A model generated the notes under the pieces. It saw only the letters and a list, made by a program, of their open reading frames with translations. It made no database searches and had not been told where the DNA came from. The translations under genes were made by a program, and so were the position numbers. This document shows, in pieces, positions 1 through 64,000 of a stretch of 64,000 nucleotides of DNA; the first letter of the stretch is position 1; every line of letters starts with the position of its first letter. This DNA is from Kineococcus endophyticus (GTDB lineage: Bacteria > Actinomycetota > Actinomycetes > Actinomycetales > Kineococcaceae). Location of the stretch: positions 62,001 to 126,000 of the forward strand of contig NZ_JBFNQN010000013.1 in NCBI RefSeq assembly GCF_040796495.1, in the 5' to 3' direction.

Positions 1-210
1 TTCGTCTTCCTGGCCCCCCCGAGCTGGGACGAACTGGTCCGCCGCCTCGTCGGCCGCGGCACCGAGACCGAGGAGGAGCGCGAGCGCCGGTTGGCGACCG
101 CGCGGGTCGAGCTGGCCGCCGAACCGGAGTTCGACGTGACCATCTACAACGACGACGTGCAGCGCGCCACGGACGAGCTCGTAAGATGGATGGGTCTGCC
201 GGTCAGCTGA
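1..210 (+). CDS. gmk: Guanylate kinase, C-terminal part
   Basis: The window opens inside this gene; 69 C-terminal residues are visible. The product phosphorylates GMP to GDP in the cytoplasm. The stretch [15 protein letters not shown] followed by RGTE is the characteristic guanylate kinase block around the lid region, and the end of the protein carries the [12 protein letters not shown] helix usual for the family's last 30 residues. It is followed 30 nt later by rpoZ, the standard actinobacterial order. The 5' part, including the P-loop, lies outside the window. Confidence 0.95.
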
Positions 211-240
211 CCGGCTCTTTCGACGCGAGGAGAACTGATC

Positions 241-504
241 GTGGCTGGAACCGTCGCGGCGCCCGAGGGCATCACCAACCCGCCCATCGACGACCTGCTG
301 ACGGTCGCCGACTCCAAGTACGCCCTGGTGATCTACGCGGCCAAGCGCGCGCGCCAGATCAACGCGTACTACTCCCAGCTGGGCGAGGGCCTGCTGGAGT
401 ACGTCGGCCCGCTGGTGGAGACCCACGTGCAGGAGAAGTCCCTGTCCGTGGCCATGCGTGAGATCAACGAGGGTCTGCTGACCTCGGAGCCCATCGAGCA
501 GTGA
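241..504 (+). CDS. rpoZ: RNA polymerase omega subunit
   Basis: Omega subunit, which assists assembly of the beta' subunit into RNA polymerase. The protein is 87 aa, normal for actinobacteria. It contains the conserved [18 protein letters not shown] helix that contacts beta' near residues 26-43. The GTG start at 241 has an AGGAG ribosome-binding site at 228-232, 8 nt upstream. The stop overlaps the coaBC start by 4 nt (GTGA), so the two are probably translationally coupled. gmk lies immediately upstream. Confidence 0.96.
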
Positions 505-1790
505 GCGACACTCCCGCCCCCGGCACCCGGGCGCCCCGCGTGGTCCTGGGGGTCGCGGGCGGGATCGCCGCCTACAAGGCGGCGCTGCTCCTGCGGGAGC
601 TGAGCGAGACCGGGCACGACGTCACCGTCGTGCCCACCGCCGCCTCCGAGCGGTTCGTCGGGCGCGCGACGTGGGAGGCCCTGTCGGGCAAGCCCGTCGC
701 CACCGACGTCTGGAGCCACGCCGACCAGGTGCCGCACGTCCGGCTGGGCCGGCACGCCGACCTGGTCGTCGTCGCCCCTGCCACCGCGGACCTGCTGGCG
801 CGCGCCGCGCACGGCCTGGCCGACGACCTGCTGACGAACGTCCTGCTGACGGCGACGTGCCCCGTCCTGCTGGCCCCGGCGATGCACACGGAGATGTGGC
901 TCAACCCGGCGGTGCAGGCGAACGTCGCCCTGCTGCGCTCGCGCGGGGTCACCGTCCTCGACCCCGCCTCCGGCCGCCTCACGGGTGCCGACTCCGGTCC
1001 GGGGCGGCTGCCCGAACCGGCCGACATCGCCGCCGCGTGCCGCCGCCTCCTCGGATCGGGGTCCCGTCCCCGCGACCTGGCGGGCCGACGCGTCGTCGTC
1101 TCCGCCGGCGGCACCCGCGAACCGCTGGACCCCGTGCGCTTCCTCGGGAACCGGTCCTCGGGCCGGCAGGGCGTCGCGCTGGCCGCTGCGGCTGCCGCCC
1201 GCGGCGCGCACGTGACGCTCGTGACCGCCCACGTCGAGGGGCCCGCGCCCGCCGCGGTCGACGTCGTCTCGGTGCAGACCGCCGCGGAGCTGGCCGACGC
1301 CGTGCAGTCGCGGGCCGCCGCGTCCGACGTCGTCGTCATGGCCGCGGCGGTCGCCGACTTCCGGCCCTCGGCGCGGGCGAGCGCGAAGATCAAGAAGTCC
1401 GAGGACCCCTCCCGCGACCCCGTCGTCGTGCTCGAGCGCAACCCCGACGTCCTCGCCGGACTGGTCGCCGACCGGACGGGGGCGGCGCCCGTGCTCGTGG
1501 GCTTCGCCGCCGAGACGGGGGACGAGACCGGTTCCGTCCTCGACCACGGCCGCGCCAAGCTCGCCCGCAAGGGCTGCGACCTGCTCGTCCTCAACGAGGT
1601 CGGGGAGACCAAGGGGTTCGCGACGCCCACCAACGCCGTGACGATCCTGGGCCGCGACGGCAGCGAGCGCGAGGTCGCCGAGACCAGCAAGGACGTGGTG
1701 GCCGATGCGGTGTGGGACGCGGTCGTGCCTATGCTTCCTCCCGTCGTCCCGACACCCGATCCCGCCGCTGACCCTGCCTCTGGAGCCTGA
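501..1790 (+). CDS. coaBC: Bifunctional phosphopantothenoylcysteine decarboxylase / phosphopantothenate-cysteine ligase
   Basis: Two successive steps of coenzyme A synthesis in one 429-aa polypeptide. Residues about 12-185 form the flavin-binding CoaC domain, with the catalytic His in VPHVRL (H79) and the PAMHTEMW version of the PxMNxxMW motif. Residues about 194-415 form the CTP-dependent CoaB domain, recognisable by [14 protein letters not shown], the GNRSSGRQG loop and the KIKK lysine motif. The start is the GTG overlapping the rpoZ stop. metK begins directly after the stop codon, so rpoZ-coaBC-metK look like one operon. Confidence 0.96.
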
Positions 1791-2990
1791 GTGACCACCC
1801 CCTTGCGCCTGTTCACCTCCGAATCGGTCACCGAGGGGCACCCGGACAAGATCTGCGACCAGATCTCCGACGGGATCCTCGACGCGCTGCTGGAGCAGGA
1901 CCCGCGCAGCCGCGTCGCGGTCGAGACGATGGTGACGACCGGGCTCGTGCACGTGGCCGGTGAGGTCACCACCGAGGCCTACGCCGACATCCCGACCATC
2001 GTGCGCCGGACGCTGCTCGACATCGGGTACGACTCCTCCGCCAAGGGCTTCGACGGCCGCACCTGCGGCGTCGAGGTGTCCATCGGCTCGCAGTCCCCGG
2101 ACATCGCGCAGGGCGTCGACGAGGCGTACGAGAACCGCGTCGGTGGCGGCGCCGACCCCCTCGACCTGCAGGGCGCCGGCGACCAGGGCCTCATGTTCGG
2201 CTACGCCTGCGACGACACCCCCGAGCTCATGCCGCTGCCGATCCACCTGGCCCACCGGCTGTCCCAGCGCCTGTCCGAGGTGCGCAAGAAGGGCGAGATT
2301 CCCTACCTGCGTCCCGACGGCAAGACCCAGGTCACCATCGGCTACGACGGCGACCGCGCGGTGCGCCTGGACACCGTCGTCCTGTCCACGCAGCACGAAC
2401 CCGACGTCGACCTCGTCAAGACGCTGACCCCGGACGTGCGCCGTTTCGTCATCGAGCCCGTGCTGGAGGGGCTCGACCTCGACACCTCCGACATCCGGCT
2501 GCTCGTGAACCCCACCGGTCGCTTCGAGATCGGCGGCCCGATGGGCGACGCGGGCCTGACCGGCCGCAAGATCATCGTCGACACCTACGGCGGGATGTCC
2601 CGCCACGGCGGTGGCGCGTTCTCCGGCAAGGACCCCTCGAAGGTCGACCGGTCCGCCGCGTACGCCATGCGCTGGGTCGCCAAGAACGTCGTCGCCGCGG
2701 GCCTGGCCACGCGGTGCGAGGTGCAGGTCGCGTACGCGATCGGCAAGGCGCAGCCCGTGGGCCTGTACGTCGAGACGTTCGGCACCGAGAAGGTCGCCCG
2801 CGGCCGTATCGAGGCCGCGATCCGCGACGTCTTCGACCTGCGCCCGGCCGCGATCGTCCGCGACCTGCAGCTCCTGCAGCCGATCTACGCCCCGACCGCC
2901 GCCTACGGCCACTTCGGCCGCGAGCTGCCCGGCTTCAGCTGGGAGCGCACCGACCGCGTCGACGCGCTGCGCGCCGCGACGGGGAGCTGA
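1791..2990 (+). CDS. metK: S-adenosylmethionine synthetase
   Basis: Makes S-adenosylmethionine from methionine and ATP. The protein is 399 aa, family-typical. N-terminal [18 protein letters not shown] (H17, D19) carries the ATP/Mg residues. [19 protein letters not shown] near residue 275 is the glycine-rich phosphate loop that closes over ATP, and the [16 protein letters not shown] signature precedes it. The GTG start directly abuts the coaBC stop. No riboswitch fits here because there is no intergenic space. Confidence 0.97.
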
Positions 2991-5056
2991 GCACCGAGGG
3001 GGAGGCCCAGCCCGCGCTCGACGGGCTGGGCCCGCAGGCCGCGACGGCGCCTCTGAAGGCTCGCCCGAAGAAGGCGCGGCGGACGAAGGCGCCCGAGGAC
3101 GTCACGACGACCGACCCGGTCGCCCGCGTCCTCGTCAGCTCCGCCCTGCCGCACCTGGACCGGCCGTTCGACTACCTCGTCCCGGCCTCGATGGAGCACA
3201 CCGCCGAGCCGGGCCGGCTCGTGCGCGTGCCCTTCGCCGGCACCGACGCCGAGGGCTACGTCCTCGAGCGGCTGGCAAGCACCGACCACACCGGCCGGAT
3301 GGCCCGCCTGCGCCGCGTCGTCTCCGGGGTGCCGGTCCTGTCCGGCGCGACGCTGGAGCTGTGCCGGCGGGTCGCGGCGGAGTACGGCGGGACGCTGTCC
3401 GACGTCGTGCGCCTCGCGGTCCCCGGCCGGCACGCGGGTGCGGAGGAGAAGGTGCTCGGCGCCGACCCCGTCCGCCACGACCCGGTCGCGCTGGGCCCGG
3501 ACCTGCTCGGCTGGGAGCGGCACCAGGCCGGCCCGGCGTTCCTCGCCCACGTCCGCGACGGGCACTCGCCGCGGGCCGTGGCGACCTTCGCCCCCGGCAG
3601 CGACCCGTTCGCCCTGCTCGCGCTCGCCGCCCGCGCCGCGCTGGCGTCGGGCCGCACGGCGCTGCTCGTCGTCCCCGACCACCGCGACCTCGACCGGCTC
3701 GGGGCGGCCCTGGACCGCGTCGTCCCCGAGGGGCACGTCCGCCTGGAGGCCGACCTCGGCCCCGCGGCCCGCTACCGCTCGTTCCTCGAGGCGCTGACGG
3801 GCCGGGCGCGTGTCGTCGCGGGCACCCGCGCCGCCGTCTTCGCGCCGTTGCCGAACCTCGGGCTCGTCGCGGTCCTGGAGGACGGCGACGACTCCCACGC
3901 CGAACAGCGCGCGCCGTACCCGCACGTCCGCGAGGTCGCGGTCCTGCGTGCCGAGCAGGCCGGCGCCGCGGCCCTGTTCGCCGGGTGGACGCGCACGGCG
4001 GAGACGCAGCTGCTGCTGGAGTCCGGCTGGGCCCGGCCCGTCCTCGCCACGCGCGACACCGTCCGCGCGACCGCGCCGCGCATCGCGATCGCCGGCACGT
4101 CGGGCCCCGACGCCCAGGACCCGCTGGCCGCCGCGGCCCGCCTGCCCAGCGACGGCTGGCGCGTCCTGCGCGACGCCGTCCGCCGCGGACCCGTCCTGGT
4201 CCAGGTGCCGCGCACGGGGTACGTGCCGACGCTCGCCTGCCAGACCTGCCGCGAGCCCGCCCGGTGCACGTCCTGCCACGGACCGTTGGCCGTCCCCGAC
4301 GCGGGTGAGCGCGCCGCGTGCCGCTGGTGCGGCCGGCCCGCCACCGACTGGACGTGCGGGCACTGCGGCGACGGCCGGTTCCGCGCCGTCGTCACCGGGG
4401 CCCGGCGGACCGCCGAGGAACTCGGCCGCGCGTTCCCCGGCGTCGACGTCCGCACCTCTGGCGGGTCGCACGTCCTGGACGTCGTCCCCGGTGGGCCCTC
4501 CCTGGTCATCGCCACGCCTGGCGCCGAACCCGTTGCGCCGCAGGGGTACGCGGCGGCCCTGCTGCTCGACGGCTGGGCGCTGCTGGCGCGGCCGGACCTG
4601 CGTGCGGCCGAGGAGGCGTACCGCCGCTGGACCGCGGCCGCGGCGCTCGTGCAGCCTGCGTCCAGCGGGGGAGCGGTCGTGCTGGTCGCCGACCCGCAGG
4701 CCGCCCCGGCCCAGGCCCTCGTGCGGTGGGACCCGGCCGGGTTCGCCGAGCGGGAGCTGGCCCAGCGCCGGGAGCTCGACCTCCCCCCGGCCGCGCGGTT
4801 CGCCGGTCTCATCGGCCCCGCGGCCGACGTCGAGGAGTTCGTCGCCGCCCTGCCGGAACTGCCCGGGGTGCGGGTGCTCGGGCCGCTGCCGGTGCCGGAC
4901 CGGCCCGGGCAGGCGCCCGCCGTCCGCAGCGTGGTGCGCGTCCCGCGCGAGCACTCGGCCGAGCTGGCGACCGCCGTGAAGACCGTCACGGCAGGCCGCA
5001 GCGTGCGCAAGCTGCCGCTCGTACGGGTGCGGGTCGACCCGCTGCAGATCGGTTGA
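2987..5056 (+). CDS. priA: Primosomal protein N' (PriA), helicase-degenerate actinobacterial form
   Basis: Replication-restart protein, about 689 aa. The N-terminal 3'-DNA-binding domain is seen as [13 protein letters not shown]. The paired zinc-binding cysteines [13 protein letters not shown] and CRWCGRP...CGHCG are intact. The Walker A GxGKT loop is absent: the region reads [15 protein letters not shown] is replaced by EDGDD, so ATP-driven unwinding is unlikely; this loss is known from other actinobacterial PriA proteins. No ATG, GTG or TTG lies between the metK stop and the conserved domain. CTG at 2987, overlapping the metK stop as CTGA, is the best start candidate but is inferred. Confidence 0.85.
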
Positions 5057-5093
5057 GGGCGCGCGGTCGGGAGGCCGGGTGGAGGCTGGCGGC

Positions 5094-6104
5094 GTGGAGT
5101 TCCGACACCTCGGCCGTTCCGGCCTGAAGATCAGCGAGATCACCTACGGCAACTGGCTGACCCACGGGTCCCAGGTGGAGAACGAGGCGGCGGTGGCGTG
5201 CGTGCACGCGGCCCTGGACGCCGGCATCTCGACCTTCGACACCGCCGACGTCTACGCCAACACCGCCGCCGAGACCGTCCTGGGGGAGGCGCTCAAGGGG
5301 CAGCGCCGGGAGTCCCTGGAGATCCTCACCAAGGTCTTCGGCCCGATCGGTCCCAAGGGGCACAACGACACCGGACTGTCCCGCAAGCACGTCCTCGAGG
5401 CGTGCGAGGGGTCGCTGCGCCGGCTCGGCACCGACCACATCGACCTCTACCAGGCGCACCGCTACGACTACGCGACGCCGCTGGAGGAGACGATGCAGGC
5501 CTTCGCCGACCTCGTGCGGCAGGGCAAGGTGCTCTACGTCGGCGTCAGCGAGTGGACCGCCGAGCAGTTGCGCGCGGGCGCCGAGCTCGCCAGGGACCTC
5601 GGGTTCTCGCTCATCTCCAACCAGCCGCAGTACTCGATGCTGTGGCGCGTCATCGAGGGTGAGGTCGTCCCCACCTCGCAGGAGCTGGGCATCAGCCAGG
5701 TCGTGTGGTCGCCCATCGCCCAGGGCGTCCTCACCGGAAAGTACGTCCCGGGTGGTGAGCTGCCCGCCGGGTCGCGCGCCACGGACGACAAGGGCGGCGC
5801 GAACATGATCAAGCGCTGGATGCGCGACGACGTCCTGTCCCGCGTCCAGGAGCTGAAGCCCGTCGCCTCGGACCTGAACCTGTCGATGGCCCAGCTCGCC
5901 GTCGCCTGGGTGCTGCAGAACGAGAACGTCGCGACCGCGATCATCGGCGCCTCCCGGCCCGAGCAGGTCCACGACAACGCTGCCGCCGCGGGGGTGACGA
6001 TCCCGGCCGACGCCCTCGCGCGCATCGACGCCGTCCTCGGCGACGTCGTGGAGCGCGACCCGGCGAAGACGCACGAGTCGTCCCCGAAGCAGCGCGAGGT
6101 CTGA
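5094..6104 (+). CDS. Aldo/keto reductase (KCNAB/YghZ-like)
   Basis: NAD(P)H-dependent carbonyl reductase with the TIM-barrel AKR fold, 336 aa. The catalytic tetrad is visible: Asp in FDTADVY, the Tyr of the same motif, Lys in LTKVFG and His in YQAHRYD. The C-terminal GASRPEQVHDNA is the cofactor-binding segment. GTG 5094 was chosen because GGAGG (5081-5085) sits 8 nt upstream; an in-frame GTG at 5079 would add five residues. It is most similar in motif pattern to the voltage-gated potassium channel beta-subunit group. The substrate is unknown. It stands alone between priA and a convergent gene. Confidence 0.9.
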   Translation: MEFRHLGRSGLKISEITYGNWLTHGSQVENEAAVACVHAALDAGISTFDTADVYANTAAETVLGEALKGQRRESLEILTKVFGPIGPKGHNDTGLSRKHVLEACEGSLRRLGTDHIDLYQAHRYDYATPLEETMQAFADLVRQGKVLYVGVSEWTAEQLRAGAELARDLGFSLISNQPQYSMLWRVIEGEVVPTSQELGISQVVWSPIAQGVLTGKYVPGGELPAGSRATDDKGGANMIKRWMRDDVLSRVQELKPVASDLNLSMAQLAVAWVLQNENVATAIIGASRPEQVHDNAAAAGVTIPADALARIDAVLGDVVERDPAKTHESSPKQREV

Positions 6105-6108
6105 GGTT

Positions 6109-6144
6109 CCCGCGCCCGAGCCGTGGTCAGGGTTCGGGTGCGGG
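6109..6144. terminator. Bidirectional hairpin between convergent genes
   Basis: An 11-bp stem (arms 6109-6119 and 6134-6144, one G-U pair) with a 14-nt loop sits just after the aldo/keto reductase stop and before the 3' end of the opposing membrane-protein gene. No U-tract is present. Confidence 0.6.
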
Positions 6145-6165
6145 GTCACCCCGTGCCGGGGTGGG

Positions 6166-6462
6166 TCAGGACTCCCCGACGGGTCGCTGGACGGCCCGGA
6201 ACTCCCGGGTCTCCCACGGGGCCATCGACGGGGTGACGCGCGCCGGCGGCACGCGGGCGGGGACGGGCTGCGCGAGCCCCTGGGACGGCACCGCGCGGGT
6301 CCGCGTGCGCCGGGCCGCCACCTCCAGCACGGTCGCGAGCACCGCCACGACCATGAACACCCACCCGACGGCGGTCAGGTCGATCGCCGCGACGTCGACG
6401 TGGACGGCGAAGGCCAGGACGGCGCCGACGGTGAACAGGAAGCTGTGGTTCGTGAGGTGCAC
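6166..6462 (-). CDS. Small two-helix membrane protein (DUF6458-like)
   Basis: A 98-aa protein with two predicted membrane segments (about residues 8-22 and 28-46) and a basic, proline-rich cytoplasmic tail. The N-terminal FLFTVGAVLAFAVHV followed by DLTAVGWVFMVV is the pattern I associate with the small actinobacterial DUF6458 family. Function is unknown. It is convergent with the aldo/keto reductase and divergent from def. Confidence 0.7.
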   Translation of the reverse strand: MHLTNHSFLFTVGAVLAFAVHVDVAAIDLTAVGWVFMVVAVLATVLEVAARRTRTRAVPSQGLAQPVPARVPPARVTPSMAPWETREFRAVQRPVGES

Positions 6463-6634
6463 GGCCCGAGCCTCCGGCCCGGCGAGCAGTTCCGGGACCC
6501 GGCGTCACCCGCGCGCCCGAGCCGGGTCGCCCGGGCAGGCCAGCGCCGGGACCGAGGGCGACGCGACCTCCACGCCCCGTGACCGCCCCACCCCAGGTGC
6601 GACGACGTCGACGGAGGCGGTGGGCCCGCGGACG

Positions 6635-6640
6635 TAGGAT
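6635..6640 (+). promoter_or_regulatory. Candidate -10 box of the def-fmt-rsmB operon
   Basis: TAGGAT matches the actinobacterial TANNNT -10 element. Transcription would begin near 6647, giving an untranslated leader of about 30 nt that contains the GGGAG ribosome-binding site of def. Confidence 0.5.
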
Positions 6641-6676
6641 CGAGGGCGCACACCGCACGTCGATCCAGGGAGCTCC

Positions 6677-7222
6677 GTGGCGATCCAGCCGATCCGACTC
6701 TTCGGGGACCCGGTCCTGCGCCAGCGCGCGGCCGAGGTCACCACCTTCGACAAGGAGCTGCGTCAGCTCGTCAAGGACCTCGAGGAGACGATGCTCGCCG
6801 CCCCCGGTGCCGGGCTGGCCGCGCCGCAGCTCGGGGTGTCGCTGCGCGTGTTCACCTACCACGCCGACGGTGAGCTCGGGCACCTCGTGAACCCCGTCCT
6901 GGACCTGTCCGAGGAGTGCCAGGAGGGCGACGAGGGCTGCCTGTCGTTCCCGGGGATCGTCGCCGACACCAAGCGCTCGCTGCACGTCGTGGCCAAGGGC
7001 TTCGACATGCACGGCGAGCCCCTCACCATCACCGGGTCGGAGTTCAAGGCCCGCGCCATCCAGCACGAGACCGACCACCTCGACGGCGTCCTGTTCATCG
7101 ACCGCCTCGACAAGGCCCAGCGCAAGCTCGCGCTCAAGGCCGTCCGCGAGGCCGAGTGGATGGGCCTGGAGACGCCGCAGGTCAAGGTGTCCCCGCACGC
7201 GACCTTCGGACAGGCGAGGTAG
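6677..7222 (+). CDS. def: Peptide deformylase
   Basis: Metal-dependent removal of the formyl group from nascent N-terminal methionine. 181 aa. All three family motifs are present: [10 protein letters not shown] (motif 1), EGCLSFPG with the metal-ligand Cys (motif 2) and QHETDHLDG with HExxH (motif 3). The start is GTG with GGGAG close upstream. The TAG stop overlaps the fmt GTG by one base, so deformylase and formyltransferase are coupled. Confidence 0.96.
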
Positions 7223-8142
7223 TGCGCCTCGTCGTCGCCGGAACCCCCGACGTCGCGCTCGCCTCCCTCGACGCCCTGCTCGCCAGCCGGCACGAGGTCG
7301 TCGCCGTCCTCACCCGCCCCGACGCCGCCGCCGGCCGCGGCCGCAAGCAGGCGGCCTCGCCCGTCGCCCAGCGCGCCCGCGAGGTGGGACTGCCCGTCCT
7401 GCAACCGGTCCGCCCGCGCGGGGCGGAGTTCCTCGACGAGCTGCGGTCCTACGCACCGGACGCGTGCCCCGTCGTCGCCTACGGGGCCCTGGTCCCCGCC
7501 GAGGCGCTCGCCGTCCCGCGGCTGGGGTGGCTGAACCTGCACTTCTCGCTGCTGCCCGCGTGGCGCGGGGCGGCTCCCGTCCAGCGCGCCCTGATGGCCG
7601 GCGACGAGGTCACCGGCGCCTGCGTGTTCCAGCTCGAGGAGGGCCTGGACACCGGACCGGTGTACGCCTCGCTGCGCGAACCCGTCGGCGGCACCGACAC
7701 CGCGGGCGACCTGCTCGGCCGGCTCGCCGTGTCCGGCGCGCAGCTGCTGGTGGACGTCCTCGACGCCCTCGAGGACGGCACGGCCGTGGCGACGCCGCAG
7801 GAGGGCGAGGCGACCCTGGCGCCGAAGATCGGCGTCGAGGAGGCCCGGGTCGACTGGAGTGCGGGTGCCGCCGAGGTCGACCGGCGCGTGCGCGGCTGCA
7901 CCCCCGACCCGGGCGCCTGGACGACGTTCCGCGGCGAGCGGGTCAAGCTCGGTCCGGTCGTCCCGGAGGTGAGCACCGACCTCGCCCCGGGCGCGGTCGC
8001 GGTCGAGAAGAAGCGTGTCCTCGTCGGTACCGGTGGCGGCGCGGTCGCGCTGGGCACCGTGCAGGCCGCGGGGAAGAAGGCGATGAGCGCGACCGACTGG
8101 GCGCGCGGGACCCGGCCCGCGCCGGGGGAGGAGTTCGCGTGA
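7222..8142 (+). CDS. fmt: Methionyl-tRNA formyltransferase
   Basis: Formylates initiator Met-tRNA using 10-formyl-tetrahydrofolate. 306 aa. The N-terminal Rossmann-type domain starts [13 protein letters not shown], and the hallmark [13 protein letters not shown] segment near residue 110 holds the folate-site residues. The C-terminal OB-like domain follows residue 205. The GTG start overlaps the def stop by one base and its own stop overlaps rsmB by four bases. Confidence 0.96.
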
Positions 8143-9602
8143 CCGGTCCGTCCGTCCCCGGGGTGCGCACCCCCCGCACCGGTGTGAAGCAGGACCGCTT
8201 CACCCGCGTCGACCCCGCCCGCGGGGTGGCGTTCGAGGTACTGCGCGCGGTCGCCACTCAGGACTCCTACGCCAACCTGGTCTTGCCGAAGCTGTTGCGC
8301 GACAGGCGCTTGGGTGGGCGTGACGCGGCCTTCGCGACCGAGCTGGCCTACGGCGTCCTGCGCGGTCGCGGCACGTACGACGCGCTGCTCGCCACGCTCG
8401 TGGACCGGCCGCTGGCCGACCTCGACGACGGCGTGCTCGACGTCCTGCGGATGGGGCTGCACCAGCTGCTCGCGATGCGGGTGCCCGACCACGCGGCCGT
8501 CGCGACGTCGGTGGCCGTCGCGCGCACGCACATCGGTGGCGGGCCGTCCGGGCTCGTCAACGCCGTGCTGCGCAAGGCGTCGGGTCGCGACCTCGCGCAG
8601 TGGGCCGCCGAGGTCGCCCCCGGCGACACCGACGACGACCTCGCCGTCCGGTACTCCCACCCGCAGTGGGTGGTCCGCAGCCTGCGGGAGGCTCTGCGCG
8701 CGCACGGCCACGACCCCGCCGAGCTCGTCGACCTGCTCGTCGCGGACAACACCCCCGCCCAGGTGGCGCTCGCCGCCCTGCCCGGCCTCAGCACCGTCGA
8801 CGATCTCGTCGGTCGCGACGCGCACGTCGAGGTGGGGACGGGCCGCTGGTCCCCGGCCGCGGCGCACGTCGTGCACGGCGACCCCGGGCGGCTCGCCGCG
8901 GTCCGCGCCGGTCGCGCCCGTGTCCAGGACGAGGGGTCGCAGATCGTCGCGCTGCTGCGCGCCGCCGCCGAGGTGGAGGGCCGTGACGAGCGGTGGTTGG
9001 ACCTGTGCGCCGGCCCCGGGGGCAAGGCGGCGCTGCTCGCCGCCACCGCCGCCGGTCGCGGGGCCGCGTTGACGGCCGTCGAGGTCGCCCCGCACCGGGC
9101 CGACCTCGTCCGGCAGGCGCTGGCCCCCGTCGAGGCCGTCGCGGCGGGGACCGTCGAGGTCCGCGTCGGGGACGGGCGCGAGGTCGGCGACGCCGAACCC
9201 GGCGCCTACGACCGCGTGCTCGTCGACGCCCCGTGCACCGGCCTCGGCGCCCTGCGCCGGCGGCCGGAGGCCCGGTGGCGCCGCACCCCCGCCGACCTCG
9301 GCAGCCTGGCGCCCCTGCAGCGCGAGCTGCTCGGCTCGGCGCTCGACGCCGTCCGTCCCGGCGGGGTCGTGGCCTACGCCACGTGCTCGCCCGTGCTGTC
9401 CGAGACGCGTCTCGTCGTCGACGACGCGGTGAAGGCCGCCGCCAAGCGCGGGGTCGTGGCCGAGCGGATCGACACCCCTGCCGTCCTCGAGCGCGTGGTC
9501 CCGGGGTTGCCGGCCGCGGCCGCGGGGCTCGGGGTGCAGCTGTGGCCGCACACGCACGGCACCGATGCGATGCACGTGGCCCTGGTGCGCCGGACCTCCT
9601 GA
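8139..9602 (+). CDS. rsmB: 16S rRNA m5C967 methyltransferase RsmB
   Basis: SAM-dependent rRNA cytosine-5 methyltransferase, 487 aa. An N-terminal NusB-like RNA-binding domain covers about residues 25-170. The catalytic NOL1/NOP2/Sun domain shows the SAM motif [13 protein letters not shown], the [16 protein letters not shown] segment with one catalytic Cys, and [11 protein letters not shown] with the second. The start is GTG overlapping the fmt stop (GTGA). The def-fmt-rsmB order is widely conserved in actinobacteria. Confidence 0.94.
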
Positions 9603-9627
9603 GGGGCGCCCGGCCCAGCGTGTGCTC

Positions 9628-10176
9628 GTGACCGGGTTCGCCCTGCCCGTCGACGACGACCTCGACCTCGTCCTGCGCGAGGAGTGGACCGTCGCACCCC
9701 TGCACGCGGTAGTGGTGGCGAACCTGGGCCACCTGCGCCGCTGGGAGGCGTGGGCGCAGGGGGAGCAGACGCTCGAGGGGGCGGCCGCCTGCGCCCGGTA
9801 CTCGCTGGGGGAGTGGGCCGCCGGTCGCGCCGTCCCGGCGGCGCTGCGGTACCGCGGCGACGTGGTCGGCGCCGTCGGCGCCCGCATCGACACCTACGCC
9901 GGGTCGGCCGACCTGGGCTACTGGATCGACGCCGCCCACCAGGGAGGGGGTTCGTGACCCGGGCCGTGGCCGCGCTCGTCCGGCACCTGCACGAGGACCG
10001 CGGCCTGGTCCGGGTGGAGATCCGCACCGCGGTCGGCGTCGCGCGCAGCCGGGCCGTCGCCGAGCGCCTCGGGTTCGTCCTCGAGGGGGTGCTGCGGGCC
10101 GGCCACGCCGATCCCGACGGGCCGGGAGGACCTCTGCCTGTACGGCCACGTCGCGGCGGACGCGGCGACCCCGTGA
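9628..10176 (+). pseudogene. RimJ-type GNAT N-acetyltransferase with two compensating frameshifts
   Basis: The first part (VDDDLDLVLREEWTV to GYWIDAAHQG) is a clear GNAT of the ribosomal-protein-alanine acetyltransferase type, but it hits TGA at 9955. The expected continuation (FVTRAVAALVRHLHEDRGLVRVEIR, then AERLGFVLEGVLR) is in another frame. After about 10120 the original frame resumes with REDLCLYGHVAAD and a proper stop at 10174. The first shift lies in the G-rich run 9943-9950 (one base missing), the second near 10119-10125 (one base extra). Either a recent pseudogene or two sequencing errors in G/C runs. Starts at GTG 9622 or 9628. Confidence 0.75.
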
Positions 10177-10187
10177 CGGGTCCCCGG

Positions 10188-10193
10188 TAGCGT
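10188..10193 (+). promoter_or_regulatory. -10 box, leaderless transcript of the PEP-mutase-like gene
   Basis: TAGCGT (TANNNT) ends 7 nt before the GTG at 10201, as expected for a leaderless mRNA. Confidence 0.45.
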
Positions 10194-10200
10194 GGGCGCC

Positions 10201-10977
10201 GTGAACTCCGCCGAGAAGGCCGCGCGACTGCGGCAGCTGCACGAAGACCCCGAGCTCCTCGTCCTCGTCAACGTCTGGGACGCCGTGTCGGCGACCGTCG
10301 TGGCGGGCGAGCCCCAGACCAAGGCCCTCGCGACGGCCGGACACTCCATCGCCTCGACCTTCGGGTACGGCGACGGCGAGCAGATCCCCCTCGACCTGGC
10401 CCTGAGCCTCGTCGAACGCATCGTCGTCGCCGCCGGCGACCTGCCGGTCAGCGCCGACCTCGACGGCGGCTACGGGAACGCGGGCGAGACCGTGCGCAAG
10501 GCCATCGGCGTCGGCGTCGTCGGCGCCAACGTCGAGGACAGGCTGCGCCCGCTGGCCGAGTCCGTCGCGAACGTCGAGGCGATCGTCGCGGCCGGGGAGG
10601 CCGAGGGCGTGCCCTTCGTCCTCAACGCCCGCACCGACGCCCTGGCCAAGGGTGGTGACCGCGGCCGCGACGTGTGGCTCCCCGATGCGGTCGAACGCGG
10701 CAAGGCCTACCTCGCCGCCGGTGCCACGACCGTCTTCGTGCCTGGTCCCCTCGACGAGGACGCCGTCGTGCAGCTCGTCGACGCCTTCGGGCCGCAGAAG
10801 CTGTCGGTCATCGGTTTCCCGGGGGTGCCCGACCAGGCGCGCCTGGCCGATCTTGGCGTCGCCCGCATCACCTACGGCCCGCTGACGCAGCGCGTGGCGC
10901 TGACCGCCCTGCAGGACGCGGCCCGCGGCATCTACGCCGGGGGCGGCATCCCCGAGGGCACCCGCCCGCTGAACTGA
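10201..10977 (+). CDS. Isocitrate lyase / phosphoenolpyruvate mutase superfamily protein
   Basis: A 258-aa TIM-barrel protein of the PEP mutase/isocitrate lyase superfamily. VNVWDAVSA, the metal-site SADLDGGYGN and LNARTDAL are visible, while the KKCGH motif of true isocitrate lyase is missing. Likely chemistry is C-C or P-C cleavage or formation on a small 2-oxo acid; the substrate cannot be deduced. GTG 10201 was preferred over 10192 because TAGCGT lies 7 nt upstream. A strong hairpin follows the stop. Confidence 0.85.
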   Translation: MNSAEKAARLRQLHEDPELLVLVNVWDAVSATVVAGEPQTKALATAGHSIASTFGYGDGEQIPLDLALSLVERIVVAAGDLPVSADLDGGYGNAGETVRKAIGVGVVGANVEDRLRPLAESVANVEAIVAAGEAEGVPFVLNARTDALAKGGDRGRDVWLPDAVERGKAYLAAGATTVFVPGPLDEDAVVQLVDAFGPQKLSVIGFPGVPDQARLADLGVARITYGPLTQRVALTALQDAARGIYAGGGIPEGTRPLN

Positions 10978-11000
10978 CGACCCCGGGCCGAGTCCCCCGG

Positions 11001-11040
11001 ACGGGCCACCGGAACCGCCGAGCGGTCCCGGCGGGCCCGT
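11001..11040 (+). terminator. Long symmetric terminator hairpin
   Basis: A 40-nt inverted repeat with three paired blocks separated by single mismatches and a CGA loop, directly after the PEP-mutase-like gene. No U-tract. Confidence 0.65.
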
Positions 11041-11061
11041 CCCGTGGGCGAGGATGGCCCC

Positions 11062-12102
11062 GTGACCTGGATCGAGGACCTCGCCGACCGCGCCGACGCC
11101 GTGCTGCCCGACTACGTGGCGGCCTACTACCGCTCCAACGCCGGCGACGGGTCCTGCGACCGCGAGGGCATCGCAGACTGGAACGGCTTCCGGCTGCGGC
11201 CCTCGGTCCTGCACGACGCCTCCGCACAGGACATGACGACGGAGGTGCTCGGCACCCAGGTGGCGGCCCCCGTCCTCGTCGCGCCCATGGCGCAGCAGGT
11301 CGGCGCGCGTCCGGAGGGCGAGGTGCTCACCGCCCAGGGCGCCGCCAAGGCCGGGACGCTGCTCGGGGTGTCCACCAACACCGGGGCCCGCTTCGACGAC
11401 ATCGCCGCCCAGGGCGCGCCGTGGTGGTACCAGGTCTACGTGGCCCGCAACCGCGAGGCCACGCGCCTGCTCGTCGAGCGCGCCGCGAGCGCCGGCGCCC
11501 GCGCGCTCATCCTCACGGTCGACACCACGCCCATCGGGCGGGAGATCCCCACGATCGACCCGCGCAACTGGCCCGCGGGCCCCCGCAAGAACCGCACGGC
11601 CAACCTCACCGCGGCCGAGCTGGAGCGCTTCGGCAGCGACACCGACATGGCGCTCGACCTCACCCCGGACACCATCGGCTGGCTCGCGGAGGTCTCCGGG
11701 TTGCCCGTGCTCTGCAAGGGCGTGCTCACCGCCCGGGACGCGCGACGCTGCGTCGACGGCGGCGCCGAGGGGATCATCGTGTCGACGCACGGCGGGCGCC
11801 GGTTGGGCAACTCCGTCACCTCCGCGTACGCGCTGCCGGAGATCCTCGCCGAGGTCGGCTCCGAGGTGGAGGTCCACGTCGACTCCGGCATCCGCGGCGG
11901 GGCGCAGGCCGCCGTGGCGCTCGCGCTCGGCGCGCGGGCCGTGCACGTGGGCCGTCCCGTGATGTGGGGCCTGGCCGCCGACGGCGCCGAGGGCGTCGCG
12001 GACGTCCTCGCGCGCTACCAGGCCGAGCTCGCGACCACGTTGCGGCAGATGGGGATCGGGTCGGTCCGGGACCTGCGGCCCAGCGACGTCGTCGTGCGCT
12101 GA
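11062..12102 (+). CDS. FMN-dependent alpha-hydroxy-acid oxidizing protein
   Basis: A 346-aa TIM-barrel flavoenzyme of the glycolate oxidase/lactate 2-monooxygenase/FMN-dehydrogenase family. Visible landmarks are the N-terminal DYVAAYYRSNAGDG, PVLVAPMAQQ, WYQVYV with the conserved Tyr, VDTTPIG and LCKGVL with the FMN-contacting Lys. The catalytic His/Arg are in THGGRR, and VDSGIRGG is the phosphate-binding loop. The usual Q-L-D after HGGR reads R-L-G, so substrate handling may differ. The start could also be GTG 11044. It is convergent with the toxin gene, 11 nt away. Confidence 0.85.
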   Translation: MTWIEDLADRADAVLPDYVAAYYRSNAGDGSCDREGIADWNGFRLRPSVLHDASAQDMTTEVLGTQVAAPVLVAPMAQQVGARPEGEVLTAQGAAKAGTLLGVSTNTGARFDDIAAQGAPWWYQVYVARNREATRLLVERAASAGARALILTVDTTPIGREIPTIDPRNWPAGPRKNRTANLTAAELERFGSDTDMALDLTPDTIGWLAEVSGLPVLCKGVLTARDARRCVDGGAEGIIVSTHGGRRLGNSVTSAYALPEILAEVGSEVEVHVDSGIRGGAQAAVALALGARAVHVGRPVMWGLAADGAEGVADVLARYQAELATTLRQMGIGSVRDLRPSDVVVR

Positions 12103-12113
12103 CGGCTGAGGGT

Positions 12114-12509
12114 TCACTCCAGGCGGCGGACGAGGGAGTCCAGCCGCGCGGCGATCTCTCCGACGTCGTCGAGGCTGCCGTCGGCGACGTCGCGGGTGAG
12201 CGCGAGCCCGGCCTGCAGGGGCGCCGCCCCGACGCCGGTGCCGTTGAGGTGCAGCATCGCGAAGGCCGACAGGACCGCGGTGCGCTCGTTGCCGTCGACG
12301 AGGGGACGGGTGCGCACGAGGGAGTGCAGCAGCGCCGCGGCCTTGCGGGACAGGTCCGGGTACGCGTCCTTGCCGAGCACCTGCAGCTGCGGGCGCTGGA
12401 CGGCCAGGGCCAGCAGGCCTGCGTCGCGGACGTCGAAGGGCCCGTCGGGGAAGAGGTGGGTGAAGCGGACGACGTCGCCGACCGTGAGGTAGCGGACGGG
12501 CAGGATCAC
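12114..12509 (-). CDS. doc: Doc-like toxin of the Fic superfamily, variant active site
   Basis: A 131-aa protein with the compact Doc fold: N-terminal [11 protein letters not shown], central [13 protein letters not shown] helix and the Fic loop. Doc toxins phosphorylate EF-Tu and use a H-x-[FL]-x-D-G-N-K-R loop. Here the loop is R68-P-L-V-D-G-N-E-R76, so the catalytic His is Arg and the Lys is Glu. The GTG start overlaps the upstream antitoxin stop (GTGA on the minus strand), typical of a toxin/antitoxin operon. It may be attenuated, inactive or mechanistically altered. Confidence 0.85.
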
Positions 12510-12772
12510 GTCCGGGGGCTGCTCACGAGGTCACCGCCGCGCAGGTCCTGGCCCTGCAGGTCCCCGGCCAGGGAGTCGAACAGCTCGCGGTTCTCGGCGT
12601 AGATGGCGCGGGCGATGTCCTGCACGTCGGCGCGGTCGGCGTCGTCGGCCTGCTCCAGCAGCCGCTCGAACAGGCGCTGCCGCGAGACGCCCGGGTTCCG
12701 CGCCTGCAGGCGCTCGAGCATCGAGCGGTGCGTGCTGTCGAGGCGCAGGGTGAAGGCGGACGTCGTCGACAT
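12506..12772 (-). CDS. Antitoxin of the Doc-like module, probable ribbon-helix-helix
   Basis: An 88-aa acidic protein starting [22 protein letters not shown]. The start looks like a ribbon-helix-helix DNA-binding segment (one beta strand, then a helix, residues 5-30). The tail is acidic and presumably flexible, as in antitoxins that cap their toxin. It overlaps the toxin gene by 4 nt. The start codon abuts a 37-bp symmetric operator-like element, consistent with autoregulation. An alternative start 15 nt upstream would fall inside that element. Confidence 0.75.
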
Positions 12773-12808
12773 GACGTCACCGTACACCAGTGGTGCACTG
12801 TGACGTCA
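12772..12808. promoter_or_regulatory. Symmetric operator upstream of the antitoxin
   Basis: Two perfect TGACGTCA palindromes (12772-12779, 12801-12808) flank a central inverted repeat CACCA-G-TGGTG (12785-12795). Spacing is identical on both sides, so the 37 bp are symmetric about base 12790. It lies between the divergent antitoxin and rpe starts. It is the expected place for toxin/antitoxin autorepression. Confidence 0.65.
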
Positions 12809-12823
12809 GATCTGACCACGGGC

Positions 12824-12829
12824 TACGGT
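12824..12829 (+). promoter_or_regulatory. -10 box, leaderless rpe transcript
   Basis: TACGGT ends 6 nt before the rpe GTG at 12836. Confidence 0.5.
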
Positions 12830-12835
12830 CGGGGC

Positions 12836-13507
12836 GTGCCGAGCGCTCGAGGACCCCAGGTCAACCCCAGCATCCTGTCCGCCGACTTCGCGAACCTGCA
12901 GGCCGAGCTGGCCCGCATCGCGACGGCCGACGCCGCCCACGTCGACGTCATGGACGGCCACTTCGTCCCCAACCTCACGCTCGGCCTGCCCGTCGTCGAG
13001 GCGCTGCAACGGGTCAGCCCCGTCCCGCTGGACTGCCACCTCATGATCGAGGACCCCGACCGCTGGGCCCCCGCCTACGCCGAGGCCGGCGCGGCCGGGG
13101 TCACCTTCCACGCCGAGGCCGCGCGCGCCCCCGTGAAGCTGGCCCGCGACATCCGCGCGGCGGGGGGCCGCGCGGGCATCGCCCTGCGCCCCGCGACCCC
13201 GGTCGAGCCGTACCTGGACCTGCTGCCCGAGTTCGACATGCTCCTCGTGATGACCGTCGAGCCCGGTTTTGGCGGTCAGGGCTTCCTCGACGTCACGCTC
13301 CCCAAGATCCGCCGTGCCCGCGCGGCCATCGGCGACCTCGACGTGCGGCTGCAGGTCGACGGCGGCGTCTCGACGGCGACCGTGGAACGCGCCGCGGAGG
13401 CCGGCGCCGACGTCTTCGTCGCCGGCTCGGCCGTCTACGGCGCCGAGGACGCGGCCGCGGCCATCGGCCAGCTGCGCGACCTCGCGGCGCGGGCCTGCGC
13501 CCACTGA
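12836..13507 (+). CDS. rpe: Ribulose-phosphate 3-epimerase
   Basis: Interconverts ribulose 5-phosphate and xylulose 5-phosphate in the pentose phosphate pathway. 223 aa, TIM barrel. [26 protein letters not shown] with the catalytic/metal Asp, [17 protein letters not shown] and the phosphate-binding VDGGV are all present. The GTG at 12836 gives a family-length N-terminus and has a -10 box 6 nt upstream. It precedes the riboflavin genes, whose pathway consumes ribulose 5-phosphate. Confidence 0.95.
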
Positions 13508-13537
13508 GGGTGCTCGGGCCGTGCGCCGGCCCCGTGC

Positions 13538-13556
13538 GTGGCAGACTGACTGCCAC
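13538..13556 (+). terminator. Small hairpin after rpe
   Basis: Perfect 7-bp stem GTGGCAG/CTGCCAC with a 5-nt loop, between the rpe stop and the riboswitch. It could be a weak terminator or part of the rib promoter (CAGACT lies in it). Confidence 0.35.
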
Positions 13557-13576
13557 GAGCAAGACCGCACGACACG

Positions 13577-13700
13577 CGTGCTCCGGGGTCGGTGGAAATC
13601 CGAACCGGCGGTGACAGTCCGCGAGCCCCCACCTCGGTGGGTGGTTGATCCGGTGGAACTCCGGGGCCGACGGTGAAAGTCCGGATGGGAGGCAGTGCGC
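13577..13700 (+). ncRNA. FMN riboswitch (RFN element)
   Basis: The conserved RFN blocks appear in order: CTCCGGGGTCGG, AAATCCGAACCGGCGGT, AGTCCGCGAGC, TTGATCCGGTGGAA, CTCCGGGGCCGACGGTGAAA and GTCCGGATGGGAGG. FMN binding represses downstream riboflavin synthesis genes. The variable P3 arm is short (CCCCCACCTCGGTGGGTGG). ribE begins about 325 nt further on. Confidence 0.95.
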
Positions 13701-14024
13701 GGCGTCGTCGTCGTGCGCCGTCGCGCCCCCGTCCGGGGGTCCCGTCGTCGTGCGTCGCCGTCGCCCCGTCGACGGTCCCTGCGGGCACCTCCTGGTGCCG
13801 CCGGGCCGTCACCTCCCCTCGCCCTCCCCGGAGTCCGACCGGACGTCCCTGGAGGAGGTGGACCGCCGTGACCGCAGCGATCGCCCGCGTCGCCGCACGC
13901 CCGGGCACCCTCCTCGCCGACGTCCGGCCCAGCGACCGTGCCGGTCCCCTCCCGCCCCCTCAGCGCTGAGGAGCAGACCGCACGAGGACCGCAGGACCAC
14001 AGGACAGTTCGAGGAGGCAGGGTC
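13701..14024 (+). other. Long expression platform / leader between riboswitch and ribE
   Basis: 324 nt without a recognisable full-length gene. It holds a CCCCCG/CGGGGG hairpin near 13723-13739 and a nested hairpin (GGCACC/GGTGCC, 13784-13799, enclosed by GACGG/CCGTC at 13771 and 13810). It also holds a short reading frame with a strong ribosome-binding site. ribD often occupies this place in actinobacterial rib operons, but no RibD sequence is visible. Confidence 0.5.
13868..13969 (+). CDS. Possible 33-aa leader peptide in the rib leader
   Basis: GTG 13868 follows a near-perfect AGGAGG (13853-13858) and opens 33 codons (VTAAIARVAARPGTLL...) ending in TGA at 13967. The next strong site (GAGGAGG, 14011-14017) belongs to ribE. 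No homology recognised. It may be a translated leader peptide or chance; the evidence is only the ribosome-binding site and position. Confidence 0.3.
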   Translation: MTAAIARVAARPGTLLADVRPSDRAGPLPPPQR

Positions 14025-14657
14025 GTGTTCACCGGGATCGTGGAGGAGATCGGCGAGGTCGTCGCCGTGGAGTTCGGGGCGGAGTCGGCACGGCTGACCG
14101 TGCGGGGGCCCGTCGTGGTCTCCGACGCCGTGCACGGGGCGTCCATCGCCGTCGACGGGGTCTGCCTGACCGTCGTCGACCAGCCCGAACCGGGCGCCTT
14201 CACCGTGGACGTCATGCAGGAGTCGTTGCAGCGCAGTTCGTTGCACGACGTGGCCCCCGGTCGCAAGGTCAACCTGGAGCGCGCCATGGCCGCCCACGGG
14301 CGCCTCGGCGGGCACATCGTGCAGGGGCACGTCGACGGCACGGGGACCATCGCGCGCCGGACACCGGGGGAGGCGTGGGAGGTCGTGCGCGTCGCCGTCC
14401 CGGCCGACCTCGCCCGCTACGTCGTGGAGAAGGGTTCCATCACCGTCGACGGCACCTCGCTCACGGTCTCGGCCGTCAGCGAGCCCACCGCGACCGAGCA
14501 CTGGTTCGAGGTCTCCCTCATCCCCGCCACCCTCGAGCTGACCGTCCTGGGCACCAAGCCCGTGGGCGCTACCGTCAACCTCGAGGTCGACGTGCTGGCC
14601 AAGTACGTCGAGCGGCTGCGGGCCTTCGAGCCCACCGTGCAGGGAGCGCAGGCGTGA
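14025..14657 (+). CDS. ribE: Riboflavin synthase alpha chain
   Basis: Dismutates two 6,7-dimethyl-8-ribityllumazine molecules into riboflavin. 210 aa in two homologous lumazine-binding halves: FTGIVEEIGEV at the N-terminus and GHIVQGHVDGTG opening the second half. The GTG start has GAGGAGG 7 nt upstream. Its stop overlaps ribB by 4 nt. Expression is presumably controlled by the FMN riboswitch upstream. Confidence 0.96.
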   Translation: MFTGIVEEIGEVVAVEFGAESARLTVRGPVVVSDAVHGASIAVDGVCLTVVDQPEPGAFTVDVMQESLQRSSLHDVAPGRKVNLERAMAAHGRLGGHIVQGHVDGTGTIARRTPGEAWEVVRVAVPADLARYVVEKGSITVDGTSLTVSAVSEPTATEHWFEVSLIPATLELTVLGTKPVGATVNLEVDVLAKYVERLRAFEPTVQGAQA

Positions 14658-15298
14658 CCGTGACCACGGACGTGAGCATCGAACGGGCGCTGGACGCCCT
14701 GCGCGCCGGCCGCCCGGTCCTCGTGACCGACGACGCCGACCGCGAGAACGAGGGGGACGCGGTCCTCGCCGCCGAGCTCGCGACGCCCGAGTGGATCGGG
14801 TGGACGGTGCGGCACAGCTCGGGGATGCTCTGCGCGCCCATGACCGCCGAGCGCGCCGCCGCCCTGGCGCTGCCGCCCATGGTCGAGCGCAACGAGGACT
14901 CCCTGCGCACGGACTACACCGTCAGCTGCGACGCGACCGAGGGCGTCACGACGGGCATCTCCGCCGCCGACCGCGCCCGCACCGCGCGGGTGCTGGCCGA
15001 CCCGGCGACGACGGTCGGGGACCTCGTGCGCCCCGGGCACGTCTTCCCGTTGCGGGCCCGGCCCGGGGGTGTCCTGGAGCGTCCCGGCCACACCGAGGCG
15101 GCGGTCGACCTGTGCCGGCTCGCCGGGCTCACCCCGGTCGGGATCATCGCCGAGCTCGTGGAGGACGACGGGTCGATGTCACGCTGGGACCAGATCGTCG
15201 CGCTCGGTGAGCGGTTCGACCTGCCGGTGCTGACGATCGCGGAACTGCGGGCACACCTGTCCGGCCAGGGATCCGCCGACGGAGAGGAGAAGTCGTGA
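14654..15298 (+). CDS. ribB: 3,4-dihydroxy-2-butanone 4-phosphate synthase, stand-alone
   Basis: Makes the four-carbon precursor of lumazine from ribulose 5-phosphate. 214 aa. The acidic loop [20 protein letters not shown], and [21 protein letters not shown] segments are present. Many actinobacteria carry a fusion to GTP cyclohydrolase II (RibBA). Here the protein ends at the DHBP synthase domain, so the cyclohydrolase must be encoded elsewhere. GTGA overlaps occur at both ends (with ribE and ribH). Confidence 0.94.
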
Positions 15299-15780
15299 GC
15301 GGGGACGGAAGCCCGGAGATCACGGTCGACGGCAGCGGGCTGCGGGTCGCGGTGGTCGCGGCGCGCTGGCACCACGAGGTCATGGACGGGCTGCTGGAGG
15401 GGGCCCGCCGGGCGCTCGCCGCCTCGGGCGTCACCGACGTGGTGGAGGTGCGCGTCCCGGGGGCCTTCGAGCTGCCCGTGGCCGCCGCGCGGCTGGCCCG
15501 GCAGGGCTTCGACGCCGTCGTCACCCTCGGCGTCGTCATCCGCGGTGGCACGCCGCACTTCGAGTACGTGTGCGACGCCGCGACCCAGGGCCTGACCCAG
15601 GTCGCGGTGACGACGGGGGTCCCCATCGGCTTCGGGGTCCTCACCGTCGACAACGAGGCCCAGGCGCTGCACCGCGCCGGCCTGCGCGGCTCGCGGGAGG
15701 ACAAGGGCGCCGAGGCCGTGCTCGCGGCGCTCGAGACGGTCGTCGCCCTGCGCGAGGTCGCCCCGCTGTCCGCGGTCTGA
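15295..15780 (+). CDS. ribH: 6,7-dimethyl-8-ribityllumazine synthase
   Basis: Penultimate step of riboflavin synthesis; forms an icosahedral or pentameric assembly. 161 aa. [22 protein letters not shown], the [14 protein letters not shown] segment with the catalytic His, and [17 protein letters not shown] are textbook family motifs. The GTG start overlaps the ribB stop. A perfect 28-nt palindrome follows the gene. Confidence 0.96.
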
Positions 15781-15790
15781 GGGGGAGCCG

Positions 15791-15818
15791 GGTGGTCGGG
15801 TGCGCGCACCCGACCACC
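15791..15818. terminator. Perfect 28-nt palindrome after the rib operon
   Basis: GGTGGTCGGGTGC and its exact complement, 10 nt after the ribH stop and just before the hisE promoter. It lacks a U-tract. Confidence 0.7.
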
Positions 15819-15830
15819 TGGACCGGCCAC

Positions 15831-15836
15831 TAGACT
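15831..15836 (+). promoter_or_regulatory. -10 box of hisE-hisG
   Basis: TAGACT ends 8 nt before the hisE GTG at 15845, right after the rib terminator palindrome. Confidence 0.5.
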
Positions 15837-15844
15837 CCGTGCCC

Positions 15845-16108
15845 GTGAAGAGCTTCGACGCCCTGTTCGCCGAACTGAGCGACAAGGCGCTGACCCGGCC
15901 CGAGGGCTCGGGGACGGTGCGGGAACTGGACGCCGGCGTCCACGCCATCGGCAAGAAGGTCGTCGAGGAGGCGGCCGAGGTCTGGATGGCCGCGGAGCAC
16001 GAGGGCGGCGAGCGGACCGCCGAGGAGATCTCGCAGCTGCTGTACCACCTGCAGGTGCTGATGATCGCCCGCGGTCTGACCCTCGACGACGTGTACGCCC
16101 ACCTCTAG
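15845..16108 (+). CDS. hisE: Phosphoribosyl-ATP pyrophosphatase
   Basis: Second step of histidine synthesis, hydrolysing PR-ATP to PR-AMP. 87 aa, all-alpha MazG-like fold. [14 protein letters not shown] carries the metal-binding glutamates and [14 protein letters not shown] the second helix. The GTG at 15845 gives [11 protein letters not shown], as in homologues; a GTG two codons earlier is possible. Its TAG stop is embedded in the hisG ribosome-binding site. Confidence 0.94.
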
Positions 16109-16118
16109 GAGCTCACCC

Positions 16119-16964
16119 GTGTTGCGCATCGCCGTCCCCAACAAGGGGTCCCTGTCCGAGGCCGCGTCCGCCATGCTGCGCGAGGCCGGCTACAACCAGC
16201 GGCGCGAGGCCAAGGAACTCATCCTCGACGACCCGGACAACTCGGCCCAGTTCGTCTTCCTGCGCCCGCGAGACATCGCGCTCTACGTGGGGTCCGGGAC
16301 GCTGGACGCCGGGATCACGGGGCGCGACCTGCTGCTGGACTCCCGCGCCCCCGCCGACGAGGTCCTCCCGCTCGGCTTCGCGCGCAGCACGTTCCGCTTC
16401 GCCGGGCGCCCCGGGGTGGCGTCGGGGGTCGGCGACCTCGAGGGCCGCCGCATCGCGACGAGCTACTCGGGCCTGCTGGCCAAGCACCTCGCCGAGCACG
16501 GCGTCACCGCCGACATCGTCCACCTCGACGGCGCGGTCGAGACCGCGGTGGCGCTCGGCATCGCCGACGTGATCGCCGACGTGGTCGAGACGGGCACGAC
16601 GCTGCGCGCGGCCGGTCTGGAGATCTTCGGCGAGCCGATCATGCGCTCGGAGGCGACGCTCGTCCGCCGCGCCGGCGCCCCGGCCGACCCCGCCGTGGAC
16701 GTCCTCGTCCGCCGCCTGCAGGGCGTCCTCGTGGCCCGCCAGTACGTCATGGTCGACTACGACTGCCCGCAGGCGATCGTGGAGCAGGCCTGCGCGATCA
16801 CCCCCGGTCTGCAGTCGCCGACCGTCTCGCCGCTGGCCAGCCCCGACTGGGTCGCCGTGCGAGCTATGGTGAAGAGCTCGGAGACCAACCGCGTCATGGA
16901 CGAGCTGTACGAGCTCGGGGCGCGGGCGATCCTCGTCACGAGCATCCACGCGTGCCGCCTGTGA
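16119..16964 (+). CDS. hisG: ATP phosphoribosyltransferase, long form
   Basis: First, committed step of histidine synthesis. 281 aa, the long hexameric form with its own C-terminal ACT-like regulatory domain (about residues 205-281), so no HisZ is needed. LRIAVPNKGSLSE at the N-terminus and DVIADVVETGTTLRAAGL (PRPP loop) are diagnostic. AGGAG at 16107-16111 is 7 nt before the GTG start. Histidine feedback inhibition is known for this form. Confidence 0.96.
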   Translation: MLRIAVPNKGSLSEAASAMLREAGYNQRREAKELILDDPDNSAQFVFLRPRDIALYVGSGTLDAGITGRDLLLDSRAPADEVLPLGFARSTFRFAGRPGVASGVGDLEGRRIATSYSGLLAKHLAEHGVTADIVHLDGAVETAVALGIADVIADVVETGTTLRAAGLEIFGEPIMRSEATLVRRAGAPADPAVDVLVRRLQGVLVARQYVMVDYDCPQAIVEQACAITPGLQSPTVSPLASPDWVAVRAMVKSSETNRVMDELYELGARAILVTSIHACRL

Positions 16965-17410
16965 CGTCCGCGACCCCGACGGACCGGCCGTTCCGGCCGC
17001 GTCGTGCCCGCGTCGTCGGCCTCGCCTTCGCCGTCGGCATCGCGGTCGTCATGGTGGGCATGTCCATCGGGCTGTCCCTGGCCCCGGAGTCCGGCTGGAC
17101 GGGCCAGGACACCGTCTCGGCGCTCGTCTTCGGGGCGATCGTCTCGGGCGGGCTGGTGCGGCTCGTCACCGTCAACGCGCGGGTGACCGAGCGCGCGCTC
17201 GTCGTGCGCAACGTGGTCTTCACCCGCGAGGTCGAGTGGGGCGAGGTCGTCGCCGTCCGCTTCGGCGGCGCCGACCCGTGGCTCACCCTCGACCTCGACG
17301 ACGGCGAGAACCTCGCCGTGATGGGCGTGCAGCGCGCCGACGGGGAGTTCGCCAAGGCCGAGGCGCTCCGGTTGGCCCGGCTCGTCGAGGACCGGGCCCC
17401 CCGCACCTAG
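16961..17410 (+). CDS. Membrane-anchored bacterial PH-domain protein
   Basis: 149 aa. Two membrane helices (about residues 20-42 and 52-72) are followed by a short PH-like beta domain (ARVTERALVVRNVVFTREVEWGEVVAVRF). This is the usual architecture of the small PH-domain protein found after hisG in actinobacteria; function unknown. GTG 16961 overlaps the hisG stop (GTGA). Its TAG stop overlaps the stop of the opposing kinase gene by 4 bp, a rare tail-to-tail overlap. Confidence 0.82.
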   Translation: MTSATPTDRPFRPRRARVVGLAFAVGIAVVMVGMSIGLSLAPESGWTGQDTVSALVFGAIVSGGLVRLVTVNARVTERALVVRNVVFTREVEWGEVVAVRFGGADPWLTLDLDDGENLAVMGVQRADGEFAKAEALRLARLVEDRAPRT

Positions 17411-17976
17411 GAGGCGTCGGTGGCGAGCAGGAGGTCCGGCGCCAGCGACCGCCGCGCGAACAGCTCCGCCTCTTGGGCCGCCCACCGCTCCCAGTGCGGC
17501 TCGTACGTCGCGCCGTCGCGCGCCAGCGCACGGTCGCGGCGGACGCCCGGGGTGGCCGTCAGCTCGACGAGCAGGTCGACGGGGGCGGCGCAGCCCGCGC
17601 CGACGCCCTCGACGACCAGCAGTCCGGACGTCGGCAGCGGCACCGTGCGCGCGTACGCACCCCGCGTCCAGTCCCACACGGGCTGCTGCACGGGGCGGCC
17701 GGTGCGCAGCTGCGTCAGCAGGTCCCGCAGCAGGTCCACGGCCGCGGCCAGTCCGTCCCACCCCGGGTACAGGTCGTCCATGTGCAGGACGGCGGCGCCG
17801 GTCCGCTGCGCGAGGACGGCGGCCAGGTCCGTCTTGCCCGCGCCCGAGCGTCCGTCGACCGCCAGGACCAGCGGGCCGGCGGTCGGCGCCGGGACCTGCT
17901 GCAGCCGCGCGAGGACCCCGTTCGCGAACGCCTGCAGCGCAGGGGGAGTGGCCCCGGTCAGAACCAGGTCGGGCAC
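17407..17976 (-). CDS. Uridine kinase-like P-loop protein
   Basis: 189 aa. Walker A GRSGAGKT near residue 43, DLYPGW in the switch region and LLVVEGVGAGCAA resemble the uridine kinase/nucleoside phosphotransferase group, and HWERWAAQEAELFAR fits its C-terminus. The substrate has not been inferred from sequence. GTG 17976 starts inside the end of the Eis-like gene, giving a 19-nt overlap, so both are cotranscribed on the minus strand. Confidence 0.78.
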   Translation of the reverse strand: MPDLVLTGATPPALQAFANGVLARLQQVPAPTAGPLVLAVDGRSGAGKTDLAAVLAQRTGAAVLHMDDLYPGWDGLAAAVDLLRDLLTQLRTGRPVQQPVWDWTRGAYARTVPLPTSGLLVVEGVGAGCAAPVDLLVELTATPGVRRDRALARDGATYEPHWERWAAQEAELFARRSLAPDLLLATDAS

Positions 17977-19253
17977 CAGGGCTGCTCCGGGGTGGCCATG
18001 AGCGTCGCCAGCGCCTGGGCCGCCGCGGGGGTGGCGTCGATGCGCCCGGCCCGCTGCAGCGCGACCGGTGAGGTCCCGCCGAGGAGCACCGAGCCGAGCT
18101 CGGCGACGGGCAGGACCACGTCCGGTGCGTCGTCGGTCGTCGTCACCTCCGGGCACACCCAGCCGTCGGCGCCGCAGCGCTGGGCCTCGACGTGCAGGCG
18201 CACGGTCGCCCCGGCCAGGCCGAGGGGGTCCTCGACGCGCAGGACGAGCGTGCCGCAGCCCAGGTAGCGGCGGGCCGCCAGCGCCCCGGGCACGTCGAGG
18301 ACGCGCAGCCAGACGAAGTCGTCGACGGGCCCGGTCTGGACCGCGCGCGGGTCCAGGAGCAGGTGCGGCAGCAGCTCGTCGACGGGTCGGTCGGAGGCCC
18401 GGGTGACCCGGACGAGGTCGATCGAGGCGAGGAACTCCCACAGCGCCCGGTAGGCCGACGGCGTCGTCGCGGTGAGGTCGCGCAGGTGGACCGTCCCGTT
18501 CGGCACGCGGCCCACGGACTCGTCGCTGACGTCGTAGGCCGCGTACCCGTCGGGGGTCCCGTCCTCGTCCCGGTGCAGGACGACGTGCCCGCGGGGACCG
18601 AGCCAGCGGCCCTCGCCCCGCCGGCCCGCGGCCTCCCACCACGCCGCGTCGCGCAGCAGCCCGCCGGGCCGCCGGCGCCGGGCGGCGTCGTGGACGGCGG
18701 CCAGCTCGTCGGTGCGGCCGGCGGGGACGAACTCCAGCGAGCCGGTCGCCGCCGGGGCGTCGGGGCGGAACGCGACCCGGGCGTGGTCGAGGACCAGGCT
18801 CGTCGAGCGCGTCGCGGCGCCGAACCCGAACCGGCCGTAGATGGGTGCCTCCGCGGCGATGAGCACCGCCAGGGCGTGCCCCGCGGCGCGGGCGCGCTCG
18901 AGGTCGGCCGTGAGCATGCGGGACAGCAGGCCCCGGCGCCGGTGCGTGGGCAGCACGGTCGCGGTCGAGACGGCGTCGACGTCGACGGGACCGGCGCCGG
19001 GCACCGTCAGCTCGGAGTCGAAGGTGCGCAGCGTCGCCACGACGCGGTCCTCACCGGCGACGGTGTCGTGCACCGCCGTGAGCCGGTGCCCCTGCACCAT
19101 CCGCTGCCGCTCGTCGAGGGAATCCTCGGTGGGCGCGGACTCCAGGAAGGACGTGCGGCTCGGGACGGCCCAGGCGCGCAGGGCCTCCCGGTCGTCCGGG
19201 TCCACCTGCGTCACGCGGAGCTCTGGACGGGTCGGGAGTCCGGTGTCCTGCAC
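17958..19253 (-). CDS. Eis-family GNAT acetyltransferase with SCP2-like C-terminal domain
   Basis: 431 aa, three-domain Eis architecture: N-terminal GNAT (residues 10-160, acetyl-CoA loop [14 protein letters not shown]), a second degenerate GNAT lobe (about 190-300), and an SCP2-type domain ending in a free C-terminal Phe (PTWF), the carboxylate that acts as general base in Eis. Eis enzymes acetylate amines of diverse substrates including aminoglycosides; the substrate here is unknown. It starts at GTG 19253, divergent from hisF over 23 bp. Confidence 0.88.
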
Positions 19254-19276
19254 GGCTGCGACGGTACCGTTCCCCC
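19254..19276. promoter_or_regulatory. 23-bp symmetric bidirectional promoter (eis-like / hisF)
   Basis: The whole intergenic space. ACGGTACCGT (19261-19270) is a perfect palindrome, so TACCGT (TANNNT) is read on both strands. It ends 6 nt before the hisF GTG and 7 nt before the eis-like GTG. Both transcripts would be leaderless from one shared -10 element. Confidence 0.65.
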
Positions 19277-20050
19277 GTGAGCGTCGCCGTCCGTGTCATC
19301 CCCTGCCTCGACGTCGACGCCGGTCGCGTCGTCAAGGGCGTCAACTTCGCCGACCTGCGCGACGCGGGCGACCCGGTCGAGCTGGCCCGCCGCTACGACG
19401 AGCAGGGTGCCGACGAGCTGACGTTCCTCGACGTGACCGCCTCCTCGGGATCGCGGGAGACGACGTACGACGTGGTCCGCCGCACCGCCGAGCAGGTCTT
19501 CATCCCCCTCACCGTCGGCGGAGGGGTCCGCGCGGTCGCCGACGTCGAGAAGCTCCTGCGCGCCGGCGCCGACAAGGTCGGCGTCAACACCGCGGCCATC
19601 GCCCGGCCCGAGCTCATCACCGAGATCGCCGAGCGGTTCGGCGCCCAGGTGCTCGTCCTGTCCGTCGACGCCCGCCGCACGCTGCCGGGGGAGCCGACGA
19701 CCGCCTCGGGGTACGAGGTCACCACCCACGGCGGTCGCCGCGGCACGGGTCTGGACGCCGTGGAGTGGGCCGCCCGCGCCGCCGAGCTCGGCGCGGGGGA
19801 GATCCTGCTGAACTCGATGGACGCCGACGGCACCAAGCAGGGCTTCGACCTCGAGATGCTCGGCGCGGTCCGGTCCCGCGTCACCGTCCCGCTCGTGGCC
19901 AGCGGTGGGGCCGGCGCGGTCGAGCACTTCCCGCCCGCCGTCGCCGCGGGCGCCGACGCCGTCCTGGCCGCCAGCGTCTTCCACTTCGGCCAGCTGACGG
20001 TCGGGGACGTCAAGGACGCCCTGCGGGAGGGCGGCGCCCCCGTCCGCTGA
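19277..20050 (+). CDS. hisF: Imidazole glycerol phosphate synthase cyclase subunit
   Basis: Cyclase half of IGP synthase in histidine synthesis, working with HisH. 257 aa, TIM barrel. The catalytic aspartates are in [14 protein letters not shown] and in SVDARR, and TVGGGVR plus [12 protein letters not shown] are the phosphate-binding loops. The GTG start is 6 nt after a -10 box. hisH is not in this window. Confidence 0.96.
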
Positions 20051-20704
20051 CTACTCGCCCACCGCGCCCGGGTACGTGGCGCGGAAGCGGGCGACGGCCT
20101 CGGGCGTGCCCTCCAGGTGCACCAGGGCCCGCGTGCGCCGGCCGAACGCGTGCAGCAGCAGCTCGGCGACCGTTCCGGTGACCGCGACCGACTCCGCGCC
20201 CGGGCGCACCACCGCGCGCGGACCCTCCGGCGTCACCAGCACGACGCCCACGGGGGAGCGGCGGTAGGCGACCCGGCCCATGACCCGTACGGTGCGCCAC
20301 AGCGCCTCCTCCTGCGCCTGCGGCAGCGCGCGGGGCCCCCACCCGGGCTGCGCGCGCAGGACGTCCTCGTGGTGCACGAAGTACTCGGCGCTGTTCACCA
20401 GGCCGTCGAGGGCCCGCACCCGCAGCGGACCGTGGGGACCGCCCCGCACGCGCTCGACGAGGGCGTCGAACGGCTGCGACGCCAGCTCGGAGACGACCCT
20501 GTCGCGGTGCGACCGCAGCGGTGGCAGGGCCTCGCCCAGGGCCACGTCCGGACGGTTGTCCCGCACCGCCAGGTGCACCAGCAGGTCCCGGACGTCCCAG
20601 CCGGCGCACAGCGTCGGCGCCTCCGGGCCGACCCGCAACGCGCTGTCGCACAACCCGTCCCGTTCGCGTCGCGCGTCGCCGGGATTCCTGGAGGGGAGGA
20701 CCAT
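20051..20704 (-). CDS. TIGR03085-type (DinB/mycothiol-dependent-fold) metal-binding protein
   Basis: 217 aa. [29 protein letters not shown] with the metal His, and [16 protein letters not shown] match the actinobacterial TIGR03085 family. That family has the DinB-like four-helix fold related to mycothiol-dependent maleylpyruvate isomerase. Function unproven. ATG 20704 was chosen ([10 protein letters not shown]); the longer reading frame upstream has no family sequence. It sits between hisF and hisI on the opposite strand. Confidence 0.8.
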
Positions 20705-20766
20705 GGCGCCGATCGTGCCACCCGGGCCGTCCGGTGCGCCCCGCGGCCGGTGAGACCATGGGCCGC

Positions 20767-21129
20767 GTGTCGTCCCTCGAGCTCGATCCCCGCACCGCCG
20801 CACGCCTGAAGCGGGACGCCGCCGGCCTCGTCTGCGCCGTCGTCCAGCAGCACGACACCCGCGAGGTGCTCATGGTCGCCTGGATGAACGACGACGCTCT
20901 GGCCCAGACCCTCGCCACCGGCCGCGCGACCTACTGGTCGCGCAGTCGCGGGCAGCTGTGGCGCAAGGGCGACACCTCCGGTCACGTCCAGTGGGTGCGC
21001 AAGGTCTCCCTGGACTGCGACGGCGACGCGCTCCTGCTCGAGGTCGAGCAGGTCGGCGCGGCCTGCCACACCGGCGACCGGACCTGCTTCGACGCCACCA
21101 CCCTCCCGCTCACCGCGCCGAGCGCGTGA
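20767..21129 (+). CDS. hisI: Phosphoribosyl-AMP cyclohydrolase
   Basis: Third step of histidine synthesis. 120 aa from GTG 20767; ATG 20758 is an alternative. [30 protein letters not shown] and [10 protein letters not shown] are conserved, and the zinc cysteines are in [10 protein letters not shown]. It overlaps the next gene by 4 nt (GTGA). In many actinobacteria trpE follows hisI; here it does not. Confidence 0.94.
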
Positions 21130-21737
21130 GCGCGCCCGTTCCCGAGGTCCGGCGCCGGTCACGGCGCGGACCCCTGCTGCTGCTCGCCGCCGTCGGCGCC
21201 GTCGTCGCCCTCGGGGCCGGCGCGCCGACCTGGGTCAGCGGCCGCGCCGCCACCGCGACCGGGACCGCGGCCGTCCTCGCCTCCGGCCGCGACGCCGCGC
21301 CCGTCGCCACGGCGCTCGCCCTCGTCAGCCTCGCCGCGGTCGTCGCCTCCACGCTGGGGCGCCGGGCCGCGCGGCTCGTCGCCGCGCTCGTCCTCGTCGC
21401 CGGGGGCGCCGGGGTCCTCGCCGCCAGCACGGGCCCGCTGCGGGAGCCGACCGCGGCGCTCACCGCCCCGGCCCGCGCGGCCAGCGGGACGACGCAGGCC
21501 CGCGTGGAGGGCGCGGTCGACGTCGCGCCGTGGCCGGTGGTGTCCGCGGTGGGCGGCGGTCTCGTCGCCCTCGCCGGGGTCGGGCTCGTCGTCGGGGCAC
21601 GCCGGCGTGATGTCCCCCGGGCCGCGGGTCGCTACGACCGCGACGCCCGCTCCGGAGCCGGCGCGGCCGCCCCGACGCGGGACGACCCGGCGGCCGCGTG
21701 GGACGCGCTCTCGCACGGCGACGACCCCACCCGCTGA
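21126..21737 (+). CDS. Trp-operon-associated membrane protein (TIGR02234 family)
   Basis: 203 aa with four hydrophobic segments (about residues 15-33, 52-72, 79-97 and 135-155) and a charged cytoplasmic tail. Position and architecture match the Trp_oprn_chp family that accompanies trp genes in actinobacteria; biochemical role unknown. The GTG start overlaps the hisI stop. The stop region is duplicated as two perfect 12-bp units. Confidence 0.78.
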
Positions 21738-21749
21738 CCCACCCGCTGA
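21726..21749 (+). repeat. 12-bp perfect tandem duplication at a gene end
   Basis: CCCACCCGCTGA occurs twice in a row, with a third partial copy (CCCACC). The first copy contains the stop codon of the membrane-protein gene. Confidence 0.8.
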
Positions 21750-21866
21750 CCCACCTGCCGGCCCGCCCGGTCACCCGTCCCGGCGCGCGCGTCCGCGAGT
21801 CGGTACGGTGTCCGTAGTACCCGAGCGCGCTCGTCGCGCGCCGACGACCCGCCCCGAGGAGTCCCC

Positions 21867-22172
21867 GTGAGCACCGAGAGCAACCACCAGTCCCACGGGC
21901 ACCACAGCACCAGCGCCGCCGCCCCGGCCACCGACATCGTCGACGAGCACGGTCACGGCCACAGCGTCGCCGCCTGGGCCGGTGTCGCGGTGTGCCTCGT
22001 GGGGTTCCTCATCCTCTCCCTGGCGATCGTCTTCCCCAGCCTGACCTGGGGGATCATCGGCAGCGTCGTCATCCTCGCCTCGCTCGTGGTCGCGGGCGGT
22101 CTGGCCAAGGCCGGCTACGGCGTCAAGGGTCCCGACGGCAAGCCCGTCGGCCTGGGTCGCGCCAAGCGCTGA
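21867..22172 (+). CDS. HGxxPAAW-family membrane protein, variant motif
   Basis: 101 aa. A histidine-rich N-terminus ([10 protein letters not shown]) is followed by two membrane helices (about residues 36-56 and 60-80) and a short C-tail. The gene regularly sits just before trpC in actinobacteria. The name-giving HGxxPAAW motif here reads HGHSVAAW, with Val for Pro. GAGGAG at 21856-21861 precedes the GTG start. Function unknown. Confidence 0.8.
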
Positions 22173-22202
22173 CCTGCCGAGCGCTGCCCTGCCGAGCGCT
22201 GC
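22173..22202 (+). repeat. 15-bp perfect tandem duplication
   Basis: Two head-to-tail copies of CCTGCCGAGCGCTGC start directly after the stop codon of the HGxxPAAW-like gene. Confidence 0.8.
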
Positions 22203-22240
22203 CCGCCCGCCCACCGGACCGTCGTGTCCGGACCCGGCGA

Positions 22241-22246
22241 TACCCT
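22241..22246 (+). promoter_or_regulatory. -10 box, leaderless trpC transcript
   Basis: TACCCT ends 6 nt before the trpC GTG at 22253. This suggests trpCBA has its own promoter, separate from the genes upstream. Confidence 0.5.
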
Positions 22247-22252
22247 CGTGGC

Positions 22253-23077
22253 GTGACAGTCCTCGACGACATCCTGGCCGGCGTCCGTGAGGACCTGGCG
22301 GCGCGCAAGGCGCTCACCTCGCTGGACGAGCTGAAGGAGCGCGCGCACCGACAGGTGCCCGCCAAGGACGCGCACGCCCTCCTCAAGCCCCGCGACGCGG
22401 AGCAGCGCGGCGTCAAGGTCATCGCGGAGGTCAAGCGCAAGAGCCCTTCCAAGGGCGCGCTGGCGACCATCCCGGACCCGGCCGAGCTCGCGACGCAGTA
22501 CGAGGCCGGCGGGGCCAGCGTCATCAGCGTCCTCACCGAGCAGCGCCGGTTCGGCGGCAGCCTGGACGACCTGCGGGCCGTCCGCTGCGCCGTCGACGTC
22601 CCGGTGCTGCGCAAGGACTTCGTCGTCGAGTCGTACCAGCTGTGGGAGGCCCGCGCCTGGGGGGCCGACGTCGTGCTCCTCATCGTCGCCGCTCTCGAGC
22701 AGGAGGCCCTCGTGTCGCTCATCGAACGCACGCACTCCCTGGGCATGACGGCCCTGGTGGAGGTCCACACCGCCGAGGAGGTCGCGCGTGCCCTGGACGC
22801 CGACGCGCGCGTCGTCGGGGTGAACAACCGCAACCTCAAGACCCTCGAGGTCGACAACTCCACGTTCGCCGACCTGGCGCCGCTCATCCCGGACACCAAG
22901 GTCAAGGTCGCCGAGTCGGGCGTCTCCGGCCCGCGCGACGTCGTCGAGTTCGCCCGCGCGGGCGCCGACGCCGTCCTCGTGGGGGAGACGCTCGTCAAGG
23001 GCGACGACCCGCGCCGCGCGGTCGCCGACCTCGTCGCCGCCGGTGCGCACCCGGCCGTGCAGGCGGTGCGCCCGTGA
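22253..23077 (+). CDS. trpC: Indole-3-glycerol-phosphate synthase
   Basis: Fourth step of tryptophan synthesis; 274 aa TIM barrel. [13 protein letters not shown] carries the substrate Lys and Ser. [12 protein letters not shown] (catalytic Lys), [10 protein letters not shown] and VAESGVSGP complete the family motifs. GTG start. The stop overlaps trpB (GTGA). It is the monofunctional form without a PRAI domain, as usual in actinobacteria. Confidence 0.96.
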
Positions 23078-24375
23078 CCACGCAGGAGACCCCGCTGACC
23101 ACCTCGGGACGTTCCTTCAGCGGCGAGCGCGGGCCGTACTTCGGCGCGTTCGGCGGCCGCTTCGTGCCCGAGGCCCTCGTGGCGGCGCTCGACGAGATCG
23201 ACGCCGCGCACACGGCGGCGATGGCCGACCCCGGCTTCCTCGCCGAGCTGGCCGAGCTGCACCGCACGTACTCCGGCCGGCCCAGCATCCTCACCGAGGT
23301 GCCGCGCTTCGCCGCCCACGCCGGCGGCGCCCGCGTCATCCTCAAGCGCGAGGACCTCAACCACACGGGCTCGCACAAGATCAACAACGTGCTCGGGCAG
23401 GCGCTCCTCACCAAGCGCATGGGCAAGCAGCGCATCATCGCCGAGACGGGCGCCGGACAGCACGGCGTCGCGACGGCGACGGCCGCGGCCCTCATGGGCC
23501 TGGAGTGCGTCGTCTACATGGGCGAGGAGGACACCCGCCGCCAGGCGCTGAACGTGGCCCGGATGCGCCTGCTCGGCGCGACCGTCGTCCCCGTGACCGC
23601 CGGCAGCCGGACCCTCAAGGACGCCGTCAACGAGGCGTTCCGCGACTGGGTCTCCTCCGTCGACACGACGCACTACGCGTTCGGCACGGTCGCCGGCCCG
23701 CACCCGTTCCCGGTGCTCGTGCGCGACTTCCAGCGCATCGTCGGCGTCGAAGCCCGCCAGCAGGTCCTCGACCTGACGGGCCGCCTGCCCGACGCGGTCG
23801 CGGCCTGCGTCGGCGGCGGGTCCAACGCCATCGGCATCTTCCACGCGTTCCTGGACGACCCGGACGTGGCCCTGCACGGGTACGAGGCCGGCGGGGACGG
23901 CGTCGAGACGGGCCGGCACGCGGCCCCCATCTCGGCCGGGGCGGCCGGTGTCTTCCAGGGCGCCCGGCAGTTCGTCATGCAGGACGAGGACGGGCAGACG
24001 GTCGAGTCGCACTCGATCTCCGCCGGGCTCGACTACCCCGGCGTCGGACCGGAGCACTCGTGGCTGGCCGCCAGCGGCCGCGCGCAGTACCACCCCGTGA
24101 CCGACGCGCAGGCGATGGAGGCCTTCCGGCTGCTGTGCCGCACCGAGGGGATCATCCCGGCCATCGAGAGCGCCCACGCGCTCGCCGGTGCGCTGGACCT
24201 CGGCAAGGAGCTCGGTCCGGACGCCACCGTGCTCGTCAGCCTGTCCGGGCGCGGGGACAAGGACGTGGACACGGCGGCCCGTTGGTTCGGGCTCGTCAGC
24301 GACGCCGACCTCGTCGCCTCGGAGGTCGAACGGGTCGCCGAGGCGCCCCAGGACACCGAAGGGTCCGGCTGGTGA
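23074..24375 (+). CDS. trpB: Tryptophan synthase beta chain
   Basis: PLP enzyme joining indole and serine. 433 aa, TrpB1 type. [12 protein letters not shown] at the N-terminus, the PLP Lys in [26 protein letters not shown], and the phosphate-binding [12 protein letters not shown] loop are present. GTG start overlaps trpC; the stop overlaps trpA. These overlaps fit stoichiometric TrpAB production. Confidence 0.97.
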
Positions 24376-25211
24376 GCACCGAACTGCAGGACGTCCCCGC
24401 ACCGACCGGGACGCACACGGCGGCCGCCGCCGTCGACCGCGCCAAGGCCGAGGGGCGGGCCGCGCTCGTGGCCTACCTGCCCGTCGGCTACCCGGACGTG
24501 GACGGGTCCATCGAGGCGGCCAAGGCCGCCGTCGCCGGTGGCGCCGACATCGTCGAGCTCGGTCTGCCCTACTCCGACCCGACGATGGACGGGGCGACGA
24601 TCCAGCGGGCCGCCGAGGTCTGCCTGGCCAACCGCACCCGCCCCGCGGACGTCCTGCGGGCCGTCGAGGCGGTGGCCTCGACGGGGGCGGCGACGCTCGT
24701 CATGACGTACTGGCCGCCCGTCGACCGCTACGGCGTCGACCGGTGGGCGGCCGACCTCGCCAACGCCGGGGGCGCCGGGCTCATCACGCCGGACCTCATC
24801 CCCGACGAGGCGGCCGGCTGGCTGCAGGCGAGCGAGGAGCACGACCTCGAGCGCGTCTTCCTCGTCGCGCCCAGCTCGACCGACGCCCGCCTGGAGAAGA
24901 CCGTCCGCGCCAGCCGCGGGTTCGTCTACGCGGCGTCGTTGATGGGAGTCACAGGCACGCGTGCGACCGTGGGCGCGGGTGCGTCCGAGCTCGTCCGGCG
25001 CACCCGGGCAGCCGGCGCCGAGCGCGTCTGCGTGGGGCTGGGCGTGTCCACCCCCGCGCAGGCCACCGAGGTCGCCGGGTACGCCGACGGCGTCATCGTC
25101 GGGTCCGCCTTCGTCCAGCGCCTGCTGGACGCGGACTCGGCCGCCGCCGGCGCGCGCGCCGTCGGGCAGCTGGCCGAGGAGCTGGCGGCCGGCGTCCGCA
25201 CCCGTCCCTGA
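24372..25211 (+). CDS. trpA: Tryptophan synthase alpha chain
   Basis: Cleaves indole-3-glycerol phosphate and channels indole to TrpB. 279 aa TIM barrel. The catalytic Glu is in [12 protein letters not shown] and the Asp in the same region. [13 protein letters not shown] and [10 protein letters not shown] are the phosphate-loop segments. GTG start overlapping the trpB stop (GTGA). Confidence 0.96.
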
Positions 25212-25239
25212 CGAGCACCCCCGCGGAGGAGAACGAGCG

Positions 25240-26097
25240 TTGAGCAGCAAGAAGACCGGCGGTCATCCGGCGCGAGCCGGCCAGGCGGAGGACGCGCGCG
25301 AGGCGCGGCGGGCGAAGGCCGCCGCGCTGCGCCAGCGCGAGCTCGCCCGTGAGCGCAGCCGGCGGGTGCTGCTCATCAGCATCGCCGTCGTCGTGGTGCT
25401 GGCCCTCGTGGCCGTCGTCGTGGTGGTCATCGACCGTTCGCGCAAGGACGACGTCGCGGCCGGGACGGGAACGCCCCCCGGGGTGACCGCCGCCGACGGC
25501 GGGTACGTCCTGCCGGGGACCCCGGCCGCCGGGGCGCCGACGCTGGACATCTGGCTCGACTACCAGTGCCCCATCTGCAAGCAGTTCGAGGACGTCAGCG
25601 GGACGGTCTACCCGCAGCTGGCCGCGGACGGCAAGGCGAAGGTCGTCGTGCACACCCTGAGCTTCCTCGACGACAACCTCGGCAACGACGCCTCCGAGCG
25701 CGCCGCCGAGGGCGCTGCCGCCGCTGCGGTGCAGGGCAAGTTCGTCGAGTACACGCAGCAGGTCTTCGCGAACCAGCCCGAGCAGGAGGGCACCGGCTAC
25801 ACCGACGACCAGCTCGAGCAGTTCGCCAAGGACGCAGGGGTGGCCGACGTGGCGACGTGGCGCCAGCAGCTCGACGACCACACCTGGCAGGGCTTCGTGC
25901 GCCGGGTGCAGGGCGCCATGGACGACCAGGGCGTGTCCGGCACCCCGACGGTGATCGTCACCGCCCCCGACGGGACCAAGAAGAACATCTCGCAGACGAC
26001 CCAGAACGGTGGCGACGGCAGCATGGGCCAGCTGCTGGGGTCGAACGGCGCGGCCTTCCTGACCGACGCCGTCGCCGCGGCGACCCAGACGCCGTGA
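25240..26097 (+). CDS. Membrane-anchored DsbA-like thioredoxin-fold protein
   Basis: 285 aa. A basic cytoplasmic N-terminus is followed by one membrane helix (about residues 42-64) and an extracytoplasmic DsbA/Thioredoxin_4 domain. The redox site is C110-P-I-C113 and the cis-Pro loop is SGTPTVIV. It probably oxidises cysteines of exported proteins. The TTG start is supported by GGAGGAG (25225-25231) 8 nt upstream. It follows trpA by 28 nt and overlaps lgt by 4 nt. It is the only thiol oxidoreductase seen in the window that also encodes four-Cys secreted proteins. Confidence 0.87.
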   Translation: MSSKKTGGHPARAGQAEDAREARRAKAAALRQRELARERSRRVLLISIAVVVVLALVAVVVVVIDRSRKDDVAAGTGTPPGVTAADGGYVLPGTPAAGAPTLDIWLDYQCPICKQFEDVSGTVYPQLAADGKAKVVVHTLSFLDDNLGNDASERAAEGAAAAAVQGKFVEYTQQVFANQPEQEGTGYTDDQLEQFAKDAGVADVATWRQQLDDHTWQGFVRRVQGAMDDQGVSGTPTVIVTAPDGTKKNISQTTQNGGDGSMGQLLGSNGAAFLTDAVAAATQTP

Positions 26098-27098
26098 CCG
26101 CAGCCGTCGCGGCCTCCGTCGCCGCCGCCATCCCGAGCCCGACGGTCGCCGTCTGGCACCTCGGTCCCGTCCCGGTCCGGGCGTACGCGCTGTGCATCGT
26201 GCTCGGCATCGTGCTCGGCGTCGTCATCGCCGAGCGCCGCTGGCGGGCCAAGGGCGGGCGCGAGGACTTCATCCTCGACGTCGCCGTCTGGGCCGTGCCG
26301 CTCGGCGTCGTGGGCGCCCGGCTGTACCACGTGGTCACCTCGCCCCAGGCCTACTTCGGTGCGGGCGGCGACCCCGTCCGCGCGCTCTACGTCTGGGAGG
26401 GCGGGCTCGGGATCTGGGGCGCCATCGCCGGCGGCGCGCTGGGCGCGTGGATCGCCTGCCGCCGCGGCGGCTACCGCTTCCTGCCGCTGGCCGACGCCAT
26501 GGCTCCGGGTCTTCTCGTCGCGCAGGCGGCGGGCCGCTGGGGCAACTGGTTCAACAACGAGCTGTACGGGCGGGCGACGGACGTCCCCTGGGCGCTGACC
26601 GTGCACCGCTGGGACGAGTCGACGGGCCGCGCCGTCCTGGACGCGCAGGGCAACCCGGAGGTGCTGGGCACCTTCCATCCGACGTTCCTCTACGAGTCGC
26701 TGTGGTGCCTGCTCGTCGCGGCCGTCATCGTCCTCGCCGACCGCCGCTGGTCGCTGCGCCACGGCCAGGCCTTCTTCGCCTACGTCGCGCTCTACTGCCT
26801 GGGGCGCTCGGTCTTCGAGGCGCTGCGCATCGACGACGCCAACCACTTCCTGGGTCTGCGCGTCAACCAGTGGGTCGCGGGCATCGTCTTCCTCATCGCA
26901 CTCACAGCCTTCGTCCGCTCACGCAGGGTCAACGGTGGTCGGGCGGAGGTGCTGGAGCGGGTAGATTCCTCGCAGTCGCCGCCGGCCACCAGCCCGGACG
27001 ACGACGCCGCGAACCAGCCCGGTGGGCCCACCGTCACCGCCCGAGCTGATCGCCCCTCACCGGACCGCGACCCGCGGCCGGACGCGCGGGAGTCGTGA
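26094..27098 (+). CDS. lgt: Prolipoprotein diacylglyceryl transferase
   Basis: Adds diacylglycerol to the lipobox Cys of prolipoproteins in the cytoplasmic membrane. 334 aa, about seven membrane segments. The signature GRWGNWFNNELYG is near residue 145, and VWEGGLGIWGA and HPTFLYESLW are further family motifs. A hydrophilic, proline/aspartate-rich tail of about 60 residues is typical of actinobacterial forms. The window encodes two lipobox proteins (LivK and the sugar-binding protein) as likely substrates. Confidence 0.95.
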   Translation: MTAAVAASVAAAIPSPTVAVWHLGPVPVRAYALCIVLGIVLGVVIAERRWRAKGGREDFILDVAVWAVPLGVVGARLYHVVTSPQAYFGAGGDPVRALYVWEGGLGIWGAIAGGALGAWIACRRGGYRFLPLADAMAPGLLVAQAAGRWGNWFNNELYGRATDVPWALTVHRWDESTGRAVLDAQGNPEVLGTFHPTFLYESLWCLLVAAVIVLADRRWSLRHGQAFFAYVALYCLGRSVFEALRIDDANHFLGLRVNQWVAGIVFLIALTAFVRSRRVNGGRAEVLERVDSSQSPPATSPDDDAANQPGGPTVTARADRPSPDRDPRPDARES

Positions 27099-27345
27099 CC
27101 GAACCTCGACCCCGGTGTGATGGTCCAGTGCACGTGAGCACGGCACCACGCGCGTTACAGTGAGGTGAACGTGGGCCAGCGCCGCCCCCCGTTCGTGGTG
27201 CGCGCCCCCCAGGCGCGAGCCTCATCTCGAAGAGACTGACCCGGCTCACCGAGATCCGCCCGCCCGGGCGACCCTCGAGGAGACCCGTCGAGAGACCCCC
27301 TGTCCACCGAGGTCCTGGACCTCTCTCTTCAGGACGGTGCACTGC
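27099..27345 (+). other. gltB promoter and long, structured leader
   Basis: 247 nt without a gene. TACAGT at 27156-27161 is the best -10 candidate, which would give a leader of about 180 nt before gltB. The leader contains paired segments GCGC/GCGC, ATCTCG/CGAGAT and CTCGA/TCGAG, and repeats of a CGAGGAGACC-like word. No known riboswitch consensus was recognised. Confidence 0.4.
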
Positions 27346-30300
27346 ATGTCGCCTCACACGTCCACCCACACGGCGTCGCACCTCGGCCAGCAGGTCCGCC
27401 CGCTGCCCTTCACGAGCTTCCCGGACAACGCCGGGCTGTACGACCGCGCGAACGAGAAGGACGCCTGCGGCGTGGCCTTCGTCGCGACCATGCGCGGCGA
27501 AGCAGGTCACGACATCGTCGAGCACGCGCTGACCGCCCTGCGCAACCTCGACCACCGCGGAGCCGTCGGCGCCGAGGCCAACACCGGTGACGGTGCGGGC
27601 ATCCTCACCCAGGTCCCCGACGAGTTCCTGCGCGCCGTCATGGCCGAGCAGGGCGTCGAGCTGCCCGCCAAGGGCGCCTACGCCGTCGGCAACGCCTTCC
27701 TGCCCGTCGACGAGGCCGAGCGTGCCGAGGCCGTCGCCCGCATCGAGGAGATCGCCGAGGCCGAGGGCCTCGACGTCCTCGGCTGGCGCGACGTCCCCGT
27801 GACCGCGGACCTCGTGGGCCAGCAGGCCCGCGCCTGCATGCCGTTCTTCGCCCAGCTCTTCGTCGCCACCCGCACCGACGGGCTGCGTCCGCTGGAGACC
27901 GGCGTCGACCTGGACCGCCGGGTGTACGCGCTGCGCAAGCTCGCCGAGCGCGACCTGGGCGTCTACTTCCCCTCGCTGTCGGCGCGGACGATGGTCTACA
28001 AGGGCATGCTCACCACCGGGCAGCTCGAGCCGTTCTTCCCGGACCTGTCCGACCGCCGGTACACCTCCGAGCTCGGCCTGGTCCACTCGCGCTTCTCGAC
28101 GAACACGTTCCCGAGCTGGCCGCTGGCCCACCCGTTCCGCACCATCGCCCACAACGGCGAGATCAACACGGTCAAGGGCAACCGCAACTGGACCGCCGCG
28201 CGCGAGTCGACGATGAGCACCCCGCTCATCCCCGGTGACGTGCAGCGCCTGGGCCCCATCTGCGCCACCGAGGGCTCCGACTCGGCCTCGTTCGACGAGG
28301 TCCTCGAGCTGCTCCACCTCGCCGGCCGCTCGCTGCCGCACGCGGTGCTGATGATGATCCCCGAGGCGTGGGAGAACAACACGGAGATGGACCCGGCCCG
28401 CCGGGCCTTCTACGAGTTCCACTCCATGTTCTCCGAGCCGTGGGACGGCCCGGCCAACCTGACGTTCACCGACGGCACCGTCATCGGCGGCGTCCTGGAC
28501 CGCAACGGCCTGCGTCCCTCGCGCTACTGGGTCACCGACGACGGCCTCGTCGTCCTGGCCTCGGAGACCGGTGTCCTGGAGCTGGACCCGTCCTCGATCG
28601 TCGCCCGCGGCCGCGTCGCGCCGGGGAAGATGTTCCTCGTCGACACGGCCAAGGGCCGCATCGTCGACGACGAGGAGGTCAAGGCCGAGCTCGCCGCCGC
28701 GCAGCCGTACGCGGAGTGGCTGAAGAACGTTGTCCGGCTGCCCGACCTGCCGCCGCGCGAGCACATCGTGCACAGCCACGCCTCGGTCACCCGTCGTCAG
28801 CAGACCTTCGGCTACACCGAGGAGGAGCTGCGGCTCATCCTCGCGCCGATGGCGCGCGCCGGCGCCGAGCCGATCGGCTCCATGGGGTCGGACACGCCGC
28901 TGGCCGTGCTGAGCACGCGCCCGCGGATGCTCTTCGACTACTTCACCCAGCTCTTCGCCCAGGTGACCAACCCGCCGCTGGACGCGATCCGCGAGGAGCT
29001 CGTCACCTCGCTCATCACGACGACGGGCCCGCAGCAGAACGCGCTGTCGGAGTCGGCGGCGCACTGCCACCAGCTCGTCATGCCCTTCCCGGTCATCGAC
29101 AACGACGAGCTCGCCAAGATCGTCCACATCGACCGCGACCGCCGGAACCCGGGCCGCACGACGCTCGTCGTCAAGGGTCTGTACCGCGTCGCGGGCGGGG
29201 GAGCCGAGCTGGCCCGCCGCATCGAGGAGATCCGCGGGGAGGTCTCCCGGGCCATCGCCGACGGCGCCGTCTTCGTCGTGCTCTCCGACCGCGACTCCAA
29301 CGCCGAGTACGCGCCGATCCCGTCGCTGCTGCTGACCTCGGCCGTCCACCACCACCTGGTGCGCCAGAAGCTGCGCACCCAGGTCGGCCTGGTCGTCGAG
29401 GCCGGCGACGTGCGCGAGGTGCACCACGTCGCGCTGCTCATCGGCTACGGCGCGGCCGCGATCAACCCGTACCTGGCCATGGAGACGGTCGAGGACCTCG
29501 TCCGCCACCAGGTCATCACGACGGTCGACGCGCAGACCGCGGTGAAGAACCTCATCAAGGCGCTCGGCAAGGGCGTCCTGAAGGTCATGTCCAAGATGGG
29601 CATCTCGACCGTCGCGTCGTACCGCGGTGCTCAGGTGTTCGAGGCCCTCGGCCTGTCGCAGACCCTCGTCGACGAGTACTTCACGGCCACGACCTCCCGC
29701 CTCGGCGGCGTCGGGCTCGACGTCCTCGCCGAGGAGGTCGCGCAGCGCCACCGCCTGGCCTACCCCGTGGAGGGGCAGGAGCGCGCCCACCGCACGCTCG
29801 AGACGGGCGGGGAGTACCAGTGGCGCCGCGAGGGGGAGCCGCACCTGTTCGACCCCGAGACGGTCTTCCAGCTGCAGCACTCCACGCGTTCGCGCAACGA
29901 GGCCCTCTTCCGCAAGTACACCTCCCGCGTGGACGAGCAGTCCGAGCGCCTCATGACGCTGCGCGGTCTCCTGCAGCTGAAGAAGGGCACCCGCGAGCCG
30001 GTCGACGTCGACGAGGTCGAACCCGTCAGCGAGATCGTCAAGCGGTTCTCCACCGGCGCGATGAGCTACGGCTCCATCTCGCAGGAGGCCCACGAGGTCC
30101 TCGCGATCGCGATGAACCGCCTCGGCGGCCGCTCGAACTCCGGGGAGGGCGGCGAGGACGTCGAGCGTCTCTACGACCCCGAGCGCACCTCGAAGGTCAA
30201 GCAGATCGCCTCGGGCCGCTTCGGCGTCACGAGCAACTACCTGACCTCGGCCACCGACCTGCAGATCAAGGTCGCCCAGGGCGCCAAGCCCGGTGAGGGC

Positions 30301-31953
30301 GGCCAGCTGCCGGGCCACAAGGTGTACCCGAACATCGCCAAGACGCGGCACTCCACGCCGGGCGTGGGGCTCATCTCGCCGCCGCCGCACCACGACATCT
30401 ACTCGATCGAGGACATCGCCCAGCTCATCCACGACCTCAAGAACGCGAACCCGGCCGCCCGGGTCCACGTCAAGCTGGTCTCGGAGGTCGGGGTCGGCAC
30501 GGTCGCGACGGGTGTGTCGAAGGCCAAGGCCGACGTCGTCCTCATCTCCGGGGCCGACGGCGGGACGGGTGCCGCGCCGCTGACGAGCCTGAAGCACGCC
30601 GGCGGTCCCTGGGAGCTCGGCCTGGCCGAGACCCAGCAGACCCTCGTCGTCAACGGGCTGCGCGACCGCATCACCGTGCAGGTCGACGGGCAGTTCAAGA
30701 CGGGTCGCGACGTCGTCATCGCCGCGCTGCTCGGTGCGGAGGAGTTCGGCTTCGCCACCGCCCCGCTCGTCGTCTCGGGCTGCATCATGATGCGCGTCTG
30801 CCAGCTCGACACCTGCCCCGTCGGGGTCGCGACGCAGAACCCCGAGCTGCGCGCCCGGTTCACGGGCCAGGCCGAGTACGTCGTGAACTTCTTCGAGTTC
30901 GTGGCGCAGGAGGTCCGCGAGCTGCTGGCCTCGCTCGGCTTCCGCTCGGTCGAGGAGGCCGTCGGGCACGTCGAGGTCCTCGACACCCGCCGCGCCGTCG
31001 CGCACTGGAAGGCGTCGGGGCTGGACCTCGCGCCGGTGCTGCACGCCCCGAAGGGCCCGGAGGGCTCGACGCTGCACCGCTCGACGACGCAGGACCACGG
31101 GCTGGAGAAGGCCCTGGACCACGTCCTCATCGAGCGCGCGGCCGACGCCCTCGTCAGCGGCACCCCGGTGCGCATCGAGCTGCCCGTCCGCAACGTCAAC
31201 CGCACGGTCGGCACGTTGCTCGGCCACGAGCTGACCAAGAAGTGGGGCGAGGAGGGCCTTCCCGACGGCACGGTCGACGTCACCCTCACCGGGTCCGCCG
31301 GCCAGTCGTTCGGCGCGTTCCTGCCCCGCGGCATCACGCTGCGGTTGTTCGGCGACGCCAACGACTACGTCGGCAAGGGCCTGTCCGGCGGCACCGTCGT
31401 CGTGCGGCCCGACACCGCGTCGGGTTCGCGGGACCGGGACATCGTGGCGGGCAACGTCATCGCCTACGGCGCGACGAGCGGGAAGCTGTTCCTGCGCGGT
31501 GAGGTGGGGGAGCGGTTCTGCGTCCGCAACTCCGGCGCCACCGCTGTCGTCGAGGGGGTGGGCGACCACGCGCTGGAGTACATGACCGGTGGTGAGGTCG
31601 TCGTCCTCGGCCGCGTCGGCCGCAACGTCGCCGCGGGCATGTCCGGCGGGTTCGCCCACGTGCTCGACCTCAAGGAGTCGCGCGTGAACCGCGACATGGT
31701 CGACGTCGTCCCGCTCGACGACGACAACGCCGCGAGGGTCCACGACCTCCTCGTGGAGCACCGCGACAACACCGACTCCACCGTCGCCGCGAAGCTGCTC
31801 TCCGACTGGGGGGCTGCGCGGCAGCGCTTCTCGACGATCGTCCCGCGGGACTACGCCCGCGTGCTCGAGGTCCGGGCCAAGGCCGTCTCCGACGGTCTGG
31901 AACCGGACTCCGACGCCGTGCTCACCCGCATCATGGAGGCTTCGCATGGTTGA
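27346..31953 (+). CDS. gltB: Glutamate synthase large subunit
   Basis: NADPH-dependent glutamate synthase alpha chain, 1535 aa. A propeptide ends before the N-terminal nucleophile C41 in KDACGVAF (class II glutaminase domain). The central and FMN-binding TIM-barrel domains follow. The 3Fe-4S cysteines are in [12 protein letters not shown], and a C-terminal GXGXG beta-helix ends the protein. ATG 27346 is preferred over GTG 27337 because AGGA precedes it. It overlaps gltD by 8 nt. Confidence 0.97.
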
Positions 31954-33403
31954 CCCCCGGGGGTTCCTCAAGGTCCGTGAGCGGGAGCTCCCGCCGCGCC
32001 GCCCCGTCCCGCTGCGCCTGATGGACTGGCGCGAGGTGTACGAGAAGCAGGACCAGCAGCAGTTGCAGCGCCAGGCCGGCCGCTGCATGGACTGCGGCAT
32101 CCCGTTCTGCCACAACGCGTGTCCGCTGGGGAACCTCATCCCCGAGTGGAACGACCTCGTCAGCCGCGGGGACATGCGCGCGGCGATCGAGCGCCTGCAC
32201 GCGACGAACAACTTCCCGGAGTTCACCGGGAAGCTGTGCCCCGCGCCGTGCGAGTCGGCGTGCGTGCTCGGCATCAACCAGCCGCCGGTGACCATCAAGC
32301 AGGTCGAGGTGATGATCGCCGAGAACGCCGCCGAGGCCGGCTGGATCACCCCGCAGGTGCCCGAGCGCCTCACGGGCAAGACGGTCGCCGTCGTGGGCTC
32401 CGGCCCCGCCGGTCTCGCGGCCGCCCAGCAGCTGACCCGGTCCGGGCACACCGTCGTCGTCTACGAACGGGACGACGCCATCGGTGGCCTCATGCGGTAC
32501 GGGATCCCCGAGTTCAAGATGGAGCGCTCGGTCCTGGACCGCCGCCTCGCGCAGATGGAGGCCGAGGGCACCCGCTTCCGGGCCGGCGTGGACATCGGCG
32601 TGGACATCACCGGCGAGCAGCTGCGGGAGCGCTTCGACGCTGTCGTCGTCGCCACCGGCGCCACCCAGTGGCGCGAGGTGGACCTGCCCGGTCGCGACCT
32701 GGCCGGCATCCACCAGGCGATGGAGTACCTGCCCCCGACGAACCGCGTCGCCGTGGGCCAGGAGCCCCCGGCGACCTACATCGATGCGAACGGCCTCGAC
32801 GTCGTCGTCATCGGCGGTGGCGACACCGGGTCGGACTGCTACGGCACCGCGCTGCGCCAGGGTGCGCGGTCGGTCACCCAGCTCGACATCTACCCGATGG
32901 CACCGGAGGACCGGGCCGAGCACGAGCCCTGGCCCACCATGCCCAAGGTGTTCTCGGTGTCCTCCTCCCACGAGGAGGGCGGTGAGCGGAAGTTCTCCGC
33001 CTCCACCCGGGCGTTCGTGGGCGAGGACGGCAAGGTCACGGGCCTGCGGCTCGTGGAGGTCACCAAGGTCGACGGCGTGTGGACCCCCGTGGAGGGGACC
33101 GAGCACGACCTGCCCGCCCAGCTCGTGCTGCTGGCGATCGGCTTCGCCGGTCCCGAGCACGGCGGCATCGTCGGGCAGCTCGGCCTCGAGGCCGACGCCC
33201 GGACGCGCTTCACCCGCACGCCGGGCTACGCGACGTCGACGCCGGGCGTGTACGTGGCCGGCGACGCCGGACGCGGCCAGTCGCTCATCGTGTGGGCCAT
33301 CGCCGAGGGCCGCGCCTGTGCGGCCGCCGTCGACGAGTTCCTCATGGGGGACACGGCGCTGCCATCGCCCATCCGGGCCGACGCGGTGCCGCTGACCGCC
33401 TGA
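31946..33403 (+). CDS. gltD: Glutamate synthase small subunit
   Basis: FAD/NADPH subunit that feeds electrons to GltB. 485 aa. Two N-terminal 4Fe-4S cysteine clusters ([14 protein letters not shown] and CPAPCESAC) are followed by the FAD dinucleotide fold [12 protein letters not shown] and the NADPH fold [10 protein letters not shown]. The C-terminal [14 protein letters not shown] binds FAD. ATG start inside gltB with GGAGG at 31935-31939. A very long palindromic terminator follows. Confidence 0.97.
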
Positions 33404-33427
33404 CCTCGTCGGGTACGCGGGCACAGC

Positions 33428-33473
33428 ACGCACGAGGGGGTGGGCACCGGCCGGTGCCCACCCCCTCGTGCGT
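33428..33473. terminator. 46-nt perfect palindrome, bidirectional terminator
   Basis: Exact inverted repeat centred between 33450 and 33451, with no unpaired loop required. It lies between gltD (+) and the convergent hypothetical gene (-). No U-tract. Confidence 0.8.
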
Positions 33474-33482
33474 CCGCCCGTC

Positions 33483-33899
33483 CTACCAGCGGGCGACCTC
33501 GTCGCGGTCGTACGTCCAGACGGCCTCGTCCGACAGCACCGTGACGTCGGCGCCGTGCCCGGCCAGCCCCCGCGCCGACGCGGCCGCCGTCACGCGCCCC
33601 AGGGCGTGCCGCGCGGCCCCCTCGGCGTCCAGGCCGTCGCCGTCGACGCTGATGACGACGTCGTGCTCGGGAGCCTCGGCACCGGTCAGTGCCCGTTCGA
33701 CGCGGGGGTGGGCCGCGTGCAGGTCTGCGAGCAGCCCGGCCAGCGCGTCCGGCGGCCACTCGCCCACGTCGTGCAGGCGCACGTAGACGGCGTACTCGTG
33801 GTCGAGGGACTCCTGGGCGAGGTCGTCGATCTCGCGCTCGAAGTCGAGGTCCTCCGCGGGGGGCCGGGCCCCGTCGTGCTGGGGTTCGTGCGTGCTCAC
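33483..33899 (-). CDS. Hypothetical acidic cytoplasmic protein
   Basis: 138 aa, no signal peptide or membrane helix, rich in Asp, Glu and Ala. LDHEYAVYVRLHDVGEWPPDAL and VISVDGDGLDAEGAARHAL suggest a compact alpha/beta fold, but I recognise no family. It starts with GTG and is convergent with gltD across the 46-nt palindrome. It is divergent from pyk, with about 155 nt between them. Coding composition matches its neighbours, so it appears native. Confidence 0.7.
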   Translation of the reverse strand: MSTHEPQHDGARPPAEDLDFEREIDDLAQESLDHEYAVYVRLHDVGEWPPDALAGLLADLHAAHPRVERALTGAEAPEHDVVISVDGDGLDAEGAARHALGRVTAAASARGLAGHGADVTVLSDEAVWTYDRDEVARW

Positions 33900-34042
33900 C
33901 GGGTCATCACGTGGTCATGGTGGTGCGGGCGGCGGGGCCGCGCACGTCGGCGTCACCCGTCCGCGGGGGTGTCGCGGGTGACGATCCGGTGTCCGTCCGG
34001 AGTCCGGCGCGCCCCACGCGCCGATCACCACCGGCGGCGCAA

Positions 34043-34048
34043 TAGGGT
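34043..34048 (+). promoter_or_regulatory. -10 box, leaderless pyk transcript
   Basis: TAGGGT ends 6 nt before the pyk ATG at 34055. Confidence 0.55.
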
Positions 34049-34054
34049 CGGGGC

Positions 34055-35494
<1,440 letters not shown>

Positions 35495-35514
35495 TCTACG
35501 GCAAGCCCCCATGA

Positions 35515-35555
35515 GGCCGCCGACCCGTTGCCTGGGTCGGCGGCCTTTTATTGTT
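35515..35555 (+). terminator. Intrinsic terminator of pyk with U-tract
   Basis: 12-bp GC-rich stem (GGCCGCCGACCC and its complement, 35515-35545) with a 7-nt loop, followed by TTTTATTGTT. It is the only hairpin in the window with a conventional U-rich tail. Confidence 0.92.
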
Positions 35556-35670
35556 CCCAGTTCCGTATTAATGCGCGAGGCAAAGAAGCTGTGGTTTTCC
35601 TTGACGAGGAGGAGTAGTGAACGACATGCTCGGCGTGCCGATCAGGCATCGTCATCGTGACAGGAGAAAC

Positions 35671-36039
35671 ATGGTCAAGCATGGCCGATTTCGGGCCCTA
35701 GTGGTGCTGGGTGGGTTAGTCGCAACGTTCAGCATCTCGACCGCGGCCCCCGCAACTGCTGAGCCGTCACCCTGCGCCGGGAAATGGGGCCGGGATGTCG
35801 GATCAGCCAACTTCGTCGGGAAGGACAAGCAGTTCTCGCGGTGGAACGCGAACTGGTGGAACTGTAGCGGCCCCGGAACTGACTACGTTCGCGCTTACCT
35901 GCAGAATGGCGACGACAGTCCCTGCATCAGCGTGAGGCCTGGCGAGGGTGGGGTACCGTACGGTTCGTCAGGATCTGTCTGGTGGACAACGGTGGATGGT
36001 CGCTGGCCTGCGAAGTTTGAGAAGTGGGTTCGATGCTGA
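35671..36039 (+). CDS. Small secreted four-cysteine protein, unknown family
   Basis: 122 aa from ATG 35671: a signal peptide (MVKHGRFRALVV..., cleavage likely after APATA) and a mature part of about 90 residues rich in Trp, Gly and Ser. It has four Cys (SPCAG, WNCSG, SPCIS and a C-terminal Cys) that could form two disulfides. AGGAG (35662-35666) precedes this ATG; ATG 35626 or GTG 35617 are longer alternatives with their own GGAGGAG. A TTA Leu codon lies in the signal peptide, and GC is clearly lower than in flanking genes. No homology recognised. Probably acquired; could be an effector, an inhibitor or a cell-wall protein. Confidence 0.7.
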   Translation: MVKHGRFRALVVLGGLVATFSISTAAPATAEPSPCAGKWGRDVGSANFVGKDKQFSRWNANWWNCSGPGTDYVRAYLQNGDDSPCISVRPGEGGVPYGSSGSVWWTTVDGRWPAKFEKWVRC

Positions 36040-36491
36040 TGTCTGCAGGAGTTCGCTCGCGGCGGCCTTTCATGCCTCTGGTCGTCTTCCTGTCGGCGCT
36101 GCTTGTATTCAGCGGGCTCATAGCTGCGCGGCCAGTCAATGCGCAGGCGAGTGCGAACAAGTGCGCGGCTCTGTCGGGCTGGGGTTTCCAGGGTATCGCA
36201 GGCGAGAACATCTGCTTGCAAGTCGCTGGCTCCGGTCTTCGCGTGGACACTGTCTATGTGGATATTGCTGCGCCGATCACGAGGCCAGCGAACGTGTTCT
36301 TGAAGATCACGTTCTTCGATTACCGCGGAAATCAGTACGAGCAGTTCACTTCCCCCTTCTATCGTGGAGCGACGAGTAGGGCGACGTACCAAATCTTCCC
36401 GCACCGCAACTTCAAGACGGGACGCGTCTGCGGGGCCCTGACGATCAATGGCAGCTTGAAGGGGGGACCCTGTGCTGACATCTATCCGTGA
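36039..36491 (+). CDS. Second small secreted four-cysteine protein, unknown family
   Basis: 150 aa. A signal peptide (hydrophobic residues about 12-32, cleavage near PVNAQA) precedes a mature domain of about 115 residues with four Cys (ANKCAA, ENICLQ, GRVCGA, GGPCAD). The mature domain is predicted beta-rich (VDTVYVDIAAP, VFLKITFFDYRG). The start overlaps the stop of the previous gene as TGATG, so the two are translationally coupled; ATG 36033 is an alternative. It shares the low GC and TTG-containing codon use of its partner. No family recognised. Confidence 0.7.
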   Translation: MSAGVRSRRPFMPLVVFLSALLVFSGLIAARPVNAQASANKCAALSGWGFQGIAGENICLQVAGSGLRVDTVYVDIAAPITRPANVFLKITFFDYRGNQYEQFTSPFYRGATSRATYQIFPHRNFKTGRVCGALTINGSLKGGPCADIYP

Positions 36492-36601
36492 GTCGCGACT
36501 GCGGAGCTAGCGGCTCGTTGACGCAATCCGCGGCAGATACCGCAAGGAGGCCAACGGGCCGACCGCATCCTGGGGCTTGTCCCCCGTAGTTCGCGATGCT
36601 C

Positions 36602-36631
36602 GGGGCCCCACAGCTGTGGCTCTGGGGCCCC
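36602..36631. terminator. Strong hairpin region between the secreted pair and tRNA-Leu
   Basis: GGGGCCCC occurs at 36602-36609 and 36624-36631, enclosing the perfect palindrome CCACAGCTGTGG (36608-36619). It may end transcription from either side. Confidence 0.4.
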
Positions 36632-36650
36632 ACCCCACCCTGCTCGGCGG

Positions 36651-36724
36651 TGCCCTGGGTGGGATTCGAACCCACACTGGATCGAGTTTGAGTCGATTGC
36701 CTCTGCCGGTTGGGCTACCAGGGC
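36651..36724 (-). tRNA. tRNA-Leu (CAA), atypical short variable loop
   Basis: A 74-nt cloverleaf on the minus strand. Acceptor GCCCTGG/CCAGGGC with discriminator A; D-arm with GG in the loop; anticodon stem ATCGA/TCGAT with loop CTCAAAC (anticodon CAA, codon UUG); T-arm GTGGG-TTCGAAT-CCCAC. CCA is not encoded. The variable loop has only 5 nt (CCAGT), whereas bacterial tRNA-Leu normally has a long variable arm. Its 3' end faces the low-GC secreted-protein genes. Confidence 0.9.
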
Positions 36725-36822
36725 GTGCGGATCACCCTACAAGGAGCGGGAGCCCCGCCGGTGCACGGCCCGGGCCACGACAGGGGGTAGTAGGCGCGGT
36801 GTGCGCGCAGACGCCCACCGAC

Positions 36823-36828
36823 TAGGAT
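36823..36828 (+). promoter_or_regulatory. -10 box, leaderless ANTAR regulator transcript
   Basis: TAGGAT ends 6 nt before the GTG at 36835. Confidence 0.5.
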
Positions 36829-36834
36829 GCCCGC

Positions 36835-37452
36835 GTGACGAACACTGCCGACACCACCGCCTCCTCCTCCACGACCACACGTCGGGTGGTCGTCGCGGAG
36901 GACGAGGCCATCATCCGTCTCGACATCGTCGAGATGCTCACCGAGGCCGGCTACGACGTCGTGGGCCAGGCCGGGGACGGCGAGCAGGCCGTGGCCCTCG
37001 CCGAGGAGCACAAGCCCGACCTCGTCGTCATGGACATCAAGATGCCCGTCCTCGACGGCATCTCGGCGGCCGAGCGCATCGCGAAGGCGCGCATCGCGCC
37101 CGTCGTGCTCCTCACCGCGTTCTCGCAGGCCGAGCTCGTCGAGCGCGCCCGCGACGCCGGCGCCATGGCCTACGTCGTGAAGCCGTTCACGTCGGCCGAC
37201 CTGCTGCCCGCCGTGGAGATCGCGGTCAGCCGCTACCAGCAGATCATGGCGCTCGAGGACGAGGTCGCCGACCTCGCTGACCGCTTCGAGACCCGCAAGC
37301 TCGTGGACCGCGCGAAGTCGAAGCTGCAGACGCAGTTCGGCATGACCGAGCCCGAGGCGTTCCGCTGGATCCAGAAGACGTCGATGGACAAGCGCCTCAC
37401 CATGCGCGAGGTCGCGAACACCGTCATCAGCGCCGGCGACGACCGCGGCTGA
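36835..37452 (+). CDS. pdtaR: ANTAR-domain response regulator (PdtaR-like)
   Basis: 205 aa. Receiver domain residues 16-130 with acidic pocket EDE and phospho-acceptor D67 in VVMDIKMP, and Lys in VVKPF. The C-terminal ANTAR RNA-binding domain (about 145-200) contains AKSKLQTQFGMTEPEAFRWI and KRLTMREVANTVI. ANTAR proteins prevent termination by binding paired hairpins in target mRNAs. The partner kinase is not in this window. This gene between pyk and polA is conserved in actinobacteria. Confidence 0.92.
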   Translation: MTNTADTTASSSTTTRRVVVAEDEAIIRLDIVEMLTEAGYDVVGQAGDGEQAVALAEEHKPDLVVMDIKMPVLDGISAAERIAKARIAPVVLLTAFSQAELVERARDAGAMAYVVKPFTSADLLPAVEIAVSRYQQIMALEDEVADLADRFETRKLVDRAKSKLQTQFGMTEPEAFRWIQKTSMDKRLTMREVANTVISAGDDRG

Positions 37453-37468
37453 GCCTCACCGACTCGTC

Positions 37469-37508
37469 CGACGACGGCCCCGCACCTCGAGGTGCGGGGC
37501 CGTCGTCG
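37469..37508. terminator. 40-nt perfect palindrome after the response regulator
   Basis: Exact inverted repeat centred at 37488/37489 on CCTCGAGG. No U-tract. It separates the regulator from the liv operon. Confidence 0.75.
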
Positions 37509-37734
37509 TGTCCGTGTCCTCGCCCAGCGTGGTGAACCGGTCCATCTGCGCAGTTCCAGGGCGTCCCGGTGGCCGAAATGTGTAACGACCCGATGAACTC
37601 GTGCACCGAATCCACCCGAATGCGCCGGGCGACCCCTAGTGTTCACCACGGCTCCACCGCTCCCGGGTGGTGCTGACGGGAACGCGCGTCGTGGCGCGTG
37701 CTCTCGTGCCCTCTCCTCCAGGAGGACAAGCCCA
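37509..37734 (+). promoter_or_regulatory. liv operon promoter region
   Basis: 226 nt without a gene. CTAGTGTTC at 37636-37644 holds a TANNNT -10 candidate (TAGTGT, 37637-37642), implying a leader of about 85 nt. AGGAGG (37720-37725) is the livK ribosome-binding site. No clear repressor palindrome was seen. Confidence 0.45.
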
Positions 37735-38910
37735 GTGCGCTCCATCGTCAAACTCGCGGCCCCCGCTGCGGCGGCCGCCCTCCTGCTGGCCGCCTGCGGC
37801 ACCACCGGTGGGGAGACCTCGTCCGGTGCGAGCTCCGGCTCCTCCGGCGGCAGCTGCCCCGAGGGCATCAGCATCGGGTTCTTCGGCGCCCTCACCGGCC
37901 CGGACGCCAACCTGGGTGTGAACATCAACAACGGCGTCAAGCTGGCCGTCGACCAGCACAACGCGAAGTCGGGGGCCTGCCAGGTCACGCTCACCCCCTA
38001 CGACTCGCAGGGCGACCAGAACCAGGCGCAGGGCCTGGCGCAGAAGGCCGCGGGCAACACCAAGCTCGTGGGCATCGTCGGCCCGGCCTTCTCCGGTGAG
38101 TCCAAGGTCGCCGACAAGGTCTTCGCCGACCCTGAGGTGAACCTCGTCCACATCACCCCGTCGGCCACGAACCCGTCGCTGGCCGAGAACGGGTGGAAGA
38201 CGTTCTTCCGCGTCCTGGGCAACGACGCCACGCAGGGCCCGGCCGCCGCGAAGTTCATCACCGGCACGCTGGGCAAGCAGAAGGTCTACGTCGTCGACGA
38301 CTCCTCCGAGTACGGCAAGGGCCTCGCGGACATCGTCCGCAAGGACCTGGGCGCGGCGGACGTCAAGGACAACACCGTCCAGAAGGGTCAGACGGACTTC
38401 TCGGCCGTCGTCGCCGACATCCGGTCCTCGGGCGCGGACGCGGTGTTCTTCGGCGGGTACTACGCCGAGGCCGGCCTCCTGCTCAAGCAGATGCGCGACG
38501 CGGGTCTGTCCAGCGACCAGGTCGCGTTCATCAGCGACGACGGCGCCAAGGACGACGGCCTCATCACGGCCGCGGGGGCGGACGCCGCGAACGGCGCCTA
38601 CGTCACCTGCCCCTGCCTGCCGCCGGACAAGGCCGAGGGCACCTTCGTCGAGGACTACACGAAGGCTGTCGGTTCCGCGCCGGCCACGTACTCGGCCGAG
38701 GGGTACGACGCCGCGACGATCCTGCTCAACGGGATCTCCGAGGGCAAGACCACGCGAGCGGACCTGCTGTCCTACGTCGCGAGCTACGACAAGCCGGGCG
38801 TGACGAAGCAGCTGAAGTTCGACGACAAGGGCGAGCCCAGTTCGGTCAGCGTCTGGGCCTACAAGGTCGACGGCGGCAAGATCGTGGCCGACCAGGAGAT
38901 CAACTCCTGA
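37735..38910 (+). CDS. livK: Branched-chain amino-acid ABC transporter, substrate-binding lipoprotein
   Basis: 391 aa. Lipoprotein signal peptide with lipobox LAAC, a Ser/Gly-rich linker, then a periplasmic-binding-protein type I domain (ISIGFFGALTGPDANLG, VGIVGPAFSGES, VYVVDDSSEYGKGLA). GTG 37735 is 9 nt after AGGAGG and gives a normal signal peptide. It captures leucine/isoleucine/valine or related amino acids outside the membrane for LivHMGF. It is the first gene of a five-gene operon. Confidence 0.92.
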   Translation: MRSIVKLAAPAAAAALLLAACGTTGGETSSGASSGSSGGSCPEGISIGFFGALTGPDANLGVNINNGVKLAVDQHNAKSGACQVTLTPYDSQGDQNQAQGLAQKAAGNTKLVGIVGPAFSGESKVADKVFADPEVNLVHITPSATNPSLAENGWKTFFRVLGNDATQGPAAAKFITGTLGKQKVYVVDDSSEYGKGLADIVRKDLGAADVKDNTVQKGQTDFSAVVADIRSSGADAVFFGGYYAEAGLLLKQMRDAGLSSDQVAFISDDGAKDDGLITAAGADAANGAYVTCPCLPPDKAEGTFVEDYTKAVGSAPATYSAEGYDAATILLNGISEGKTTRADLLSYVASYDKPGVTKQLKFDDKGEPSSVSVWAYKVDGGKIVADQEINS

Positions 38911-38996
38911 CGCCGTGACGGCCCCATCCGCTCGCCGCGGGTGGGGTCGTCGCACGTCCCGTCCCCGTCAGCTCACCTCACCCCGGGTGGTTCCCC

Positions 38997-39977
38997 CTGT
39001 CCACGTTCCTCGACCTGACCTTCACGGGTCTGGTGGTCGGCGCGATCTACGCCTTGTTCGCTCTCGGCTACACGCTCGTCTACGGCGTCCTGCGCCTCAT
39101 CAACTTCGCCCACTCGGAAGTCTTCATGTGGGGCAGCTTCGGCGCCGTCTGGATGATGACGCTCCTCGGGGCGCGCCAGGGCATGAGCGTCCCCGTCGCC
39201 ATCGGCTTCCTCCTGCTCGCCCTCGTCGCGGCCATGGCAGTCAGCGGTGGCGTCGCGCTCGTCGTGGAGCGCATCGCCTACCGCCGGCTGCGGGAGAAGA
39301 ACGCGCCGCCGCTCGTCGCCCTCATCTCCGCCATCGGCGCGTCGTTCATGCTGTCCGAGCTCATGGGGCTGCGCGACCGCATCGCCGGCTGGCTGAACCT
39401 CGACGGCGTCCTGGCCCCCTACGTCCGGCTGGCCCGTGAGAACACCACCTTCGTCAACCCGCTGCCGAACGTCACCGTCTTCTCGGCCGGAGGGTTCGAG
39501 ATCCGCAGCAACCAGCTGATCGTCCTCGTCGCCGCGATCCTGATGATGATCGCCCTCGACCAGTTCGTCTCCCGGTCCCGGCTCGGCCGCGGTGTGCGCG
39601 CCGTCTCCCAGGACCCCGAGGCGGCGGCCCTCATGGGCGTCAACCAGAAGCGGGTCGTGCAGCTGACGTTCGTCATCGGCGGTCTCATGGCCGGTGCGGC
39701 GGCCCTGCTGTACTGCATCCACATCGGGGTCACCCGGTACAACGTCGGTTTCGTCCTGGGGATCAAGGCCTTCACGGCCGCCGTCCTCGGCGGCATCGGG
39801 AACATTCGCGGTGCGCTCGTCGGGGGTCTGGTCCTTGGGCTGGCCGAGAACTACGCGACGCTGTTCGGGCTCGCCTCGTCGTGGAAGGACGTCGTCTCGT
39901 TCCTCCTCCTCGTCGTGGTCCTGCTGTTCCGCCCCACCGGCATCCTCGGTGAGTCCCTCGGGAAGGCCCGCGCATGA
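38997..39977 (+). CDS. livH: Branched-chain amino-acid ABC transporter permease LivH
   Basis: Inner-membrane permease, about 326 aa with eight or nine helices. VVGAIYALFALGYTLVYG and LRLINFAHSEVFMWG are the LivH N-terminal signature. GVRAVSQDPEAAALMGVN is the EAA-like loop contacting the ATPase. The first ATG/GTG/TTG in frame (GTG 39033) would cut off the conserved start of helix 1. Homologues begin about 12 residues earlier, where only CTG 38997 (L-S-T-F-L-D-L) is available. The start is therefore uncertain. Confidence 0.88.
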   Translation: MSTFLDLTFTGLVVGAIYALFALGYTLVYGVLRLINFAHSEVFMWGSFGAVWMMTLLGARQGMSVPVAIGFLLLALVAAMAVSGGVALVVERIAYRRLREKNAPPLVALISAIGASFMLSELMGLRDRIAGWLNLDGVLAPYVRLARENTTFVNPLPNVTVFSAGGFEIRSNQLIVLVAAILMMIALDQFVSRSRLGRGVRAVSQDPEAAALMGVNQKRVVQLTFVIGGLMAGAAALLYCIHIGVTRYNVGFVLGIKAFTAAVLGGIGNIRGALVGGLVLGLAENYATLFGLASSWKDVVSFLLLVVVLLFRPTGILGESLGKARA

Positions 39978-41128
39978 GCACCGACACCACGCCGGCGAAG
40001 GTCGCGGCGCGCCCGTCCTTCGCCGACCGCTGGGCTGACCTGCCCCGGCCCGTCCAGATCCTCGTCTGGGTCGCCATCGCGGTCTTCTTCTTCGTCCTGC
40101 CGCTGCTGAACCTGCCGATCGTCTCGACCCCGGACGCCGAGTTCGGCGCCGTGCTGGCCACGGTCGCGAACTACGCGCTCGTCGCGCTGGGCCTGAACAT
40201 CGTGCTGGGCTACGCCGGGCTGCTGGACCTCGGCTACGTCGGCTTCTACGCCATCGGCGCGTACACGGTCGGAGTGTTCGGATCCCTGCACGGCCAGGTC
40301 AATTGGTTCGTCCTCGTCATCATGGCCGTCACGATCTCGACGGCCAGCGGTCTGCTGCTCGGGGCGCCCACGCTGCGGGTGCGGGGGGACTACCTCGCCA
40401 TCGTGACCCTCGGCTTCGGCGAGATCATCCGCATCACCGCGTTGAACTCGGAGTGGCTGAACCAGGCCCGCGGCATCACGGGCATCCCGCGCCCGCCGTC
40501 CACGGAACTGTTCGGCCTGCCCAGCCTGCTGTGGGACGGGGCCACGGCCAAGGTCGACCTCGGCGAGGGTGCGCGGTCGGTGTTCCTGAAGTTCGGGCTG
40601 CTCGACGCGGTGCCGTACTACTGGCTCTCCCTCATCGTCATCATCATCGTGATCTTCGCCGACAAGCTGCTGCAGGCCAGCCGCGTCGGCCGCGCGTGGG
40701 AGGCGACCCGTGAGGACGAGGAGGCCGCCGAGCTCAACGGCGTCCCGACGTTCCGGTTCAAGCTGCTCGCCTTCGCGATGGGTGCGTTCGTCGGAGGGCT
40801 GTCGGGGGCGCTCTACGCCAGCCGCATCGGGGCGATCAACCCCGACTCGTTCATGATTCAGCTGTCGATGATGTTCCTCGCCGCGGTCGTCATCGGCGGG
40901 CAGGGCAACCGCTGGGGTGCCATCGCCGGTGGTGTCGTCGTGGCGTACCTGCCGGAGCGGTTCCGCGAGTTCGCCGACTTCCGCATCGTGGTCTTCGGCC
41001 TGCTCCTGCTGCTGCTGGCGAACTTCCGCCCGCAGGGGCTGTTGCCCCCGCGCCGGGCGCGGCGGGCCAAGCGGGCCGACGACGTGACCAAGCGACTCGA
41101 AGGGACCGAGGAGGCCGCTCGTGCCTGA
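39974..41128 (+). CDS. livM: Branched-chain amino-acid ABC transporter permease LivM
   Basis: Second permease, 384 aa, about nine helices. NIVLGYAGLLDLGYVGFYAIGAY is the LivM hallmark, LGFGEIIRI follows, and EDEEAAELNGVPTFRFKLLAF is the cytoplasmic coupling loop. ATG start overlaps the livH stop (ATGA). It overlaps livG by 8 nt. The C-terminal tail is basic (RRARRAKRADD). Confidence 0.93.
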   Translation: MSTDTTPAKVAARPSFADRWADLPRPVQILVWVAIAVFFFVLPLLNLPIVSTPDAEFGAVLATVANYALVALGLNIVLGYAGLLDLGYVGFYAIGAYTVGVFGSLHGQVNWFVLVIMAVTISTASGLLLGAPTLRVRGDYLAIVTLGFGEIIRITALNSEWLNQARGITGIPRPPSTELFGLPSLLWDGATAKVDLGEGARSVFLKFGLLDAVPYYWLSLIVIIIVIFADKLLQASRVGRAWEATREDEEAAELNGVPTFRFKLLAFAMGAFVGGLSGALYASRIGAINPDSFMIQLSMMFLAAVVIGGQGNRWGAIAGGVVVAYLPERFREFADFRIVVFGLLLLLLANFRPQGLLPPRRARRAKRADDVTKRLEGTEEAARA

Positions 41129-41963
41129 ACTGACCGAGGGCACCGCGGCCGCAGCTCCCCGCGAGTTCGGCCCGCCCCTGCTCACCATGGAGAACGTCAC
41201 GCTGCGGTTCGGCGGGGTCGTCGCCCTCAACGACGTCTCCTTCGACATCCGCCAGGGCGAGATCCTGGGTCTCATCGGCCCCAACGGGGCCGGGAAGACC
41301 ACGTGCTTCAACGCCCTCACCGGGGTGTACCAGCCGACCGAGGGGCGGGTCGTCTTCGACGGCCAGCCGCTCGGCCGTCGCAAGCGGTACCAGATCAACC
41401 GGCTCGGCATCGCCCGGACGTTCCAGAACATCCGCCTCTTCGGGAACATGACGGCGCGCGAGAACGTGCTCGTCGGAGCGGACTCGCACCACCGCTCCGG
41501 CGTCGTGAACTCGCTGTTCCGGCTGCCGCGGCACCGGCGCGAGACCCGCGAGGGGCACGCGCTGGCCGAGGAACTGCTGGAGATGATGGACCTCGGGCAC
41601 CGCGGGGACGACCTGGCGCGCAACCTCTCCTACGGCGAGCAGCGCCGGCTGGAGATCGCGCGGGCCCTGGCCACGAAGCCGAAGCTGCTGTGCCTGGACG
41701 AACCCGCCGCGGGGTTCAACCCGGTGGAGAAGCAGCGCCTCATGGACCTCATCCGCAAGGTCCGCGACCTCGGCAACACCGTCCTGCTCATCGAGCACGA
41801 CATGCGCCTGGTCATGGGCGTCACCGACCGCATCGTCGTGCTGGAGTTCGGCAAGAAGATCGCCGAGGGCCTGCCCGCCGACATCCGCAACGACCCGGCC
41901 GTCATCGCCGCTTACCTCGGTGTCGACGACGACCAGCTCTCCGCAGAGGACGAACAGCTGTGA
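41121..41963 (+). CDS. livG: Branched-chain amino-acid ABC transporter ATPase LivG
   Basis: 280 aa. Walker A GPNGAGKTT, the Q-loop region, LSYGEQRRLEIARAL signature and Walker B LLCLDEPAAG are complete. The insertion and C-terminal helix after IVVLEFGKKIAEG are typical of LivG/BraF. GAGGAGG (41108-41114) precedes the GTG start, 6 nt away. It energises transport together with LivF. Confidence 0.95.
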   Translation: MPELTEGTAAAAPREFGPPLLTMENVTLRFGGVVALNDVSFDIRQGEILGLIGPNGAGKTTCFNALTGVYQPTEGRVVFDGQPLGRRKRYQINRLGIARTFQNIRLFGNMTARENVLVGADSHHRSGVVNSLFRLPRHRRETREGHALAEELLEMMDLGHRGDDLARNLSYGEQRRLEIARALATKPKLLCLDEPAAGFNPVEKQRLMDLIRKVRDLGNTVLLIEHDMRLVMGVTDRIVVLEFGKKIAEGLPADIRNDPAVIAAYLGVDDDQLSAEDEQL

Positions 41964-42712
41964 CGACTCCTGCAGGCACCAGCAAGGGTGCCGACCAGCT
42001 CGTGGTCACCGACCTCAGCGTCAACTACGGGCGCATCGAGGCCATCCGCAACGTGTCGTTCGCGGTGCCGCAGGGCGCGATCGCGACCCTCATCGGCGCC
42101 AACGGGGCCGGGAAGACGACGACCCTCAAGACGGTCTCGGGGCTGCGGACGGTGCGGACGGGCTCGATCGTGTTCGAGGGCGAGGACATCACCAAGGTGC
42201 CCTCGCACAAGCTCGTCACGCGCGGTCTGTGCCAGGCCCCCGAGGGTCGCGGGACCTTCGTCGGGATGACCGTCGAGGAGAACCTCGACATGGGCGCCTA
42301 CACCCGCAAGGACCGCCGCACGGCGGCCTACAAGGAGGACCTCGACCGGGTCTTCTCGCTGTTCCCGCGGCTGGCGGAGCGGCGGACCCAGATCGCCGGG
42401 ACGATGTCGGGCGGTGAGCAGCAGATGCTCGCCATCGGCCGCGCCCTCATGAGCCGCCCGCGGGTGCTGCTGCTCGACGAGCCGTCGATGGGGCTCGCGC
42501 CCAAGCTCATCCAGCAGATCTTCTCGATCATCGTGGAGATCAACCAGCAGGGCACCACCGTCCTGCTGGTCGAGCAGAACGCCGCCCAGGCCCTGCGCAT
42601 CTCCGACGTCGCCTACGTCCTGGAGACCGGCACCGTCGTGCGCTCGGGGACGGGCGCCGAGCTCGCCGCGGACGACTCCATCCGCGCCGCCTACCTCGGC
42701 GGCGACGTCTAG
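41960..42712 (+). CDS. livF: Branched-chain amino-acid ABC transporter ATPase LivF
   Basis: 250 aa. Walker A GANGAGKTTTL, CQAPEGRGTFVGMTVEENL, signature MSGGEQQMLAIGRAL and Walker B VLLLDEPSMGL mark LivF/BraG. It starts at GTG overlapping the livG stop. It is the last gene of the liv operon; an imperfect hairpin follows. Confidence 0.95.
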   Translation: MTTPAGTSKGADQLVVTDLSVNYGRIEAIRNVSFAVPQGAIATLIGANGAGKTTTLKTVSGLRTVRTGSIVFEGEDITKVPSHKLVTRGLCQAPEGRGTFVGMTVEENLDMGAYTRKDRRTAAYKEDLDRVFSLFPRLAERRTQIAGTMSGGEQQMLAIGRALMSRPRVLLLDEPSMGLAPKLIQQIFSIIVEINQQGTTVLLVEQNAAQALRISDVAYVLETGTVVRSGTGAELAADDSIRAAYLGGDV

Positions 42713-42744
42713 CGGATCCGTCCACGGCCTCGCTGGAGGGTCGT

Positions 42745-42769
42745 CGTCCGACCGCTCGTGCGGCGGACG
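42745..42769 (+). terminator. Imperfect hairpin after livF
   Basis: CGTCC/GGACG and CCGC/GCGG pair around a TCGT loop with a small internal bulge, about 30 nt after the livF stop. No U-tract. Confidence 0.4.
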
Positions 42770-42881
42770 GCGGCCCTTCCGGCGTGAGGTCGAGAGGTGG
42801 CACGCTGTTGAGCATTCGCCACACCGAGTGAAGGTCACGATCCGATCGCGACGGGATCTTCCGCCCGCGGCCACGGTGCCC

Positions 42882-42887
42882 TAGTGT
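42882..42887 (+). promoter_or_regulatory. Candidate -10 box upstream of the GNAT gene
   Basis: CCTAGTGTCC holds TAGTGT, the same word as in the liv promoter. The leader would be about 95 nt and contains the hairpin CCTCTCG/CGAGGGG. The rest of 42713-42989 shows nothing else recognisable. Confidence 0.4.
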
Positions 42888-42989
42888 CCGGCGCAGTCGC
42901 CCTCTCGGACGAGGGGACCACCGGAGCGGGGGCCCGGTCTGCTTCGTCGTGCGCACCGTGCGGTGCGCCGCGCGGAAGGGGATCCACCC

Positions 42990-43577
42990 GTGGCACGACC
43001 CGCAGTCGAGGTGCGCGACGCCGGTACCGCTGACGTCGACGTCCTCATGGAGCTCTACGCCTCCGCCCGCTTCGACCAGGCCCAGCTGCGCGCCTCGGTC
43101 GAGAGCGTCCGTGCCCGCCTCGTCCGCTCCCTCGCCAGCGGGGAGGTGCGGGTCCTCCTCGCCTTCTGCGGGGCCGAGCCGGCCGGGTACGCCCTGTTGA
43201 CGACCTCCCCGCTCCTGCCGCTGGGCAACTGCGCCGGCCCGAGCATCGAGCACCTGCACGTCGTGCCCGGCCTGCGGCGCCGCGGCGTCGGCCGGGCCCT
43301 GCTCCGTCGCGCCGTGCACGTCGCCGAGAGCGAGGGCGCCGACCAGATCGCCTGCACGGTGCTGCCGGGGGACCGGGACTACACCCGCTACCTGGCCCGC
43401 CTGGGCTTCGCCCCCGTCGTCGTCCGCCGCGCCGTGTCCCTCTCGGTGCTGCGCCGGCGCCTGTCCGACGGCCCGGCCGCGGCGGTCCACACGACCGACG
43501 TCGTGGCCCGGCGCCGGTCGCTGCGGGCCCGGCTGGCCCGGGCGGGCGAGGGCCTGAAGGTCCCGACCGCCAGCTGA
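42990..43577 (+). CDS. GNAT-family N-acetyltransferase
   Basis: 195 aa. VEVRDAGTADVDVLMELY opens a GNAT fold. The acetyl-CoA loop is in HVVPGLRRRGVGRALLRRA, and YTRYLARLGFAP is motif B. A basic tail of about 40 residues extends past the fold. The start is GTG 42990 with a weak purine-rich site. It is encoded just before polA; the substrate is unknown. Confidence 0.83.
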   Translation: MARPAVEVRDAGTADVDVLMELYASARFDQAQLRASVESVRARLVRSLASGEVRVLLAFCGAEPAGYALLTTSPLLPLGNCAGPSIEHLHVVPGLRRRGVGRALLRRAVHVAESEGADQIACTVLPGDRDYTRYLARLGFAPVVVRRAVSLSVLRRRLSDGPAAAVHTTDVVARRRSLRARLARAGEGLKVPTAS

Positions 43578-43614
43578 CGGACCGCTGGCGTGGGGTCGTG
43601 TCGGAGTTCCTGAC

Positions 43615-43620
43615 TACCCT
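43615..43620 (+). promoter_or_regulatory. -10 box, leaderless polA transcript
   Basis: TACCCT ends 7 nt before GTG 43628. This argues for that start over the in-frame GTG at 43598. Confidence 0.5.
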
Positions 43621-43627
43621 GACCGAC

Positions 43628-46438
43628 GTGACCCCCGCCGCATCCCGCACGACCAGCCCCACCGCGAAGAAGACCGCCGCGAGGTCCGCCGCGAAGTCCC
43701 CGGCGAAGGCGGCGCCGACGAAGCCGCGGCTGCTGCTCATCGACGGGCACTCCATGGCGTACCGGGCGTTCTACGCGCTGCCGGTGCAGAACTTCTCCAC
43801 GACGACGGGGCAGCCGACCAACGCGGTCTACGGCTTCACCTCGATGCTCATCAACCTCCTGCGGGACGAGGAGCCGACGCACTTCGCGGTCACCTTCGAC
43901 GTCTCGCGCGCCTCGTTCCGCACGGAGGTCTACGCCGAGTACAAGGGCACCCGCACCAAGAGCCCGGACGAGTTCCGCGGCCAGGTCGACCTCGTCAAGG
44001 AGGTCCTCGCGGCGCTGCGCGTCCCCGTCGTGGAGGTCGAGGGCTACGAGGCCGACGACGTCATCGCCACCCTCACCGAACGCGCTGTGGCGCAGGGGTT
44101 CGAGGTGCTCATCTCGTCGGGGGACCGGGACGCCTTCCAGCTCGTGCGGCCCGAGGTCACGGTGCTCTACCCGATCCGCGGGGTCTCCGAGCTGACGCGC
44201 ATGACGCCTGAGGCCGTCGAGGAGAAGTACGGCGTCCCGCCGCAGCGGTACCCCGAGCTGGCCGCCCTCGTCGGTGAGACGTCCGACAACCTGCCGGGCA
44301 TCCCGGGGGTGGGCGCCAAGACGGCCGCGAAGTGGATCGCCGCCTACGACGGCCTCGACGGGGTCATCGCCAACGCCGACCTGGTCAAGGGCAAGGCGGG
44401 GGAGAACCTGCGCGCCCACCTCGACGGCGTCATCCGCAACCGGCGCCTCAACGCGCTCGTGGGCGACCTCACGCTCGACGTCGACGTCCCGGACCTCGTC
44501 CGCCGCGCCTGGGACCGCGAGCAGGTCCACACGGTCTTCGACGGCCTGGAGTTCCGCGTCCTGCGCGACCGGTTGTTCGCGACGCTGGAGTCGGCCGAAC
44601 CCGAGGCCGAGGAGGGGTTCGGCGTCGACGGCGCGGTCCTCCTGGCCGGGGAGGTGGCGCCGTGGCTCACCGACCACGCCTCCGGGCGGACCGGTGTGCA
44701 CGTGCAGGGGGAGTGGGGCCGTGGCACGGGGGAGGTCACGGGCCTGGCCCTGGCCGGCGCCGACGGGGTGGCCGCCTGGATCGACCCGGTGACGATCGAT
44801 CCGGCGGACGAGCAGGCGCTCGTCGCCTGGCTGGCCGACCCCGACCGCCCCAAGGTCGCTCACGACGTCAAGGGCCCCTCGCACGCGCTGCGGGCTCGCG
44901 GCTGGGACCTGGCGGGCGTCGTCTTCGACACCGCCCTCGCCGCGTACCTGTGCCGGCCCGACCAGCGCAGCTACGACCTGGCCGACCTCGCCGTGCGGCA
45001 CCTCAAGCGGGAGCTGCGCGCCGAGGGGTCCGCGTCCGCGGAGCCCACCGAGGCGGCGGACGAGCAGCTGACCCTCGACGGTGGCGACGGGCCCGTCGGC
45101 GGCGACCAGCAGGCCCGCGCCGAGGAGGGCATGGTCCGGGCCCTGGCCACCACCGAGCTCGCGGGCGTCCTGGCCACCGAGCTGGCGGAGCGCGGCGGGA
45201 CGCGGCTGCTGGCCCAGGTGGAGCTCCCGCTCGTCGGGGTCCTGGCCCGGCAGGAGCGCGTCGGCGTCGCCGTCGACACGGGCCTGCTCGCCGACCTCGA
45301 GCAGCACTTCGCCGACCGCGTCGCCCAGGCGCAGGCGCAGGCCTACGAGGTCATCGGCACCGAGATCAACCTCGGCTCGCCCAAGCAGCTGCAGACGGTC
45401 CTCTTCGAGCAGCTCGAGATGCCCAAGACCAAGCGCACCAAGACGGGATACACGACCGACGCCGACGCGCTGGCCGCGCTGTTCGTCAAGACCGAGCACC
45501 CGTTCCTGGCCCACCTGCTCGAGCACCGCGACGCGTCCCGGCTGCGCCAGACGGTCGAGGGGCTCCAGAAGTCGGTGGCCGACGACGGCCGCATCCACAC
45601 GACGTACCAGCAGATGATCGCGGCCACGGGCCGCCTCAGCTCGACGGACCCGAACCTGCAGAACATCCCGATCCGCACCGAGGAGGGCCGCCGCATCCGC
45701 GAGGCCTTCGTCGTGGGCCCGGGGGCGGCCGACGGCGGGTACGAGTGCCTGCTGACGGCCGACTACTCGCAGATCGAGATGCGGATCATGGCCCACTTGT
45801 CCGGCGACGAGGGCCTCATCGCGGCCTTCCACTCCGGCGAGGACCTGCACCGCTTCGTCGGCAGCCGCGTCTTCGGCGTCGCGCCGGCGGACGTGACGTC
45901 GGAGATGCGCGCCAAGATCAAGGCCATGTCGTACGGCCTGGCGTACGGCCTGTCCGCGTTCGGCCTGTCGAACCAGCTGAAGATCTCGACCGAGGAGGCG
46001 AAGGGCCTCATGGACGAGTACTTCGAGCGCTTCGGCGGCGTCCGCGACTACCTGCGCGGCGTCGTCGACGAGGCCCGGCGGACGGGGTGGACCGAGACGA
46101 TCCTCGGCCGTAGGCGTTACCTGCCCGACCTGGCCAGCGACAACCGCCAGCGCCGGGAGATGGCCGAGCGGATGGCGCTCAACGCCCCGATCCAGGGCAG
46201 CGCCGCGGACATCATCAAGGTCGCGATGCTCGACCTGGACCGCGGGCTGCGCGAGTCGGGGCTGCGGTCGCGGCTGCTGCTGCAGGTCCACGACGAGCTC
46301 GTGCTCGAGGTGGCCGACGGCGAACGCGAACCGCTCGAGCAGCTCGTCCGGTCGACCATGGCGGGTGCGGCGGACCTGGCCGTCCCCCTCGACGTGTCGG
46401 TCGGGGTCGGGCGGTCCTGGCACGAGGCGGGCCACTGA
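43628..46438 (+). CDS. polA: DNA polymerase I
   Basis: 936 aa. A Lys/Ala-rich leader is followed by the 5'-nuclease domain (LLLIDGHSMAYRAFYALP, EGYEADDVIATL, SGDRDAFQLV, LPGIPGVGAKTA), a degenerate 3'-5' exonuclease domain, and the polymerase domain (DPNLQNIP, DYSQIEMRI, KAMSYGLAYGLS, QVHDELVLEV). The proofreading DxE motif reads VQGEWG, and the Exo II Asn/Asp pair is lost, so proofreading is unlikely, as in mycobacterial PolA. It fills gaps left by UvrABC excision, whose genes lie 10 kb downstream. Confidence 0.96.
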   Translation: MTPAASRTTSPTAKKTAARSAAKSPAKAAPTKPRLLLIDGHSMAYRAFYALPVQNFSTTTGQPTNAVYGFTSMLINLLRDEEPTHFAVTFDVSRASFRTEVYAEYKGTRTKSPDEFRGQVDLVKEVLAALRVPVVEVEGYEADDVIATLTERAVAQGFEVLISSGDRDAFQLVRPEVTVLYPIRGVSELTRMTPEAVEEKYGVPPQRYPELAALVGETSDNLPGIPGVGAKTAAKWIAAYDGLDGVIANADLVKGKAGENLRAHLDGVIRNRRLNALVGDLTLDVDVPDLVRRAWDREQVHTVFDGLEFRVLRDRLFATLESAEPEAEEGFGVDGAVLLAGEVAPWLTDHASGRTGVHVQGEWGRGTGEVTGLALAGADGVAAWIDPVTIDPADEQALVAWLADPDRPKVAHDVKGPSHALRARGWDLAGVVFDTALAAYLCRPDQRSYDLADLAVRHLKRELRAEGSASAEPTEAADEQLTLDGGDGPVGGDQQARAEEGMVRALATTELAGVLATELAERGGTRLLAQVELPLVGVLARQERVGVAVDTGLLADLEQHFADRVAQAQAQAYEVIGTEINLGSPKQLQTVLFEQLEMPKTKRTKTGYTTDADALAALFVKTEHPFLAHLLEHRDASRLRQTVEGLQKSVADDGRIHTTYQQMIAATGRLSSTDPNLQNIPIRTEEGRRIREAFVVGPGAADGGYECLLTADYSQIEMRIMAHLSGDEGLIAAFHSGEDLHRFVGSRVFGVAPADVTSEMRAKIKAMSYGLAYGLSAFGLSNQLKISTEEAKGLMDEYFERFGGVRDYLRGVVDEARRTGWTETILGRRRYLPDLASDNRQRREMAERMALNAPIQGSAADIIKVAMLDLDRGLRESGLRSRLLLQVHDELVLEVADGEREPLEQLVRSTMAGAADLAVPLDVSVGVGRSWHEAGH

Positions 46439-46659
46439 TGGCCGGCCCCGTGAAGGGTCCGGCGTCGTACTTCCCCTCCATCGAGGCGACGTACGGCCGG
46501 CCCGTCGCCGAGTGGCAGGCGCTGCTGCGCGAGCAGCGGTCGCAGAACCCCGGGGTGCGGCACTCCGAGCAGGTGGCGTGGCTGAAGACCGAGCACGGTC
46601 TCGGTCACGGTCACGCCAACGCCCTGGTCGCCGCGACGCGGGCGGAGGACGACGCCTGA
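46438..46659 (+). CDS. DUF4287-family small protein
   Basis: 73 aa. SYFPSIEATYGRPVAEWQALLREQ and HSEQVAWLKTEHGLGHGHANALVA are the DUF4287 pattern (short helical protein, function unknown). The ATG overlaps the polA stop as TGATG, so it is cotranslated with polA. Confidence 0.8.
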   Translation: MAGPVKGPASYFPSIEATYGRPVAEWQALLREQRSQNPGVRHSEQVAWLKTEHGLGHGHANALVAATRAEDDA

Positions 46660-46684
46660 GGGCGACCCAGAGCAGGGCGGTCGC

Positions 46685-47500
46685 TCAGGGGCGGTCGGCC
46701 ACGAGCACGAGGGTGCCGGGGACGAGCTCGCCGCGCAGGCGGCTCCACCCGCCCCAGACGGCGTCGCCGGACTGCCACTCGGGTTCGACGAGGTCCTGCA
46801 CGACGAGGCCGGAGCCGACGAGCAGGCGCACCCAGTCCCCGACGGTCCGGTGGTGCTCGGCGTAGGTGACGGTGCCGTGCTCGTCGGCCTCGACGTAGGC
46901 GTTCCGGTCGAAGTACGAGTGCGTCACGGTCAGCCCCTCCCGGCCGGGCACGTCGGGCAACGCCCACCGCAGCGGGTGCGGCACGCTCGCGACGAACCGG
47001 CCACCCGGCCGCAGCACGCGGGCGGCCTCGGCGAGCACCCGGCCGGCGTCGGCGACGAAGGGCAGGGCCCCGTAGGACGTGAACACCACGTCGAACGCCG
47101 CGCCCGGGAACGGCAGCACCCGGGCGTCGCACTGCACGAGCGGCACCCCCGCCGCGCGCGCCGCGACGGCGCCCTCGCGCAGCATCCCGTGGGAGAGGTC
47201 GGTCGCCACGACGCGCGCCCCCCGGCCGGCGACCCAGCGCGCGCACTGCGCAGCCCCGGCCCCGACCTCCAGGACGTCGCGGCCCCGCAGCTCCCCCAGC
47301 AGGTGCGCCTCCTGCTCGCGCAGACCGTCCGGTCCCCACACGAGGTCGGAGCCGGGCCTGGCGTCCCCGAGGAACGCGCCGTGCTCGCGGCGGTACTCCG
47401 CGGCCTCGGCGTCCCACCAGGACCGTTGCGCGGCAACGGTCTCGGCGGCGCCCACGGGACGGCGGCCGACGCTGGGCTGGGCGGTCTGCTCGGGGTCCAC
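46685..47500 (-). CDS. Class I SAM-dependent methyltransferase
   Basis: 271 aa. The SAM-binding motif VLEVGAGAAQCARW is near residue 88, followed by VVATDLSHGML (acidic ribose ligand), VQCDARVLPF and AARVLRPGGRFV (UbiE/Methyltransf_11 pattern). The N-terminal WWDAEAAEYRREHGAFLG is typical of small-molecule methyltransferases of actinobacteria. The substrate is unknown. GTG 47500 was chosen; CAGGAT 6 nt upstream could be its -10. Convergent with the DUF4287 gene. Confidence 0.82.
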   Translation of the reverse strand: MDPEQTAQPSVGRRPVGAAETVAAQRSWWDAEAAEYRREHGAFLGDARPGSDLVWGPDGLREQEAHLLGELRGRDVLEVGAGAAQCARWVAGRGARVVATDLSHGMLREGAVAARAAGVPLVQCDARVLPFPGAAFDVVFTSYGALPFVADAGRVLAEAARVLRPGGRFVASVPHPLRWALPDVPGREGLTVTHSYFDRNAYVEADEHGTVTYAEHHRTVGDWVRLLVGSGLVVQDLVEPEWQSGDAVWGGWSRLRGELVPGTLVLVADRP

Positions 47501-47543
47501 GCGGCGATCCTGCCAGTGCCGCCGCGCCGTCGCCGGGGGCGCT

Positions 47544-47572
47544 TTGCCCGCCTCCGGCCGCGCCGGTAGTCT
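47544..47572 (+). promoter_or_regulatory. rpsA promoter
   Basis: TTGCCC (47544-47549), a 17-bp spacer and TAGTCT (47567-47572) form a conventional sigma70-type promoter. Transcription would start near 47579. Confidence 0.55.
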
Positions 47573-47578
47573 TGGACG

Positions 47579-47712
47579 GCGCGCGTCCAGTGGTCCCACC
47601 ACGAGGTGGAGTGACTGCTCCCCCCACAGGGTGACGGCCCGACGGACGCGCGTGACGACCGGGAACCCCCGGGCGTGCACCTACGACTGTCCCTGACGGA
47701 GCCCCTACCTCC
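47579..47712 (+). other. Structured 5' leader of rpsA
   Basis: 134 nt between the predicted start of transcription and the ATG. GCGCGTCC (47581-47588) pairs exactly with GGACGCGC (47644-47651) and encloses a CCACC/GGTGG hairpin. No ribosome-binding site is obvious before the ATG. Ribosomal protein S1 mRNAs are autoregulated in enterobacteria; a comparable role here is inference. Confidence 0.4.
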
Positions 47713-49224
47713 ATGACGACCACCACGACCGCGCCGGCGGGCACCACTCCTCAGATCGCGATCAACGACATCGGATCGGCTGAGGACTTCCTTGCCGCGG
47801 TCGACGCGACCATCAAGTACTTCAACGACGGTGACATCGTCTCCGGCACCATCGTGAAGGTCGACCGTGACGAGGTCCTCCTCGACATCGGTTACAAGAC
47901 CGAGGGTGTCATCCCCTCGCGCGAGCTCTCGATCAAGCACGACGTCGACCCCAACGAGGTCGTGGGCGTCGGCGACGAGGTCGAGGCCCTGGTCCTCCAG
48001 AAGGAGGACAAGGAAGGCCGCCTGATCCTGTCCAAGAAGCGCGCCCAGTACGAGCGCGCCTGGGGCACGATCGAGGCCAAGAAGGAAGCCGACGAGGTCG
48101 TCGAGGGCACCGTCATCGAGGTCGTCAAGGGTGGGCTCATCCTCGACATCGGCCTCCGTGGCTTCCTGCCCGCGTCGCTGGTCGAGATGCGTCGCGTCCG
48201 CGACCTGCAGCCCTACGTGGGCCAGAAGATCGAAGCCAAGATCATCGAGCTGGACAAGAACCGCAACAACGTGGTCCTGTCCCGCCGCGCCTGGCTCGAG
48301 CAGACCCAGTCCGCGGTCCGCCAGAACTTCCTCACGACCCTGCAGAAGGGTCAGGTCCGTTCCGGCGTCGTCTCCTCGATCGTCAACTTCGGTGCGTTCG
48401 TGGACCTCGGCGGCGTCGACGGTCTGGTGCACGTCTCCGAGCTGTCCTGGAAGCACATCGACCACCCCTCCGAGGTCGTCGAGGTCGGCCAGGAGGTCAC
48501 GGTCGAGGTCCTGGACGTCGACATGGACCGCGAGCGCGTGTCCCTGTCGCTCAAGGCGACGCAGGAAGACCCGTGGCAGCAGTTCGCCCGGACCCACGCG
48601 ATCGGTCAGGTCGTCCCGGGCAAGGTCACCAAGCTCGTCCCGTTCGGTGCGTTCGTGCGCGTCGACGACGGCATCGAGGGCCTGGTCCACATCTCCGAGC
48701 TGGCCGAGCGCCACGTCGAGGTGCCGGAGCAGGTCGTCCAGGTCAACAGCGACATCTTCGTCAAGGTCATCGACATCGACCTCGAGCGTCGCCGGATCTC
48801 GCTGTCGCTGAAGCAGGCCACCGAGTCCCTCGCCGCCGCCGGCGACGAGTTCGACCCGTCGCTCTACGGCATGGCCGCGGACTACGACGAGCAGGGGAAC
48901 TACAAGTACCCCGAGGGCTTCGACCCCGAGACGAACGAGTGGCTCGAGGGCTACGAGACCCAGCGCGAGGAGTGGGAGGGCCAGTACGCCCTCGCCCACG
49001 AGCGCTGGGAGCAGCACAAGAAGCAGGTCGCCGAGGCCGCCGAGGCCGAGGCGAAGGCCGAGGCCGAGGGCACCACGGCGACCGCCTCGAGCAGCAGCTC
49101 CAGCAGCAGCAGCTCGTCGTCGGCTCCGTCGTCCTACACCTCGGAGGCTCCGGAGGCCGCGGGCACGCTCGCGTCCGACGAGGCCCTCGCCGCCCTTCGC
49201 GAGAAGCTGACCGGCGGCAACTGA
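47713..49224 (+). CDS. rpsA: 30S ribosomal protein S1
   Basis: 503 aa, four S1 RNA-binding domains (about residues 35-105, 122-190, 205-280, 292-362), seen as repeated G-x-V-x-x-[FIV] units such as GAFVDLGGVDGLVHVSEL. This is the shorter actinobacterial S1 rather than the six-domain E. coli form. The C-terminal tail is acidic, Ala/Glu-rich and has a run of about 12 Ser encoded by AGC/TCG repeats. It binds mRNA on the ribosome; with many leaderless mRNAs its role may differ from E. coli. Confidence 0.96.
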   Translation: MTTTTTAPAGTTPQIAINDIGSAEDFLAAVDATIKYFNDGDIVSGTIVKVDRDEVLLDIGYKTEGVIPSRELSIKHDVDPNEVVGVGDEVEALVLQKEDKEGRLILSKKRAQYERAWGTIEAKKEADEVVEGTVIEVVKGGLILDIGLRGFLPASLVEMRRVRDLQPYVGQKIEAKIIELDKNRNNVVLSRRAWLEQTQSAVRQNFLTTLQKGQVRSGVVSSIVNFGAFVDLGGVDGLVHVSELSWKHIDHPSEVVEVGQEVTVEVLDVDMDRERVSLSLKATQEDPWQQFARTHAIGQVVPGKVTKLVPFGAFVRVDDGIEGLVHISELAERHVEVPEQVVQVNSDIFVKVIDIDLERRRISLSLKQATESLAAAGDEFDPSLYGMAADYDEQGNYKYPEGFDPETNEWLEGYETQREEWEGQYALAHERWEQHKKQVAEAAEAEAKAEAEGTTATASSSSSSSSSSSSAPSSYTSEAPEAAGTLASDEALAALREKLTGGN

Positions 49225-49259
49225 GGCCAGTAGCCCAGGTGCCTCGCTGAGCTGAGGTG

Positions 49260-49295
49260 CGAAGGCCCCGACCGGGATCCCGGTCGGGGCCTTCG
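49260..49295. terminator. 36-nt perfect palindrome after rpsA
   Basis: Exact inverted repeat (GAAGGCCCCGACCGGGATC and complement, centred at 49277/49278), between rpsA and the convergent lacI-type gene. No U-tract. Confidence 0.8.
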
Positions 49296-49351
49296 TGCGT
49301 CCGGCGCCGTGCGCAGGCGTCGAGGGTCCGCGACGACGACGTGCGGACCGG

Positions 49352-50395
49352 TCAGCGCAGGACGGGCGGGGGAGCGGTGCTCGACCGCACGACGAGTTCG
49401 GGGCTGACGCTGCCCGGCTCGACGACCCGGTCCCGCAACCGCCCCAGGAGCACGCGGACGCACCGCTTGCCGATCTCGGCGAAGTCCTGGTGCACCGTCG
49501 TCAGCGGCGGGGCGAAGTAGGCGGCCTCGGGCACGTCGTCGAACCCCACGACCGACACGTCGTCGGGGACCCGCAGACCCTTGCCCGCCAACGCGCTCAG
49601 GGCGCCGACGGCCATCGCGTCGTTGGCGACGAAGAGGGCCGTGACCTCCTGCAGCGGCAGGTCGAGGGCGGCCGCGTGTCCGGAGGCGGCCGTCCAGTCC
49701 CCGCGCACGGGCCGGGGCACGACGCGCAGCCGTTCCACGAGGGCCGTCCGCCAGCCGGTGGAACGGGCGCGGGACTCGGCCCAGTCGGTCGGGCCTCCGA
49801 GGTGGTGGACGGTGCGGTGGCCGAGGTCGAGCAGGTGGTCGGTCGCGGCGCGGGCGGCGGCGACCTCGGCCCAGTAGGCGTCGGCGACGCCGGCTCCGTC
49901 GAGGCCGGGGGCGAGCACGCACGGGAAGGCGGCGTCCACGGCGCGGACCGCGTCCTGCGCCTCGTCCTCGGGCACGACGGCGATCGCCCCGTCGACGAAC
50001 TGCGCGCGCAGGTCTTCCAGGGCCTCCTGGACGCTGGCCGTGGTGAGCTCGGGCAGCATCACGAGGGACACGGAGTAGCCGGTGGCCCGGGCCGCCTCCT
50101 GGATCCCCTGCAGGGTCATCGCCGCCCCGTAGAGGGCGGCGTTGGCGGCGACGACGCCGATGCGGTGCGAGCGCTTTGTGACGAGGGTGCGGGCCGCGAC
50201 GTTGGGGCGGTAGCCGATCTCGGCGATCGCGGCCTCGACCCGTTCCCGCGTGCGCCGCGCGACGGACGGGCTGCCGCGCACGACGCGGGAGACGGTCTGC
50301 TGGGAGACGCCGGCGAGCTGGGCGACGTCGGCCAGGACGGGGACGCGCGCCTCGGCGTCGGGGCCGGAGCCCCGCTCGTCGGAGTCCGCGGACAT
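49352..50395 (-). CDS. LacI-family transcriptional repressor
   Basis: 347 aa. HTH with [17 protein letters not shown] at about residues 22-38 and hinge [10 protein letters not shown]. The effector domain is of the periplasmic-binding type ([44 protein letters not shown]). It is encoded divergently from a sugar ABC transporter whose promoter contains a LacI-type palindrome. It is presumably the local repressor, released by the transported sugar. Confidence 0.9.
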
Positions 50396-50551
50396 GACGG
50401 TCCCGCTTCCTGCAGGCCGTTCCTCGGCAGCGAGGAGCGGTGGTGGATGGGTGGCGAGGGAGCGTCGCACCGTCCTCGCGGCAGCAGAGTAACCCAGGAA
50501 CCGGCGTGCACAGCCGCCTGCGGGCAAGCTGGGTGCAACCGGGTGATCCGC

Positions 50552-50580
50552 TTGACGAGCCCGTTTGGCAACGCTAACAA
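50552..50580 (+). promoter_or_regulatory. Sugar-transporter promoter with overlapping LacI-type operator
   Basis: TTGACG (-35, 50552-50557), 17-bp spacer, TAACAA (-10, 50575-50580). The 16-bp imperfect palindrome TTGGCAACGCTAACAA (50565-50580) covers the spacer and -10, resembling LacI/GalR operators with a central CG. Nothing else is recognised in the 333-nt divergent region. Confidence 0.7.
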
Positions 50581-50728
50581 TGAGGACATCCGAACGACCT
50601 GCGGGTGGCGACGAGACGAGGAAGCTCGGCTCCCACCGGCAGCCCCCAGCGCCACCACGGCGCACATCCCCATCCCGTCGCGGCCGGACGCCGCGCGGGT
50701 TCACGAGGTACAGAGGAGTCCCGCCGTG

Positions 50729-51880
50729 ATGAAACGCCGCAGTGCCCTTGCCGTCTTCGGTGCCGGCCTGGCCCTGACCCTCGCCGCCTGTGGCGGCGGC
50801 GGTGCCGGGACCGGTGCCGACGGAGGCAGCAGCAGCGCCCCCGCCGACAAGGGCGACATCACCGTCGGCGTCGCGATGCCGACCCAGACCTCCGAGCGCT
50901 GGATCGCGGACGGCAACAACGTCAAGGCGGGTCTGGAGAAGGCCGGCTACAAGGTCGACCTCCAGTACGCCAACGACGACATCCCGACCCAGTCGCAGCA
51001 GATCGACCAGATGATCACCAAGGGCGACAAGGTCCTCATCGTCGCGGCGATCGACGGCACCGCGCTCTCGAGCCAGCTGTCCTCGGCGGCCTCCGCCGGC
51101 ATCAAGGTCATCTCCTACGACCGCCTCATCCGCGGTTCCAAGGACGTCGACTTCTACGTCTCCTTCGACAACTACAAGGTCGGTGTGCAGCAGGGCACCT
51201 CGCTGCTGACCGGTCTCGGCCTGAAGAACGCCGACGGGTCCGAGGGCACCGCCGCCGGCCCGTTCAACGTCGAGCTGTTCGCGGGTTCGCTGGACGACAA
51301 CAACGCCCAGTTCTTCTGGGACGGCGCGTACGACACGCTCAAGCCGTACATCGACTCCGGCAAGCTCAAGGTGAAGTCCGGCCAGACGAAGATCGACCAG
51401 GCCGCGATCCTCCGGTGGCAGCAGGAGACCGCGCAGAAGCGCATGGAGGACCTGCTGACCTCCGCGTACAACGACGGCAGCAAGGTCGACGGCGTCCTGT
51501 CGCCCTACGACGGCATCTCCCGCGGCATCATCACCGCGCTGCAGAACGCCGGCTACGGCGGGTCCGGCACCAAGATGCCGGTCATCACCGGTCAGGACGC
51601 CGAGATCGCCTCCGTCAAGCTCATCAACGACGGCGTGCAGTACTCGACCATCTTCAAGGACACCCGCAAGCTGGCCGACCAGGCCGTCACCGCGGCGACC
51701 GCCCTGGTCGAGGGCAAGGAGCCCGAGGCGAACGACACCAAGACGTACGACAACGGCGTCAAGGTCGTCCCCTCGTACCTCCTGGAGTCCCAGGTCGTCA
51801 CGAAGGACAACGTCAAGTCCGCCCTCGTCGACACCGGGTACTACACCCAGGCCGAGGTCGACGCCGGCAAGGCCAGCTGA
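50729..51880 (+). CDS. ChvE-type multiple-sugar-binding lipoprotein
   Basis: 383 aa. Lipoprotein signal peptide ([16 protein letters not shown], lipobox LAAC) and a periplasmic-binding fold of the ChvE/xylose group: [40 protein letters not shown] and [14 protein letters not shown]. It delivers an aldose (arabinose, xylose, galactose or glucose class; exact sugar undecided) to the membrane complex. AGAGGAG precedes GTG 50726/ATG 50729. A strong hairpin follows the gene. Confidence 0.9.
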
Positions 51881-51892
51881 CCTCACCACCGT

Positions 51893-51926
51893 CCCCGTCC
51901 CGGGTCCTCGCGGACCCGGGGCGGGG
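51893..51926 (+). terminator. Intra-operon hairpin after the sugar-binding gene
   Basis: 9-bp perfect stem CCCGGGTCC/GGACCCGGG with a TCGC loop, extended by a further 6 pairs. It probably stabilises or partly terminates the message so that binding protein exceeds transporter. Confidence 0.55.
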
Positions 51927-51980
51927 TTCGTGCGGTCCAGCCACAAACTCCCGAACACGACGAGGGACGACGGTTCACCG

Positions 51981-53594
51981 ATGACCGAGAACACCCGTAC
52001 CACGCGCTCCGAGAACATCCTCGAGATGCGCTCCATCACCAAGACCTTCCCGGGGGTCAAGGCTCTGTCCGACGTCTCGCTGTCGGTGCGCCGCGGTGAG
52101 GTCCACGCGATCTGCGGGGAGAACGGCGCCGGGAAGTCGACCCTCATGAAGGTGCTCTCCGGGGTGTACCCGCACGGCACCTACGAGGGCGAGATCCACT
52201 TCGACGGAAACCTCTCGACGTTCTCGGGCATCGTGGACAGCGAGAAGGCGGGGATCGCCATCATCCACCAGGAGCTGGCCCTCGTGCCCTACCTGTCGGT
52301 GGCCGAGAACCTCTTCCTGGGCAACGAGATCAAGGGCCGCGGCGGTCTCATCGACTGGAACCGCACGAACGGCGAGGCCTCGAAGCTGCTCCAGCGCGTC
52401 GGTCTGGCGGAGAACCCCACCACGCCCATCGGTCAGCTCGGCGTCGGCAAGCAGCAGCTGGTCGAGATCGCCAAGGCCCTCAGCAAGGACGTCAAGCTCC
52501 TCATCCTCGACGAGCCGACGGCCGCGCTGAACGACAACGACTCCGCGCACCTGCTCGACCTCCTGCGCCAGCTGCGCGACGAGGGCATGACGAGCATCAT
52601 GATCTCCCACAAGCTGAACGAGATCGAGGCGATCTCGGACTCGGTGACGATCATCCGCGACGGCCGCACGATCGAAACCCTCGACATGCGGGCCGACGCC
52701 GTCACCGAGGACCGCATCATCCGCGGCATGGTCGGCCGCGACCTCGACAGCCGCTACCCCGAGCGCGAGTCCCACCCCGGCGAGGAGATCCTCCGCATCG
52801 AGGGCTGGACCGTCGGGCACGCCAACCAGGACCGCCTCGTCGTCGACGGGGCCTCGCTGAACGTCCGCGCGGGCGAGGTCGTCGGCATCGCCGGCCTCAT
52901 GGGCGCCGGGCGCACCGAACTGGCGATGAGCGTGTTCGGCCGCAGCTACGGCCGGTACCTCGGCGGGAAACTGTTCCTGCACGGCAAGGAGGTGCAGGCG
53001 CGCTCGGTCCGCGAGGCGATCAAGGTCGGCCTGGCCTACGCCACCGAGGACCGCAAGAAGTTCGGCCTGAACCTCATCGACGACATCAAGCGCAACGTCT
53101 CCGCGGCCGCGCTCGACAAGCTCGCGAACGGCGGTTTCGTCGACGCGAACGAGGAGATCAAGGTCGCCGAGGACAGCAAGCGGAGCATGAACATCAAGGC
53201 TCCGACCGTCAGTGCGCTGACCGGCAAGCTGTCCGGGGGGAACCAGCAGAAGGTCGTCCTGTCGAAGTGGATCTTCTCCGACCCCGAGGTCCTCATCCTC
53301 GACGAACCCACGCGCGGCATCGACGTCGGCGCGAAGTACGAGATCTACACGATCATCAACCGCCTGGTGGCCGCCGGGAAGGCCGTCATCGTCATCTCCT
53401 CCGAACTCCCCGAACTGCTCGGGATCTGCGACCGCATCTACACGCTGTCGGCCGGGCGCATCACCGGCCAGCTGCCGATCGCCGAGGCGAGCCAGGAGAG
53501 CCTCATGGTCCTCATGACCAAGGGCGGCAGCCTCACGACCGCGCCCGACCCCCACCCCACCGACGACCTCACCCCGCAGGAGCGCACCGCATGA
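51981..53594 (+). CDS. Sugar ABC transporter ATPase (MmsA/GguA type)
   Basis: 537 aa, two fused ATPase domains. The first has Walker [10 protein letters not shown] and Walker [12 protein letters not shown]. The second is characteristically degenerate in Walker A (GLMGAGRTE) but has signature LSGGNQQK and [17 protein letters not shown]. This is the RbsA/XylG/MmsA class that powers pentose/hexose uptake. ATG 51981 gives [14 protein letters not shown]. It overlaps the permease start by 4 nt (ATGA). Confidence 0.94.
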
Positions 53595-54814
53595 GCGGCA
53601 GCACGCTGACCAAGGACAAGCCGGCGCCCACGCCGAAGACCGGCAGCGCGAACCCCTTCGTCGCGATCACCCAGAACCTGCGCGAGAGCGGCATCTACAT
53701 CGCGTTCGTCGTCGTGGTGCTGCTCTTCGCGATCCTCACCGACGGGCTGTCCCTGAGCCCGGGCAACATCACGAACATCGTGCTGCAGTACTCGTACGTG
53801 CTCGTGCTCGCCATCGGCATGCTCATCGTCATCGTCGCCGGGCACATCGACCTGTCCGTCGGGTCCGTCGTCGCGCTGACCGGCGCGGTCTCGGCGCAAC
53901 TCGTCATCGGGTCCAGCCAGCCGTGGTGGGTCGGGGTCCTGGCGGCCCTCGGCGTCGGCATCGCCATCGGTGTGTGGCAGGGCTTCTGGGTCGCGGTCGT
54001 GGGCATCCCCGCCTTCATCGTCACCCTGGCCGGCATGCTGCTGTTCCGTGGTCTGACCTTCTACGTGCTCGACAACGTCTCGCTGTCGCCGTTCCCCGAG
54101 CAGTACACGAAGGTCGCGACCGGGTTCAGCAACGGCCTCATCGGTGGCAACGGGTACGACGCCTTCACGCTGCTCATCGCGGCGCTGGCCGTCGTCGCCT
54201 TCGCGGTCACCCAGGTCCGCACCCGCGTCGCCAAGGTCCGCTACCAGCAGGTCGTGGACGCGATGCCGCTGTTCATCCTGAAGATCGTCGGCGTGGCCGT
54301 CGTCGTCATGGCCTTCGCCTGGCAGCTGGCCCACAGCCGTGGTCTGCCGATCGTCCTCATCATCCTGGCCGTGCTGATCCTGGCCTACTCGACGGTCATG
54401 AAGTCCTCGGTCTTCGGCCGTCAGGTCTACGCCATCGGCGGCAACCTGGCCGCGGCCCAGCTCTCCGGCGTCAACGTCCGCCGGGTGAACTTCTGGATCT
54501 TCGTCAACATGGGCTTCCTCGCCGCGGTCGCGGGGGTCATCTTCTCCTCGCGGTCCAACGGGGCCCAGCCCAGCGCCGGCAACAGCTTCGAGCTCGACGC
54601 CATCGCGGCCGCCTTCATCGGTGGTGCGGCCGTCACCGGCGGTGTCGGCAAGATCCAGGGCGCGATGATCGGTGGTCTGCTCGTCGGCGTCATCTCCAAC
54701 GGGATGCAGCTGCTGGGTGTCGACCAGTCGCTCCAGTCGGTCATCAAGGGCCTCGTGCTGCTGCTCGCCGTCGCCTTCGACGTCTTCAACAAGCGGCGCA
54801 GCGGCGTCCGCTGA
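53591..54814 (+). CDS. Sugar ABC transporter permease (GguB/MmsB type)
   Basis: 407 aa with about ten membrane helices. [18 protein letters not shown] is the family signature, [27 protein letters not shown] the C-terminal one, and [19 protein letters not shown] is the ATPase-coupling loop. Length exceeds RbsC because of the extra central segment typical of GguB. ATG start overlaps the ATPase stop. A large hairpin ends the operon. Confidence 0.93.
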
Positions 54815-54828
54815 CGCACTCTTCACCC

Positions 54829-54863
54829 GCAGGGCCCGTCCGGTTCGTCCGGGCGGGCCCTGC
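54829..54863 (+). terminator. Terminator hairpin of the sugar operon
   Basis: GCAGGGCCCG/CGGGCCCTGC plus CCGG/CCGG with one T-G pair and a TTCGT loop, 15 nt after the permease stop. No U-tract. Confidence 0.7.
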
Positions 54864-54876
54864 GTGCGTCCGGGGC

Positions 54877-54882
54877 TAGGGT
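54877..54882 (+). promoter_or_regulatory. -10 box, leaderless coaE transcript
   Basis: TAGGGT ends 7 nt before the coaE GTG at 54890. Confidence 0.5.
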
Positions 54883-54889
54883 CGGGGCC

Positions 54890-55783
54890 GTGCTGCGCGT
54901 GGGGCTGACCGGTGGGATCGGGGCGGGCAAGTCGACGGTGTCCCGGCTGCTGGTGCAGCTCGGTGCCGTGCTCGTCGACGCGGACGTCGTCGCCCGCGAG
55001 GTCGTCGCCGTCGGCACCCCGGGGCTGGCGGCCGTCGTCGAGGAGTTCGGCCCGGACGTGCTCGCCGCCGACGGCTCGCTGGACCGCCCCGCGCTCGGTC
55101 GGATCGTCTTCGGGGACACCGCCCGGCGGGAGGCGCTCAACGCGATCGTGCACCCGCTCGTCGCGGCCCGGCGGGCCGAGCTGGCCGCCGCCGCCCCCGA
55201 CGACGCCGTCGTCGTCGAGGACGTGCCACTGCTCGTCGAGACCGGGGCCGCCCCGACGTACCCGCTCGTCGTGGTCGTCGACGCGGACGCGGCCGAACGC
55301 GAACGGCGGCTCGTCACCGAGCGGGGGATGGAGGTCGAGGCGGCGCGGGCGCGGATCGCCGCGCAGGCGACCGACGAGGAGCGCCGCGCGGCCGCCGACG
55401 TGCTGCTGCCCAACCCCCGCCACCGGGACGGCGTCCCGGACCCGCTGCCCGGGCTCGTCGAGCGGCTGTGGCGTGAGCGGCTCGTGCCGTTCGAGGAGGG
55501 GCTCCGTGCGGGCCGGCGCGGTCCGGTGCCCGTCGGGACACCGGCCGAGGGCGACCGGCACCGCGTGCTGCACCGCCTCTCGAGGGCGGGCGGCCCGGCG
55601 TGGCTGTTCGAGGGGGACCGCTGGCCGCTGGGGGCGTGGGTGTCCGCCGAGAGCGGACTGGCGGACCTCGGGTACGTCCCCGCAGGTCAGCGGCGGTGGG
55701 ACAGCGCCGACCCGGGGTGCGCAGTGAGCGTGACGGTGCTGCCGGAGGTCATCGAGAGGCTGAGTGTCGGAGGTCCGACCTAG
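54890..55783 (+). CDS. coaE: Dephospho-CoA kinase with shortened C-terminal extension
   Basis: Last step of CoA synthesis. 297 aa. Residues 1-200 are CoaE: Walker [35 protein letters not shown] and [11 protein letters not shown]. Many actinobacterial CoaE proteins are fused to a UPF0157/GrpB nucleotidyltransferase-like domain of about 170 residues. Here only about 90 residues follow, and only the segment [23 protein letters not shown] recalls that domain, so the fusion partner looks truncated. GTG start. uvrB starts 9 nt after the stop. Confidence 0.92.
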
Positions 55784-55786
55784 TCT
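55781..55786 (+). promoter_or_regulatory. -10 box, leaderless uvrB transcript
   Basis: TAGTCT, whose first three bases are the coaE stop codon, ends 6 nt before the uvrB ATG. Confidence 0.5.
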
Positions 55787-55792
55787 TCCCCC

Positions 55793-57934
55793 ATGCGGCC
55801 GACGACAGACATCCAGCGCCGGGTGGCCCCCTTCGAGGTGGTCTCCGAGTACTCCCCTTCGGGGGACCAGCCCACCGCCATCGCCGAGCTGGCGCGACGG
55901 GTGAACGCGGGCGAGCAGGACGTCGTGCTCCTCGGCGCGACGGGCACGGGGAAGTCGGCGACGACGGCCTGGCTCATCGAGCAGGTGCAGCGCCCCACGC
56001 TCGTCATGGCCCCGAACAAGACGCTCGCCGCGCAGCTGGCCAACGAGTTCCGCGAGCTGCTGCCCAACAACGCCGTCGAGTACTTCGTCTCCTACTACGA
56101 CTACTACCAGCCCGAGGCGTACGTCCCGCAGTCGGACACCTACATCGAGAAGGACTCCTCGGTCAACGACGAGGTCGAGCGGCTGCGGCACTCCGCGACG
56201 AACTCCCTGCTGACGCGCCGCGACGTCATCGTGGTCGCGACCGTGTCGTGCATCTACGGCCTCGGCACCCCGCAGGAGTACGTCGACCGGATGGTGACGC
56301 TGAAGGTTGGCGACACGATCGAGCGGGACGAACTGCTGCGCAAGTTCATCGTCGAGCAGTACACCCGCAACGACCTGGCCTTCACCCGCGGCACCTTCCG
56401 CGTGCGGGGCGACACCGTGGAGATCATCCCGCAGTACGAGGAGCACGCGCTGCGGATCGAGTTCTTCGGCGACGAGATCGACAAGCTCTACACGCTGAAC
56501 CCGCTGACCGGGGAGGTGCTGCGCGAGGAGGAGCTGGTCTACGTCTTCCCCGCCTCGCACTACGTCGCCGGCCCCGAGCGCCTCGAGCGCGCCATCGGCA
56601 CCATCGAGGCCGAGCTGACGGAGCGGCTGGCCGAGCTGGAGCAGCAGGGCAAGCTGCTGGAGGCGCAACGGCTGCGGATGCGCACGACGTACGACATCGA
56701 GATGCTCCGCCAGGTCGGCTCGTGCTCCGGGGTCGAGAACTACTCCCGCCACCTCGACGGCCGCGGTCCCGGGTCGGCGTCGAACACGCTGCTGGACTAC
56801 TTCCCCGAGGACTTCCTCCTCGTCATCGACGAGTCCCACGTGACGGTGCCCCAGATCGGGGCGATGTACGAGGGCGACATGTCCCGCAAGCGGACCCTGG
56901 TGGACTTCGGGTTCCGCCTGCCCAGCGCCATGGACAACCGCCCCCTGCGCTGGGAGGAGTTCCTCGAGCGCACGGGCCAGACGGTCTACCTGTCGGCGAC
57001 GCCGGGGGACTACGAGCTCTCCCGCGGCAAGGGGGTCGTGGAGCAGATCATCCGCCCGACGGGGCTGGTCGACCCCGAGGTCGTCGTGAAGCCGACGAAG
57101 GGGCAGATCGACGACCTCCTGCACGAGATCTCGCTGCGGACGGCGAAGGACGAGCGCATCCTCGTCACGACGCTGACGAAGAAGATGGCCGAGGACCTCA
57201 CGGACTACTTCCTCGAGCAGGGCGTCCGCGTGCGGTACCTGCACTCCGAGGTCGACACCCTGCGTCGCGTGGAACTCCTGCGCGAGCTGCGGCAGGGCGA
57301 GTACGACGTCCTCGTCGGCATCAACCTGCTGCGCGAGGGCCTGGACCTGCCGGAGGTCTCGCTCGTCGCGATCCTCGACGCCGACAAGGAGGGCTTCCTG
57401 CGCTCGTCGAAGTCGCTCATCCAGACGATCGGGCGCGCGGCCCGCAACGTCTCCGGTCAGGTGCACATGTACGCCGACCGCATCACGCCGTCGATGGCCG
57501 AGGCGATCGAGGAGACGAACCGCCGCCGCGAGAAGCAGATCGCCTACAACACCGAGCGCGGTGTGGACCCGATGCCGCTGCGCAAGAAGATCGCCGACAT
57601 CACCGACCTCATCGCCCGCGAGGACGCCGACACCGCCGAACTCCTCGCGGCGGCCAAGGGCGGGGGCCAGGGCGGCAGCGGCCGGTCGCAGTCGCGCGGC
57701 AAGGCCCCGACGCCGGGCAAGGGCGCGAAGGGCAAGAACGTCGGCCGCGAGGTGGGGCCCGAGCCGAAGGCGGGGATGCCCCAGGCCGACCTCGCCGACC
57801 TCATCCAGGAGCTGACCGACCAGATGCACTCGGCCGCCGCCGAGCTGCAGTTCGAACTGGCGGCGCGGCTGCGCGACGAGGTCGGCGACCTCAAGAAGGA
57901 GCTGCGGGGGATGCGCGCGGCGCAGGGGGCCTGA
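55793..57934 (+). CDS. uvrB: Excinuclease ABC subunit B
   Basis: Damage-verification helicase of nucleotide excision repair. 713 aa. Walker [12 protein letters not shown] at 48-58, the beta-hairpin [13 protein letters not shown] near 95-107, [22 protein letters not shown] and QTIGRAARN helicase motifs. A Gly/Lys-rich linker (about 620-660) leads to the C-terminal UVR domain (about 660-700) that binds UvrC. ATG start 6 nt after a -10 box. Confidence 0.97.
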
Positions 57935-57952
57935 GCCCTCGAGCCCACCGGC

Positions 57953-58375
57953 TCACCCGGCGGGCTGCTGCGACGTCAGGTGCAGCAGCAGTCCGCCGGG
58001 CCCTGCCGACCGGCCTCCGGACCCGCGGGTGCGGACCAGGGCGAAGCGGCGGGGCCCCGTCCGCCCGTGCAGCACGAAGACCGTCCTGCGCTCGTCCCGG
58101 TCCTCCAGCTCCCACCAGCCGGTGTCCGCGATGGTCTTCGTGGCGTCCTCGTAGGTGAGGTGGTCCAGGTCGTGGTCGGGGACCGCGATCGCCAGCCGGT
58201 TGCGGGCGGCCGCGGTCGGCAGGCCGTTGGGCAGGGCCCAGGACCGCAGCACGCCGTCCTCCGCCAACCGCAGGTCGTGGTGCGGCCGCGGGAGGCGGTG
58301 GTCGTGCAGGACGAACGGGGGCCGGCCGTCCCCTCCTGACCGGCCGGCGCCCGGCGCCTCGACCCGACGCGTCAG
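57953..58375 (-). CDS. Stand-alone LigD-type 3'-phosphoesterase-like protein
   Basis: 140 aa if started at CTG 58375. FVLHDHRLPRPHHDLRL contains the metal and phosphate-binding His/Asp/Arg pattern of the LigD phosphoesterase domain, followed by DGVLRSWALPNGLP, VPDHDLDH and the C-terminal RRFALVRT. The IPEGxYGAG middle segment of the classic domain is missing. The only conventional start (TTG 58267) would remove the catalytic segment, and CTG 58375 overlaps the marR stop as CTGA. Possibly trims 3'-phosphates at DNA breaks. Confidence 0.7.
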   Translation of the reverse strand: MTRRVEAPGAGRSGGDGRPPFVLHDHRLPRPHHDLRLAEDGVLRSWALPNGLPTAAARNRLAIAVPDHDLDHLTYEDATKTIADTGWWELEDRDERRTVFVLHGRTGPRRFALVRTRGSGGRSAGPGGLLLHLTSQQPAG

Positions 58376-58965
58376 GAGTGCCCGGGAGCCGGCGGGACGG
58401 GGGAGACGCTGCCGGTCTCCTGCAGGTGCTCCAGCAGGACCTCGCTGATGGACCGCAGCTGCTGCAGCTGGTCGTCGGTCAGCCGGTCGAACAGCGTGGT
58501 GCGCACCGTCTCCACGTGCCCGGGGGCCGCAGCCGCCAGGGCCTCCAGCCCCTTGTCCGTCAGCACGGCGAGGTAGCCGCGACCGTCCGTCGGGCAGGCC
58601 TCCCGGCGGATCCAGCCGCGCTCCTCCATCCGGGCCACCGCGTGCGAGACGCGGCTGCGGGAGGAGAGGGAGGACTCGGCCAGCTCGCTCATCCGCAGGG
58701 ACCGGTCAGGGGCCTCGGACAGGCGCACGAGCATCTCGTAGTACGTCAGGAGGATCCCGGAGTCCCGTTGCAGCTGCCGGTCGAAGCGGTCGAGGAGCAA
58801 CTGCGTCGCGGACAGGAACGTCCGCCAGGTCACCTGCTCGTCGTCGTCCAGCCAGCGCGTCGGGCCGGTCGCGGCGGACTCGGCCACAGCGTCGGCGGCG
58901 GGGACGCCGGCGACCGCGAGGTGGTGGGGGTGGGCGTCCTGCAGGGCGGAGACGGGTGGAGCCAT
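58372..58965 (-). CDS. MarR-family transcriptional regulator
   Basis: 197 aa. An N-terminal extension of about 40 residues precedes a winged-helix MarR domain: TYYEMLVRLSEAPDRSLRMSELA, SSLSSRSRVSHAVARMEERGWI (recognition helix) and DGRGYLAVLTDKG (wing). It is encoded on the minus strand between uvrB and uvrA, leading into the phosphoesterase gene, so it may regulate that gene or itself. ATG start with a -10 box 6 nt upstream. Confidence 0.9.
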   Translation of the reverse strand: MAPPVSALQDAHPHHLAVAGVPAADAVAESAATGPTRWLDDDEQVTWRTFLSATQLLLDRFDRQLQRDSGILLTYYEMLVRLSEAPDRSLRMSELAESSLSSRSRVSHAVARMEERGWIRREACPTDGRGYLAVLTDKGLEALAAAAPGHVETVRTTLFDRLTDDQLQQLRSISEVLLEHLQETGSVSPVPPAPGHS

Positions 58966-58971
58966 GTACTG

Positions 58972-58977
58972 AGGGTA
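58972..58977 (-). promoter_or_regulatory. -10 box, leaderless marR transcript
   Basis: TACCCT on the minus strand ends 6 nt before the ATG at 58965. Confidence 0.5.
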
Positions 58978-59087
58978 AGCAGAACGCTCAACTACCTGCG
59001 TCCGCCGATCGGTGGACGCCCACCCGTGCAGTCCTCACGGGTGGCGTCCCCGGACCGCGCGCGGAGGCTCGTGTCGGAGGTGGCGCC

Positions 59088-59093
59088 TAGGGT
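59088..59093 (+). promoter_or_regulatory. -10 box, leaderless uvrA transcript
   Basis: TAGGGT ends 6 nt before the uvrA GTG at 59100. Confidence 0.5.
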
Positions 59094-59099
59094 TGCCCC

Positions 59100-62177
<3,078 letters not shown>

Positions 62178-62195
62178 GGTCGCCGGCCCGGCGCC

Positions 62196-63362
62196 TCAGA
62201 ACGGGGCGACGAGCTTGACCACCGACTCGACCACGACCCGGCTCGCCGAGCCGTCCCCGTAGGGGCTCGGCAGGGTCTGCAGCCGGGCTGGGTCGTCGGC
62301 CAGGGCGCGGCGGACGGCGGCGGCGAGCCGCAGTCCGCCGGGCACGAGAGTGGTGAAGGTGCCCAGGACCTCGGGACGCTCGGTCGCGCGGCGCACGAGC
62401 AGGGCCGGGCGCTTGAGGACGGAGGCCTCCTCGGCCGCGCCCTCCGCGTCCGAGACGAGCACGGCCGCTCGGTGCTGGACGACCGTCCTCTGCACGGGGT
62501 CCAGCGACCCCAGGACCGTGCACCGGTCCAGCAGGCCGCCGAACCCCAGCTCCCGCCACCGGTCCGCCGTCGACGGGCCGGCCGGGACGACCACCGGCAA
62601 CCCGGCCTCGACGAGCGTCGCGACCTCCCCCAGGAGCTGGGCGAGCAGCTCGGGCTGTCCGGTGTGGTCGGGCCGGTCCACCGTGAGCAGCACGTACCCG
62701 GCCGGCAGCCGCAGCTCGGCGGCCAGGGCGTCCTGGGTGGCGTCGTCGGGCAGCAACCGGTGCAGCGACTCCACGACGGGGTCACCCGTGAGCAGGATCC
62801 GCTCGTCGGCGACGCCCTCGGCGCGCAGGGCGGCCACGGCCGCGGCGGAGGGGGCGCAGCACAGGTCGGCCAGGCCGTCCACGACCCGGCGGTGGTGCTC
62901 CTCGGGCTGCCGCCGGTCGTGGCTGCGCAGCCCCGCGCCGAGGTGCACGAGGTGCAGCCCCGCCGCGTTGGCGGCCAGCGCGCCCGCCAGGGCCGCGGTG
63001 CCGCCGCCGTGGACGAGCACCGCCGACGGCCGGTGCCCGGCGAGGACGTCGGCGAGCCCGGCCACGAGGGCGCCGAGCACCCGGCCCGACCCTCCGGAGG
63101 GCACCTCCACGTCCTCGCAGGCGCCGTCGGTCGCGGGTCGGGGCAGCCCGGTGGCCTCGCCGGTCCGCACCAGCACCCCGGCGGCCCCGAGCCGCTGCAC
63201 CACCTCCGCCGTGCGCGTCGCGTCGAGGCCGTCGCCCACGACGACCGCGACCGGTCCGGGGGCGCCGTCCCCGACGGGGAAGCCCAGGGGCCGGCGCAGC
63301 ACCCGCGGACGGTCGGGCGCCGCCGGCGCCGGGACGGACGGGCTGAGCGTCGGGGAGACCAC
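62196..63362 (-). CDS. UDP-GlcNAc 2-epimerase-like protein with altered active site
   Basis: 388 aa with the GT-B fold of WecB/MnaA: LVHGGGTAALAGALAAN, LGAGLRSHDRRQPEEHHRRVVDGLADL and ILLTGDPVVESL align with family motifs. True epimerases have HGDT and VEAGLR with catalytic Asp and Glu. Here these read HGGGT and LGAGLR, so both acids are lost, though PEE remains. It is unlikely to be a standard epimerase; it may bind nucleotide sugars or be a diverged paralogue. It is convergent with uvrA (18 nt) and divergent from uvrC. Confidence 0.78.
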   Translation of the reverse strand: MVSPTLSPSVPAPAAPDRPRVLRRPLGFPVGDGAPGPVAVVVGDGLDATRTAEVVQRLGAAGVLVRTGEATGLPRPATDGACEDVEVPSGGSGRVLGALVAGLADVLAGHRPSAVLVHGGGTAALAGALAANAAGLHLVHLGAGLRSHDRRQPEEHHRRVVDGLADLCCAPSAAAVAALRAEGVADERILLTGDPVVESLHRLLPDDATQDALAAELRLPAGYVLLTVDRPDHTGQPELLAQLLGEVATLVEAGLPVVVPAGPSTADRWRELGFGGLLDRCTVLGSLDPVQRTVVQHRAAVLVSDAEGAAEEASVLKRPALLVRRATERPEVLGTFTTLVPGGLRLAAAVRRALADDPARLQTLPSPYGDGSASRVVVESVVKLVAPF

Positions 63363-63520
63363 ACGCGGACGCTAGGACGGCACCGGCCCCCGGGCAGGCC
63401 GCGCGTGGGCCGATCGGGGCCGTGTTCACCCGCACCCCGCACGACCTCTCGCACACGGTGACCGGGCGGCAGCGGTGCGTCGCGGCACGGGGGTGACGGG
63501 CTCGTGTCGGACCGGCGACC

Positions 63521-63526
63521 TACCCT
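63521..63526 (+). promoter_or_regulatory. -10 box, leaderless uvrC transcript
   Basis: TACCCT ends 7 nt before the uvrC GTG at 63534. Confidence 0.5.
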
Positions 63527-63533
63527 CGACCCC

Positions 63534-64000
63534 GTGCCCGACCCCGCCACCTACCGCCCCAAGCCGGGGGAGATCCCGGTCGAACCCGGGGTGTACCGCT
63601 TCCGCGACCCGCACGGCCGGGTGATCTACGTCGGCAAGGCCAAGAGCCTGCGGGCCCGCCTGTCGAACTACTTCCAGGACCTGTCCGCGCTGCACCCGCG
63701 CACCATGGCCATGGTCACCACGGCCGCCAGCGTCGAGTGGACCGTCGTGGCCACCGAGGTCGAGGCCCTGCAGCTGGAGTACTCCTGGATCAAGGAGTAC
63801 GACCCCCGCTTCAACGTCAAGTACCGCGACGACAAGTCCTACCCGTACCTCGCCGTCACCATGGGCGACGAGTTCCCGCGCGTGCAGGTCATGCGCGGCG
63901 CCAAGCGCAAGGGCACCCGCTACTTCGGTCCGTACACCCACGCCTGGGCCATCCGCGAGACCGTCGACCTGCTGCTGCGCGTCTTCCCCGTCCGCACGTG
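63534..64000 (+). CDS. uvrC: Excinuclease ABC subunit C, N-terminal part
   Basis: Dual-incision nuclease of excision repair; 155 residues are visible before the window ends. The GIY-YIG 3'-nuclease domain is seen as [29 protein letters not shown]-type motifs, then [19 protein letters not shown] and [22 protein letters not shown] start 7 nt after a -10 box. The UVR and RNase H-like endonuclease domains lie outside the window. Confidence 0.95.

Follow-up and report, generated by a model that had tools for sequence, protein, structure and literature searches.

The window analysed here, a stretch of DNA of 64,000 nucleotides from an actinomycete genome of 5.04 Mb in 46 contigs (G000), carries between uvrB and uvrA the reading frame of a stand-alone phosphoesterase (PE) domain of the LigD type, which belongs to a group of short, lidless PEs with an altered active site. 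We propose that such a protein probably acts as a stand-alone 3'-end enzyme of split NHEJ and that the copy in the window is poorly expressed or has recently been inactivated.

A LigD-type phosphoesterase in the uvrB-uvrA interval

The genes uvrB (55793..57934; NCBIfam PRK05298, 1068.7 bits) and uvrA (59100..62177; NCBIfam PRK00349, 1580.7 bits), both on the plus strand, enclose two frames on the minus strand. Divergent from uvrA lies a gene for a MarR-family regulator of 197 aa (58372..58965; Pfam MarR_2, 50.8 bits), which resides in this interval across the genus, and it is followed by the conserved reading frame of the lidless PE domain (57953..58339). The latter is convergent with uvrB, with 18 nt between the two stops; its stop lies at 57953 and its residues are numbered from the codon at 58339-58337 (q1). 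The Pfam and NCBIfam profile matches thus confirm the arrangement described in the initial annotation, namely a minus-strand MarR gene and a stand-alone LigD-type PE between uvrB and uvrA. On the other side of uvrA, a gene of the Epimerase_2 family (UDP-GlcNAc 2-epimerase type; 62196-63362, minus strand) separates it from a frame at 63504, which, judged by eye, resembles the start of uvrC.

The PE matches the Pfam family LigD_N (PF13298) with 60.8 bits at a cut-off of 31.1 and over the whole profile (1-107), which places it in the LigD PE superfamily, and the 5.04 Mb genome has no other match to this family. Against TIGR02777, the model for the classic LigD PE, it reaches only 60.3 bits as compared to the equivalog-domain score of 144 bits. 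A PDB search with a profile of 41 relatives retrieved five solved PEs, 3p4h (1.1e-26), 3p43, 3n9b, 2lj6 and 5dmp, whereas a viral fold library contained no match at E <= 0.001. The AlphaFold2 model (pLDDT 91.8) has eight strands, as does the beta-barrel of the PE fold, and could be superimposed with VIA-align on 3p43 with a Z-score of 18.0 (rmsd 1.5 over 114 residues), on 3p4h with 17.6 and on 3n9b with 16.7. Since the profile matches agree with this model, for which the next unrelated fold has a Z-score of only 3.8, we consider it beyond reasonable doubt that the predicted fold is that of a PE.

A scan of public genomes yielded 137 PE relatives, and the 80 best of them were retained. Adding the copies in our own genome set gave 92 loci with more than 55% identity, which contain 84 unique sequences and are biased towards close relatives. 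The 137 homologous loci, and the dozens of positions that are invariant in the 84 unique sequences, argue against a reading frame that is open by chance.

The window copy lacks a normal start codon

The start of the PE in the list of open reading frames, a TTG at 58267, falls inside the domain, and between the MarR stop and 58268 there is no ATG, GTG or TTG in any frame. The gene as read is therefore truncated or start-less, and a frameshift from an upstream start was rejected on the same ground. One of these three codons is present within q -20 to 8 in 83 of the 84 unique sequences, the sole exception being the window copy. At the start site, the relative G001 reads aggagGTGacg as compared to aggagGGGacg in the window, which has one base fewer between this site and the domain. 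The expected start site is occupied by a hairpin, CGGGCGCCGGCCG-N12-CGGCCGGCCCCCG, with arms of 13 nt (inverted repeat I7; 58316..58353, minus strand), and four relatives that have no PE (G005, G006, G007 and G008) carry a similar hairpin between MarR and uvrB. It may function as a terminator, albeit one with no T-tract; its predicted RNA structure was not better than that of shuffled sequences in the window (z 1.44) and weakly better in two relatives. G006, which is the nearest relative by UvrB (97%), has CCCCCGTTCGT after the hairpin, as does the window, and then diverges. As CCCCCGTTCGT matches the F-V codons, it is possible that it is a PE relic in G006, but it is too short to choose between a loss there and a gain here.

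Apart from its start, the window copy looks like a gene. Its frame is intact and the GC content by codon position is gene-like (0.78/0.55/0.95). The substitution E26A and N38 are unique among the 84 sequences, but the number of changes at conserved columns is not out of line. Relaxed selection was rejected as an explanation, as pairwise dN/dS values of the window copy are no higher than those between other members, which is a weak test at such GC content. Nevertheless, the missing normal start codon suggests that the window copy may be switched off, and on balance we regard it as largely or wholly inactive. An assembly error in the start region may also be the cause of the missing start codon.

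One might speculate that the window copy is instead a working gene that is translated from a CTG codon (58373..58375, minus strand) in coupling with MarR, so that in this species MarR and PE would be a genuine two-gene unit. This CTG is a near-cognate start in frame with and upstream of the whole domain, it overlaps the MarR stop (CTGA), and the product would have 140 aa. The frame is intact throughout the domain and the catalytic residues are kept; furthermore, the PE of G001 also follows MarR, and there it has a normal GTG start. However, CTG is a poor start, no Shine-Dalgarno sequence was seen before CTG 58375, a GC-rich hairpin lies between the CTG and the domain, in G001 the CTGA of MarR and the PE are in different frames, and the pair is found in just two of the 11 genomes of the genus. 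We therefore view translation from the CTG as possible but doubtful. A low-level product might still be made from the CTG, or the gene might have been inactivated recently, and we lean towards the latter.

A lidless clade with two changed active-site residues

A tree of the 84 short PEs and 18 classic LigD PE domains from the same order was built from 126 columns and left many inner forks unresolved. All 84 fall on one side of a branch with a length of 2.6 and a support of 100/100. Judged by their sequences, the short PEs are a distinct monophyletic actinomycete clade within the LigD PE superfamily. The frame in the Kineosporia babensis genome (L068:5995-6582) runs on into a C-terminal extension (GDKVSWNTPQGTTHGVV...), which is perhaps a fused second domain.

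The alignment of the short PEs to the PE of P. aeruginosa, whose residues were numbered with the help of the motifs given in PMC8656161, is ungapped through the active-site region with an offset of 28. The metal triad His42, His48 and Asp50 has its equivalents in H14 (83/84), H20 (84/84) and D22 (84/84), and the phosphate ligands Arg52 and His84 in R24 and H56 (84/84 each); all five are present in the window copy. The equivalents of Ser61 and Arg76 are kept in 83-84 of the 84 sequences. Two positions differ throughout: Gln40 is replaced by His (H12) and the sixth catalytic residue, Tyr88, also by His (H60) in every one of the 84 short PEs, whereas all 18 sampled classic domains have Gln and Tyr, respectively. 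In addition, most short PEs have Pro or Asp at the position of Glu82, the sampled ones have no N-terminal extension of the classic type, and the nine-residue lid IPxGEYGAG, which is present in 18/18 classic domains, is missing from the 11 short sequences inspected and from the profile of 41. The initial annotation had noted that the catalytic His, Asp and Arg are retained and that the YGAG segment is absent, which holds true in alignments with solved and classic PEs. Its further suggestion of a separate sub-family is borne out by the split between the 84 short and the 18 classic domains and by these active-site differences.

What do these changes mean for the activity? According to the accessible part of PMC8656161, Glu82 and N-terminal residues of the P. 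aeruginosa PE act solely in the phosphatase step, and its active site lies beneath a flexible loop; in our own reading of that report, this loop corresponds to the lid segment that is missing here. Based on these residue roles and on the loss of the lid, the N-terminal extension and Glu82, we infer that the short PEs are resecting phosphodiesterases with an open cleft and a weak phosphatase activity. As in LigD PE, His14, His20 and Asp22 would bind a metal of the Mn(II) type and Arg24 and His56 would hold the scissile phosphate, while the clade-specific His60 and His12 would take the places of Tyr88 and Gln40 of P. aeruginosa. Such an enzyme could be expected to act on open or frayed ends, from which it would resect 3' flaps or 3'-ribonucleotides, and to have weak or no 3'-phosphatase activity.

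The His/His pair could also signal a lost or different chemistry, because mutation of Tyr88 inactivates the P. aeruginosa PE and the Q40A substitution has a severe effect, as stated in the same part of PMC8656161. The short clade might thus consist of non-catalytic binding or scaffold proteins, in which the esterase activity ceased once Gln40, Tyr88 and the lid were lost, and the histidines hold a structural metal. The essential role of Tyr88 in P. aeruginosa LigD would fit this, as would the strict conservation of six catalytic residues, Tyr included, across all PEs aligned in the available portion of PMC4797286. We consider it unlikely, since the metal triad, the Arg and the equivalents of His84, Ser61 and Arg76 are kept in 83-84 of the 84 sequences, which is unexpected for a dead enzyme. 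The conservation of the His/His pair in 84/84 sequences likewise argues for its use. Conversely, His12, His60 and the open cleft might give rise to a general-acid site or a second metal site and with it to a functionally new PE, which would have a new substrate (e.g. RNA-containing or blocked 3' ends in a context other than NHEJ) and clean up 3' ends as a free-standing protein across the Actinomycetes; we regard this as quite unlikely. As the active site of LigD PE is largely retained in the clade, with two residues changed and the lid dropped, the roles of Tyr88 and of the lid become testable with these proteins.

Co-occurrence with Ku and a split NHEJ system

A profile of the short PEs separates cleanly in a class sample of 394 genomes, with 24 genomes at or above 190 bits and no other listed match above 104.5 bits; together with G079, in which the gene is split over two contigs, 25 of the 394 genomes have a short PE. 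Ku is present in 25/25 of these genomes and in 268/369 genomes without a short PE (Fisher one-sided 5e-4, with kinship ignored). This value overstates the evidence, because the 25 genomes fall into 11 genera and 8 families and 10 of them into one genus, and the link to Ku may stem from shared ancestry. Within the genus of the window, four of the 11 genomes have the PE and seven have Ku, among them all four PE carriers. A sample of 396 genomes from the phylum, searched with a strict threshold, contained two members, both in the order of the window, and none outside the class.

Eleven of the 25 genomes also encode a classic PE (G065, G097, G114, G130, G165, G185, G195, G224, G242, G267 and G283) and 14 do not, indicating that the short PE is not simply a replacement of the classic one. 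A mutual exclusion of the two types, suggested by a sample of 59 genomes, proved false in the 394. An origin from a mobile element was discarded, as there was no relative on viral contigs and no phage match, and all plasmid matches had less than 60% identity, with most of those listed annotated as LigD or DNA ligase.

The genome of the window has split NHEJ genes on another contig (C2, L150:2828-13810), where Pol (TIGR02778) and Lig (TIGR02779), both above cut-off, are 3 nt apart and Ku (TIGR02772) is located about 8 kb from them; a PE is absent from this locus. With Ku and separate Pol and Lig proteins and no other PE in the genome, split NHEJ would be the likely partner of the short PE, which in our reading has no part in excision repair. 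This reading fits the over-representation of nonconventional NHEJ in Actinobacteria that is reported, for the portion available, in PMC7719229, a survey of NHEJ domains with P. aeruginosa queries. Where NHEJ consists of split Ku, Pol and Lig, the short PE may provide the 3'-end healing that is otherwise missing.

The MarR gene belongs with uvrA

An orthologue of the MarR regulator (at least 71% local identity) is encoded beside uvrB in 11/11 genomes of the genus and between uvrB and uvrA in 10/11; the contig of G004 shows MarR and uvrB only. The PE shares this interval in G000 and G001 alone, while G002 and G009 carry it elsewhere. Among the best 80 of the 137 PE loci, a tblastn search with MarR gave one match, about 4.8 kb from the PE, and none adjacent to it. 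Clustering of the neighbours at the same 80 loci found no family in more than 16, and the top cluster is largely antisense over the PE, so that a conserved operon partner was rejected. MarR as a dedicated PE regulator was rejected too, given the nine genus genomes with MarR and no PE there and the lack of an adjacent MarR at the sampled PE loci. The claim of the initial annotation that the PE has its own regulator is not supported: the pairing lacks conservation across species, which that annotation had itself named as counting against it, and what is conserved is the enzyme family.

Outside the genus, MarR lies upstream of uvrA in the single genome of the sister genus (G011) and at none of the other 18 uvrA loci examined (30 of 35 matches covered). 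This pattern suggests that MarR belongs with uvrA and not with the PE; in our reading, its adjacency to the PE is accidental. The divergent genes MarR and uvrA are separated by 134 nt (58965-59100), a layout that recurs through the genus. The gap contains a near-perfect 22-bp palindrome (58998..59019; inverted repeat I5), a candidate MarR operator, which has a similar counterpart in several of the 10 aligned relatives, G009 and G002 not among them. MarR may control uvrA via this palindrome and thereby add a lineage-specific layer to excision repair.

We also scanned the window with a consensus of the RecA-NDp/PafBC type, an actinobacterial promoter motif associated with DNA damage, and the sites found are candidates. 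Such motifs are located on the plus strand 29 nt before uvrA (59071..59093) and 29 nt before uvrB (55764-55786), with a third match at 43598, and none was found on the minus strand of the window or before MarR-PE. In the part of PMC8223512 that is accessible, uvrA and uvrC are named in both the PafBC and the SOS regulons. The special link to UV damage made in the initial annotation is not supported, since the damage-type motif precedes uvrB and uvrA and not MarR-PE, and the PE co-occurs with Ku. That the PE is a damage-inducible 3'-end enzyme of an excision-repair cluster with its own MarR regulator, as its LigD-PE homology and its location between uvrB and uvrA had suggested, is highly improbable in view of the missing motif, the Ku co-occurrence, the MarR genes without a PE, the lack of a recurring neighbour and, in almost every genome examined, a location of the PE outside the uvr interval. 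Adjacency to uvrA and uvrB is, as this window teaches, no evidence for a role in excision repair.

Comparison with known phosphoesterases

Our literature search, which had most subscription papers outside its reach, found no description of a lidless His/His PE clade, and the accessible parts of PMC5663958 and PMC10140301 make no mention of one. The short PEs are a widespread actinobacterial branch of the known LigD PE family, apparently one as yet uncharacterised. The window PE resembles the P. aeruginosa LigD PE (3n9b; PF13298) in its predicted fold (Z-score 16.7) and in the equivalents of the metal triad, Arg52, His84, Ser61 and Arg76. It differs in that it is stand-alone, has neither the N-terminal extension nor the lid and carries the changes Q40H and Y88H, to which Pro or Asp in place of E82 is added in most of the clade. 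With the compact archaeal PEs from Ca. Korarchaeum (3p4h) and M. barkeri (3p43), which are its best sequence and fold matches, it shares the small size, but those proteins retain the Tyr and the IPxGxYGAG segment. The PE of the split NHEJ system of Methanocella paludicola (5dmp) is likewise a separate protein and serves Ku, Pol and Lig, according to the available text of PMC4797286, a role that the window PE might share. Whereas the M. paludicola PE is encoded in an operon with Pol and Lig, the window PE is located on a different contig from these genes and is devoid of the lid and the Tyr.
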